From: Vitis vinifera
Taxonomy: Eukaryota; Streptophyta; Magnoliopsida; Vitales; Vitaceae
Assembly (NCBI RefSeq): GCF_030704535.1
Contig: NC_081808.1
Location: forward strand, 22,509,501-22,573,500
Direction of reading: 5' to 3'
DNA length: 64,000 nucleotides
Positions within the stretch are counted from its first letter, which is position 1. Each line of letters starts with the position of its first letter. Below are positions 1 to 64,000 of this stretch, one piece after another. Position numbers and translations under genes: made by a program. The notes beneath the pieces were generated by a model that was not told the origin of the DNA, searched no databases, and saw only the letters and a list, made by a program, of their open reading frames with translations.

Positions 1-1274
1 TAAGAGAGAGGAGAGAGAAGAGATAAAAAAAGAAAATGAAGAAAAGAAAAAGAATAAAATAAAATAAAATAAAATATAATATAAAAATAAAAATAATAAT
101 AGTAATGATAAAAATTAAAATAAAATATAAAAGGATAAAAACTAATAATTAAATAATAAATGGGTAAAAAATATCATATGTAATTGAAATTTAAAATTTA
201 AGGATAAAATTTGGTTCAAAATTAATATAAAAATAAAATTGAGGCAAATTTTGGGATCTATAAATATATTAAAAAATATTTTCAAATTTACGACATATTT
301 TACTACATTAAAAGACATCTACAATTTTAATATCAGTGATACATACTAAAAGTATCTTTTGAAGATATTTCATAAAATTAAATTTATATTAAATATGTTT
401 TTTCAAAAAACACATTTTCATAATTTTTTTATTAGTCATATACCTTAAAAATATTGAATTTATACTAAAAATGTTCCTTCAAGAGACACTTTTTCAAAAT
501 TCCATAAAATCGAATTTATACTAAAGAATAAACACCTTTCATAATTTTCATATTAATGGTCCATCGAAAAAATTAAATTTATGCTAAAATTATTTTTTCA
601 TAATTTCACAAAATTAGATTTATGCTTTCTCTTAAAGAATTATGACAATTTATACTAAAATTATTTTTTTATAATTTCATAAAATTGAATTTATATTAAA
701 TATATCTTTTGAAGAAACATCTTTCATAATTTTCATATTAATGATCCATCAAAAAAATTAAATTTATGCTAAAATTATTTCTTCATAATTTCACCAAATT
801 GGATTTATGCTTTCTCTTAAAGAATTATGATAATTTATACTAAAATTATTTTTTTTTATAATTTCATAAAATTGAATTTATACTTTTTCTTAAAGAATTA
901 TGACTAATATAAAAATTATAAAAATTATTTTTTAAAAGATATTTTTAGTATAAATTTTTTTTAATCGTATATCATCCATACAAAAATTGATGAAAAATGT
1001 CAATTCGAGGGCAAAAAAATATTGGACTTATCAATAATTTCGTAACTACTATTTTTTAAGAAATGTTTTTCAAATTAGTTGTTAGAAGTTAAAAAAAAGC
1101 CCTCCGATGCGACGGTAAAGGATCGAGATCTGGGCCAAGCAATAATAATAATACTAAAATGGAAACAAACAAAACATATCAAAAATCAAACCCACTACGT
1201 GGAAGGATATTATTATTTAGGTCGTGGATGAGTCATGAGACACGCAACATCCGGGACGCATAGATTTGAATGGA
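1..1274. other. AT-rich upstream region of SSL-1
   Basis: No gene is visible. From about 265 onward it aligns by eye with 30,008-30,898 upstream of SSL-3, so it is the duplicated 5' flank of the gene rather than a separate insertion. The proximal 200 bp, with the words ggaaacaaacaaaacat and acatccgggacgcatag, are almost unchanged between the two copies and may hold promoter sequence. The distal part is low-complexity AT-rich DNA. Confidence 0.7.
538..895. repeat. Two-copy tandem repeat, about 184 bp
   Basis: The block beginning tttcataattttcatatt at 538 recurs at 722, giving a period of 184 bp. The copies differ by scattered substitutions. A related but rearranged version lies at about 30,270-30,500 upstream of SSL-3, so the repeat is at least partly older than the SSL-1/SSL-3 duplication. 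Confidence 0.7.
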
Positions 1275-1281
1275 TATAAAA
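1275..1281 (+). promoter_or_regulatory. TATA box of SSL-1
   Basis: TATAAAA followed by gg, 185 bp upstream of the SSL-1 start codon. It is preserved at the equivalent place in SSL-3 (30,899-30,905). Position and conservation support it; the transcription start itself cannot be seen. Confidence 0.55.
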
Positions 1282-1459
1282 GGAAGATCTGTCTCCTCGT
1301 AGTTTTAAATAAGATTGGGTTATTTTCTCCTCCGTTGCAGTGAGACAAAGACAAGCAAGCTGGCCGAGCCTATTTAATACTCGAATCTGTGAGTAGTCCC
1401 GTTGTCTATCTCGTCTTCTTCCTTCTTCTGTGGAGAGTAACCGAGTGAGTGCGGCACCA

Positions 1460-2675
1460 ATGGCTAAGTCAAAGCCTTCAGATCCTAACACCACTAGGAA
1501 GAGCTCATCATGGTCTTTGGCTCTTCTTGTCTCCATTCTTACTCCCGTTGCAGCCGCCATCTTTCTCTACCAATTCGATTCCTTTGATCCCGCTTCTCTG
1601 CCCACTCACGTGTTTTCACAGGAACCCATGTCTGTCCCCAGGATCAACTCTCGTCTGCTGCATGAATCTGAGATGATCGGGCTTGGGAAGCTGTTGGGTC
1701 CAGAGGACATAGCCTATGATACCAACTCACACCTAATCTACACAGGCTGTGCTGATGGCTGGATTAAGAAAGTCACCTTGAACGACTCGGCTGTCAACTC
1801 GGTCGTTCATGACTGGGCCTTCACCGGTGGAAGACCTCTCGGCGTCGTTCTCGGTCGCGCCGGTGAGGTTCTCGTTGCCGACGCCGACAAGGTAGGAAAT
1901 TGGTTTTCTCTGTCACACTTTTCTTTTCCTCTAAGATTCGATCTTTTAGGAATAATATTAAGTTATATCCCAAATGGCAACCAGCGGTCGGATCGCCCGC
2001 ATCCCAACCTGCCCGTTTACGTTTAAAAAATTAAATGGGCGCGGTATGGGAAATTCCCATACCCTGGCCCGTTTAACTTTTTTTTTTTAAATTACATTAA
2101 AATAAATATATTTTATAAATAATAAAATTATTATATTTTTTATAACTTATTTTATTAAATTTTTTTATTATTATCTATATATTAAAAATAGTAAAATAAA
2201 ATTTTAAATTAAATTAATTTTAAATTTTAAATTAAATTTAATTTTAAAATTAATTTTATATATAATCGGGGCGTGGGTTTAAAAAAAAATCTTATACTCA
2301 TTCCAAACCCGTTTATTAAACTTAAACCCCATCCCATTAGGGGCGGGGTGAGGCGGGTACCCGAAAAAATCGATCGCATTGCCATCCTTATATCCCACAC
2401 GCATCGGGTCAAAACTTTTCTTAAAAAAAAAAAATTCTATTTTTTTCTTCATAAAATCACTCAATTATTTATTTCTTTCTTTTATTATTATCAACTCCAC
2501 TAATGGAAAATAAAATAAAAATAGAAAATAAATTATTTTTTATCAAATTTATTATTGACGAGAACAAAAATTATCATCATCATCTTCACAGACATGTCTA
2601 TTTCACCAAGCCTCTCTCTGAGGCAGTGCCCAGATCGTTACGCCTTTCGTGCGGGTCAGAACTTACCCAACAAGT

Positions 2676-2707
<32 letters not shown>

Positions 2708-4648
2708 ACCGCCGTTCATCAGGGCTTTGGTCGCCGACTCCCTTGTCACTAGATTAGCAACTTTCTTGACCTTTCGGCACTTTAGGTAGGCGACAGCACT
2801 CATATATGGTCTTACGACTTTGTGGAGACCTATGTTTTTTATAAACAATCGTCCGGGCTTAGTCACTGCGACCCCCTTTGAGAGAAGGCACCCCTTCTCC
2901 CAAAGTTACAAGGCTATTTTGTCAAGTTCCTTAGAAAGAGTTATCTCATGCCCCTAGATATTCTCTACCTACCCACCTGAGTCGGTTTCGGGCATAGGTA
3001 CCTTTTTGTTGAAGATTATTCGAGCTTTTCTTGGGAGTATGACATGGGTTACTTCAGCACCTGGTACTCGAACATTGACTCGAGGCATTTTCCCTACCCC
3101 TTCTTACCCTTGAAAAAGAAGGGTTACCTTGTGTCCTTGAACCTATAACCATCTCTTGGCTAACCTAGCCTCCTCCGTCCCTCGAGACGGACAAGGGTAG
3201 GAGCATTAAGAAATTAACTTAAAATTCATATATTAAAAAATATTTTAGTACACGTCCCATTTGATGATGCAATCTCAACCTTACAATAAATGATATTTGC
3301 TTGAAATTTATTTTTAAAATGATCATATGTGGCAGGGTCTACTGGAGATAAGTGAAGATGGTGTGGTTAAACTGTTGACAAATGAGGCTGAGGGCATAAG
3401 ATTCAAACTAACGGACGCTGTGGATGTAGCTGTTGATGGTATGATTTATTTTACAGATGCTTCCTATAAATACAGTTTCAAAGATTTCATATGGGACATG
3501 TTGGAGCTTAGGCCCCATGGTAGACTACTGAGCTTTGACCCATCAACGCAAGAGACAAAAGTGCTGGTTCGTGATCTCTACTTTGCCAATGGTGTTGTCG
3601 TCTCACCTGATCAGACGTTCCTGATCTTTTGCGAATCCTTCATGTATGTTTCTCACCCACGTGCTTAAATTTCGAAAAATATCGTGACATGGAAATTCAT
3701 AAAAATAATGTTTGGCTCCCAAAAAGTATAGGAAAGAAAAAAAAAATGTTAAGAAAATCCTATAAAATATTCCAAAGAAAATTAAATATAATTAAAATTA
3801 ATTAGAATTTTATGTATTTTAAAATTATTTAATCTTTATATTGATGAGTTAAAATAAAGAAAATGAGTTTGAAGTCGCAAATAAAAATAATTAATCATTT
3901 TTAATTTTATATTTTATTTTCTTTTACTTTTTCTCTCTATTTTCTTTTATTTGCATTTTCCATCAAATTTTCCGATAACCAAACATAACTAGATCCATAA
4001 AGAAAATAATAAAAATATAATTTAAGAATTTGAAAACATATTTAATATAAAATTATAATTTATCTAATTTAAATATATTATTTTTTAATGATACAATTGT
4101 AGGAAAAGGTGTTCGAAATACTATTTACAAGGTGAGCGAAAGGGATCTATGGACAAATTCATTGATAATTTGCCTGGTATGCCCGACAACATCTTATATG
4201 ATGGGGAAGGCCATTATTGGATTGGATTAGCCACGGTAACTCAATTTTCCTTTTTCTTTGAGCAATGATCCTATTCATCCACATTAATTATTAGATCGTT
4301 CCTATTATATGATGCTATTAATAGTAATGCTTCATAATGATACCTTCAAAATGTTTGAGTGATGCACAGGGATACAATGATCTTTGGGACTTGGCATTCA
4401 AATATCCTTCAATTCGAAAGGTTATGGCAATCATGGAGAAGTTCATCGGGATGCCAGAAATCGAGAAAAATGGTGGGGTTTTGGCAATTGATTTGGAAGG
4501 AAAACCGATTGCTCACTATTATGATCCTAAATTGTCATTAGTGTCAAGTGGGATCAAGATTGACAAGTATTTATATTGTGGTTTTATTGTTAAACCCTAC
4601 ATGATTCGCCTTGATCTTGATCAACATGCTGCTCGCACCACCTTGTAA
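1460..4648 (+). CDS. SSL-1: strictosidine synthase-like (APMAP-type) membrane protein, intact
   Basis: Four coding exons: 1460-1891, 3336-3643, 4103-4235 and 4370-4648, all bounded by GT/AG, giving 383 aa. The start is the ATG in caccaATGGC; reading on upstream in frame reaches only a GTG. Residues about 17-37 form a hydrophobic segment ([19 protein letters not shown]) before a charged linker, which suggests a type II membrane anchor. The rest is the six-bladed propeller of the SSL family, with [30 protein letters not shown] and a [17 protein letters not shown] block across the exon 2/3 join. Strictosidine synthase condenses tryptamine with secologanin. Plant SSL4-7-type proteins are known not to do this, and their substrate is unsettled. 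Intron 1 is swollen by a 1.29-kb insertion and intron 2 carries a MITE. Closest to SSL-3. Family call is firm; function is open. Confidence 0.9.
1970..2420. mobile_element. GC-rich MITE-like unit (hAT-like?)
   Basis: Words such as gcccgcatccc, tgggcgcggtatggg, ggggcggggtgaggcgggtaccc and a central AT-rich part give the look of a common plant hAT-like MITE with GC-rich ends. The left atggcaacc and right ttgccat are roughly inverted. Exact ends and target duplication were not fixed. Confidence 0.35.
2582..3217 (-). pseudogene. Plastid 23S rRNA fragment (NUPT)
   Basis: The reverse complement reads as the domain IV-V part of bacterial-type 23S rRNA, including GGTCCTAAGGTAGCGAAAT and a later AGACATGTCTGTGAAGATG-like segment. 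The words GACCCGCACGAAAGGCGTAACGA and its surroundings follow the chloroplast, not the plant mitochondrial, version. It is scattered with C-to-T and G-to-A changes, so it is an old, methylated nuclear copy and not a working rRNA gene. It lies inside SSL-1 intron 1 in antisense orientation. Confidence 0.88.
3709..3985. mobile_element. TGTTTGG-type MITE in SSL-1 intron 2
   Basis: Inverted ends TGTTTGGCTCCC and the complement of AACCAAACA, with TAA on both outer sides. The body is AT-rich without coding. An orthologous copy sits at the same intron position in SSL-3, so it was inserted before that duplication. Superfamily (Tourist-like) is inferred from the TAA flanks. Confidence 0.6.
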
Positions 4649-5413
4649 ACTTGTGGGATGTATTAGTTTTTGGAACAGTGTAGAATGGATCTTCAATGCA
4701 TATATGTGCCTAAAAACTCCAAATTACATGAAGGTGAGATGTAGTTCATAGAAGATACCGTCTTATGTGTTGGTCATAATGGGGAAAGATCGTGGAATGA
4801 CCCTACTTTGCCCTCATAATCTTGAAGATAAATATGTTGTTGAATAGAATCGACTGTACGTGATTAATGTCATGAGCTTGATCGAAGTAATATTTGTTCT
4901 ATAAGTTTAAGCAATGGCATAGTGTCAAAGGAATTCAATCAAAACTTAACTCTTATAATAGATGGTGTAGTCAAATTGATCTCTAATCATTTCTAAAAGA
5001 GAAGCACGTTTATTTCCAAAACTTCACTGCTATTTAATAATTACACAATATATTTTTGCTACAACTTCAATAATGACATTTAAAAGCAGCAGACTTCAGA
5101 CTTAGACTTAGTTTGGGAACTGTTTTCAAGAACAATTTTCTATTTTATAAAACAAAAAAATTGGAAAACACGTTTGACAACCAAAAGTTATTTTCTATTT
5201 TTTGTTATAAGTTTTTATAGAATATTTTTTTAGTCGTTTTCACTTATTTTTTGAAAACTATTTTAAAAAATAATTATACAAATATATTTAATGATTAAAA
5301 ATAAAGTTGTAAACATAAAAATTATTTTTAAAATATCTTTAAAAATATTAAAAACAATATATTTCTACTACAACTTCAATAGTGACATTTAAATGCAACA
5401 GGCTTGAGACTTA
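4649..5413. other. SSL-1 3' flank, duplicated downstream of SSL-3 and SSL-5
   Basis: No gene seen. The 3'-UTR-like start (gtagaatggatcttcaatgcatatatgtgcc) and the following 600 bp are repeated after SSL-3 (33,007 and 33,688 onward) and after the SSL-5 breakpoint (42,470 onward). This stretch is a useful marker of the duplication history. Confidence 0.7.
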
Positions 5414-5808
5414 GGTCTTGTTTGGAAACTATTTTTAAAAACAATTTTTTGTTTTTCAGAACAAAAAAATTAGAAAATATGTTTGGTAACTAGAAACTGT
5501 TTTCTATTTTCTGTTTTTAGAAAATAGAAACATGGTGTTTTCAGATAACATCTTTTAGTTGTTTTCAATTGTTTTTTTTAGAGTTATTTTAAAAAATAAT
5601 TATAAAAACATATATAATGATTAAAAATAAAGTTATAGACATAAAAATTATTTTTAAAATATATTTAAAAATATTAAAAACAGATTAAAATTATTTTAGG
5701 TTCTTAAATAGATATTTATTCTACAAAACATCATAGGAAAGTTTTTAAAAACCATTCTTAAAAACTATTTTTCATAACTGTTTTTAAAAATAGTTATCAA
5801 ACAAGCTC
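5414..5808. mobile_element. Tourist-like (PIF/Harbinger) MITE, 395 bp
   Basis: Flanked by TTA at 5411-5413 and 5809-5811. The left end is GGTCTTGTTTGGAAACT, and the right end in reverse complement is GAGCTTGTTTGATAACT, both followed by ATTTTTAAAAACA. AT-rich body, no ORF worth calling. Copies at 34,398 and 43,218 came with segmental duplication rather than new transposition. Confidence 0.7.
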
Positions 5809-6106
5809 TTAACTTTTTTGTTTTTCTAAAAAGGGTTCATGACCAACAAGAAAAGGCAAAGATGTCAAACACCACTCCACCCTCTCAAAATATGTTCCTT
5901 TCGTTTTTTCTTTTGCCTTTTTTGTCTCCCTCTTCGTGATTAAATTTCTAACGTATTTAAATGAGAATCTTATATGATACCCAAGACCTTTGGCATATTG
6001 TTGGATACAGTAGAGAATGGTCATTAAGAACTAGAGAATGAGGAAAACTCTCTTGCGAACAAAGTTACTACACCAAAAGAAAATCCAAATAGAAATTAAG
6101 GTTACC

Positions 6107-6720
6107 TTCTGTTTCCAAAAAGTATTAAGGGAAGAAAAAAAAAATTATTAAAACTATATTTAGTTCTCAAAAAATTTGAAAGAAAATATAAGGAAAAGAA
6201 AATAAAAAGAAAAAGTGGAAGGAAATAAAAAGTAGATTTAAAGTCAATAAATTATTTTTATATGCTTCTTCAATCTTATATTACTTATTTTCCAACATTA
6301 TATAAAGAATAAATAATTTTAAAATATATCAATTCCTAATTAATTTTAATTATATTTATTTTTCTTCCATATTTTCTATGGTGAAACCAAATGTGAGAAA
6401 ACCATTTTTTAAAATACTTTCCAAAAACCAAACATAACTTAAAGAAAATGGTTTTTTCATGTTTGATTTCATCCTAAAAATATAAAAGAAAATCAAATAC
6501 CAGTAAATTCGTCAAAATTTTATGTAGTTTTAAATTATTTAATCTTTATGCTAATAAAATGAAATAAGTGAAATAAGTTTGAAGAAGCATATAAAAATAA
6601 TTTATTAAATTTAAATTTAAATTTTATTTTCTTCATTTTTTGTTTCTTTATAATTTTTATTTCTATTTTCTTTTCCTCACATTTTCTCTCAAATTTTATA
6701 GGAACCCAACATAGCCTAAG
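6107..6720. repeat. Relics of the GTTTGG-type MITE family in two orientations
   Basis: Two AT-rich stretches share the family's internal words (aaattatttaa, aaaatgagtttga-like, ttttctctcaaattt) and ends near accaaacataact and aacccaacatagcc. They look like two degenerate copies lying next to each other. Ends are too decayed to set precisely. Confidence 0.4.
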
Positions 6721-6780
6721 GTATTGTTTAATTTCAATGCCTTGAGAGAACTTCTTGAAGAGTTTCCTTATTTGTGTTGT

Positions 6781-7437
6781 TGCCACCAATATTTTAAAAA
6801 TCAACCTGATCATTAAACCAAAAAAGTCATCAGTTTACGATTCAATGGTTAAACCAATAGTTGAACTGCGGTCAAACTAGTGATATTATAAATATATAAT
6901 TTACATATTATTAAAATTAAAAATAATTATAAAATTAAAAATATATAAATAAATTAAAAATCAATAATATTTATTTTTTTATCTCTAGTATTATCAAATT
7001 AAATCTTGCATAATATGACTGTACTAATACTTTTTAAATTTTATTAAATGAAATATATAAAATATTTAAATATGAATATATTGAAAATGAAAGAAAATCC
7101 AATTATTTAATTTTAACTATTTTTATAATTTAAAAAAAATATTATATTATATTTATTTAATATTATAATTTTTTTTTAAATAATTTTTTTTTTTTTTGCA
7201 TTTGCCATACTAAGTATGAAAAAAATGTGTAGCGGGGTGGTACCCATGCCACTGAGTGCCAATATGGGTTAAGATTTTGAATTGGGCCTCAGTATGAGGT
7301 AGGCTTTGGAATTGGGCCTTGCTTTGAATGAAAAAAAATAAAGGAGCATTAGACTGTGTTCGGTTCTTGAAGAACTTCCTGGTCACTTGGTTTACCGGTT
7401 GGACGAACCCGGTTGGTTCGACTTTGAAAACAGTGGT
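6781..7437. mobile_element. Possible TIR element with GGTTCGAC-type ends
   Basis: Left end ccaccaatattttaaaaatc and right end in reverse complement ccactgttttcaaagtcgaac are similar. Both are followed by aaacc/cggt-rich words typical of a common plant TIR repeat. The interior is low-complexity AT DNA. No convincing target duplication was found. Confidence 0.4.
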
Positions 7438-7555
7438 TACCGCGAAAGAGATGATGAAGCAAGTCAGAGAAATCAATTTGGATTTTAGAGGCATAGATCA
7501 TGTGGGTAGCAAACGAATTTTTTAGAAATAGTAGTTGATCAGCTGCCATATATAG

Positions 7556-8105
7556 GCATAAGGGATCCGTGCACAATTTTATCAATAATTTGCCCGACAT
7601 GCCCGACAACATCTTATATATATATATATATATATGATGGAGAAAGACATTATTGGATTGAATTGTCCAGGGCAATTCAATTCTCTCGTTTTTCTTTGAG
7701 CAATAATTTTATATTCTTTGTTGAATCTAATATACAATAATTAAATACTTCATCTACATCAATCATTAAGTTGTTCTTACTATATAATGTTGTTAATACT
7801 AATGCTTAAGTATAATACTTTCAAAATGATTGGTTGACTTGGCAGGAAACCAATGGTTTTGGGAATTGGCACTCGAATATCCTTCAATTCAAAAGGTTAT
7901 AGCAATCTTGGAGAGACACATTGGGAGGCCACAAATCGAGAAAAATGGTGGGGTTTTGATTGTTAATTTGGAAGGAAAACCAATTGCCCACTATTATGAT
8001 CCTAAATTTTCATGATATCAAGTGGGATTAAGATTGGAAAGTATTTATATTATGGTTTTGTTATCATACTCTATATTACCCGTCTTGATCTTGATTAACA
8101 TTTAT
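7556..8105 (+). pseudogene. SSL exon 3-4 remnant, subfamily A
   Basis: Part of exon 3 (about 7556-7671, aggGATCCGTGCACAATTTTATC onward) and most of exon 4 (about 7846-8105, ELALEYPSIQKVIAILERHIG). Exons 1-2 are missing. The exon 3 donor is GC rather than GT, a TA run has grown inside exon 3, one base is lost at the exon 4 boundary, and a TGA follows DPKFS. It is a decayed tandem copy, closest by eye to SSL-1/SSL-2, and it marks a former SSL gene between them. Confidence 0.88.
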
Positions 8106-10335
8106 AGATCTCCCATCTTATCCCATAACATATATTTTCTCATTTTTATTTTTCTTCTCATCCTATTCTCACTTTTAGTGCCTGTTTAGGATCATTTTTT
8201 TTTTGTTGTTCATTTTCTCTCTTATTGGTCTACCTTTGCTCGACTCTATTGATTTTTGAGCCACATTTTAGAGGCCATTTAGGAGGTAATTTCAAATCCT
8301 AGCGTGATTTTTAAAGACCCCTTAAGCTTGGTCTTTTTTTTTTTTTTTTGAATTTCAACCTTAGGAGGACTTTAGGTTTTAGAATTTTTTAGAGAACTTA
8401 GCAGTTGGCGACATGTGTTCTCATCTTGGCCGTTCTTTTAAGCATTTTAAAGAAAGCCTTCTAAAGACTTTTTAAGGTTAGTTGATGGGGGAGCTTTGGA
8501 GCACGTTTTTTTTTCTTTTCTTTAGGTCAGCTATTAAGAGAGAATAGGTAAGGGTGAGCTGCAAGGTTAGGTTTTTTTTTAAAGAAATGATATTCTTTGC
8601 AAGGGTAGTTAGGAGAGAGAGATGATGAACACATTTTAGAATCTGTAGGAGACGCGTTTCAGACGGGGGAGACTCTTTCTATTGCTTTGTGGTTGTTAGA
8701 GAGAAAAGAAAAAATAAAAGTCTTATAGAGGAAGAAAAAAGGAACAAGGGGAAAGAAAGAAACAGAGGAGAACTAGCTGGTTCTCTAGGTTTGTGAAGAA
8801 AGCAAGGAAGACTAGAGGTCCAACAAATCTTGTTGGAGGGGAACACTTTTAGCTAGATGCTAAGGTACACTCCTATCTCTATCTTGTTTATTTATTTATT
8901 CTTTATTATCTGTAAACCCTCAATTTTGTCCCTTTAAGTTCATTTTCAGTGCTTCATAGTACTTCCTTGGTGGTCCATAACTACTCATACAACTTACCTT
9001 TTTTAAGCCACCTCAAAGATTTTGGTTGAGGGATTTTCTGAACCCTTTTTTGTGACCCTTGACAACCCTATTTTAGATTAGGCTTTTCCTTCTTTTTTTA
9101 GAAGAGCACACTTAGACATGTTTAGGTCACCTACACGATATCCTGATCACTTTAGGTTACGTAGGCACCACCCTAGCCCTCTTAGACACACTTGGCCTAT
9201 TAAACGTTTTTTACATGACTCACATAGTCGCATGACTTGCATGGTCCGCATAGGATTAACTATTTTATTTCATTTTATTTAATTATTTTGTTTTACTTTA
9301 TTCATTCATTTTATTTTACTTTATTCTTTTATATATTGCAACATTGCTAACTCTTTTTCGGTTTTATTCTTTTTATTTTCGTTTTTTTATTGTTTGACAA
9401 GAGAATGAGAGTTGTTGTTCAACTCTCACAAAGGCATGTACATTCAAAGAAGGTAAGAAAAATATTTTTGGAGGAAAACGAGGATTAACATGGCTGCATA
9501 CATATGGAAAGAGAATATCCTACATAGAAAGAGAGAAACATTCTGATTTTCGGAAAGGAAGGGAAATAAAAGAAAGGAAAGTAGATTTAAAAAGGAAGAA
9601 AAGAACAAAAACGAAAGGGGGATTTTCCTTTTTGTTTTGGAACAGATTTGTTGAAAAAAATAGGCTTTCCCACAAGTGTAAATCAATGGAAGCAATATAA
9701 ATAGAATAACAGAAAATAAATGAGCACACAAGATTTACGTGGTTCCCTCAAATAACTTGAGGTACGTCCACGACGACCGGTAGGTCAGTTTCTTCCACTA
9801 TCACCAAAAGAGTTTACAAAGTGGCCAAAAGGCATAAGCCTTACAAACATACCAAGGTGTAAATCACAAGAGGAAAATACCTCACAAAAGTAAACCAAAT
9901 CTCCAAGAACAAACCGCAAGAAACCCCAAATATCAAGTGAAGAAACGTTACCCACTTGAAGTACAAACTTGCCGATTGTGTAGCACCAAAAATGGAGAAG
10001 AAGAAGGCTGATTTTTGTTTTGAACCAAAAAGGTATCCCAAGAGTCTTCTTGCCGACCAAGATGATGAACCAAAGGAAAAGACAAAAGACTTGTAGTTTT
10101 TTTCTTTCCTTGAAGACTTCAAACCAATCTTGAATATGCCAAGAGTCATGTGCCAACCAAGGTGTTGGCCAAAATAGCAAAACCATATTTAGTAAATTTA
10201 AGAGTCCCACAAAGGAGGGAAACCCAACAAGATTTGGGTCTTTGGGGGCTGATATACATATGTGCAAAAGGATGTTGAAGTGAATTTTTTTTTTTTCGGG
10301 AGATAGTCTTGAGGAAAAGCACAGAGAAGCGGGAA
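8106..10335. repeat. Unidentified LTR-like repeat region
   Basis: No host gene seen. The stretch near 8919 (TGTAAACCCTCAATTTTGTC) has the look of a grape LTR start. The 9,700-9,900 stretch (gatttacgtggttccctcaa, ggtacgtccacg) resembles a widespread plant retroelement terminal region, probably on the - strand. A 160-codon open frame on the - strand at 9,785-10,267 is cysteine- and phenylalanine-rich and matches nothing I recognise. No paired ends, primer site or polymerase could be identified. Confidence 0.35.
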
Positions 10336-12659
10336 ATGAGCAAGAGTAGCCAAGTTCATCCAGGTATGTTTCTTGTTACTCTTGAAATTCTTACCCATAT
10401 TCGATTTCTCCGTATATTTGTTTTTAGAATATTTAATATATTGTTCGTTGGTGTGGACGTTAAGGGCCACAAGTTGTTCTGCTGAGCTTGGTTGTTTACT
10501 TCTTTATTCAATTTTTATTTTGATTATTTTACGTGTCATGAATGTCTTCGGAAATATACAACTCCATGCTTGAATGTGATCCTGCTCTTTTTTTTGTTTG
10601 AATCTTATCTTGTATTGTTCCCTCTGTTATGTTCTTAGCCCATGGATTAATACTTGAAGTGGAGACTATTTTTGTTTACTTATCAACATCTTCTGTTCTT
10701 TCCTCCTCTGAGTTTTACTTCGTTTTTATTTCATTTTATTTCTCTTCCATCCATTTTCCTGTATGCTGCCCAAATCCTTCTCATTACCTTTGGGTGTACA
10801 TTGAGGAATGACGGAAGTGTTAATACGAGATGGAGTATGCAACAATCTCACTCAAATATTGGATAGTTGATTCCGAGGTTCTTCTAGTGAACTACAGAAA
10901 TCTGGAATACGCATCATTGAAATTCGGATCTATCCCACACTACCAACCTCGGGAAACAGGGGAGAAATTCTGGGAGTTTGATTTTCGATTCTGTTAGAAA
11001 AATGGAGTTCACGCTACAACTGATGATTCCCATGGAAACAACCTTGTTGCCATTCTCTGTTGATCTTATCATCATATGGAGAGGGATCACCGACCTTGAG
11101 GAGAGATTTGGGTTTCTCTGGAATTGGAAAACTGAAGAAGTTCTGGATTCATCTTATTAGAAGATTATTACCACGCGCGGTTCCTGGAGGGGTGATCCAA
11201 AGAGAGGATTGGTTAGAGGGAACTGTGGATAACCGGAAAGTAGAAGAAACTGAAGGGATCATAGCTGAATGGAGGATGGAAACTCGCACTTTCCCTTTGA
11301 AGCCATTGAAGGCGAGGGAAAAGCCTTTGAATATTCACATCTCTGTCATCTGATCAATGATTCTCTTCCTCTTTACATCGAATCAGAGCTAATTTCAGTG
11401 ACCAAACAAAAAATCTTTTGGTTGCTCTTTCCCAGGATTCAAGAAAAATTCAATTCTGGATATATGAGCTTGATTCCGATTCCCGTGACGACATAGCGGC
11501 CTAACCTACTTATATTGAGAAATCAGAAAATTATGAAGAGCATTGTTGTTTGACTAGAATCATAGCCAACTTGCTGAAAGTCAATATGTTCAATATTTGG
11601 CGAGCAAGGTTCTTGTGGTCATTTATGAGTTTGTGGTGGTTTCTGGAAGTAATTGGGAGGGATTTGTGCATTTTTTGCGTGTTTGCTTTGATGTAGCAAT
11701 TGGAAACTTTCTTTCATCGTCTTTAACACTCCAAACTGATGGGGACGAAATTTTTACTGAGAAGTCAAGTTTTGTTGTTTTTTGTAAAATCCAGACTGAA
11801 AAATGCAAATTGGTTTGCAGTGGCTGGTATTATTCGAGTTTTGAGTAATATATTGAAATACTTGAAGCAAGAATATGATGATCAACTTGGGAAAATACTT
11901 GGATTCTATCAATTCTTGTTTGTCAAATGTGCCTTGGGATTCATTGAATGATGTTTGTGTTGGTCAGAATGGTGACACTTAGAGACGCTCAAACACTTTT
12001 AGTCTGAGGAATGTTCAGCTACTAGAGTCAAAGGTTGTATTTCTAAGAAATCTTGTTCAGTTCTTCTGTTTATTGGTTGAGCAAAATGGTTCTTTGGGAA
12101 TCCCAAGTGTTTCTCTAGGTAAGTATCCTGTTCTTTATAACATCAGCAACCTTGTTCCTAAGTTTCTATATTGGTGCCTTGGCAAGCAATGGAATTGTAA
12201 CAGCTTGTGCATCTCTGTACTTTAAACACAAGTTGTTGATGCTAATGTTTAGGCTCAGTTTCTATATCCGTCTACAATATTCAATTCTTGCTTCTTTGCT
12301 GCAAGTTCTCCATGAACACTTTCAAGATCTTTTGCTCCAACCAATACGTCAAGTCAAGCCTGATGAGAGTGGTTGTCTTGAAGGCTCTCCATTTTTTATT
12401 CAGTATTCTTGATGGAAAAGTATATAACATGTCTTTATACCATTTACAGAGACAGACTGTTTTCCTTTTCCTAAGGTGTTCCTTCAGTTTGATCAGTCTG
12501 AGGGAAGAAATAAGAGAGCAATGTGCATATGCAGCTACCAATTCATGCGTGACATTTGACCTAAATTCAAATTTGGAATGTTGTAGTCAAAAGAAAGGTC
12601 TATCAGAGCTTTATGAGCGGCTTCAAGGACATATTCCTAAGTGTTTAGTTGTGAACCTT
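10336..12659 (+). other. 5' part of the gene-fragment block, source unknown
   Basis: Starts with an exon-like piece, ATGAGCAAGAGTAGCC to CCAG, followed by a good donor gtatgt at 10,364. After that come 2.2 kb of moderate-GC, broken coding-like sequence on the + strand, with stretches such as LKYLKQEYDDQLGKILGFYQ at 11,860 and GLSELYERLQGHIPKC at 12,600. None could be assigned. Base composition is unlike the AT-rich flanks and like the recognised fragments downstream, so it probably belongs to the same chimera. Confidence 0.4.
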
Positions 12660-13411
12660 AAAATGTATTAGACAGTTATTTCTTAGATATGCTGAAGCTC
12701 TGTTTTCTTTGCTCCAACTTCTTTGTCAGTATCATGTGACACGCTTGGTTCAGGGTTTTGATGTTAATCTACGACAATAATTAGTTCAATTAACACTCCA
12801 CCAATCTGTTTGTTCCGAGGAAGGTGATCGGCTTGCTACTAGGTTAATATCTTCCCTAATGGAGTATTACACTGGTCCTAATGATAAGGTAACAGTTGAT
12901 GATATTAGCGCACGATTGCGAGAAGGTCGGCTAGGCTATTACAAGGGGACTGATCACAAACTTTACTTAGCTGTGGAGTTTCTTGAGAGAGCTACTGTAA
13001 CTTCTGACACCGAAGAGAAGGAAAACCTTGCTAGAGAGGCCTTCAATCTCTTGAATAAAGTTCCAGAACCTGCAGATTTGTGAGCAGTTTGCAAAAGGTT
13101 TGAAGACTGGAGATTTCATGAAGTTGTGGTTCGTTTACCACTACAAAAAGGCACAAGCCCCTTGTCCCTGAAGGTGATGCTTCCAATGAGCGACTTGATG
13201 CAGAAATTTGAGAACATGCACTTGCTTAGCTTGAACAATGTTATGAGATTATCACCAATGTTTTGTGTTCTCTAAAAAAGGCGAGGCTTTTCTAGAAGGA
13301 ACTCGGATCTCCCGTGAGTCCCGCTGCCTGATCCACCCTTGATTAGGCTTCTCGAGACATATACATACGCCAAACTGTCCAACTTAGTGTTAAATCATCT
13401 GACACAGTCTT
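12660..13411 (+). pseudogene. NUP155: NUP155 fragment (nuclear pore scaffold nucleoporin)
   Basis: Reads through C-IRQLFLRYAEALFSLL, HVTRLVQGFDVNLRQ, CSEEGDRLATRLISSLMEYY, VTVDDISARLREG, TSDTEEKENLAREAFN and ASRDIYIRQTVQLS, in the order found in plant NUP155 C-terminal regions. Family members are about 1,500 aa, so this is roughly a sixth. The frame is broken by several stops, e.g. TGA at 13,081 where the family has Arg, and by at least one shift near 13,150. No intron-like gap is visible across about 750 bp. It ends abruptly at 13,411, where POL5 sequence begins. Matching is from memory of the family. Confidence 0.75.
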
Positions 13412-13945
13412 TCAGATACTGTTTCAGTACAGATCCAAAATATGTTAGGCCCCTTGCAATTCTTGCCCTTGATGATCTCTTCCAGCATGAAGGACTTGCT
13501 AGACCTAGTGATTCTGTATCAGCATATCACGACAGCAAACACTTGGCATCTGATGTTCTGCTTCTTCTCTTATCAAGGTTGCCTGCATCTTTCGTCCCAA
13601 TGGTTCTCTCTTATGAACTTGTCCAGTGTTTAACGGACATGCTTCCTACCAAAGACATTTGGCTGCATAAAGTTGCACAATATTTTCTTAAAGACCTATC
13701 AGATTGGGTCAGATATGATGATGTTAGAAAAGTATATGTCATCATGGCTCTACAGAAGCATAACAGTGGGCGATTTGATTGCATTACATGGATAAAAACT
13801 GTTAAAGATTTGATGGCAGAGTTCAAAACAGAATCTGGATGCATGCCATTTAATCAGAACTTAATTAGCATGTTTGTGGATGAGGCTCATGCTTCGGAGA
13901 AACCTTCTGATCAGAGTTAGACCATAAATGACAATCCTTTAACAA
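13412..13945 (+). pseudogene. POL5 / MYBBP1A-like fragment (DNA polymerase V homolog)
   Basis: An open stretch reads YVRPLAILALDDLF, LLLLLSRLPASFVPMVLS, VAQYFLKDLSDWVR, VIMALQKHNSGRFDCI, TVKDLMAEFKTESGC and FVDEAHASEKPSDQS. This follows plant POL5, a nucleolar HEAT-repeat protein of the MYBBP1A family linked to rDNA transcription. It runs without a break for about 168 codons to TAG at 13,918, where the family has Gln (CAG). Only an internal slice of a protein of over 1,200 aa is present. The join to NUP155 is at cag/atac. Assigned by recollection, not by search. Confidence 0.68.
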
Positions 13946-14045
13946 CATTTTCCATATTTTGAGAAGATGTTTCCATTGTAATCAGATTGGTGGGGGATCT
14001 TAAAAGATTAGATGAATTCCCAGGAGTGAAGGACACCAAATTTGG

Positions 14046-14700
14046 AATCCGAATGCTAAAGTTATCATGCTTTGTAAACAGTTACAGATTGTTCATCATG
14101 TAATAATGACTGGTGCGCCAATTCAGAACAAGCTGGCTGAGCTGTGGTCTTTGTTCGATTTTGTCTTCCTTGGGAAGTTGGGAGTGTTGCCTGTGTTTGA
14201 AGCAGAAGTTGCAGTTCCCATATCTGTTGCTGGCTATGCCAATGCCTCTCCATTACAAGTATCCACTGCTTATAGGTGTGCAGTAGTCCTACGTGACTTG
14301 ATTATGTCATATCTCCTTCGATGTACGACAGTTGATGTGAATGCTCAGCTTCCAAACAATACTGAACATGTCCTCTTTTGCAGCCTTACCGCAGAGCAGT
14401 ATTCTATATATCGAGCACTTCTCTCGAGTCTGGAGGTGGAATAGATCTTTGATGGTAGTAGAAGTTCTCTTTATGACATTAATGTGATATATAAAATATG
14501 CAATCACTTTGATCTACTTGAGCAAGAGTGCATGCTTACCAGAATCCAGATTATGGGAATCCTGAACACAGTAGAAAAAAAAAAACGAAAATTGTCGCTC
14601 ATGTGCTTAAGGGGTGGAAAGAACAGGGTCACCGCGTTGTTCGTTTTACACAAACTCAACAAATACTTGATATTCTTGAGAATTGCCTGATCGCTAGCTG
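14046..14700 (+). pseudogene. CSB/CHR8 SNF2 helicase fragment, ATPase core
   Basis: NPNAKVIMLCKQLQIVHHVI, MTGAPIQNKLAELWSLFDFV, LRDLIMSYLLR and later GWKEQGHRVVRFTQTQQILD are SNF2 motifs III to V as in plant Cockayne syndrome B (ERCC6, CHR8), a transcription-coupled repair ATPase. MTGAPIQN is the motif III region and FTQTQQ belongs to helicase lobe 2. Stops include TAG at 14,442, where the family has Gln, and a frame change occurs after about 14,530. The Walker A and DEAH segments lie upstream in the real gene and are absent here. Dead. Confidence 0.8.
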
Positions 14701-15085
14701 CTGATCGTCTAAGAAGCCTTAAGAAAACAAAAGCTCAACTTGAAATAGAGCTTTCAAATTTGCAAAAAGAAAAGCCTTCCAAGATTGTTGAGCATGACTA
14801 GGTGATACCAAATTTGGTTAAGGAGGAGGCAAGACCTAAGAAAATGTTAAATGAAATTCTGAAATTGGGCAAAGAATTAAAGAAGCGAAAGAAAACAATT
14901 CCATTTGATGATGATGTTGATTTTGATACAGTCCTGGATACAACTTCTGCAGGATTTGTCAAAACAAAAAGAGACAAGTTGGTTAGAAATGGGATTTTAA
15001 CTCATTTCCATAAGCTCAAAGGCTTTGAACGTCATCTTCAACAACCAGGTCCATCAAGTAGAGACAATTTACCTGAGGATAAAGA
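14701..15085 (+). pseudogene. CSB/CHR8 N-terminal fragment, placed after the core
   Basis: AADRLRSLKKTKAQLEIELS, HFHKLKGFERHLQQPGPSSR and DDDVDFDTVLDTTSAGFV correspond to the region before the ATPase core of plant CSB. In the source gene this precedes the piece at 14,046-14,700, so the order is swapped here. The join is at cctgatcgctag/ctgctgatcg, where ctgatcg occurs on both sides, which suggests microhomology. One stop falls near 14,800. Lysine-rich stretches (KKRKKT) resemble the family's nuclear signals. Confidence 0.75.
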
Positions 15086-15865
15086 GAGTAGCATTCGCAT
15101 CAGAACTGAACCTATTGTGAGGCAGATCTTAGGATTCTCTTGGCCATCAGCTGATGAACTTTCTAATTGATACAAGTGCTGAAGTTTCTATTGGTCAGAT
15201 CATTGACCTCAAAAGAACAGCAAAAATGCTCTTGAATTCAGTCAAAAACATATTGAAATCGTTGTATCGCTGGAGGATTATGCTGCCATGAATCCAACCA
15301 AGCGTTTCACCTTTGTCTCCCATAGTGCTAGAAGGTACTCTGCCAAAAAGGTTCTGGAACCCTCAAATATTTAAATTGGAGGATTCTAATGCTTTACTAG
15401 CACTCACCCTATGACGAATACTCAGTTTATGATGAAAAAGTGGAGTTTCTGGCATCCACCTATGCACCGAATGCAGAATCAATATTTGCTCCTCTCATAG
15501 GAACAAACAATTTTCACAACAAACCAAGTGTTCAAGATGATGCAGGCTGCAAGAATTTCTCGAAAGAATTGCAAATGGCCAGACTAGATGATGAAGCCGT
15601 TCTCCAAAAACTGAGGCAAATGCCATTGGAAGTGGGAAAATTGAAACAGAATTTATAATGCTCTTCTTCCCTCATGTTCAAAGGCTGGTCTGAACAATAC
15701 TGGAGTCGCCTACGCAGCCATGCTAGACACTAGAAGCTTTATGCTTGCAGACCGCAATTCCACCACATTCTTCACAGGTTTCATCCATATTCCAGAAATT
15801 CCAAAAAGGAAAAGAAAAATCGATGGTGATTGGATGCATAAATTAGCAATCCGGGCTAACCAATT
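15086..15865 (+). other. Unidentified coding-like fragments in the chimera
   Basis: Readable stretches include CKNFSKELQMARLDDEAVLQ (from about 15,540) and FFTGFIHIPEIPKRKRKIDG (about 15,770), with NNTGVAYAAMLDTRSFMLAD before it. They look like protein sequence from one or two host genes, in the same strand as the neighbours and with several breaks, but I could not name the sources. Confidence 0.4.
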
Positions 15866-15879
15866 TTAGTGGCAGCTTG

Positions 15880-16125
15880 TGTTCGCTCTACAGAAGCAAG
15901 GAGAAGGGTTTTCATGGAGATCAGTAATATACTTAACGACTTTAATGATTTATCTAATGATTTTAGGCCACTCGACAATGATATCCAAGCTTTTATTGAT
16001 TTGCTCAATGATGAATTGGCTGCTCGATCACCTACAGCCGATCATGTTGAGTCTTTTAATACCACTCAAACCTTTGGCGGGTTTGAGGCTGCTACTGATG
16101 ATATGGAACAAGACCTGCAGTCACC
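15880..16125 (+). pseudogene. UPL1/UPL2 HECT E3 ligase fragment
   Basis: VFMEISNILNDF, FRPLDNDIQAFIDLLNDELA, AARSPT and then ADHVESFNTTQTFGGFEAAT followed by DDMEQDL match the acidic, ubiquitin-binding middle region of plant UPL1/UPL2, which are giant (over 3,600 aa) HECT ubiquitin ligases. RSPT is joined straight to ADHVESF, whereas the family has roughly 100 residues between them, so the piece carries an internal deletion or an exon skip. No catalytic HECT domain is present. Confidence 0.68.
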
Positions 16126-16184
16126 GAATCTCTGCAAAGAACAGATGTATCATGTACGCATTCTCAATTTTTTGAAATGCAGAT

Positions 16185-16520
16185 TGAACGCAAATGGCAG
16201 CCTGTCAAACTGTCCTAGAAGTGTGTCGATGGATTTGGGTGGGAGATGGATTCGCAACTGCTGATGAGGTTGTCCTTGATGATCCCCACCATTTAGCTCC
16301 TATATACGTGTCATACCAGTTGATTTAGCAGTTTTCAAGGAATTATTTTTTGAAACTCGGAATTCAGGAGCTCTTGAAACCTGATGACATGTTAGCATTT
16401 TAGGTGCAACATCTGGCTGAAGTTCAGTTTCATGAACATAAATCTAAGATCTACTTACCTGATGTGTCAGGAAGACCACTTCTTGTCAATAAGTTAGTTT
16501 ATGATGATGCTCCCTAGCTG
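16185..16520 (+). pseudogene. Plant sacsin-like fragment
   Basis: In one frame AACQTVLEVCRWIWVGDGFA then DEVVLDDPHHLAP, and further on QHLAEVQFHEHKSKIYLPDV with GRPLLVNKLVYDDAP, as in plant sacsin-like proteins of over 4,000 aa that carry repeated Hsp90-type ATPase regions. Frame changes and stops (for example TAG at about 16,328) break it. It lacks the ATPase motifs. The source family is recognised from memory only. Confidence 0.6.
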
Positions 16521-18000
16521 TTTGGTTCCTAAAGGTGAATATCTGCCTGCAAAAGAGGTGAAGCAGCCCCTAATGCTGCTGATTCTGATACAGCAAGAAA
16601 CTTCTCATGAAGTCACTCTTATGACACTACTGATGAGGAACTCACGTCAATTGTAATGGAAAACTATCAACATTCAGAGCCTCAACACGGTCTTGAAAGC
16701 TTTTCTACCAGAGAAACAATTTCTCTTAACTTCTTAGAAAAGGCTACGTCAGGCTATGAATTCCATCGACCAGAGAGATAACCTGGGACCTTACAAATGT
16801 CAAATTAAGTTACGCTTTGCAAAACGGACTAAGGGTAGAACTTCATCAGCATAACCAGATTTCGTGAGAGATGAAGTAGATATTGGTCCGAGAGGGTATG
16901 AACAAAGCAGTAGAAATGAAGTCACTATTATTTCCAGGCAGAGCATCAGGAGAGGAAAGAATAATATGAAAGGTTCCTATCCAACGGGCATTCTCAAGGT
17001 TCCCAGCTTTCTCATGGGCTATCACATCTTAACAATACGTGTACTTCCAGCCAAAATTATTCAGAGTGTTACTACATTTTCACAGAGACAGATGCATGAC
17101 GTGGAATGTCTCGCAACAAAGCTCACGAGAGGGTTGAAATCCACGCACAGGACACAAAATCAAAACAACAACTCCATAGCTGCTTGGGCAGCAAACAGAA
17201 CAAAACGCGAGTCACCTTCGAGCTATATATCCATGACACAATTACCCTGCCCAAATAATGCAAAGATAGCTATCGAAATTGTGAATCTCCCTATCTATCC
17301 AGTCTTTGATGTGATGCAGGCAATGGGGTCCATTAAGAGTCAATTTGCGTTGATGATTATGAGAAAGAAGCTTTCCTTTGTGACATGCCATGGACATTAT
17401 TAGCGAACGCTGCACTTGTGTCTACATTCTGGAGGATTTTTAGAAGCACTCTTATCCAAGGTGATTCAATTGTGTCGACTCTCAGTCAGGCTCAAGAAGT
17501 TGTGAATTAAAAAGTTTAGGATTCGGTCCAGATTTCTTTTTTGAAGGGTAGTTTGTCGTTGTAGTTGAAATGAAAAACATCAAGAGCGCAAAAAGAGAGT
17601 TCAAAATTGTTCAAATCAGGGTTTAAGCGGACTGAATTGACATTTGGCTTGAATATTAAAGAAAGATAAATGAATCTCCAGATTTGTGGCTGAGATGGCT
17701 AAAAGACTTGAAGCAATGGAAGGCAAAGTAACAGAGTTTCGAATTAACGCATGCCTCAGGTTCCATGAAAAGGGGTGTAGGTTCCCTCAGCTAGACCTAG
17801 AAGCATTATTCCAGGTTCGGCAGAGTCTCAAACAAGGAACTAGACGGGCAACTTATATGATCAGAAAGCATAGACATAAAAGGAAAATTCAGAGAAAATG
17901 AGTTATAGAACAGGAAACTTAATCTGAAATTGAGCATTACGTCTTCACCAGAAGCTTCTGTTGATAATTCAGGTTGTGATCCTGAGAAACTAGAGTTGTA
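16521..18000 (+). other. 3' part of the gene-fragment block, source unknown
   Basis: Moderate-GC sequence with a 179-codon open stretch (16,864-17,403; IISRQSIRRGKNNMKGSYPT) and a shorter one (17,686-17,901; MAKRLEAMEGKVTEF). Neither is recognisable, and neither has convincing codon or domain structure. It continues the composition of the fragments before it and gives way to LTR sequence at about 18.0 kb. Confidence 0.35.
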
Positions 18001-18019
18001 TTGAAGCCCTTTTTTTAGA

Positions 18020-19259
18020 TGAGGTGGCACCCTAAAATCCAGTAAACATGGGCTCTGAAGCGAATACATTCAGTTTCTTTCCAGACAACCAGTGGTCTAC
18101 AGAATCCTCCTTATGCAATCTGTTTCAACCATTTAGTCTCAAGTGCACCTCCAGACCTCACTCATATAGTGGTCACCTTGCCACACATCATACTCCTAAT
18201 GTTTCTTCTTATTCTTTTTTGTTATCTTACACATTTTAAATCTGGATTTCAAAATCTTTTTCCGTAAAAAATAACTCTAGTTTTATTTAAAATTCCCGAG
18301 AAGTTTCTGGGCATAAAATCCAAATTTTAACATACTATTTGCTGCCATTTTCCTTTCCAGCATGCATTTTCGTCATCTTCAACTATTTTCATGATTTTCT
18401 CGATTTTCGACAAGCATGAACAAACTTCATGATTCCAAACAATGGAATTCATAGAATCAACTCATGCAAAATCAATCAGGACCTTGGTGGGTGGTCCGAC
18501 ATTCTTGATATCTTCTCTGATATTGATTCAAATGAGGGGATTGTTCGATACTTGGCTGATTTCAATTGTTCCCTATGATATATATGAAAATTGTTTATAC
18601 TTGTTATTAAGCTAACCTTGTTTTCCATAGACGCATTTAGCTTGCTACCCAGGTACGCTCTCTCTCTCTCACACACACACTCATTTTCTCAAATTCTATG
18701 AACATACATGCTATTGAAGATCACTTCCATGTTTGATGTAATCCTTGGGTGTTTAGGTGTATACTTGATTTGCTTGGATAAAGCACATGTTGTGTGATAT
18801 ATTTCTATACTAACCTTTGATGTTTTGTGATAGCGCTTAAGAAGTGGTTCAGGTACGTACCCTAACTCTCCTTTATTGTGATTGATCTCCTTATTTAGCA
18901 TGCTATTTTCTGAAATCACCTAGCTTACTTAGGTATCTATAATTAACCAACTAATTGTCACACTTCCCTTAACTTAGTTAGTAGAGACCTTTATAGGACT
19001 TAGAAGGGTGTTACCTTTCAAAGGTACCTTCCCAATAGGTAACTTGATCCTTGGACTTAGACTCGGGTTTTTTTTAAAGACATGCTTTTTCCAAAACTAT
19101 GGAGTCATTTTTTTTAGGGTTTTATTTCTTGTTTTATTTTCCCTTTAAAATAAAAATAAAATAATTGGTGACTCCGACTTTTTCAAAAATTAATTTTTCA
19201 TAAATAAAAAACGAGTCTCGCTGATCGAGTGAGAGCGCACGTGAAAAATGCGGGTCCAC
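18020..19259 (+). mobile_element. Tat/Ogre-like Ty3/gypsy LTR (5' LTR of a fossil)
   Basis: The end is clear: gcgggtccaCA at 19,259, directly followed by ATTGGCGACTCCACTGGGGA, the leader and primer-site region known from Ogre/Tat elements. The last 600 bp match in reverse complement the sequence at 63,461-64,000. The start at 18,020 (TGAGGTGGCACCC) is a guess. Old. Confidence 0.65.
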
Positions 19260-21830
19260 AAATTGGCGACTCCACTGGGGATCTTGAGGATCAAGCTTAA
19301 ACACTATTTGAGGAAAATGTGGCGTTTAATTGGTCGATTAGAGGGTACCTCATCATTTTTAGGCAAGGCGATTTGGTTATCTTACTTGATTGCTTTGCTA
19401 TCTTAACATGTTGGCATTGATCCCTCTATAGTTCAACACCACTTACCTATCCTACCACATGCCAGACCGGTTAAGCAGAAATTAAGACGGTTACATCCAC
19501 GTTGGAGTCTGCAGGTGAAAGAGGAGATTCAGAAACAACTCTGTGTTGGATTCATATCAGTGGTTGAGTATCCAAAGTGGTTGGCTAATGTCGTCCCAGT
19601 TCCCAAAAAGGATGGCAAAGTTAGAGTTTGTGTAGACTTTAGAGATCTTAATAAAGCTAGCCCTAAAGATGACTTCCCTTTCCCACATATCGATTTGTTA
19701 GTTGATGGCACTATAGGCCATTCGATGTTGTCTTTCATGGATGGGTTTTCAGGGTATAATCAGATTTTGATGGCTCCAGAGGATATGGAGAAGACAACCT
19801 TTATTACTGAGTGGGGTACCTACTGTTACAAGGTTATGCCATTTGGGTTGAAGAACGCAGGAGCCACTTATCAGAGGGCCGCTACTACTTTGTTTCATGA
19901 CATGATGCATAGGGACGTTGAAGTTTATGTGGATGATATGATTATGAAATCCCAAGGCAGAGCAGATCACCTAGAGGCTCTAGAGAGATTCTTTGAGAGG
20001 ATCCGAAAGTTTAGATTGAGGCTGAATCCCAAGAAGTGCACCTTTGGAGTGACTTCTGGGAAGTTATTGGGACATATGGTCAGTAAGCGAGGCATAGAGG
20101 TCGACCCAGATAAAATCAAAGTCATACTTGACATGCCTGCGTCGAGGACTAAGAAAGAGATTAGAGGTTTTCTGGGTAGATTACAGTACATCAGTCGTTT
20201 CATAGCCAGATTGACAGACATATGTGAGCCCATATTTCATCTTTTAAGGAAGAATTAACCAACAGTTTGGAATGATGATTGTCAGCTTGCATTTGAGAAG
20301 ATCAAGGGGTACTTGCTTTTTCCTCCTGTTTTAGTGCCTCCTACGCCAAGACGCCCACTTCTTTTATATTTGTCAGTTTCAGACATGGTCTTGGGATGTA
20401 TGTTAGCTCAGATTGACAACTCAAGGGAAGGAGCAGGCTATTTACTATCTGAGTAAAAGGATGCTGGAGTATGAAGTGAAATATGTTATGATCAAGGAGG
20501 AAAATGTCGCAATATTTCGGCGATATATCGCCGAAATATCGTGTATCGGACCATCTCGACACGATATATGTTAGAGATATATCGGTTCCACGATATTTTA
20601 TCAATTTATCGTGATTTTCACTTATTTCTCGTGATTTATTGGCATTTTATCATTTTATCTTCAATATATCGCGATATTTTGGACGGTCAAATGAGGATCA
20701 ATGCGGTCAAACTTTTAAAAATGCCTCAGGACCGTCGCGGGGGCTCGAACCCCAGCCAAAAGGTTTGGTTGGCAGCAAGCCAACTGCTGGGGCAAGTTTG
20801 CCCCTTGATATATAATGTGCACCAAATATATATAAAGTCAAATTCATCATATAAACATAATTTTAAAAAAATGTTTTAAAGAACAAATTAATTATAATTA
20901 TTTTATAATTAAATAAATTTTTTTCATCTATTTGAATACCAAAAATATAAAAATTATTGTGATAATTTTCTTCATAATGTTTTTAATATTATTAATATAT
21001 TAATTAAGTATTAAAAATTATACACATATCATCATTTATTTTATATCATTTAATACAATTAAATTAAATGAATTATAATTTAAATATTAAATATATTTTA
21101 AAATTAGACATATTATAATCAAATATCACAAATATTATTATGAATAATATTTGATATAATTTAATAATAAATATATACTTATGAAATTTATAGTTTTTTT
21201 TTATTAACACATATACTATTATTGTCAAATATGATAAATCATATTATACATATATCAAATTATTTAATAAAATAATTTAAAAATATCATTATACTTCTAA
21301 TTACATTTTTATGAAGTTTTTTTTATATTTTTATAAATTTTAATCAATTTTATGTTTATCGATATTTTTTTCCAAAATATCCGCCGATATATCTCCGATA
21401 TATCCGTAAAATCGAAGTACCGATATATCCGTGATTACCGATATTTTCATTCTTGGTTATAATTGAGCGTCTATGCTTAGCACTAGTTTGGGCTACCAGG
21501 AGATTAAGACATTACATGACAGAGTACTCAGTGCATTTGATATCCCGCCTAGATCCATTGAGATACTTATTTGATAGACCTGCATTGACTGGTAGACTAA
21601 TGAGATGACTTGTACTTTTGACAGAGTTTGATATCCAGTATGTTTCTCAGAAGTCTATTAAGGGAAGTATTGTCGCCGATCACCTAGCCTCACTACCGAC
21701 ATCTGAGAATAGACCAGTTGATGATGATTTTCCATATGAGGAGTTTGTTGCTATGACCAGCTTATCAGGATGGTATATATTATTAGAGAAACACCCAAAT
21801 CAGCTCCAAATATAATGATAAAGCAACACG
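19260..21830 (+). mobile_element. Tat/Ogre-like Ty3/gypsy fossil, leader and pol remnant
   Basis: After about 240 bp of leader the element passes straight into reverse transcriptase (about 19,500-20,260, with the YVDDM catalytic box), then RNase H/connection sequence interrupted by a nested MULE at 20,494-21,455 and resuming to about 21,830. Gag, protease and integrase are missing and no 3' LTR is seen. It is broken, by large losses plus at least two or three smaller ones. The nested insertion and the lack of LTR partner suggest an old copy. Confidence 0.85.
20494..21455. mobile_element. Non-autonomous MULE, 962 bp, nested in the Tat fossil
   Basis: Ends aaggaggaaaatgtcg and (reverse complement) aagaatgaaaatatcg agree at 13 of 16 positions. 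Flanks GTTATGATC (20,485-20,493) and GTTATAATT (21,456-21,464) form a 9-bp target duplication with two differences, the Mutator hallmark. The subterminal parts are dense in cgatatatcg words; the middle is AT-rich. No transposase. Confidence 0.72.
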
Positions 21831-21907
21831 TGGATTGGAATTTTTCCAACCCCTTTCCATTAACACGACTGATAAAGTGACAAGAGGATCCACATAGTTT
21901 GAGCCTA

Positions 21908-22186
21908 TGCTTGGTTTCAGAAAGTACCAAAATTTAAATAAATAAATAAATATATATATATATATATATACTAAAAATTATCTTCTTATCTATTATATAA
22001 AAAAAATTAATACAATTAAAATTATTTAAAAATTAGTTTATTTTTAAATTATTTAGTTTTTATATTAAAAATTAAAATAAATTTAAAATAACATATAAAA
22101 ATAATTATTAATTTTAAATTTATTTTTATTTTATTCCTCTTTATTTTTTATTCGTGTTTTCTCTCAAATTTTGAGGGCTCCAAACA
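21908..22186. mobile_element. GTTTGG-type MITE upstream of SSL-2
   Basis: Ends tgcttggtttcagaaag and ctccaaaca are inverted. The body shares aaattatttagtttttat-like words with the copies in SSL-1 and SSL-3 introns. It contains a TA microsatellite near 21,950. It ends about 135 bp before the SSL-2 start codon region and so may lie in its promoter. Confidence 0.5.
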
Positions 22187-22321
22187 TAACCTGATAAATA
22201 ACAAAGATATTATCTCGTGGCTATTAAGACAAGCAAGTTGCCAACCCGCTTCTTTAATTACCCAAATTGGTGAGTGGCCCTGTTTTTGCCCCTTCGTCTG
22301 TGGAGACTCACCGAGTCACCG

Positions 22322-24114
22322 ATGGCAGAGTCAAACCTTCCGATACTAGCACGACTAGGAGGAGCTCATCATGGTCCTTTGGTTTTCTCGTCTTGATTCT
22401 TACTCCCGTTGCAGCGGCCATCTTTCTCTACCAACTCGACTCCTTTGATCCAGCTTCTCTGCCCACTCACGAGTTTTCACAGGAACCCATGCCTGTGCCG
22501 AAGCTCAACCCTCGTATGCTGCAAGGTTCTGAGATGATTGGGCAGGGGAATCTGTTGGGCCCAGAGGACATTGCCTATGACGCCAACTCACACCTAATCT
22601 ACACAGGCTGTGCTGATGGCTGGGTCAAGCGAGTCACCTTGAACGAGTCGGCTGCCAACTCGGTCGTCCATAACTGGGCCTTCACCGGTGGAAGACCTCT
22701 CGGCGTCGCTCTCGGTCGAGTTGGCGAAGTTCTCGTCGCCGATGCCGAAAAGGTCAAAATGGTTTTCTCTGCCACACTTACTTTTCTCTAGTTTTTTTTG
22801 TCTTTTTCCTCCATTTGAAGGCAAAGAGATAAGATAATTATCATTTAAAAACCAAAAAGAATAATAATAAATTAATAAGTGGTATTTTTATTGAAAAATA
22901 AGTGACATGATATACTCCAATAATGGCGGTCCAAACGCTCCCTTAATTAATTACTACAATCAGAGCTGGTGAAATAGACGAACATGAGCGCATGGGTTGC
23001 TGTCGATATGTGGATGGTTTAAGACGGCAAGCAACCATTCCCATTGGCAACTACTAACTCCAACTCACTCTATTGACTTTGTCGTCGTCAGGGTTCTTTT
23101 CTGATTTTGACAACAACGCATTATGGACGCTAGGAAAAAACAAAATAAAAATAGAAAGAACCATTATTTTTCTCAAGTTTATCATCAGCCGTATGATCTA
23201 TCGACCTGAATCAAAAGTTCAAAGATTTTTCCTATGCGGCAGGGTCTATTGGAGATAAGTGGAGATGGTGTGATGAAACTATTGACCGATGAGGCTGAAG
23301 GCCTAAAATTCAAACAAACGAACGCTGTAGATGTAGCTGTTGATGGTATGATTTATTTTACAGATGCTTCCTATAAATACGGGTTGATAGAGTTCATATG
23401 GGAGATATTGGAGGTTAGGCCCCATGGTAGACTACTGAGCTTTGATCCATCGACTCAAGAGACTATAGTGCTTTTACGTGATCTTTACCTTGCTAATGGT
23501 GTTGTCGTCTCACCTGATCAGACTTCTGTGGTCTTCTGCGAAACTCTCATGTATGTTTCTCACTCACACGTTTTTAAATTACCATACTCGAATTACTCTA
23601 TGATAATATAATCGCAGGAAAAGGTATACAAAATATTATATACAAGGCAAGAGAAAGGGGTCCGTGTAAAAGTTCATTGATAATTTGTCTGGCATGCCTG
23701 ACAACATCTTATATGATGGGAAGGTCATTATTGGATTGCATTGGCCATGGTAATTCAATTTTCTCCTTAGTCTACATCTCCCAGTAGGTCATTCCTATTG
23801 TATGATAACTTCAAAATTATTGGCCCACTTGATAGGGGACTAAAGGTCTTTGGGACTTGGCACTCAAGTATCCTTCAATTCGAAAAGTTATGGCAATCTT
23901 GGAGAGGTACATTGGAAGGCCACATATCGAGAAAAATGGTGGGATTTTGACAGTTGATTTAGAAGGAAAACCGGTTGCCCACTATTATGATCCTGAATTG
24001 TCAATGGTGTCAAGTGGGGTCAAGGTTGGCAAGTATTTATATTGTGGTTCCTTTGTCAAACCGTACATTATCTGCCTTGATCTTGATCAACATGCTGCCC
24101 GTACCATCACATAA
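22322..24114 (+). pseudogene. SSL-2: strictosidine synthase-like, subfamily A, broken
   Basis: Exons 22,322-22,752, 23,243-23,550, 23,618-23,749 and 23,836-24,114 match the family structure with normal GT/AG sites. Compared with SSL-1 and SSL-3, one base is missing in the fifth codon (tcaaa-ccttcc), so the ATG leads into the wrong frame; the propeller frame itself has no ATG before Met in EPMPVPKLN. Exon 3 has an in-frame TAA where the others have Asp (GTG TAA AAG) and lacks one G in GATGGG-AAGG (132 instead of 133 nt). Exons 2 and 4 stay open. The three lesions agree on a pseudogene. Translation from the internal Met would also lose the membrane anchor and still stop in exon 3. Confidence 0.9.
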
Positions 24115-25062
24115 GCAGGCAAACCTAGTTATAATTGCAAGGTGCACTAATTTTTGCAACAAAGTACAATGGATCATTCAATACATGCAACTGCCTAAAA
24201 AGCTTTAATTTAAATGAAGATGAGGTGCAGTTGATGGAAGATACCATTTATGTGTTGGTTACAAGGGGGAAAGATGACACTGCTTTGCCCACATAATCCT
24301 TGAGACAACTACCTATAAAGTTGAATTGATTGTGATCAATGTAGCGAGTTCAACACAAACAATATTAGTCGACTAGTTTAAGAACTAACATGTGTGTCAA
24401 GAAATAGTTGGTTGCTGCATAGCTCTTAATAGATGATGCATTGCATGAACATCAGGACTACAAGGTAGGCTCGTATCGAAACATGCATGTGCCATAATGA
24501 TAAAATAGAGATAAATTGAAGTCACGTTGATCTCCAATTCTTTTCAAAGGAAAGGGTGTTCATTTGAATATGACATCTTTTTGTTGAGTATTTGGAGAGA
24601 TTTTGGGTGAGCCTATTTAAGCATCCATGGTTAGAAATGATTTCTAATAGTAACATGTTTCAGCTACAACTTCAATAGTGTTTAAAAGCAACATGTTTTG
24701 ATCGTAAATTTAGCAACAACTTCAATAGCATCTAAAGAAATATAGTTTTGATTTCACACACATGAACAATTTCTCATTGGGTTTACAAGAGAAGAATAAT
24801 ATAGCAAAATCTTAGTTTGCAAATTTGGCTCAAAGTTTACACAGAAATTAGGATTGAAGGGTGCATTAGAAGAAAATATAAGTTTTTGAACAAGGTGTAT
24901 TAAAAAATGTTCTCAAAGGCTCAAATGATTTATGAGCCATGGTTTCAACAATATTCTTAGCAATAATGAAGTATTGAAGTTTCTTATAGGAATTTCAATT
25001 GGAAAATAGTTGTTAGACATACTAGTTGGTTGAGCACTCAATTAGCTATTGGAGGTATAAAT
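24115..25062. other. SSL-2 3' flank
   Basis: No gene. 24,170-24,560 keeps the SSL 3'-flank words (gatgcattgcatgaacat, gggaaagatgacactgctttgcc) also seen at 36,700-37,600 and 45,530-46,400. 24,783-24,925 is repeated directly at 26,668-26,815. Confidence 0.6.
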
Positions 25063-26815
25063 TGTTGGATTAACAATCAAATCATAGGGTGTATGCTCTA
25101 TAGATCTATCAACAACAAAAGCAATAAAAATTAGATTTGGGTGTCATAAAAACCATGTTATTAGATCTAGATGTTCCTAGATCCTACTCTAATTGATGCA
25201 GGGATCTCAAAAATCTTGCAATATTTCATTCAATGGCTCTATCTTCGATCTTTAGCAAATGTGTAGAGTCACTACACACCTTTAGAGGAGAAAGAGAGAG
25301 AAGCTATATTTCTAGAAGACTATTAGTTGGAAAAGTTAGAATCTAACCCTAAAACCTAAGAGGTTTATATAGACTCTTATATGAGCTTAAGTAACTTTGA
25401 CTTAACTTGAGCTTAGGTCACGTAATCTAGTTGACTAGATCCTAATTAATTAATTATCATTAATGGACTTTAATTAATTAATTATCTCAATAAAAAAAGA
25501 AATCTAAAATAACTAATCATAATTTACTTTAAAACTTCTATCTTTTACCAAAACAGACTTATTAACATAAATGATTAATTATTCTTAAATCCTCAAAACT
25601 TTGTGTCAACAAAAAACATGAGTTTGAATGGAAATCATTGGGATTCATAGGAAAATACTAACCCCTCATAATCCAAATTTGAAGTTGACTCAACACTCTA
25701 CTCAAGAGAGTGAGTTGCACTTCAATACTCTACGATATTATATCAAGATAAAAATTCATTAAATCAAGTTTAATTAATTTCTTAGGTCTATGACCTACTA
25801 TTTAATGTATGCACACTCTCCATGAATTGATGTTCATAATATAATGAGATAAAAACTATCAACTTTTCAAGAGTGCCTCTACCATTTTTGAGTCTCAAAT
25901 CCTCCTATTTTGTAATCAATTGACTTACTCTAGTTTACATATGACATATGTCAAATCCCACATAAAGAATTATTACAATGACACAAATGTTATGATCACA
26001 AGTCCTTAGGATCACCTAAGGGCACACATTATCTCAATCTAATAAGATATCACAGTGCCTCCATTGAAAATACTTGTTACCATCTACCCTAATCAACAAT
26101 AACCCAATTGTAGGGAATATATGACTACTTTAGGGTATCACCCATAGATTAAAGCCACAAAAACCTTTGGCATTAGTTTAGTATTATTTCAAGATTAAGA
26201 GACCATGCAACATAATAACTTGATGAAGTCATAACTATCTGATATCCAATGTAATTTTTTATTATATATCATGTCCAATGTGTAACCATGCGCACTAATG
26301 CACTCACAATGGGAAATCTCTCCTAATGACTAAGACAAATTATCCTTCCAATTATGAGGTAATATACTATAACTTCAAATAGATTGCCTATTTTCAAAAA
26401 CCGATTGTGAAAAACTTTTCATCTTGTAAGAAATCCAATACTTTGATCTTATATACAACTCCTAATATACTACCTAAATTATGTACAATGCAAGTGATGT
26501 CATACTGAATGCATAGATAAATATTAATGAAAACATGGGTAGGATAGTGGATACTAAAATAATAATATATAAACATATTAGTTAAATCTCATTTTGTTCC
26601 ATAATTAGCTTCCAATGGGTCTTCAACAATTTCCCTCAAGTGATCTCATACACTTGAACACTTTATCACAAGGTTTACAAGAGAAAAATAATATAACACA
26701 ATCTTAGTTTGCAAATTTAGCTCAAAGATTAAAAGAAAAAAAAATAAGGATTGAAGGGTATACAAGTAGAAAATACAAGTTTTTAAATAAGGTGCACTAA
26801 AAAATGCCCTTAAAT
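24783..26815. repeat. Direct repeats of about 150-250 bp around a solo LTR
   Basis: 24,783-24,925 (gtttacaagagaagaataat, aatcttagtttgcaaattt, attaggattgaagggtg) recurs with substitutions at 26,668-26,815. Weaker similarity (aatgaagtattg) continues about 80 bp further on each side. The copia-like LTR lies between them. They are too long for target duplications, so a local duplication or a second repeat family is likelier. Confidence 0.6.
25063..26628 (-). mobile_element. Copia-like solo LTR, about 1.57 kb
   Basis: On the - strand it starts TGTTGAAGACCC and ends TCCAACA. A purine-rich cttgagggaaat lies just outside the start, like a polypurine tract, and a TATA-like tctatataaacc lies near 25,370. 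No coding region is attached and no clear 5-bp target duplication was found. Ty1/copia assignment is inferred from these ends. A fossil. Confidence 0.5.
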
Positions 26816-27114
26816 TGGATTTTTGATCATTAATTTCCAATATTGGAACTCTTAGTTATAAATGAAGTATTGGACTCTTTTATAAGAGTATCAATGTGAA
26901 AATATTTAGTAAGCATATTTTGTATTGTATTAATCAACCAAACTTTCAACCACTCTACTAATTTGTTAAAGGTGCAAAGTGCAATACATGGTTGGAAAAT
27001 AATTAGCTTTGATAAGTTGAACTACCAATCAACCGGTGCTTAAAGGGTTGAGGTTTTTCCTCGACTAGCCAAAAGCCATTGTAAACATCTCCTCTATGGT
27101 TTGGTGATTTTATG

Positions 27115-27116
<2 letters not shown>
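26816..27116. other. AT-rich intergenic stretch
   Basis: No gene or clear repeat apart from the tail of the direct repeat; nothing more seen. Confidence 0.5.
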
Positions 27117-27211
<95 letters not shown>

Positions 27212-27242
27212 AGTAAGGGATAAAACAAGGGAAAATACTTGG

Positions 27243-27311
<69 letters not shown>

Positions 27312-27344
27312 AGTAAGGGATAAAACAAGGGAAAATACTTGGCT
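27117..27344. repeat. Two long TA microsatellites with a duplicated spacer
   Basis: A TA run of about 90 bp and another of about 64 bp are each followed by the same unit, gatagtaagggataaaacaa then gggaaaatacttggct. The unit with its TA run has been duplicated once. Length is likely to vary between individuals. Confidence 0.9.
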
Positions 27345-28767
27345 AAATAACTCTATACAATTTTGAAAACCTTAAGAGGATAAATATGTTGATTTTAACA
27401 TATGTTCCCTTTTGAAGCATTTCTTCATCGAAAATTTTAAAATAGAAAAATAATTTTTGTTAATTTAGATGAGCTATGATGCTTTAAAATGACAAAATGA
27501 ATTCTTATCTTGATGCACCCCAATCTTACATAAAGATAACCTAAGTTTGGTTCTCATCATTGACGAAAACCCTATGGTAAGCACTTGCTTCCTTAGCTCT
27601 TGAAGGATTAAAAATGTATAGAAATTAAATTCAAGTGACTTAAAAACAAAATTAGATCAAATTCCTTTATTTTGTAATCATAAAAATTAATCTTGAGAAA
27701 AACCTTAGACTAATAATATCCTATTCAGGACCATTGATTTCCATTGATTTTGAGATTTTTGAAACTTAAGATCCATAAAGAGAGATGTTGACACCACTAA
27801 TCAAGTTGCAATACAATTCATGGTCAACTTAGCAAAGAAATCATGAAACAAGTCAGAGAAATCAATGTGGTTAATTTGGAGGTAGATGGCATGGTTAGCT
27901 AGTAAATTTTATTAAATAGCTCAACTACCCTATAAAGCCATTTTTGTCCCCTAGTGTTGTAATTTCAATTATTTATCCTGTACCCACCACTCACTCATAT
28001 TTATTTGGTTCACTGGGGGAGAAGTATCAGCCTTATATATTCAATAACTCTTTTTCCTGCAATGAATTTTCATAATTGTCAAGAACACCCTCCCAATCGA
28101 TCCATATACTCAAAGTTATATAAGGTGCAAGGTCTCAATCACAACCCATTTGGTTAATGAAGAGGCTGCCAGCTGGTTTTCAGATGCCATTAAAATTCTT
28201 AGAGAAAAGAAAGATGGAAGGAGCCTTTTGTAGTACCGACACTGTCACATAATGAATGGAAGAAGTGGTCAACCACTTAATGCCACTGAGATCCACATTT
28301 CCATATACCTTTAATGTATCTTCGTCATCCATTAATTTTACAATAAATTTTGAAATTTAATGGTAAATTCAGTGTTGTTTAATATGGACTCAATTAACAG
28401 CCAATTCCTTGTCGAATAGATGTAGAGTTTAGTTACTTTTATTTAGGGTTTGATCAAACTCAACCTAACTTGATTTTATGATCTGCTCAAGTCCCTTGTT
28501 TGAACATATTTATTCATAACTTAATTGTAACCCAATTTCAATTTGACTTTAAAAAAGAAAAATGAGTTTGGTTTAGGTTAAGTTTGGACAAATAAGTTTC
28601 ATGCGGGAATTAAGTTTAGGTAAATAATCAATTAGATTCAACTTGTCTAAGTGGAAACTTCAATGAACTAACAATCAATTAGATTCAACCCGTTTAGAAA
28701 ACAAGTTTATCCTTGTTCTTGCGTGCATGGGTTCATAAATGTGTCCTCACAAGTACAAACATAGCTC
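27345..28767. other. Intergenic stretch with a relic SSL flank
   Basis: No gene. 27,841-28,110 (aaacaagtcagagaaatcaa, atttatcctgtacccacc, cataattgtcaagaacacc) is the same relic segment found at about 7,450, 35,330, 44,150 and, partly, 49,340. The rest is AT-rich DNA in which I see nothing further. Confidence 0.55.
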
Positions 28768-29121
28768 TCTCATGTTTTTGAGGACATAGTGAAGAATCTT
28801 TTTCTGTTAAAACAATTACCAGTTAACAAATGACACGTATACCAATCGTACCAACTATAAAAAGGGAAAAAAAAAAAAAAAAAACTGTTATCAACCATAA
28901 CACTAAAGGACCAATGATTGTGTTCAAATTATTGGTTTGAACTTTCTCATGTTTTTGAGGACACGGTGAAGAATCTTTTTCTGTTAAAACAATTACCAGT
29001 TAACAAATGACACGTATACCAATCGTACCAACTATAAAAAGGGAAAAAAAAAGAAAAAAAGAAACCGTTATCAACCATAACACTAAAATACCAATGATTG
29101 TGTTCAAATTATTGGTTTGAA
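28768..29121. repeat. Two-copy tandem repeat, period 177 bp
   Basis: tctcatgtttttgaggacat opens both units at 28,768 and 28,945. Near-identical along the length, including a poly-A run of differing length (pure A in unit 1, interrupted by G in unit 2). Recent duplication by appearance. Confidence 0.9.
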
Positions 29122-29397
29122 TTATGATAAGTATTATTATGGTAGAACTAAATGCTAATTCAAAGTAACTCTAATTTAGTTGGAAATAAGGCTCATCTTT
29201 TTTTCAATAAATTTTCTTCTTTTTATTTTATTTTTTATATGAAGATCACTCATACAATGCATTAGGCCAGGGCACCATTTATCAATTAGGCGTCCAAATT
29301 GGTAAATAAATTTAGAAGAAACCACAAATGCATTTTAGTTGGATCCATTCATTATATAAATAAGTAGAGGTTGTGGTAGTCAAAAGAAATGCAACTC

Positions 29398-29426
29398 TGT
29401 TTGGTTAAGAAGAATGATTTTCTGAT

Positions 29427-29474
<48 letters not shown>

Positions 29475-29660
29475 AAATTAGCTAAAAAAACATATATTTT
29501 TAAATAATTGAATTTTAATATAAAAATGTTAAAAAAGTTACATAAATTTGAAGGATGTATAAATATGATTTATCAACTTTAAATTTACTTTCTCCTATCA
29601 ATTTTTCTTCTCTTTTTTCTTTTCTTCATCCTTAGTCTCAAAATTTTGAATAATCAAACA
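29398..29660. mobile_element. GTTTGG-type MITE with internal TA array
   Basis: Left TGTTTGGTTAAGAA and right TAATCAAACA are inverted. The interior has a TA array at 29,430-29,470 and the family's AT-rich words. Same family as the SSL intron 2 MITEs, judged by ends only. Confidence 0.45.
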
Positions 29661-30898
29661 TAGTTATGAGTCGTGTAATTAAGGAAATTAACTCATTAGA
29701 CTCAAATTTTGCTCGCAACACCAATGAGTAGCATGGAAATCAAAAAGCAAGAGAACCCTAAGCAGCAAACAAAATAGGGTGTGAGAATAATGTGTGTGAG
29801 TTTTAATTTCGGTGGTAATATGAAGTAATGTTGATTGATATCCATAAGTTATTTTTTGTTAAATAAAAAAAATCAAATTTTTTATTTTTCTTTTCAACCA
29901 AAAAGCAAACACCACATAAGAAAAGAAATATTTTGTATATGTACAAAGCTCACATCCTCTTTAATTTGTACGGTGAATTTAAAATTAATTTTTTAAAATA
30001 TAAAATATTAAAAAATATTTCCAAATTTACGACACGTTTTGCTACATTAAGATATACCTACAATTTTAATATCAATGATATATACTAAAAGTATCTTTTG
30101 AAGATATTTCACAAAATTAAATTTATATTAAATATGTTTTTTCAAAATACACATTTTTATAATTTTTTAATTAAGTCATATACCTTAAAAATATTAAATT
30201 TATACTAAAAATGTTCCTTCAAGATACACTTTTTCAAAATTCCACAGAATTTATACTAAAGAATAAACACCTTTCATAATTTTCATATTAGTTATTCATC
30301 GAGAAAAATTGAATTTATATTAAATATATATTTTAAAGAAACATCTTCCATAATTTTCATATTAATGATCCATCGAAAAAATTAAATTTATGTTAAAATT
30401 ATTTCTTCATAATTTCATAAAATTGAATTTATACTTTCTCTTAAATAATTATGGTAATTTATACTAAAATTATTTCTTTATAATTTCATAAAATTGAATT
30501 GAATTTTTTTTTTAAAGAACTATGACTAATATAAAAATGATGAGAATTATTTTTTAAAAGATATTTTTAGTATAAATTTAATTTAATTTTTTTTTATCGT
30601 ATATCATCTATATAAAAATTGATGAAAAATGTCAATTCGAGGGCAAAAAAATATTGGACTTATCAATAATTTCGTAACTACTATTTTTTAAGAAATGTTT
30701 TTCAAATTAGTTGTTAGAAGTTAAAAAAAGTCCCCCGATGTGACGGTAAAGGATCGAGATCTGGCCCAAGCAATAATAATAATACTAAAATGGAAACAAA
30801 CAAAACATATCAAAAATCAAACCCACTAGGTGGAAGGATATTATTATTTAGGCGGTGGATGAGACACGCAACATCCGGGACGCATAGATTTGAATGGA
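29661..30898. other. SSL-3 upstream region, duplicate of SSL-1 upstream
   Basis: From 30,008 to the TATA box it parallels 265-1,274 with small insertions and losses; 29,661-30,007 is not shared and shows no gene. The last 200 bp before the TATA box are nearly unchanged between the two genes. Confidence 0.65.
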
Positions 30899-30905
30899 TA
30901 TAAAA
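30899..30905 (+). promoter_or_regulatory. TATA box of SSL-3
   Basis: TATAAAA, 187 bp before the start codon, at the position matching the one of SSL-1. Confidence 0.55.
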
Positions 30906-31085
30906 GGAAGATCTATCTCCTCGTAGTTTTAAATCAGATTGGGTTATTTTCTCCTCCGTGGCAGTAAGACATAAAGACAGGCAAGCTGGCCGAGCCTATT
31001 TAATACTCGAATCTGTGAGTAGTCCCGTTGTCTATCTCTTCTTCTTCCTTCTTCTGTGGAGAGTAACCGAGTGAGTGCGGCACCA

Positions 31086-32965
31086 ATGGCTAAGTCAAAG
31101 CCTTCAGATCCTAACACCACTAGGAAGAGCTCATCATGGTCTTTGGCTCTTCTTATCTCCATTCTTACTCCCGTTGCAGCGGCCATCTTTCTCTACCAAC
31201 TCGACTCCTTTGATCCCGCTTCTCTGCCCACTCACGTGTTTTCACAGGAACCCATGTCTGTCCCCAGGATCAACTCTCGTCTGCTGCATGAATCTGAGAT
31301 GATCGGGCTTGGGAAGCTGTTGGGTCCAGAGGACATAGCCTATGATACCAACTCACACCTAATCTACACAGGCTGTGCTGATGGCTGGATTAAGAAAGTC
31401 ACCTTGAACGACTCGGCTGTCAACTCGGTCGTTCATGACTGGGCCTTCACCGGTGGAAGACCTCTCGGCGTCGTTCTCGGTCGCGCCGGTGAGGTTCTCG
31501 TTGCCGACGCCGACAAGGTAGGAAATTGGTTTTCTCTGCCACACTTTTCTTTTCCTCTAAGATTCGATCTTTTAGTACACGTCCCATTTGATGATGCAAT
31601 CTCAACCGTACAATAAATGATATTTGCTTGAAATTTATTTTTAAAATAATCATATGTGGCAGGGTCTACTGGAGATAAGTGAAGATGGTGTGGTCAAACT
31701 GTTGACCGATGAGGCTGAGGGCATAGGATTCAAACTAACGGACGCTGTGGATGTAGCCGTTGATGGTATGATTTATTTTACAGATGCTTCCTATAAATAC
31801 AGTTTGAAAGATTTCATATGGGACATATTGGAGGGTAGGCCCCATGGTAGACTACTGAGCTTTGACCCATCAACGCAAGAGACAAAAGTGCTGGTTCGTG
31901 ATCTCTACTTTGCTAATGGTGTTGTCGTCTCACCTGATCAGACGTTCCTGATCTTTTGCGAAACCTTCATGTATGTTTCTCACCCACGTATGCTTAAATT
32001 TTGAAAAATATCGTGAGATGGAAATTCATAAAAATAATGTTTGGTTCCCGAAAGTACATGAAAGAAAAAAAATGTTTTGTCCTATAAAATATTCTTAAAA
32101 AAATTAAATATAATTAAAATTAATTAGAAATTTATGTATTTTAAAATTATTTAATATGAGTTAAAATAAATAAAACGAGTTTGAAGTAACAAATAAAAAT
32201 AATTTATCATTTTTAATTTTATTTTTTATTTTTCTTCACTTTTTCTCTCTATTTTCTTTCCTTTGTATTTTCCCTCAAATTTTTCGATAACCAAACATAA
32301 TTAGTAATAATCTATAAAGAAAATAATAAAAATATAATTTAAGAATTTGAAAACATATTTAATATAAAATTATAATTTATCTAATTTAAATATATTACTT
32401 TTTAATGATACGATTGTAGGAAAAGGTGTTCGAAATACTATATACAAGGTGAGCGAAAGGGATCTGTGGACAAATTCATTGATAATTTGCCTGGTATGCC
32501 CGACAACATCTTATATGATGGGGAAGGCCATTATTGGATTGGATTAGCCACGGTAATTCAATTTTCCTATTTCTTTGAGCAATGATTCTATTCATCCACA
32601 TTAATTATTTGATCATTCTTATTATATGATGTTGTTAATAGTAATGCTTCATAATGATACCTTCAAAATGTTTGAGTGATGAACAGGGATACAATGATCT
32701 TTGGGACTTAGCACTCAAATATCCTTCAATTCGAAAGATTATGGCAATCATGGAGAGGTTTATCGGGAGGCCAGAATTCGAGAAAAATGGTGGGGTTCTA
32801 GCAATTGATTTGGAAGGAAAACCGATTGCTCACTATTATGATCCTAAATTATCATTAATGTCAAGTGGGATCAAGATTGACAAGTATTTATATTGTGGTT
32901 TTGTTGTTAAACCCTACATGATTCGCCTTGATCTTGATCAACATGCTGCTCGCACCACCTTGTAA
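31086..32965 (+). CDS. SSL-3: strictosidine synthase-like (APMAP-type) membrane protein, intact
   Basis: Exons 31,086-31,517, 31,663-31,970, 32,420-32,552 and 32,687-32,965; 383 aa. The start ATG is the one used for SSL-1. It differs from SSL-1 by a handful of residues, e.g. LLISILTP for [14 protein letters not shown] for YQFDSF and DILEGRPHG for DMLELRPHG. In that last motif SSL-3 agrees with subfamily B, so the SSL-1 form is probably the derived one. Intron 1 is the compact ancestral-looking 145 bp. The anchor, YFTDASYKY and [10 protein letters not shown] motifs are all kept, and Asn-Asp-Ser offers an N-glycosylation site. Likely ER or plasma membrane with the propeller on the lumenal side, by analogy with APMAP (inference). 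Confidence 0.92.
32038..32297. mobile_element. TGTTTGG-type MITE in SSL-3 intron 2
   Basis: Same intron position, ends and TAA flanks as the SSL-1 copy; slightly shorter through small internal losses. It is inherited from the common ancestor of SSL-1 and SSL-3. Confidence 0.6.
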
Positions 32966-33194
32966 ACTTGTGGGATGTATTAGTTTTTGGAACAGTGTAG
33001 AATGGATCTTCAATGCATATATGTGCCTAAAAACTCCAAATTGGTCATAATGGGGAAAGATCGTGGAATGACCCTACTTTGCCCTCATAATCTTGAAGAT
33101 AAATATGTTGTTGAATTGAATCGACTGTACATGATTAATGTCATGAGCTTGATTGAAATAATATTTGTTCTATAAGTTTAAGCAATGGCATAGT
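32966..33194. other. SSL-3 3' flank, first copy
   Basis: Matches 4,649-4,917 after SSL-1 with a loss of about 44 bp after aactccaaatt. The same flank appears again at 33,688-33,919, this time without the loss, so the stretch has been duplicated locally around the SINE-like insert. Confidence 0.65.
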
Positions 33195-33532
33195 TGTTGG
33201 GACGTCATTTGTTTTTTATCTGGATAGGCCTGCGGAGTATATTTGGCTCTGTGCCAGTCATGGGCATCACAGAGTGGCCTCCCCAGGATTCGAACTTGGG
33301 TCCTGTAGGCCTTAAGGCTTAGGACGTTGCCCTCCTGGTACCATCTGGGCTAGTAGCTCAAATGGTACCAGGAGGGCAACTGTCTGGGTTAAGGTCCCGA
33401 GTTCGAATCCTAGGGACGTCACCCACAAGGGCCAAATAAACAAATGGCCTCATAAGACTCTGCGCTGTTCGGCCCATTCCGGCTGTGACGTCCCTGACTA
33501 GCATAGTTCGGTGGTACGGCTGGGCACCAGAG
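33195..33532. mobile_element. Head-to-head tRNA-derived SINE-like element
   Basis: Two tRNA-like heads face each other. On + an A-box-like tagtagctcaaatggtacc (from 33,351) is followed by a B box gagttcgaatcc (to 33,410). On - a matching pair ends in agttcgaatcctgggg (33,281-33,298). Between them 19-bp perfect arms (33,326-33,344 and 33,362-33,380) enclose a 17-nt loop. GC-rich against an AT-rich background. Not a tRNA gene: the cloverleaf cannot be closed. Outer ends are set by the break in similarity to the SSL-1 flank. Confidence 0.65.
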
Positions 33533-33740
33533 CACAATATATTTCTGCTACAACTTCAATAATGACATTTAAAAGCAACAAACTTCAGACTTAGACCTAG
33601 TTGGGAACTGTTTTCAATAACAGTTTTCTATTTTATAAAACAAAAAAATTGGAAAACACGTTGTAAATGACTGTTTCCAATAACAGTCTTCAATGCATAC
33701 ATGTGCCTAAAAACTCCAAATTACATGAAGGTGAGATGTA
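33533..33740. repeat. Partial copies of SSL 3' flank between SINE and block D1
   Basis: 33,533-33,662 matches 34,042-34,170 (acaatatatttctgctacaa), and 33,688 onward restarts the 3' flank. It reads as scrambled repeats left by a local duplication. Confidence 0.55.
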
Positions 33741-34397
33741 GTTCATAGAAGATACCGTCTTATGTGTTGGTCATAATGGGGAAAGATCGTGGAATGACCC
33801 TACTTTGCCCTCATAATCTTGAAGATAAATATGTTGTTGAATTGAATCGACTGTACGTGATTAATGTCATGAGCTTGATCAAAATAATATTTGTTCTATA
33901 AGTTTAAGCAATGACATAGTGTCAAAGGAATTCAATCAAAACTTAACTCTTATAATAGATGGTGCAGTCAAATTGATCTCTAATCATTTCCAAAAGAGAA
34001 GCACGTTTATTTCCAAAACTTCGCTGCTATTTAATAATTACACAATATATTTTTGCTACAACTTCAATAATGACATTTAAAAGCAGCAAACTTCAGACTT
34101 AGACCTAGTTTGGGAACTGTTTTCAATAACAGTTTTCTATTTTATAAAACAAAAAAATTGGAAAACACGTTTGACAATCAAAAGTTATTTTCTATTTTTT
34201 ATTTATCAGTTTTTATAGAATATTTTTTAGTCGTTTTCACTTATTTTTTGAAAACTATTATACAAATATATATAATGATTAAAAATAAAGTTGTAAACAT
34301 AAAAATTATTTTTAAAATATATTTAAAAATATTAAAAACAATATATTTCTACTACAACTTCAATAGTGACATTTAAAAGCAATAGGCTTGAGACTTA

Positions 34398-34791
34398 GGT
34401 CTTGTTTGGGAACTATTTTTAAAAACAATTTTATGTTTTTCAGAACAAAAAAATTAGAAAATATGTTTGGTAACTAGAAACTGTTTTCTATTTTTTGTTC
34501 TTAGAAAATAGAAACATGGTGTTTTCAGATAACATCTTTTAGTTGTTTTCAATTGTTTTTTTAGAGTTATTTTAAAAAATAATTACAAAAACATATATAA
34601 TGATTAAAAATAAAGTTATAGGCATAAAAATTATTTTTAAAACATATTTAAAAATATTAAAAACAGATTAAAAGTATTTTAGGTTCTCAAATAGATATTT
34701 ATTCTACAAAACATCATAGGAGAGTTTTTAAAAACTGTTCTTAAAAACTATTTTTCATAACTGTTTTTAAAAATAGTTATCAAACAAGCTC
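34398..34791. mobile_element. Tourist-like MITE copy (after SSL-3)
   Basis: TTA flanks at 34,395-34,397 and 34,792-34,794, and the same inverted ends as the copy at 5,414. Inherited by duplication. Confidence 0.7.
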
Positions 34792-35685
34792 TTAACTTTT
34801 TTGTTCTTCTACAAAGGGTTCATGGCCAACAAGAAGAGGCAAAGATGTCAAACACCACTCCACCCTCTCAAAATATGTTCCTTTCGTTTTTTCTTTTGCC
34901 TTTTTTGTCTCCCCCTTCGTGATTAAATTTCGTTTTTTATATTTTTTTTTCAAACTCATTTAACTTATTTTCTTCTATTATATAAAAAATAAATAATTTT
35001 AAAATGTATAAATTTCTAACTAAGTTTGTTTTTCTTCCATATTTTCTATGGTGAAATTAAATATGAGAAAACTATTTTTCTTATCATTTTTGTTTCTTTT
35101 CTTAATAATTTCTGGAAACCAAATATAGCTTAAAGAAAACGGTTTTCTCATATTTGATTTCACCATAAAAAATATAAAAGAAAATCAAATATCATTAAAA
35201 TTTGTCAAAATTTTATATAGTTTTAAATTATTTAATATTTATACTAATAGAAGGAAATAAGTAAAATGAGTTTAAAAAAACGTATAAAACTAATTTATCA
35301 CGGTGAAGATGCGAAAAGAGATCATGAGGTAAGTTAAGAGAAATCAATTTGGTTTTTAGAGGTATAGATAATATGGCTAGCAACAGTAGCAAGTGAATTT
35401 ATTTGAAACAGTCGTTGATCAACTGCCATACAGAGCTATTTTGCCTCTTGGTGTGAGCTGTTCTATAAACATGTTGCTATTTCAATCATTTATCCTGTAC
35501 ACACTCATATTTTTTTAGTTCATTAAAGAAAAAAAATACCAGTTTTATATAATCTATAATTCTTCCTACACTAAATTTTCATAATTGTCAGAAACCACCC
35601 CTTCAATTGATCCATATACTATGTAATGCGCTTCCTAAAGTCATACTCCAAGCAATTTCTGGAACAATGTAGATGGATCTTCAAT

Positions 35686-36680
35686 CTATTTCGGCCCTAA
35701 CTACTACCATAACCATAGGAGAAGATTCGTCGTTCAAAGAGCTTTATTCGCTCCTTTCTTAGGAGTGGGGAAACTGAACATCAATCAAATATAAAGATTG
35801 AGGCGGGGACCGCACTGAAGACAGCAAGTTTCGGGCAAGCAAGCTACCATGTAGGCTTTTTAATCTTTCTCTTGCTCATGCTCCAATCTGAAGGTGTTAG
35901 AACCTTGGGGCTACCTATCTTGAAGCCAATCCATTCTTCCATGCGCGCACAACACATGTTGAAATTCCACCTTTTCAGATACAAGGTGGTTTGGTCTTTT
36001 CTTATATAAGAAAGATTCTCTAAGGATATTAATAATATAGACATAACCAGGATATAAAAAATTTTCTTTTGGGGTTCTCCAAAGGATCACCAGCTTCGAC
36101 AGTAAAAAAATTTGTGTTAACAATGCTTCCTAGACACTGATTGGAAAATAAACATACTTATTTTTTAATATGGAGTCCCTTGAAAATATCTGGCTTTCTC
36201 TTTCTCTCTAGCATATTCGGCGGAGTCTCAACTACCACACAACTACTATCAAACAGTCTTGGTGGGTTCTCCTGCCCCTGCCCTCTATTTAATTAAGTGG
36301 TCCCATTTGCTTTCAAGCGGCTTGGCGCTAGAACACTTCATTAAGAAATATCAGAGTACCAAAGAGCATTTAATCATACACTCACTTTAAGGGCACTCTA
36401 AATGGATGGAAACTGCCATTCGCTGGGGGGAATTCGAACTTCGAAGTCAGACAAGTAAGACAAGCAAGCAACCATGCTCGAAAAAACGGAACCATCAGCC
36501 ATGAATCAAAGAAGGTATTCTCGACCGCTCACCTGGTCGTTACTATAAGATGATAAAGATGCAGGCTGCTCATTATTATTAGAAGAGCGAGGCTGGTTTC
36601 CAGCTGCTCAATAGAGGGCTGCGACCCTGATTCCCTTGGGATTCTGACTCCCCTGATGCACGGAAGGCGCAGGAAAAACC
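35686..36680. other. Probable mitochondrial DNA insert (NUMT), copy 1
   Basis: A sharp rise in GC and typical plant-mitochondrial wording (ggcaagcaagctacc, caagtaagacaagcaagca, ctttctctttctctctagc) between SSL 3'-flank sequence on both sides. It enters between ttcaat and aatacat, an SSL-2-like flank, with aat shared at both joins. Short reverse open frames inside are unrecognisable. Mitochondrial origin is inferred from style; no mitochondrial gene was recognised. Confidence 0.5.
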
Positions 36681-38033
36681 AATACATAAAGATGCCTAAA
36701 AAACTCTAAATTAGATGAAGATGAGATGTAGTTGATAGAAGATACTGTCTATGTGTTGGCCACATGGGCATGACACTGATTTGCCCTTGTAATACTTGAG
36801 ATTAAAAAAAAAAAAAAAACCTTAATGATGTATGCAATTTGCTTTCAAAATTTAAATAATTTGTTTTAAACTTTTTTTTCTTTTTTGCTTATTACTTATT
36901 TCTAAAGTTTTTTTTATTATATGTAAAATATCAACATATTTGATATTTTATTGAATGTTAAAAATAACTTTTTGAAATAATAAAAAAACAACTCAATATG
37001 ATCATCGCTCTATTAAGATTTAATATCTAATAGAAATAAAAATAAATAAAAACACAATTAATACTATTGAGTTGTATTTAAAGTTGAGTTAAATTATGTT
37101 TTATTCAACAAAAAAATGATATGAGCGTATAAAGAATAGTCAACCTTAATATAACTCTTAGGGTCTGTTTGATAGTAACTAATTATAGAAAACATTTTTA
37201 ACTTGAAAAATGCTTTTAAAAAAACATTAAGTGTTCGACAAACTTCGTGAAATATTTTTAAAAATTTAAAAGTTATTTGTAATATTAAAAAATCACTTGT
37301 AATATTTTTTTCAAAAAATATTTAATAAGTGATTTTTTTAAAAACATTTTTCTTAAAAGTAAACATTTTTATTAAAAACACTTAGAATATAAATACTGTG
37401 AAACACATTCTTAATATCTCTTAATAGATATTGCATTGCATAAACATGGGGTTAGATAAGGTAGGCTTGTCCTCATAAACATTCTATGCTACTTGGGAGT
37501 CCAAAGGTTGTTTAGGACAAAACCATTTTACGAGACAAGTTTCTTTTAGAAGTTTAAAAATACTTAGACATGCATGCACCGATGGGAAAGCAAAGATGAA
37601 TAAAAGTCAAATTAGTCGGTTTCCAAAAGTAAGGTGTTTCTATTCCCACGATTTCACTGATATTTAATAAATAACAGTATGTTTCCGCTGCAATAAATTA
37701 CTTCAGTAACAGTTAAAAGTAGCATCCTTCATTCATAACTCTCTTGTCTGTCTTGAAAAGTTTAGGATTAGTGGAAGAGGTAGATCTGTCAAGCACCAAT
37801 CCCCCTTTCAAAATATGTTCCTTACTCTTCTTCCCCTGCTTAAATAAATTTCTAACTTAATGAAAATCCTATATCATACCCAAAGACGTGGGATATGGTA
37901 GAGAATGGTTATTAATAACTAGCTTTCTTGGCAGCAACTTACTAGGCTGAAAGAAAATCCTAAGAAGAATTAAGACATTGTTTAATATCTATGACTAAGG
38001 CAATGATTAAGACTAACTTCTAGAAGAGTTTTC

Positions 38034-38516
38034 TTGATTTTTTTTTATTTTTTTTTAATATTTTATGTTCACATTAAACTCGACTTTTCAAAAAGGGAGT
38101 TGACTGTTTAAGCCCGACTCATCTTTTCATAAAAAAGTAATGGGACATTTTTGCTTTCATATTTTGGCCTCATCTATCTTATACCAGTATAAAATGAAAA
38201 TATATCTATCAATCAGATCAAAGTTACTATTAACATAACATGTTATGGCCACCACGCGAAATTGTTCATTGATTACAAAACAAGAAGGGAAAGAAAGAAA
38301 GCAAATCAAACCCCACCCACCTGTGATATTTTTGGCGTGTGTGAGAGGCAGCAAAGATCAAAGGTCAAGTTGAGCGGCTAAACTTATTACAAGTTTACCG
38401 GCAACCTGTAACTTATTTCTTTTTTTTCTTTTTTTCTTTTTTAAATACATAAGCCAGTTGGGCGGTCCTGATTGAACCACCTTCATCCAATGGTGGTACC
38501 ATAGAATTTTCCAAGA
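38034..38516. other. Upstream region of SSL-4
   Basis: From about 38,095 (gcccgactcatctttt) it repeats as 49,456-49,740 before SSL-6. A pyrimidine-rich run at 38,034-38,060 replaces about 300 bp that the SSL-6 side still has around its MULE, so this copy has a deletion. Confidence 0.6.
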
Positions 38517-38526
38517 TTTTTATATG
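38517..38526 (+). promoter_or_regulatory. TATA-like element of subfamily B, SSL-4
   Basis: TTTTATATGC followed by tcttgttttttaaatcaag, 116 bp before the start codon. The same block stands 108-118 bp before SSL-5 (41,884), SSL-6 (49,772) and SSL-7 (53,001). Conservation supports a core promoter. Confidence 0.45.
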
Positions 38527-38632
38527 CTCTTGTTTTTTAAATCAAGCAGGTTTGCCCTCTTCACTGCTTTACTCCTACAGGTTGCTGGTCCGTTTTCATC
38601 TTCTTCTTCTGTCATTAAGTTCGGCGCCACCA

Positions 38633-40819
38633 ATGGCAGACTCAACGCCTTCTCAGAGTAGCATGGATCGGAGAAGCTCATCGTGGCCTTTGGGTCTTCT
38701 CACTTTGATCTTGGCTCCAGTTGCAGCAGCCATGCTTCTCTACCAACTCGACCCCTATGACCCAGCTCCTGTCCCCATCCACGAGTTTTCACAGCAACCC
38801 ATGGTCGTGCCCAAGCTCAACCCTCGCATGCTACAAGGATCGGAGATGATTGGGGTTGGGAAGCTTTTGAGTCCAGAGGACATTGCCTATCATCCCGACT
38901 CACACCTCATCTACACCGGTTGTGATGATGGCTGGGTCAAGCGAATCACCTTGAACGATTCCATGGTACAGAACTGGGCTTTCACCGGAGGACGACCCCT
39001 CGGCGTGGCTCTCGGCCGCCACGGTCAGCTTGTTGTCGCTGATGCCGAAAAGGTCGGTAAATGATTTTCCTGTTTCCCATTTACTTTTCTTAGCAATATA
39101 TTCACTTCCAAAGTTAATTCCATAGTTTAGCGATCCCGCCCCCAACTCTAGCGGAGAAGCACCCTCTATCCACTTTCCCTTTTCCGGTCGGGTGGAATAT
39201 CTAACCGTCCAACCGGCTGTTAGATCGCAGAACCGGACAAACTGCCTGGTTTTGCACTCCCATCCGTTATTTAATATTTTACACAGCTATAAATTCTGAT
39301 TTTATTTAATTAAGAAAGATTGTAAAAGAAAAAAATAAAAAAATCATAGTCATACTCACGTGTCACGACAAACGAATAGCAGAAAATGAAGCACACACGT
39401 CGGCACAAACAAGGTCCACCTGCCCTTCATAGATTGACTGATTGATATACAGAAGCCTACGCATCCCTCCCCTTTGGCCCACCAACTAATAATAAATTAA
39501 TAATTAATAATTCACTGTTGACCGAGTTGAATTTGATATGCCTAATAAAAAATAGTAATTTACAGTTTACTATCTTGTTAAATAAATACATTTGTAGTAA
39601 ATTTCGTTAAGAAAATGATCACATGTGGCAGGGTCTATTGGAGGTAACTGCAGACGGTATGGTGAAGACGTTGACCGATGAGGCTGAGGGTCTAAAATTC
39701 AAGCTAACTAATGGTGTGGATGTGGCGGTTGATGGCATGATTTATTTCACAGATGCTTCCTATAAATATGGCTTGAAAGAACATATTCGGGACATTTTGG
39801 AGGGTAGGCCCCATGGTAGACTAATGAGTTTTGACCCATCAACTGAAGAGACCAAAGTGCTGGTTCGCGACCTGTTCTTCGCTAATGGAGTTGTCGTCTC
39901 ACCTGATCAAAATTCTGTGATAGTATGTGAAAGTGTCATGTACGTTTCTCACTCACTTCCTAAAGGTTTATTATCGAAGAGAATTTATACTAAATTTATG
40001 TTAATTTCATTCGTATTTCATGAACTCTTTATTTTTTATGTTTAAAACATAATTGTAAATTAAGGTGAGTAAGAGTCGTTCTAATTACGTAGAGGGTATT
40101 AGAGAGTTCTTTGTATAGGGAGAGGTGGGCGCTCCCATGCCTTTGAGCCAAATGAATGATTTTCGCTTTACGGAAATAACAAAAACCACCATCTTAGTAA
40201 AATATTTAAAATAAGACTTATACAAATATCTAAAATGAGTTTCATATATACAATGTGAATCTAATTTAATTAAAATCATTACTCTATGTGAAATAATTAA
40301 TAATCGCAGGAGAAGGTGCTTAAAATACCACATACAAGGTGAAAGAAAAGGATCGATGGACAAGTTCATCGATAATTTACCGGGTCCACCTGACAATATC
40401 CTATACGATGGCGAAGGACATTATTGGATTGCATTGCCTATGGTAATTCAATTCTTACATTTTATATTGAATTAGTGCTAATTCAATCGAGATGTTAGGA
40501 TATAGTGTGACACCTTTGAAACATTGCACAATTTTGACAGGGAAACTCATTGGCTTGGGATTTGGCATTGAAATATCCCTGGATCCGAAAGGTTGTGGCA
40601 ATCATGGAGAGGTACAAAGTAAGGCCTCATATAGAGAAAAATGGAGGGGTTTTGGCTGTTGATTTGGAAGGAAAACCAACTGCATATTATCATGATCCTG
40701 GTTTGTCAGAGGTTTCAAGTGGAGTGAAAATCGGGAATTATTTATATTGCGGTTCCGTTGCAAAACCCTACATGATCCGCCTTGATCTTCATCAACATGT
40801 TGCGCGTGCCACCATGTGA
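38633..40819 (+). CDS. SSL-4: strictosidine synthase-like membrane protein, subfamily B, intact
   Basis: Exons 38,633-39,052, 39,632-39,939, 40,310-40,442 and 40,541-40,819; 379 aa. Start at caccaATGGCAGAC; the frame stays open upstream but has no earlier ATG. Residues about 18-38 ([20 protein letters not shown]) form the membrane anchor. Four residues shorter than subfamily A because exon 1 lacks the SAVN stretch before the conserved [42 protein letters not shown] and [16 protein letters not shown] are present. The exon 1 donor is AAG/gtcggt, less regular than the gtaagt of SSL-7 but shared with SSL-6. It is nearly identical to SSL-6 through exons and introns. Substrate unknown. Confidence 0.92.
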
Positions 40820-41883
40820 CTGAGCGAGTGGCCCTTGTCGAAATCATGGAGATGCAAAGAAAAAGCTCTAATTAAGGAAAGTCGGCATGCAGTTTATAGA
40901 AGATTGTCCTAATGACAATGGAGGAAGGCTATGGTATGACACGGATCAGCTACCAAACTCCCTAAGAGAAATGTTGTGTGAGGTTGAATTGATTGTAAAT
41001 CCTATGAATTGCAATGGTTGATTGGCTGCAAATCGTATGATAGTTGTTTATAGTCATTTTCATAGTTCAAATCCCATAAATTTCATTAAATCCGGCAACA
41101 CCACTCTACTCCAATGTGTGAATTAATTTTACATGCGGCACATGGAGCGTCCATCCCAAAGTTCATGCAAACAGATTTAATATTTAGGTCTTGAGTTTAG
41201 GAAACAGGCACTTGCTGACAATCATAGAGATCTTCCTCTGCACTGACTTCCCTGTTATAGCTTGTTGCCTAACCTCCGTTAATGGAGTGAGCTTGAAGTA
41301 TAAAAGCTAAAATTTCATCACTTAAAAGATGTCTCTATAATTTAATGACTTAATTTAAGTCATTAAATATATTAAACATATTTGATAAAATAATTTAATA
41401 TCATAATTTAACTAAAAAATAACTTTAAATATTAAATTAAAATAATTAAATTATTTTTCATCTCAAATTTCTTTTATATTATCTATATATGAACATATAT
41501 TATATTATTATGACTTTATATTTAAATTTCATCTTTTATAATAAATCTTTTTATAATTATCTTATGCATCCATAATATTTTAGATATGAATATTTAATAA
41601 AATAAATTTATTACTTAAAATAGATGAAAATATAATTATTTATAAAAACTAATGAGGGTAAATATGTCAATTTGATGATTTTAAATTAATTTGATCAAAT
41701 AATCTTAAAATAAAAATTAAGTAATAAACTTTAAGTCAATAATTTAAAAATAATTTAATTTAAAATTAATTTAAATTATTAAATAATAAATATTAAATTT
41801 TACCAAATACCTACTTAATAATAAACCAGAAGAATGCATTCCATGGGTCAAGTTGAGCGTCTAAATAAATAAACAAATAAGAT
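40820..41883. other. SSL-4 to SSL-5 spacer
   Basis: No gene. It begins with the SSL-4 3' flank (gagcgagtggcccttgt) and continues as AT-rich DNA that repeats at 52,070-53,000 between SSL-6 and SSL-7; the SSL-6 copy lacks about 110 bp near cgtatgatag. Confidence 0.65.
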
Positions 41884-41991
41884 TTTTATATGCTCTTATT
41901 TTTTAAATCAAGCAGGTTTGCCCTCTTCATTACTTTACTCCTACACGTTGCTACTCCGTTTTATTATTCTTCTTCTTCTTTTGCACCACCA

Positions 41992-42349
41992 ATGGCAGAC
42001 CCAACGCCTTCTCAGAGTAGCATGGATCGGAGGAGATCATCGGGGCCTTTGGGTCTTCTCACTTTGATCTTGGCTCCAGTAGCAACAGTCATGCTTCTCT
42101 ACCAACTCGACCCCTATGACCCAGCTCCTGTCCCCATCCACGAGTTTTCACAGCAACCCATGGTCGTGCCCAAGCTCAACTCTCGCATGCTACAAGGATC
42201 GGAGATGATTGGGGTTGGGAAGCTTTTGGGTCCAGAGGACATTGCCTACCATCCCGACTCACACCTCATCTACACCGGTTGTGTTGATGGCTGGGTCAAG
42301 CGAGTCACCTTGAACGATTCCGTGGTGCAGAACTGGGCTTTCACCGGAG
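41992..42349 (+). pseudogene. SSL-5: exon 1 only, cut at a duplication breakpoint
   Basis: The start, anchor ([20 protein letters not shown]) and first propeller part match SSL-7 closely, up to WAFTG; then similarity stops inside the exon at ttcaccggag. Promoter-like TTTTATATGC is kept 108 bp upstream. Exons 2-4 are absent, and the reading frame runs into a 120-bp filler and stops at about 42,427. It could give at most a short anchor peptide. Formed when the tandem unit was duplicated. Confidence 0.92.
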
Positions 42350-42469
42350 TGTTGAGGCCTCGCGTCCCTGGTGATCCACGTAGTTGCCAAATGGATGGAC
42401 GCACGATCTCAACCAATATAGGTTCTTGATTCAGTCGTTCCACCTGCAAAAGGCGTCCGGACGGGGTGT
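42350..42469. other. Filler DNA at the duplication junction
   Basis: 120 bp of higher-GC sequence (ggcctcgcgtccctggtgat, cgtccggacggggtgtc) that belongs to neither SSL-5 nor block D2. It is probably copied from elsewhere, possibly a retroelement, during end joining. Confidence 0.7.
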
Positions 42470-43217
42470 CCATAGAAGATACCGTCTTATGTGTTGGTCA
42501 TAATGGGGAAAGATTGTGGAATGACCCTACTTTGCCTTCATAATCTTGAAGATAAATATGTTGTTGAATTGAATCGACTGTACGTGATTAATGTCATGAA
42601 CTTGATCGAAATAATATTTGTTCTATAAGTTTAAGCAATGGCATAGTGTTAAAGGAATTCAATCAAAACTTAACTCTTATAATAGATGGTGCACTTGATC
42701 GAAATAATATTTGTTCTATAAGTTTAAGCAATGGTTAAATGTTAAAGGAATTCAATCAAAACTTAACTCTTATAATAGATGGTGCAGTCAAATTGATCTC
42801 TAATCATTTCCAAAAGAGAAGCACGTTTATTTCCAAAACTTCACTGCTATTTAATAATTACACAATATATTTCTACTACAACTTCAATAATGACATTTAA
42901 AAGCATCAAACTTCAGACTTAGACCTAGTTTGGGAACTGTTTTCAATAACAGTTTTCTATTTTATAAAACAAAAAAATTGGAAAACACGTTTGACAATCA
43001 AAAGTTATTTTCTATTTATTTTTTATCAGTTTTTATAGAATATTTTTTAGTCGTTTTCACTTATTTTTTGAAAACTATTATACAAATATATATAATGATT
43101 AAAAATAAAGTTGTAAACATAAAAATTATTTTTAAAATATATTTAAAAATATTAAAAACAATATATTTCTACTACAACTTCAATAGTGACATTTAAAAGC
43201 AATAGGCTTGAGACTTA

Positions 43218-43612
43218 GGTCTTGTTTGGGAACTATTTTTAAAAACAATTTTATGTTTTTCAGAACAAAAAAATTAGAAAATATGTTTGGTAACTAGAAA
43301 CTGTTTTCTATTTTTTGTTCTTAGAAAATAGAAACATGGTGTTTTCAGATAACATCTTTTAGTTGTTTTCAATTATTTTTTTTAGAGTTATTTTAAAAAA
43401 TAATTACAAAAACATATATAATGATTAAAAATAAAGTTATAGACATAAAAATTATTTTTAAAACATATTTAAAAATATTAAAAACAGATTAAAAGTATTT
43501 TAGGTTCTCAAATAGATATTTATTCTACAAAATATCATAGGAGAGTTTTTAAAAACTGTTCTTAAAAACTATTTTTCATAACTGTTTTTAAAAATAGTTA
43601 TCAAACAAGCTC
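43218..43612. mobile_element. Tourist-like MITE copy (block D2)
   Basis: TTA at 43,215-43,217 and 43,613-43,615; the same ends as the copies at 5,414 and 34,398. Confidence 0.7.
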
Positions 43613-44507
43613 TTAACTTTTTTGTTTTTCTACAAAGGGTTCATGGCCAACAAGAAGAGGCAAAGATGTCAAACACCACTCCACCCTCTCAAAATATGTT
43701 CCTTTCGTTTTTTTCTTTTGCCTTTTTTGTCTCCCCCTTCGTGATTAAATTTCGTTTTTTATATATTTTTTTCAAACTCATTTAACTTATTTTCTTCTAT
43801 TATATAAAAAATAAATAATTTTAAAATGTATAAATTTCTAACTAAGTTTGTTTTTCTTCCATATTTTCTATGGTGAAATTAAATATGAGAAAACTATTTT
43901 TCTTATCATTTTTGTTTCTTTTCTTAATAATTTCTGGAAACCAAATATAGCTTAAAGAAAACGGTTTTCTCATATTTGATTTCACCATAAAAAATATAAA
44001 AGAAAATCAAATATCATTAAAATTTGTCAAAATTTTATGTAGTTTTAAATTATTTAATATTTATACTAATAGAAGGAAATAAGAAAAATGAGTTTAAAAA
44101 AACGTATAAAACTAATTTATCATGGTGAAGATGCGAAAAGAGATCCTGAGGTAAGTTAAGAGAAATCAATTTGGTTTTTAGAGGTATAGATAATATGGCT
44201 AGCAACAGTAGCAAGTGAATTTATTTGAAACAGTCGTTGATCAACTGCCATATAGAGCTATTTTGCCTCTTGGTGTGAGCTGTTCTATAAACATGTTGCT
44301 ATTTCAATCATTTATCCTGTACACACTCATATTTTTTTAGTTCATTAAAGAAAAAAAATACCAGTTTTATATAATCTATAATTCTTCCTACACTAAATTT
44401 TCATAATTGTCAGAAACCACCCCTTCAATTGATCCATATACTATGTAATGCGCTTCCTAAAGTCATACTCCAAGCAATTTCTGGAACAATGTAGATGGAT
44501 CTTCAAT

Positions 44508-45499
44508 CTATTTCGGCCCTAACTACTACCATAACCATAAGAGAAGATTCGTCGTTCAAAGAGCTTTATTCGCTCCTTTCTTAGGCGTGGGGAAACTGAA
44601 CATCAATCAAATATAAAGATTGAGGCGGGGACCGCACTGAAGACAGCAAGTTTCGGGCAAGCAAGCTACCACATGTAGGCTTTTTAATCTTTCTCTTGCT
44701 CATGCTCCAATCTGATGGTGTTAGAACCTTGGGGCTACCTATCTTGAAGCCAATCCATTCTTCCATGCGCGCACAACACATGTTGAAATTCCACCTTTTC
44801 AGATACAAGGTGGTTTGGTCTTTTCTTATATAAGAAAGATTCTCTTAAGGATATTAATAATATAGACATAACCAGGATATAAAAAATTTTCTTTTGGGGT
44901 TCTCCAAAGGATCACCAGCTTCGACAGTAAAAAAATTTGTGTTAACAATGCTTCCTAGACACTGATTGGAAAATAAACATACTTATTTTTTAATATGGAG
45001 TCCCTTGAAAATATCTGGCTTTCTCTTTCTCTCTAGCATATTCGGCGGAGTCTCAACTACCACACAACTACTATCAAACAGTCTTGGTGGGTTCTCCTGG
45101 CCCCTGCCCTCTATTTAATTAAGTGGTCCCATTTGCTTTCAAGTGGCTTGGCGCTAGAACACTTCATTAAGAAATATCAGAGTACCAAAGAGCATTTAAT
45201 CATACACTCACTTTAAGGGCACTCTAAATGGATGGAAACTGCCATTCGCTGGGGGGAATTCGAAGTCAGACAAGTAAGACAAGCAAGCAACCATGGCCGA
45301 AAAAACGGAACCATCAGCCATGAATCAAAGAAGGTATTCTCGACCGCTCACCTGGTCGTTACTATAAGATGATAAAGATGCAGGCTGCTCATTATTATTA
45401 GAAGAGCGAGGCTGGTTTCCAACTGCTCAATAGAGGGCTGCGACCCTGATTCCCTTGGGATTCTGACTCCCCTGATGCACGGAAGGCGCAGGAAAAACC
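44508..45499. other. Probable mitochondrial DNA insert (NUMT), copy 2
   Basis: Same insert as at 35,686-36,680 with few differences (e.g. ttaggcgtgg for ttaggagtgg, and a short loss at gaattcgaagtc). The same junctions show it was inserted once, before the D1/D2 duplication. Confidence 0.5.
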
Positions 45500-47051
45500 A
45501 ATACATAAAGATGCCTAAAAAACTCTAAATTAGATGAAGATGAGATGTAGTTGATAGAAGATACTGTCTATGTGTTGGCCACGTGGGCATGACACTGATT
45601 TGCCCTTGTAATCCTTGAGATTTAAAAAAAAAAAAAAAACCTTAATGATGTATGCAATTTGCTTTCAAAATTTAAATAATTTGTTTTAAACTTTTTTTTT
45701 TTGCTTATTACTTGTTTCTAAAGTTTTTTTTTATTATATATAAAATGTCAAAATATTTGATATTTTATTGAATGTTAAAAATAACTTTTTGAAATAATAA
45801 AAAAACAACTCAATATGATCATTGCTCTATTAAGATTTAATATCTAATAGAAATAAAAAAAATAAAAACACAATTAATACTATTGAGTTGTATTTAAAGT
45901 TGAGTTAAATTATGTTTTATTCAACCAAAAAAATAATATGAGCGTATAAAGAATAGTCAACTTTAATATAACTCTTAGGGTCTGTTTGATAGTAACTAAT
46001 TATAGAAAATGTTTTTAACTTGAAAAATGCTTTTAAAAAAACATTAAGTGTTCGACAAACTTCGTGAAATATTTTTAAAAATTTAAAAGTTATTTGTGAT
46101 ATTAAAAAATCACTTGTAATATTTTTAAAAAAAAATATTTAATAAGTAATTTCTTAAAAAACATTTTTTTAAAAAATAAATATTTTTTACTAAAAACACT
46201 TAGAATATAGATACTGTCAAACACATTCTTAATAGATATTGCATTGCATAAACATCGGGTTAGATAAGGTAGGCTTGTCCTCATAAACATTCTATGCTAC
46301 TTGGGAGTCCAAAGGTTGTTTAGGACAAAACTTTTACGAGACAAGTTTCTTTTAGAAGTTTAAAAATACTTAGACATGCATGCACCGATGGGAAAGCAAA
46401 GATGAATAAAAGTCAAATTAGTCGGTTTCCAAAAGTAAGGTGTTTCTATTCCCACAATTTCACTGATATTTAATAAATAACAGTATGTTTCCGCTGCAAT
46501 TAATTACTTCAGTAACATTTAAAAGTAGCATCCTTCATTCATAACTCTCTTGTCTGTCTTGAAAAGTTTATGGTTAGTGGAAGAGGTAGATCTGTCAAGC
46601 ACCAATCCCCCTTTCAAGCTATGTTCCTTACTCTTTTTCCCCTGCTTAAATAAATTTCTAACTTAATGAAAATCCTATATCATACCCAAAGACGTGGGAT
46701 ATGGTAGAGAATGGTTATTAATAACTAGCTTTCTTGGCAGCAACTTACTAGGCTGAAAGAAAATCCTAAGAAGAATTAAGACATTGTTTAATATCTATGA
46801 CTAAGGCAATGATCAAGACTAACTTCTAGAAGAGTTTGCTTGTTTATGTCATTGTGACCTTACTTACCAAGGATGCAGAAATACTTGTACTGTTAGACGT
46901 AGGATACTGGGTTATTGGAGTTTTGGGTCAAAATGGCTCATTTAAAAAAAAAAATGTAACATCTAACCATTTTTTGAAACTTATGTTCAAACTAGCCTCT
47001 TTGATGCCACGTAGGCACCATGTCATTAAAAAATATTTTTTTTTCATTATT

Positions 47052-47240
47052 TTAGTTAAAACCGTAATTGGCAACTACGGCTTCATATTTGAACTAAAAC
47101 CGTACTTGGTAACTGCGACTTCATTTTTTAACTAAAGTCGCAGTTGACAACTGCGGTTTCATTTTTGAACTAAAGTCACAGTTGGCAACTGCGACTTCAT
47201 TTTTAAACTAAAGTCGTAGTTGCCAACTGAGGTTTTAATT
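47052..47240. repeat. Palindromic minisatellite, about 37-38 bp x 5
   Basis: Units of the form aactaaagtcgcagttggcA then actgcgacttcattttt, each centred on the near-palindrome GCAGTTGGCAACTGC. Further units lie inverted at 48,966-49,044 near the other end, so the array is part of an extended inverted repeat of the MULE. Confidence 0.8.
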
Positions 47241-47506
47241 AATTTTTTTTTAAATTTAATTAAAAATTATTAAATTACAATTTATGATTGAAATTTTAAA
47301 ATATACTTAAATAATAAATTATTTATATTTAAATTTAAAAATCTAGTTACACATAGGTTCCATGTGAAATTATATATGTTTTTTATTTTCCACCATATTA
47401 ATGTTTAGTGGATATTTTTTGTGACTTTAATTAAACTATTAAAAATTACATTTTGTAGTAGACTTTTTGTAATTAATTTCATTAACTAATTTTGTAAAAA
47501 AATCTA

Positions 47507-48960
47507 TATATGATAACTACGGCTTAAGAGTATACTATTATTTCGACAAAGATAAATTTGTCATAATATAAATAAATTAATATTTTAAAAAACAAACAAT
47601 TAAATATTTTAAATTAATAAATTATACAATTTTATATATTATTTATATGTTATATAAGTTTATTATTTTAAGATTATTAATTTATTAATAAATAAAACAT
47701 TCATTTATAATATCTTCTATTTATTAATTTATGTTTATTGAACTAATACTAGATTCTTAAGTTTAAATATAAATAATTTATTATTAAAGTATATATTTTT
47801 AATTTCAATAATAAATTATAATTTAATAGTTTTTAATTAAATTTGAAAGAAAAAAAAATTATAATTGAAATCTTAGTTACCAATTACGACTTAAAAGTAT
47901 ACTATTATTTTGATAAAGATAAATTTATCATAATACAAATAAATTAATATCTTAAAAAACAACAAATTAAATATCTTAAATTAATAAATTATACAATTTT
48001 ATATATTATTTATATGCTATATAAGTTTATTATTTTAAGATTATTAATTTATTAATAAATAAAATATTCATTTATAATATCTTTTATTTATCAATTTATG
48101 TTTGTTGAAGTAATATTAGATTTTTAAGTTTAAATATAAATAATTTATTATTTAAGTATATTTTTAAAATTTCAATCATAAATTATAATTTAATAGTTTT
48201 TAATTAAATTTGAAAGTAAAAAAAATTATAATTGAAATCTCAGTTATCAACTACGACTTAAAAGTATACTATTATTTCGATAAAGATAAATTTATCATAA
48301 TACAAATAAATTAATATCTTAAAAAACAACAAATTAAATATTTTAAATTAATAAATTGTACAATTTTATATATTATTTATATGTTATATAAGTTTATTAT
48401 TTTAAGATTATTAATTTATTAATAAATAAAATATTCATTTATAATATCTTTTATTTATCAATTTATGTTTGTTGAAGTAATATTAGATTTTTAAATTTAA
48501 ATATAAATAATTTATTATTTAAATATATTTTTAAAATTTCAATCATAAATTTTAATTTAATAGTTTTTAATTAAATTTGAAAGTAAAAAAAAAATTATAA
48601 TTGAAATCTCAGTTATCAACTACAGCTTAAAAGTATATTATTATTTCAATAAAGATAAATTTATCATAATACAAATAAATTAATATCTTAAAAAACAACA
48701 AATTAGATATTTTAAATTAATAAATTATATAATTTTATATATTATTTATATGTTATATAAGTTTATTATTTTAAGATTATTAATTTATTAATAAATAAAA
48801 TATTCATTTATAATATCTTCTATTTATCAATTTATGTTTGTTAAAGTAATATTAGATTTTTAAATTTAAATATAAATAATTTATTATTTAAATATATTTT
48901 TTAAATTTCAATCATAAATTGTAATTTAATAAATTTTAATTAAATTTTAAATTTAAAAAA
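47507..48960. repeat. Internal tandem array, four units of about 367 bp
   Basis: The word gataaattt stands at 47,551, 47,918, 48,285 and 48,654 (spacings 367, 367, 369). Each unit starts near a gttatcaactacgacttaaa-type segment that resembles a decayed minisatellite unit. Very AT-rich; no coding. Confidence 0.88.
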
Positions 48961-49043
48961 AAATTAACTAAAGCCTCAGTTGGTAACTACAGTTTTAGTT
49001 CAAAAATGAAGCCGCAGTTGGCAACTGTGACTTTAACTAAAAT

Positions 49044-49107
<64 letters not shown>

Positions 49108-49220
49108 AATGACACTACATGGCACCAAAAAGACCAATTTAAACATAAGTTTCGAAAGGTGGTTAGATATTACAATTTTTTTTTTAAATGGGTCATTTTG
49201 ACCCAAAACTTGTGTTATTG

Positions 49221-49771
49221 ACTTACTTACTTATTGGTATATATCAAATTGAGGACCATTGATTTTTAGGTGTTTGAAATTTAAGCCCATAAAGAGGTAG
49301 GTTGACATCATTGCAAAACAGATCACGGGAAATTGTGAAAGAGCTTATGAAGCAAGTAAGAGAAACCAGTCTGGCTTAGAGGTAAAAGATGAAATTGCTA
49401 GCAAGTGAATTTTGTTGAAATTGCTGTCAATTTCAAAAAGGGAGATGACTTTTTAAGCCCGACTCATCTTTCCATAAAAAAGTAATGGGACATTTTTGCT
49501 TTCATATTTTGGCCTCATCTATCTTATACCAGTATAAAATGAAAATATATCTATCAATCAGATCAAAGTTAAATGCTGATACAATTAACATAACATGTTA
49601 TGGCCACCACGCGAAATTGTTCATTGATTACAAAACAAGAAGGGAAAGAAAGAAAGCAAATCAAATCAAACCCCACCCACCTGTGATATTTTTGGCGTGT
49701 GTGAGAGGCGGCAAAGATTAGCGGATACTCAAAGGTCAAGTTGAGCGTCTAAATAAATAAACAAATAAGAT
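49221..49771. other. Upstream region of SSL-6
   Basis: 49,221-49,440 holds a relic segment (gaagcaagtaagagaaacca) lost on the SSL-4 side; 49,456-49,740 repeats 38,095-38,390. No gene. Confidence 0.6.
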
Positions 49772-49781
49772 TTTTATATGC
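49772..49781 (+). promoter_or_regulatory. TATA-like element of SSL-6
   Basis: TTTTATATGC, 118 bp before the start codon, conserved in all four subfamily B copies. Confidence 0.45.
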
Positions 49782-49889
49782 TCTTGTTTTTTAAATCAAG
49801 CAGGTTTGCCCTCTCCACTGCTTTACTCCTAGAGGTTGCTGGTCCGTTTTCATCTTCTTCTTATTCTGTCATTAAGCTCGTCACCACCA

Positions 49890-52069
49890 ATGGCAGACTC
49901 AACGCCTTCTCAGAGTAGCATGGCTCGGAGAAGCTCATCGTGGCCTTTGGGTCTTCTCACTTTGATCTTGGCTCCAGTTGCAGCAGCCATGCTTCTCTAC
50001 CAACTCGACCCCTATGACCCAGCTCCTGTCCCCATCCACGAGTTTTCACAGCAACCCATGGTCGTGCCCAAGCTCAACCCTCGCATGCTACAAGGATCGG
50101 AGATGATTGGGGTTGGGAAGCTTTTGAGTCCAGAGGACATTGCCTATCATCCCGACTCACACCTCATCTACACCGGTTGTGATGATGGCTGGGTCAAGCG
50201 AATCACCTTGAACGATTCCATGGTACAGAACTGGGCTTTCACCGGAGGACGACCCCTCGGAGTGGCTCTCGGCCGCCACGGTCAGCTTGTTGTCGCTGAT
50301 GCAGAAAAGGTCGGTAAATGATTTTCCTGTTTCCCATTTACTTTTCTTAGCAATATATTCACTTCCAAAGTTAATTCCATAGTTTAGCGATCCCGCCCCC
50401 AACTCTAGCGGAGAAGCACCCTCTATCCACTTTCCCTTTTCCGGTCCGGAGGAATATCTAACCGTCCAACCGGCCGTTAGATCGCAGAACTGGACAAACT
50501 GCCTGGTTTTGCACTCCCATCCATTATTTAATATTTTACACAGCGATAAATTCTGATTTTATTTAATTAAGAAAGATTGTAAAAGAAAAAAATAAAAAAA
50601 ATCATAGTCATACTCACGTGTCACGACAAACGAATAGCAGAAAATGAAGCACACACGTCGGCACAAACAAGGTCCACCTGCCCTTCATAGATTGACTGAT
50701 TGATATACAGAAGCCTACGCATCCCTCCCCTTTGGCCCACCAACTAATAATAAATTAATAATTAATAATTCACTGTTGACCGAGTTGAATTTGATATGCC
50801 TAATAAAAAATAGTAATTTACAGTATCTTGTTAAATAAGTACGTTTGTAGTAAATTTCGTTAAGAAAATGATCACATGTGGCAGGGTCTATTGGAGGTAA
50901 CTGCAGACGGTATGGTGAAGACGTTGACCGATGAGGCTGAGGGTCTAAAATTCAAACTAACTGATGGTGTGGATGTGGCGGTTGATGGCATGATTTATTT
51001 TACAGATGCTTCCTATAAATATGGCTTGAAAGAGCATATTCAGGACATTTTAGAGGGTAGGCCCCATGGTAGACTAATGAGTTTTGACCCATCAACTAAA
51101 GAGACCAAAGTGCTGGTTCGTGACCTGTTCTTCGCTAATGGAGTTGTCGTCTCACCTGATCAAAATTCTGTGATAGTATGTGAAAGTGTCATGTACGTTT
51201 CTCACTCACTTTCTAAAGGTTTATTATCGAAGAGAATTTATACTAAATTTATGTTAATTTCATTCGTATTTCATGAACTCTTTATTTTTTATGTTTAAAA
51301 CGTAATTGTAAATTAAGGCGAGTAAGAGTCATTTTAATTACATAGAGGGTATTAAAGAGTTCTTAGTATAGGGAGAGGTGGGCGCTCCCCTGCCTTTGAG
51401 CCAATCGAATGATTTTCGTTTTACGAAAATAACAAAAACCACCATCTTAATAAAATATTTAAAATAAGACTTATACAAATATCTAAAATGAGTTTCACAT
51501 ATACAATGTGAATCTAATTTAATTAAAATCATTACTCTATGTGAAATAATTTATAATTACAGGAGAAGGTGCTTAAAATACCACATACAAGGTGAAAGAA
51601 AAGGATCGGTGGACAAGTTCATCGATAATTTACCGGGTCCACCTGACAATATCCTATACGATGGCGAAGAACATTATTGGATTGCATTGCCTATGGTAAT
51701 TCAATTCTTACATTTTATATTAGATTAGTGTTAATTCAATCTAAATGTTACGGTATAGTGTGACACCTTTGAAACATTGCATTTTGGCAGGGAAACTCAT
51801 TGGCTTGGGATTTGGCATTGAAATATCCTTGGATCCGAAAGGTTGTGGCAATCATGGAGAGGTACAAAGTAAGGCCTCATATAGAGAAAAATGGAGGGGT
51901 TTTGGCTGTTGATTTGGAAGGAAAACCAACTGCATATTATTATGATCCTAGTTTGTCAGAGGTTACAAGTGGTGTGAAGATTGGGAATTATTTATATTGC
52001 GGTTCCATTACAAAACCATACATGATCCGCCTCGATCTTCATCAACATGCTGCGCGTGCCACCATGTGA
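49890..52069 (+). CDS. SSL-6: strictosidine synthase-like membrane protein, subfamily B, intact
   Basis: Exons 49,890-50,309, 50,885-51,192, 51,563-51,695 and 51,791-52,069; 379 aa. Near-twin of SSL-4: differences include SSMARRSS for [17 protein letters not shown] for [16 protein letters not shown] for KGSMDKF and [10 protein letters not shown] for [10 protein letters not shown]. The Gly-to-Glu change in the otherwise invariant GEGHYWI motif is the only one that touches a conserved spot. Introns 1-3 are also nearly identical to those of SSL-4, so the split is recent or the pair is being homogenised by gene conversion. Same anchor and propeller motifs as its relatives. Confidence 0.92.
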
Positions 52070-53000
52070 CTGAGCGAGTGGCCCTTGTTGAAATCATGGA
52101 GATGCAAAGAAAAAGCTTTAATTAAGGAAAGTCGGCATGCAGTTTTTAGAAGATGGTCCTAATAACAATGGAGGAAGACTATGGTATGACACGGATCAGC
52201 TACCAAAGTCCCTCATAGAAATGTTGTGTGGGGTTGAATTGATTGTAAATCCTATGAATTGCAATGGTTGATTGGGTGCAAATCGTATGATAGGGTCCAT
52301 CCCAAAGTTCATGCAAACAGATTTAATATTTAGGTCTTGACTTTAAGGAAACAGGCACTTGCTAACAATCATAAAGATCTTCATTCGCACTGACTTCCCT
52401 GTTAGAGCTTGTTGCCTAACCTCATGGAGTGAGCTTGAAGTATACAGCTAAAATTTCATCCCTTAAAAGATGTTTCTATTATTTAATAACTTAATTTAAG
52501 TCATTACATATATTAAAGATAAAATAATTTATTATCATAATTTAACTGAAAAATAACTTTAAATATTAAGTTAAAATAGTTAAATTATTTTTAATCTCAA
52601 ATATCTTTTGTCTTATATGAAAATATATTATATTATTATGACTTTATATTCAAATTTCATCTTTTATAGTAAATTTTTTTGTAGTTATTTTATGCATCCA
52701 TAATACTTTAAATATGAATATTTAATAAAATAAATTTATTACTTAAAATGGATAAAAATATAATTATATATAAAAACTAATGAGGGTAAATATGTCAACT
52801 TGATGATTTTAAATAAATTTTATCAAATAATCTTAAAATAAAAATTAAGTGATAAACTTTAAGTCAATAATTTAATTTAAAATTAATTTAAATTATTAAA
52901 TATTAAATATTAAATTTTACCAAATACCTACTTAATAATAAACCAGAAGAATGCATTCCATAGGTCAAGTTGAGCGTCTAAATAAATAAACAAATAAGAT
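52070..53000. other. SSL-6 to SSL-7 spacer
   Basis: AT-rich, no gene; parallel to 40,820-41,883. Confidence 0.6.
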
Positions 53001-53010
53001 TTTTATATGC
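53001..53010 (+). promoter_or_regulatory. TATA-like element of SSL-7
   Basis: TTTTATATGC, 108 bp before the start codon; same as SSL-5. Confidence 0.4.
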
Positions 53011-53108
53011 TCTTATTTTTTAAATCAAGCAGGTTTGCCCTCTTCATTACTTTACTCCTACACGTTGCTACTCCGTTTTATTCTTCTTCTTCTTCTTTTG
53101 CACCACCA

Positions 53109-55195
53109 ATGGCAGACCCAACGCCTTCTCAGAGTAGCATGGCTCGGAGAAGCTCATCGTGGCCTTTGGGTCTTCTCACTTTGATCTTGGCTCCAGTTGC
53201 AGCAGCCATGCTTCTCTACCAACTCGACCCCTATGACCCAGCTCCTGTCCCCATCCACGAGTTTTCACAGCAACCCATGGTCGTGCCCAAGCTCAACTCT
53301 CGTATGCTACAAGGATCGGAGATGATTGGGGTTGGGAAGCTTTTGGGTCCAGAGGACATTGCCTACCATCCCGACTCACACCTCATCTACACCGGTTGTG
53401 CTGATGGCTGGGTCAAGCGAGTCACCTTGAACGATTCCGTGGTGCAGAACTGGGCTTTCACCGGAGGACGACCCCTCGGCGTCGCTCTCGGCCGCCACGG
53501 TCAGCTGATCGTCGCTGATGCCGAAAAGGTAAGTAGATGATTTTCTGTTTCCCGTTTACTTTGACTGTTTTTTTCATTTTTATTTTTTGTTTTCTTTAAA
53601 AAAAAAAACATATTAATTTCTCTTAGAAAATATTAAAAAAAGCAACAATTTTTGTCATTTTAAAATTTTAATTAAATTAATTACACTCTATTCATTCTTT
53701 AATATTTTACACAGCGATAACTTCTAATTTCATTTTAATTAATAATTAACAATATTTTGATAAAACAAAAAATAAGGGAAAATACTTTGCTATTTTTTAT
53801 TTTATTATCTTTTAATACGTGAATTTTCTATTTTAAAATTAATTATCACTTCCAAGGAGATTGTGAAAGGATGTTGAAAATAATATTTTTGAAAATTAAA
53901 TTATGAAAACAATATTTAGGTTTAAAATAATTGGAGCAATTAAAATCTAAGCTCAAATTTCTATCAAACTTTGTTGACCAAAAATAAATACAATAGTAGT
54001 AAATTTCGTTAAGAAAATGATCACACGTGGCAGGGTCTATTGGAGGTAACTACAGATGGTATGGTGAAGACGTTGACCGATGAGGCTGAGGGTATAAAAT
54101 TCAAACTAACCGACGGTGTGGATGTCGCGGTTGATGGCGTGATTTATTTTACGGATGCTTCCTATAAATATAGCTTGAAAGAATACATTTGGGACATTTT
54201 TTAGAGGGTAGGCCCCATGGTAGACTAATGAGTTTTGACCCATCAACTAAAGAGACCAAAGTGCTGGTTCGGGACCTGTTCTTCGCTAATGGAGTTATCG
54301 TCTCACCCGATCAAAATTCCGTGATATTCTGTGAAAGTGTCATGTACGTTTCTCACTCACTTCCTAAAGTCTTTTTATAGAAGAGAATTTATATCAAAGT
54401 CGTGTTTTTTATGTTTAAAACCTAATTGTGAATTAAGGTCAATAGGAGTCGTTCCAATTGAGTAGAGGGTACTACAGAGTTCTTAGTATCAAGTGAGGTG
54501 GGCGCTCCCCCGACTATAAGTCAAGCCAATGATTTTCGTTTTATGGAAGCAATTAAAACCACCATCTTGCTAAAATATTTAAACTAAGACTTTTACAAAC
54601 ATTTAAAATGAGTTTCGCATATACAATGTGAAACTAATTTAATTTTTTATAAAATCATTATCTTATGTGAAATGATTTATGATTGCAGGAAAATGTGCTT
54701 AAAATATTACATACAAGGTGAAAGAAAAGGATCCATGGATAAGTTCATCGATAATTTATCGGGTACACCTGATAATATTCTATATGATGGCGAAGGACAT
54801 TATTGGATTGCATTACCCATGGTAATTGAAGTCTTGTATTTTATATTAGATTGGTGCTATTACTATGGTCTAATGGTATAGTGTGATACCTTTGAAACAT
54901 TGCACAAATTTGGCAGGGAAACTCATTGGCTTGGGATTTGGCATTGAAATATCCTTGGATCCGGAAGGTTGTGGCAATCATGGAAAGGTACAAAGTAAGG
55001 CCTCATATGGAGAAAAATGGAGGGGTTTTGGTTGTTGATTTGGAAGGAAATCCAACTGCATATTATTATGATCTTGGTTTGTCAGAGGTTACAAGTGGAG
55101 TGAAGATTGGAAATCATTTATATTGCGGTTCTATTACCACACGCTACATGATCCGACTTGATATTCATCAACATGCTGCGCGTGCCACCATGTGA
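53109..55195 (+). pseudogene. SSL-7: strictosidine synthase-like, subfamily B, frameshifted in exon 2
   Basis: Exons 53,109-53,528, 54,034-54,343, 54,689-54,821 and 54,917-55,195, with good splice sites (donor gtaagt after exon 1). Exon 2 is 310 nt instead of the 308 found in every other copy, because the T run in GACATTTTTTAG has two extra bases. The frame meets TAG at 54,202. Upstream and downstream parts are otherwise open, and exons 3-4 keep [15 protein letters not shown] and HYWIALPM. Exon 4 has some unusual changes (ITTRYMIRLDIHQH, GNPTAYYYDLG), which fits relaxed selection. A run-length sequencing or assembly error cannot be excluded. If real, only a truncated 194-aa product remains. 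Confidence 0.85.
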
Positions 55196-56954
55196 CTGAG
55201 CGAGTGGCCCTTGTAGAAATCATGGAGATGCAAAGAAAAAGCTCTAAATTAAGCAGAAACAGCACGCAGTTTATAAAAGATGGTCTTAATAACAATGGGG
55301 GAAAACTATGGTATGACCAGTGTCAGCTACCAGAGTCTCTCAGAGAAATGTTGGTTGGGGCTAAATTGATTGTAAATCCTATGAATTGTTATCGTTGATT
55401 TGCTACAAATCGTATGATAGTTGTTACAAATCATTTTCAGAGTAAAAATCCCATAAATGTCATTAAAGAATGCATTTGACAGTGATTATAGGAAGTGTTT
55501 TTAATATTTTTAATATTTGAATGATGAAAATTTTCAAGTATTATAAAGGTTAGCAACAATTTTTAAAATCACTACCAAACGCACTCTAAATATAGCAATA
55601 TCCCTCACATCGGAGGGTTCATCCAGAGTAAATACAAATAGATTTAATATTTAGGTCTTGATTTTAAGGAAAAAGGCACTTGGCGACAATCATATAGATC
55701 TTCCTCTGTATTGACCTTTCTATCAGAGCTTGTTGCCTAATATTTTATATTCACATTTCATCTTTTATTGTAAATCTTTTTGTAGTTATCTTATGTATTT
55801 ATAATATTTTAAATAAGAATATTTAACAAGTAAATTTATTGCTTAAAATTAATAAAAATATAATTATTTATAAAAATTAATGAAGGCAAATATATCAATT
55901 TGATGATTTTAAGTTAATTTTATTTGATAACCTTAATACTTAAAAGTAAAAATTAAATAATAAATTTTAAGTCAATAACTTCAAAATAATTTAATTTAAA
56001 GTTAACTTAAATTATTAAGTAATAAATATTAAATTTTACCAAATACCTACTTAATAATAAACTAGAACAATGCATTCCATATTTAACAAAAAACAAAGCT
56101 TATTGAAATTGAAAATCTTTAAAATTTCAGGTCCTAAAAGTTAACATGAGAAAGAAAGGGGCATGTGTACATTCCAAGGGGACGATTTAAAGCAGTCAAT
56201 AAGGGAACGGATAGGACTCTTGACTGTCTACCCAAAATGGCAAGGTCTCGTTGTTATTTACTAAACCATGTGATATAATATGATGAATATTAGAACTTAG
56301 TGGAGGCCACACTCATAATTATGATGTCATATCTTACCCTTAAATCAAAGAATTCATAAGTATTACCTAATGGAGCATTAATAAGTATAGGTGGTCAATA
56401 TTCTTTGTTGTATCAAAAAACTTAAGCTAAATTATGTCGTAACTTTGGCCAAGAAAAATCAAAGAAGAGCTACTTTGACTTTATTAGTATTTTGGGTATC
56501 TTCCTTAGACACTGGCTTATGAAAGTCATCAATATAGGTCAAATGAATTGTTGTTACTTAAATCCTAAAGCGAAAATAGTATGTGAATTTGATTTTTATG
56601 GAATGAAATTAGATAAAAGAACACTAAATTAATGATGGTGCAAATATTGATTTTTGTTTCAAATGATTCAAGTTTAGGGCTCTTCACAATCTAATCTAAG
56701 GTTAGAAGTAAAAGAGAACAGGAGTTTCTTAACTAGGATGATCTTAGGGCTTTGGAATCCTTGGTTGCTCTCAATCAATCTGAGCTCTATAACTTAGAAT
56801 TGCATTTGAAACTTGTTTTTTCCTTTTTAAAATAGATCCTTAAATACCATTAAGTGAATGAGATTGATTGTCGATCAAGTTTTAACTTTTTAACCCTTTC
56901 TATTCCTTGTAACTTTGTCTTAGGATAAATAATGATACAAAAGACCGTAATTAA
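55196..56954. other. SSL-7 3' flank and intergenic DNA
   Basis: 55,196-56,060 follows the SSL-4/SSL-6 downstream sequence with indels. 56,060-56,954 is unrelated, AT-rich, with no ORF or repeat I can name. Confidence 0.5.
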
Positions 56955-57549
56955 TATTGTGCCACCAAGCCACATTGCTATTTACAATATGTTACGTATG
57001 CATTATATATATACATATAAATTATATAAACATAAATTAATTTATATTTTTAATTAAAATAATTCAATTAATTTTAATTATTATGTATTTTGTATCATAA
57101 TTAAATATAAAATAATCAACATTTTAAAATTAAAAATACTTAGACATATATCATCATTTATTTTATATCATTTAATATAATTGAAATAAATGGATTATAA
57201 TTTCAATATTAAATATATTTTAAAATTAAATATATTATAATCAAATATTATGATATTATTGTTGAATAATATTTAATAATAATGTATACTTATAAAATTC
57301 ATATTTTTTACTAACCATGCGATATTATTATGAAATATAATAAATTATATCATATACATATTTCATTTTTTTTTTATAAAACAACTTTAAAATGTCTATT
57401 ATTATTTATTATATTATTTTTAGAGTTTTTCTCAACATTTTCATGAGTTTGATTCATTTTGGATCCACCGATATTTTATGTCAAATATCTGGTGATATAT
57501 CGGTAAAATCGAAGTACCGATATGTCCGTGATTATCGATATTTTCATCC
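56955..57549. mobile_element. 5'-truncated copy of the gatatatcgg MULE family
   Basis: The right end, accgatatgtccgtgattat followed by cgatattttcatcc, matches the end of the 20,494-21,455 element, as does the AT-rich body before it (tatcatcatttattttatat). The left end is missing. It abuts the Athila-like fossil. Confidence 0.65.
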
Positions 57550-58450
57550 TTAATTTCAAGGATGAATGGTTTGTGAAGATTACTCTTGATGTCCGTATAG
57601 GATAGTTCTTGACTTTGTCAAGTGTGAATACCATTACAAGGAGTTCCATTTCGATGATTGTGTAATTCCTTTGAGCATCATTGAGGGTCTTGTAGGTGTA
57701 GTACGCCATATATGGCTTACCATCCTCCATTTGACCTAGTACAACTCTCATTGCATAACCATTAGCATCACACATCAAGTTAAATGAAAAAGACCAATTA
57801 GGAGGTCGCACGATTGGTGTGGTGGTGAGGAGTGACTTCAGCCTCTCGAAGGCCTCCTAACATGCCTTACTCCATACAAATTATGCATCCTTAAGGAATA
57901 AAGTTCATAAGGGTCAAGAGATTTTTGAAAAGTCTTGTATGAACCTCCTATAGAAACCCATTTGCCCCAAAAATTGTGGTAGCTTTGAGATGAGCTCAAT
58001 TTTTGTTGGATCTACCTTAATGCCCTCTTTGTAAATGATATGGTCAAGTACTACCCTTAAGGTTGCCATGAAGTGACACTCCCCCAATTTAGGTCCAAGT
58101 CCTTCCCAATCCACCTATTCAAAACTTTCTAAATATTTTGAAGTCACTAATCAAAGGTCTTCCCATAAACAATCAGATCATCCATGAAAACTTCCATGGT
58201 CTTTTCTACCATGTCATTGAAGTTGCTAAACATTAACGCATTGCAAAAACTAAAAGGCATGTACCTATAACATAGGTACCAAAAGAGCAAGTGCCATCCA
58301 AGAAGCAATAATAATCTTGTCTAGCTACCCTCTCCAAAACCTGATCTAAAAAGGGTAGTGGGAAGTGATCTTTCTTGATGGCTGAAAGTGAAATGTTTAT
58401 CATCCATAAAACAACCTTATTTAAATCATTGAGAAGTGAAAATAACAAAT
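57550..58450 (-). mobile_element. Athila-like Ty3/gypsy fossil, pol remnant
   Basis: On the - strand, reverse transcriptase (about 58,450-57,920; KKDHFPLPFLDQVLERVA) is followed by RNase H (about 57,810-57,550; LNDAQRNYT). Wording is of the Athila group. No gag, integrase or LTR is attached. Broken, with at least four or five interruptions; old. Confidence 0.8.
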
Positions 58451-58926
58451 AAGAATGAGATGAGAAGTATTTAATAAAATTCCAAACTCATGGTGGTTGA
58501 ATGCATTTAGTTCAAACCTTAGGGAGGTGAGTGAAATTTACCCTTTAAACTATTAAATGTATTACTATCTTTATAATTTTTGTATATTAGATGATAAATA
58601 AATAATAATCACCAATAAGATAAAGAACATGTATAAATGGTAGTAGATATATCAACTTTTGTGATGGTATGGAGTAATGAGATTAAAATTGTTGAAAGGT
58701 TTCCAAGTCTAGCTTATAAATATGCTCATGTACACCATCCAAAGGGGCAACTTCAAATTAAGGCAGTTAGATGTTTAGAGAAATTCTTGGATGGTCCAAT
58801 ATCACAAGTTTCATTCTATCAGTCACCTAAAACTAATTATGATCACCAAAAGTTGATTCATTTCTTTTACATTTTATTGGAAGTAAGAACAAATTTTACT
58901 GATGTTGTTTTACAATTTTCCTCCCC
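58451..58926. other. 3' flank of the AAE gene
   Basis: AT-rich between the Athila-like fossil and the stop codon of the AAE gene. An open + frame here is antisense or chance. It probably includes the 3' UTR; no poly(A) signal was singled out. Confidence 0.5.
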
Positions 58927-61195
58927 TCAGGAAAGGCTACCCAAGGCCTTTGCTTTCTCCCTTAGAATAAACTTTTGAATCTTTCCGGTGGAGGTTCTTG
59001 GAAGATCCTCAAAAATAACTGTCTTGGGTGCCATGTAATGTGGCAAATGATCCCGGCAGAACTTGAGTATTTCTTGAGCATCAACATCAAATCCCTCCTT
59101 CAACTTCACAAAAGCACAGGGTGTTTGGCCCCAATGATTATCTGGCCGTGCAACAACTGCAGCCTCAAGAATTGCTGGATGATTATACAACACTGTTTCA
59201 ACCTCAACAGTGCTTATATTCTCCCCTCCAGAAATAATGATATCCTTCAAGCGATCTTTCATTTCTATGTACCCATCTGGATGTTTTACAGCAAGATCCC
59301 CACTTCGAAACCATCCACCCCTGAAAGCTTCTTCTGTTGCTTTCTCATCTTTAAGATATCCACTCATTACTGTGTTACCTCGGAACATCACCTCGCCCAT
59401 GGTTTTACCATCAGCAGTTACACTCTTCATGGTCACAGGATCTTTTATGTCAACCTCCTCCAACCCAAGATGTTGAACTCCTTGTCTAGCTTTGAGTTTG
59501 TATCTTTCATCAGGAGGCAGAGAATCCCACTCGGGTTTCCATGTGCAAATTGTTCCCGGACCATAAGTTTCTGTAAGGCCATATAAGTGTGATACACCGA
59601 AGCCCAGCTCCTCCATCTTGCGAAGTATGGGCGGAGGTGGTGGCGAACCACCTGTCATTACTTCCACCTTGGAAGGAAGAGGCCTCCGGTCACTGACTGG
59701 TGAATTCACAATCATGTTCAACACAGTTGGTGCCCCGCCCATGTGGGTGACTTTGTGGAGAGCGATGCTGTCAAATATGTCCTTTGGGATGACACGCCTA
59801 AGGCATACGTTGGTGCCACCTTGAGCTGCCACTCCCCAAGGCAGGCACCATCCGTTACAGTGGAACATAGGCACCGTCCAGAGGTAGACTGGCATTGAGC
59901 CCATTCCATGGAGAACAAAGGTTGCAAGGGAATTGAGATAGGCACCTCTGTGATTGTAAACAACTCCTTTGGGACTGGAAGTTGTGCCAGAAGTATAATT
60001 TACACTGATTGGATCCCACTCATCTATGGGCCGCCTGATCTCAAATTCAGATTGTCCAGTTGCAAGGAGACTCTCATATTCATAGCCGTCAGAAGTACTG
60101 AAGTTGGTGGGGGGTGAGCCATCAGATTCTACAATTAAGACCAAGATGGGTGGTTTTGTTTCTGTCTTCTTTAGAAGATCAAGTGCTACATGAGCAATTT
60201 CAAGTAATTGGTAGTCTACAAATATGATCTTGGCTTCCGAATGACGAAGCAGGGTTGACACCATGGCTGAATTGTGCCGTGTATTAAGTGTACAAAGAAC
60301 AGCTCCAGCCATTGGGACCCCGAAATGAAGCTCATACATTGCTGGAACGTTGGGGGCCAATACTGCAACCTGATCAACTAATTTAGAATTCCGAACATGA
60401 AGAAATATGGTAAATTTACACAAATCATTCCTAGGTTGTTGATCATGTCCATGGTAGTTTCTGGGGTCTAAAAATTCATAAGGAAAAATCAAATGCCAAG
60501 AAATTAGCCATAGCCACTTCATCAGATTCCTCTGTCATTCCCTATTTTAACAATTCGTAAATTTGAGAGATGCCAGTACCAAAAGATTAACAAGAAAAAT
60601 CACAAGCAAAGCCAATCACGCAACTCATAAGGGGAAAAAAAACCAAAAGCACAAAATTTGCTTAATTTTCAAATAACAAAAAAAACTAAAGATAAAAACC
60701 AAACTGGATAGAGAAAAACAGAGATCAAAATGAATAAATCAAAGAAAGGAAATCAAAACAAAAATTGAACAACCACCCAGAGAGGAACTCTGCAATTTCA
60801 TTCAACAACAGCATCAAAGTACACCAACAACAATCAGAAAATAAAGTTAAACTACAGCAACTTACAACGTCGCCTCGCGAAATCCCCAACTGGGTGAGAG
60901 CAGAGGCCAATTTGAGACACCGTTCTTGAGTCTCGCTCCAAGTATACTTCACAGACCCATACACAACTGAGGTTCTGTCTCTGTAAGCCGTTGCTGACCG
61001 CTCCAAGAAGGTTATAGGAGACAGGGGCACGTCATTCACCGGGCATCGAACCAGACCCTCCGTTGATTTCCATGACCCAGGTCCGATATCCCCGGAAAAG
61101 TGACAGAATCGTCGAGAATCGTGACTGAGATTTGGATGAAGCCGGTTCAGACTAAAAATGCATCGAATCAGTGAATTCTTGAAAAACGGGTTCAT
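58927..61195 (-). CDS. Acyl-activating enzyme, AAE2-type (AMP-forming acyl-CoA ligase)
   Basis: Two coding exons: 61,195-60,866 and 60,369-58,927, joined GDV/VAVLAP at gtaagt and ttgatcag; 590 aa. It should activate a carboxylic acid with ATP to the acyl-AMP and then to the CoA ester. Visible ANL-family motifs: phosphate loop [11 protein letters not shown] (235-245), YGLTETYG (about 373-380), [18 protein letters not shown] (from 466), SGGENIS (490-496) and the C-terminal STGKIQK with the adenylation lysine near 573. The N-terminus ([18 protein letters not shown]) is basic and hydroxylated without acids, like a mitochondrial presequence, and the end ALGSLS is not a peroxisomal SKL-type signal. 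Both fit Arabidopsis AAE2 rather than the peroxisomal AAE1/AAE7. The start is the ATG at 61,195; the preceding in-frame codons begin with TTG. Substrate unknown. Confidence 0.92.
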
Positions 61196-61454
61196 GGCTG
61201 CCAAGTAATTGAGATGATGACTTGGCGCGTAGAAGATCGGATGAAAAGATAAGCATGAGTAGCCCTGTTGTCATTCCCATCATGATGAGCACTTTATTTT
61301 TTATATTTTAGGTTCGTTAAAACTTCAATTTTTCTCAAAATTGGATAAGAAACGTATGTTTTCCAGTGAACATGAAAGCTTCAAAAGCTATCATCTTTTA
61401 GCTTGACTTGGGATGGTTTCCAAACATAGAGGACTGGATCAAATCAATAACACA
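61196..61454. other. 5' flank of the AAE gene
   Basis: About 260 bp between the AAE start codon and a MULE. It should hold the 5' UTR and core promoter. No clear TATA box was picked out on the - strand. Confidence 0.45.
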
Positions 61455-62475
61455 GGTAAAAGTGAGATTTATGAAAATATATGAAAAAAAAAAAAAAAAA
61501 ACTCATAAAATTTAAATTAGTATTATATTTATTTATTTAAAAATAATTTAAAATATATGTCTTTTCTTTTTTAATTAATAAGTCATTCAATTATTCCTAA
61601 AAATACTTTTTATTTGTCGTGTAATTCAAATCAATTGACAACTAGACTTTGATGTTTCTTATCTTTTTAGATATTTTATTATTATTATCATTATTTTATT
61701 ATTTTATTTTTTAAGATTTTTTTCTCTTTAGAAACAAACACATCGTAGGATTATTATTTTAGCTTCTTAAAAGTTTAGGAAATATTATACAAAAAAATCT
61801 TATTTAAATGTGATTAATATTTTTTTATTTCTTAGAATTTTAAGAGGAAATATTATCAAACAAATTATATTTAATCATAATTATCAATTTAAAAAGTAAT
61901 AAGCTTATTTATTAAATAAATAATAAATTAAGTAATATATAATTATTTTAATTATGATTAATTTATTTAATATAAAATAATTTTTTATTTTTATACTATA
62001 TATCAAAGTACAACCATATTGTAAAATATTTTATATATCAAAAACTCTTACAAAAATTTTTATTCACTATTATATTAAACAATTATTAATATTATATAAT
62101 AAATAAAAATTTATTATTGGTTTATTTATTATCAAGAATATTAATTTATTTTTAACTTATTAATACTAGAATAAACTCTTTTTGTTTTCAAATTCTTACT
62201 TTATAATATTTCTAGAGAAAGAAAAATCCTAGATAAAATAATAATAATAAAATGTCTTAAAGAAAATAAACATCTACTATAAATGAGTCTAATTGTCAAT
62301 TGATTTGGATGACATGACAAGTAATTGACCATTTTTAGGAATAATTGAATGATTCATTAAAAAATAAATGTATTTTAAATTATTTTTAAATATACTAATA
62401 TAATACTAATTTAAAATATTTAAAATTCATTTTTTTAGATATTTCCATATTAGTGAATCAAATCCCACTTTTCCC
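61455..62475. mobile_element. Foldback MULE, 1.02 kb, upstream of the AAE gene
   Basis: Flanks AATAACACA (61,446-61,454) and AATAACATG (62,476-62,484) form a 9-bp duplication with two differences. Ends GGTAAAAGTGAGATTT and (reverse complement) GGGAAAAGTGGGATTT open terminal inverted repeats of about 230 bp that share aaattagtattatattta, tcattcaattattcctaaaa and aaatcaattgacaa. Nearly half of the element is inverted repeat. No ORF. Confidence 0.8.
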
Positions 62476-62484
62476 AATAACATG

Positions 62485-63460
62485 GAGTTGAATGACAAAT
62501 CAAGAACTTACTCCAAGTGAGGGATTCAAATTCAAAGGAACAAGGATGATTTGAATTCTTTAGATAAATCTTTTATTTTTTATTTTTTACTTTTTATTTT
62601 TTCATTTTTAAAATTAAAAATTTTATAAAAGAATACAAAAAAAATTATAAGAAAAAAAATTACTTTATACCCCTAAAAACTCTTCAAAATTTTTAACTTT
62701 GGGAAAAAGTGACAAAAATTTAGCTCCTTCAATTTAAGATTTTAAAAAGAGTTTTTGGCCTTTCCTATTTTTCATCTGAAAAAGAAAATTTTTTATACAA
62801 AATGTAAAAATTAGTATTTTGGCAAAAAAAATTTATCTTGAATTTTTAAAACTTATTTTTAATTTAAAAAGCTTGAGGAAAATTAAAAATATTCGTTTCA
62901 TATTTTTCACTCTTCTAAATTTTAAAACTTATAAGATTATGTTTGAATTCTAAAAATGGAAGGAAAGAAAAAAATAAAGAAAATAAAAAATAAATTTAAA
63001 GTCAATAAATTATTTTTATATATTATTTCAAACTTTTTTCACTTATTTAACTCTTATATATAAATATTAAATAATTTAAAAATATACAAATTTCTTAATA
63101 ATTTTAATTATATTAGTAACTGTTCATGTGCATAGTTGAGTACAATAAATAAACAAATAAATAATAAATTAAAAAAAAAAAAAGATTATCAAAGCATTGC
63201 AAACCTTTCTAGTTTAAAGCCCCAAACATCTTGTGAATAACAACAATAATTATCACAAGGAAAAGAATATATAAATATTACCTTTCTTTTTTGTCCTAAG
63301 CGAGGAATTTCTCATTTTATAAAAATGAAAAAAAAAATTATATATTTAACAATATATATTTATATAAGAATTTTTCAAATTATTATTAAAAAAATTATAT
63401 ACTTTACAATAGTTATCTATATTATATGTATTAAAATATAAAATTAATATACTTATGTGG
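62485..63460. other. AT-rich intergenic stretch with MITE relic
   Basis: No gene. 62,930-63,110 resembles half of the GTTTGG-type MITE (ttatgtttgaattctaaaaa, gtcaataaattatttttata). The rest is low complexity. Confidence 0.4.
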
Positions 63461-64000
63461 ACCCCGCATTTCGGCTCATGCACTTCCACTCGATGGCTAG
63501 CTCAATTTTTTTATTTGAAAATGATTTTATTTATTAAAAGAATGACTTGGAGTCGCCACTTATTTTTGTTTTATTTTTAAAGGGTAAACAAAATAAGAAA
63601 GAAAACCCTAAGTGTGACTTCTTATTTTGGAAAATGTGGTTTGCGAAAAATCGGGTCGAGTTTGGGGGTCAGGTTACTTATCAGGAAAGTACGGTAAAAA
63701 CCATAGCACCCTTCTAAGTCCCTAAAAACGGGTCTCTACTAATGAAATGGAACAATCATGACAATTAATTAATCGAGCATGGATACTGAATGAATATCAC
63801 TCAAAACAAAATAATTGAATGAATAGGAGAGGCAAATAATGTACCTGAGTGATGAACTGGTTTACTTCAATGAAAACAAATGTTAGCAATTAAACACAAA
63901 ATAATCGTGTGTGTATCATAGAATAGTGTAAATCAATCACAGATAGCAATCAAATCAATCAATCCACCAATCGATCATAAAATCACGCGTGTGGGGCCCC
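63461..64000 (-). mobile_element. Tat/Ogre-like LTR, reverse orientation, runs off the window
   Basis: TGTGGACCCCGCATTT at the left edge is the end of an LTR read on the - strand. In reverse complement the sequence parallels the last 600 bp before 19,259 (gtagagaccc, acttagaagggtg, gcgactcc). No leader follows on the outer side, so it may be a solo or 3' LTR. A fossil; completeness cannot be judged. Confidence 0.7.

Follow-up and report, generated by a model that had tools for sequence, protein, structure and literature searches.

A single long terminal repeat (LTR) in Vitis vinifera carries eight pieces of seven host genes, all in sense orientation and head to tail (11282-17143), and their origin in spliced host messages is supported by the loss of the introns that interrupt the parent genes. 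The window, by which we mean the whole stretch of 64,000 nucleotides that was analysed, is C4:22509501-22573500 of the genome searched (495.6 Mb, 21 contigs), and its features are collected in Table 1. Our preferred reading, to which we give a probability of roughly 80%, is that this LTR has a zone of spliced mRNA pieces that was filled by reverse transcriptase switching between element RNA and packaged host mRNAs.

Table 1. Features of the gene-bearing LTR and of the adjoining element sequence (window positions).
Feature	Position	Strand	Remarks
One LTR, TG...CA	8911..19260	+	start TGTAAACCC, end GGGTCCACA; 10,350 bp
Later insertion, solo LTR of another element	9649..10229		TGTTG...CAACA, 581 bp; target duplication AGATT at 9644-9648 and 10230-10234
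LTR sequence	10230..11011	+	also in LTRs without gene pieces (L061, L062)
Unassigned stretch	11012..11281	+	partly common to other copies
Piece of C7 gene, function unnamed	11282..12669	+	spliced; five GT-AG gaps by script, sixth by eye; 38-bp gap not an intron
Piece of NUP155	12662..13414	+	parent on C1; 2 introns removed
Piece of POL5/DNA polymerase phi gene	13509..13935	+	candidate parent on C3 matches 13523-13935
Piece of CSB/ERCC6	14027..14695	+	parent on C7; helicase part, 3' in gene; 1 intron removed
Second CSB piece	14694..15079	+	parent on C7; from further 5' in gene; 1 intron removed
Coding-like piece	15069..15743	+	common to other loci; parent search without result
UPL-like piece	15757..16115	+	parent on C18; parent's 303-bp GT-AG open-frame stretch missing
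Piece of C1 gene	16210..16528	+	sacsin-like in the initial annotation; 1 intron removed
Piece of C18 gene, function unnamed	16514..17143	+	2 introns removed
Sequence common to other copies of group	17144..18324	+	source searched, none found
3' part of LTR	18325..19260	+	ends GGGTCCACA
Primer-binding-like site	19261..19281	+	AATTGGCGACTCCACTGGGGA; motif match directly after LTR end
Leader	19261..19412	+	common to other 5' LTR copies
Reverse transcriptase frame, RVT_1	19407..20258	+	directly after leader; E 7.5e-28
RNase H-like domain, RT_RNaseH_2	20259..20456	+

A search of the genome with the block 10336-18000 gave 55 matches, one being the block itself and the others partial, among the best 40 of 402 candidates scored; this is beyond chance. 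Searches with sub-blocks separated two kinds of match, element copies that are contiguous with the window and parent genes that are broken by gaps. Parent loci were fetched and aligned for six genes; for the seventh, POL5, a candidate parent contains an open frame of 420 aa. NUP155 was named by PDB (E 4.5e-38) and Pfam (Nucleoporin_C), CSB by PDB (ERCC-6, E 5e-46) and POL5 by Pfam (DNA_pol_phi, E 2e-23). The initial annotation, made from the letters alone, had described unrelated host-gene pieces back to back on one strand, among them NUP155, POL5/MYBBP1A and CSB in two pieces, and all of this was borne out. Its UPL1/2 and sacsin-like pieces likewise have parent loci, but the names were not confirmed: PDB or Pfam searches named neither these two parents nor those on C7 and C18, and UPL (for 15757-16115) and sacsin (for 16210-16528) serve as presumptive labels.

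Alignment of parents with the window exposed 15 parent gaps inside the matched pieces, all absent from the window. A junction-sliding script found GT-AG ends in 13 of them, and at these the flanking bases agree at 17 to 23 of 24 positions. The fourteenth scored 11 of 24 by script and is GT-AG by eye, and we think that the low score is due to a neighbouring indel; the fifteenth, of 38 bp, is not an intron. With 13 of 15 absent gaps bounded by GT-AG, spliced RNA is therefore the source. The recognised parts had been said at the outset to lack introns and to lean towards RNA-level joining, and the missing parent introns, together with the sense orientation of all eight pieces, support both points. 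In the UPL-like parent (L074), the 303-bp GT-AG stretch lies within the open frame and is absent from the captured copy; it looks like an exitron that was spliced in the captured mRNA, and may thus be a possible exitron preserved by capture.

These junctions also bear on how the pieces were acquired. Helitrons and Pack-MULEs are well-known multi-gene capturers, and one of them could have taken up genomic gene pieces and then landed in the LTR. However, genomic capture keeps introns, and here the 13 GT-AG gaps are gone; the spliced junctions largely refute this route. Further, no inverted-repeat pair flanks the block among the 25 longest of 77 pairs of at least 60 bp, and we give such a capture next to no credence.

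No LTR pair for the block emerged from the repeats of the window, and the LTR was defined through genome-wide copies. All eight copies examined begin at window 8907-8911, and their upstream flanks differ except in one pair (L061 and L067), whose shared flank we read as probably the element's internal end before its 3' LTR. The end at 19260 is common to many copies, followed by AATTGGCGACTCC or by unrelated flanks. Exact matches to the start motif number 838 in the genome and those to the LTR end plus primer-binding-like motif 111, the window included, with none for either in a reversed control; positions were listed for the first 100 of each. Subtracting the later insertion together with the target duplication shortens the window LTR from 10,350 bp to about 9.76 kb; copies similar to the inserted solo LTR occur in pairs about 4.6 kb apart.

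The position of the gene pieces within the LTR is given by a relative whose two LTRs, L062 and L061, are 2.5 kb each, 93.1% identical and 17.4 kb apart on C4, with TCGGA as a 5-bp target duplication on both outer sides of the pair. Window positions 8911-9650 (in parts), 10230-11011 and 18325-19260 are all represented in each of the two, and the gene pieces of the window are absent. As both window LTR ends are joined here in one piece-free LTR, the gene pieces of the window copy sit within an LTR. A reading of 8911-11011 as internal element sequence was dropped, since the same two LTRs place it in one LTR with 18325-19260. The repeat search found no second copy of 8911-19260 within the window, and the window copy looks truncated; the block is best taken as its 5' LTR. 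The carrier, for which the initial annotation had named Helitrons, Pack-MULEs and chimeric retrocopies as known precedents, is an LTR retrotransposon, and its ends, then reported as not found, are now located. The search for other copies and common ends that it proposed yielded both, and its pieces, order and strand hold; the limits of 10336-18000 give way to those of the LTR, with 10230-11011 being LTR sequence.

Downstream of the LTR, the reverse transcriptase frame comprises 283 codons, is stop-free and adjoins a 150-bp leader, and no gag or protease parts were seen between the two. By its domain make-up the carrier is probably Gypsy-type, and the primer-binding-like site may be of the Ogre/Tat lineage. 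The relative with 2.5-kb LTRs and no gene pieces has the same primer-binding-like site as the window copy. Elsewhere, the window holds a direct duplication of about 4.2 kb (33874-38039 and 42694-46845, 97.6% identical) and further direct repeats above 90%.

The joins between pieces recur in the genome. Among the matches listed, at least five are found at other loci with 82-95% identity: the join of the C7 gene with NUP155 (C15:11991657, C13:10188721, C15:11776334), that of POL5 with CSB (C12:12490533, C19:24135539, C3:13352751), that of CSB with the piece starting at 15069 (C7:18821893, C11:14187793, C8:3128538), the join at 16514-16528 (C5:18731301 and C8:1427764, among others) and the end at 17143 (C16:6280791). 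The joins at about 13509-13528 and at 14694/14695 are spanned by no other listed match among the best 40 candidates scored. Those two would suit an assembly chimera, which had been raised as one of the circumstances that would undo the initial description, but recurrence of the others at separate loci argues that the block as a whole is not one, and we regard a chimera of this kind as highly implausible. Since some joins recur and two are crossed by no other listed match, the mosaic seems to combine blocks that were inherited with joins made in its own lineage, a pattern that recombination between RNAs of sister elements would produce.

Two further routes would start from RNA. LINE machinery, inserting processed mRNA copies singly into a genomic LTR from which gene conversion or recombination spread them to the other LTR, would also yield intronless pieces. 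The pieces are, however, internal gene parts, all eight are sense, and they abut with short shared bases at three joins, so we consider this route unlikely. The shared bases number 7, 2 and 7 at the three joins with both parents in hand (read by eye); three joins are few for a claim of microhomology, and these are raw counts. Read-through transduction, in which transcription of the element continues into adjacent genes and the spliced product is copied piecewise over many insertions, would be expected to leave spliced, sense pieces as well. It would require the element to have landed next to all seven genes, and the order of the two CSB pieces is swapped relative to the CSB gene; we find it very unlikely.

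Judged by sequence, some related copies carry other gene mixtures in both LTRs. A pair of stretches on C15 (L075 and L076), 14,593 bp apart, is identical at 1,500 of 1,500 bp, which is all of the fetched sequence, and carries a PP2A-A piece (PDB E 1.5e-54), then a UPL-like piece, along with other pieces. The same 1.5-kb stretch lies twice on C1, in copies 13.8 kb apart and 99% identical; each of two LTR starts there is followed, 2,830 bp further in, by the UPL-like piece, and the 5' LTR has a length of 7,513 bp. Its PP2A-A piece matches two stretches of C17, and another piece matches two stretches of C18, each contiguous in the element as read from coordinates; such split matches are as expected for spliced captures. 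Two LTR pairs, on C2 (L010/L014, 99.91% identity over 3,338 bp) and C9 (L011/L017, 99.88% over 3,356 bp), with spans set by the fetched length, have only 17415-19260 in common with the window, a part without any named gene piece.

LTR length could be measured with exact motifs for 8 of the 13 ends with the primer-binding-like site on C1-C3, giving 3155, 7513, 1090, 4534, 4531, 4526, 4706 and 4621 bp; for the remaining five ends, no exact copy of the start motif lies within 15 kb. One region, C3:6919665-6970358, has four LTR starts at a spacing of about 16.9 kb, with LTR ends bearing the primer-binding-like site after the first three, which suggests that the element is arrayed there in tandem.

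Open reading frames of at least 75 aa were sampled in L075 and in 16 chosen non-empty stretches that adjoin the window match at other loci. By our count, 38 were sense and 20 antisense. Pfam host families at E 1e-6 or better were found in 6 of the 38 sense frames and in none of the 20 antisense frames, namely histone deacetylase (twice), PP2A HEAT, Pumilio, fn3_6 and PI4K, in a sample that is not fully independent, as both histone deacetylase frames look like the same capture and several stretches are related. The other 32 sense frames had no Pfam match.

We propose a model of capture by template switching during reverse transcription. We infer that host mRNAs are packaged together with the element RNA. 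During minus-strand synthesis on the 3' LTR region, reverse transcriptase would jump onto an mRNA and later back again by way of a few matching bases. A switch in this region would leave a sense, intronless piece in both LTRs, as seen. In LTR elements it is established that this one region of the RNA is the template for both new LTRs, and PMC13317346 also summarises template switching; each capture would therefore be doubled and inherited, and the LTR as a capture site would propagate each piece. Further rounds, and switching between co-packaged sister-element RNAs, would then assemble the mosaic.

In a broader context, and with slightly less than even confidence, we suggest that an LTR capture zone is lineage-wide and continues to gather spliced pieces of host mRNA and to rearrange them. 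Such a zone would have been active recently, because one pair is identical over 1,500 bp, and would supply the genome with many mobile multi-gene exon chimeras; the adjoining LTR end may bear the promoter, and the parent genes may be affected by the RNA that results. With capture in the LTR and many joins whose parents can be identified, mRNA capture by a plant retrotransposon becomes countable in one genome: which mRNAs, which joins, which orientation and how often. Caution is warranted, as such pieces may be entered as genes when long LTRs are annotated.

Several known systems resemble parts of this arrangement. The Bs1 retroelement of maize is described in PMC13317346 as an LTR element that carries parts of three host genes, and several host genes are likewise represented in the element here; by comparison with that description, the grapevine pieces come from seven genes, lie inside the LTR and occur in several copies with different mixtures. 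The same review reports that BARE-2 and the Veju TRIM gained foreign sequence by abnormal template switching, BARE-2 into its LTR, yet the inserts are another retrotransposon (BARE-2) and unknown sequence (Veju) rather than spliced mRNAs of several genes. In maize, 425 intact LTR elements hold gene fragments, and under the conditions of that study none of them combined fragments from two or more standard nuclear genes (Baucom 2009, PMC2774510); gene fragments are common to both cases, and the difference here is several genes in one element. Ogre elements are Gypsy-like with LTRs of 1.9-6.5 kb, as given in PMC6431247, and the likeness is confined to very long LTRs, here of 7.5 kb and about 9.8 kb and with host gene pieces. 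Maize Helitrons, according to the same source, hold up to nine gene fragments and are similarly multi-gene chimeras, whereas the carrier here is bounded by LTR ends and its pieces are spliced. A literature search with subscription papers largely outside its reach returned no description of several genes captured within LTRs. Uptake of genes by LTR elements has precedents; serial capture of several genes within the LTRs of one family looks like a new form of it.
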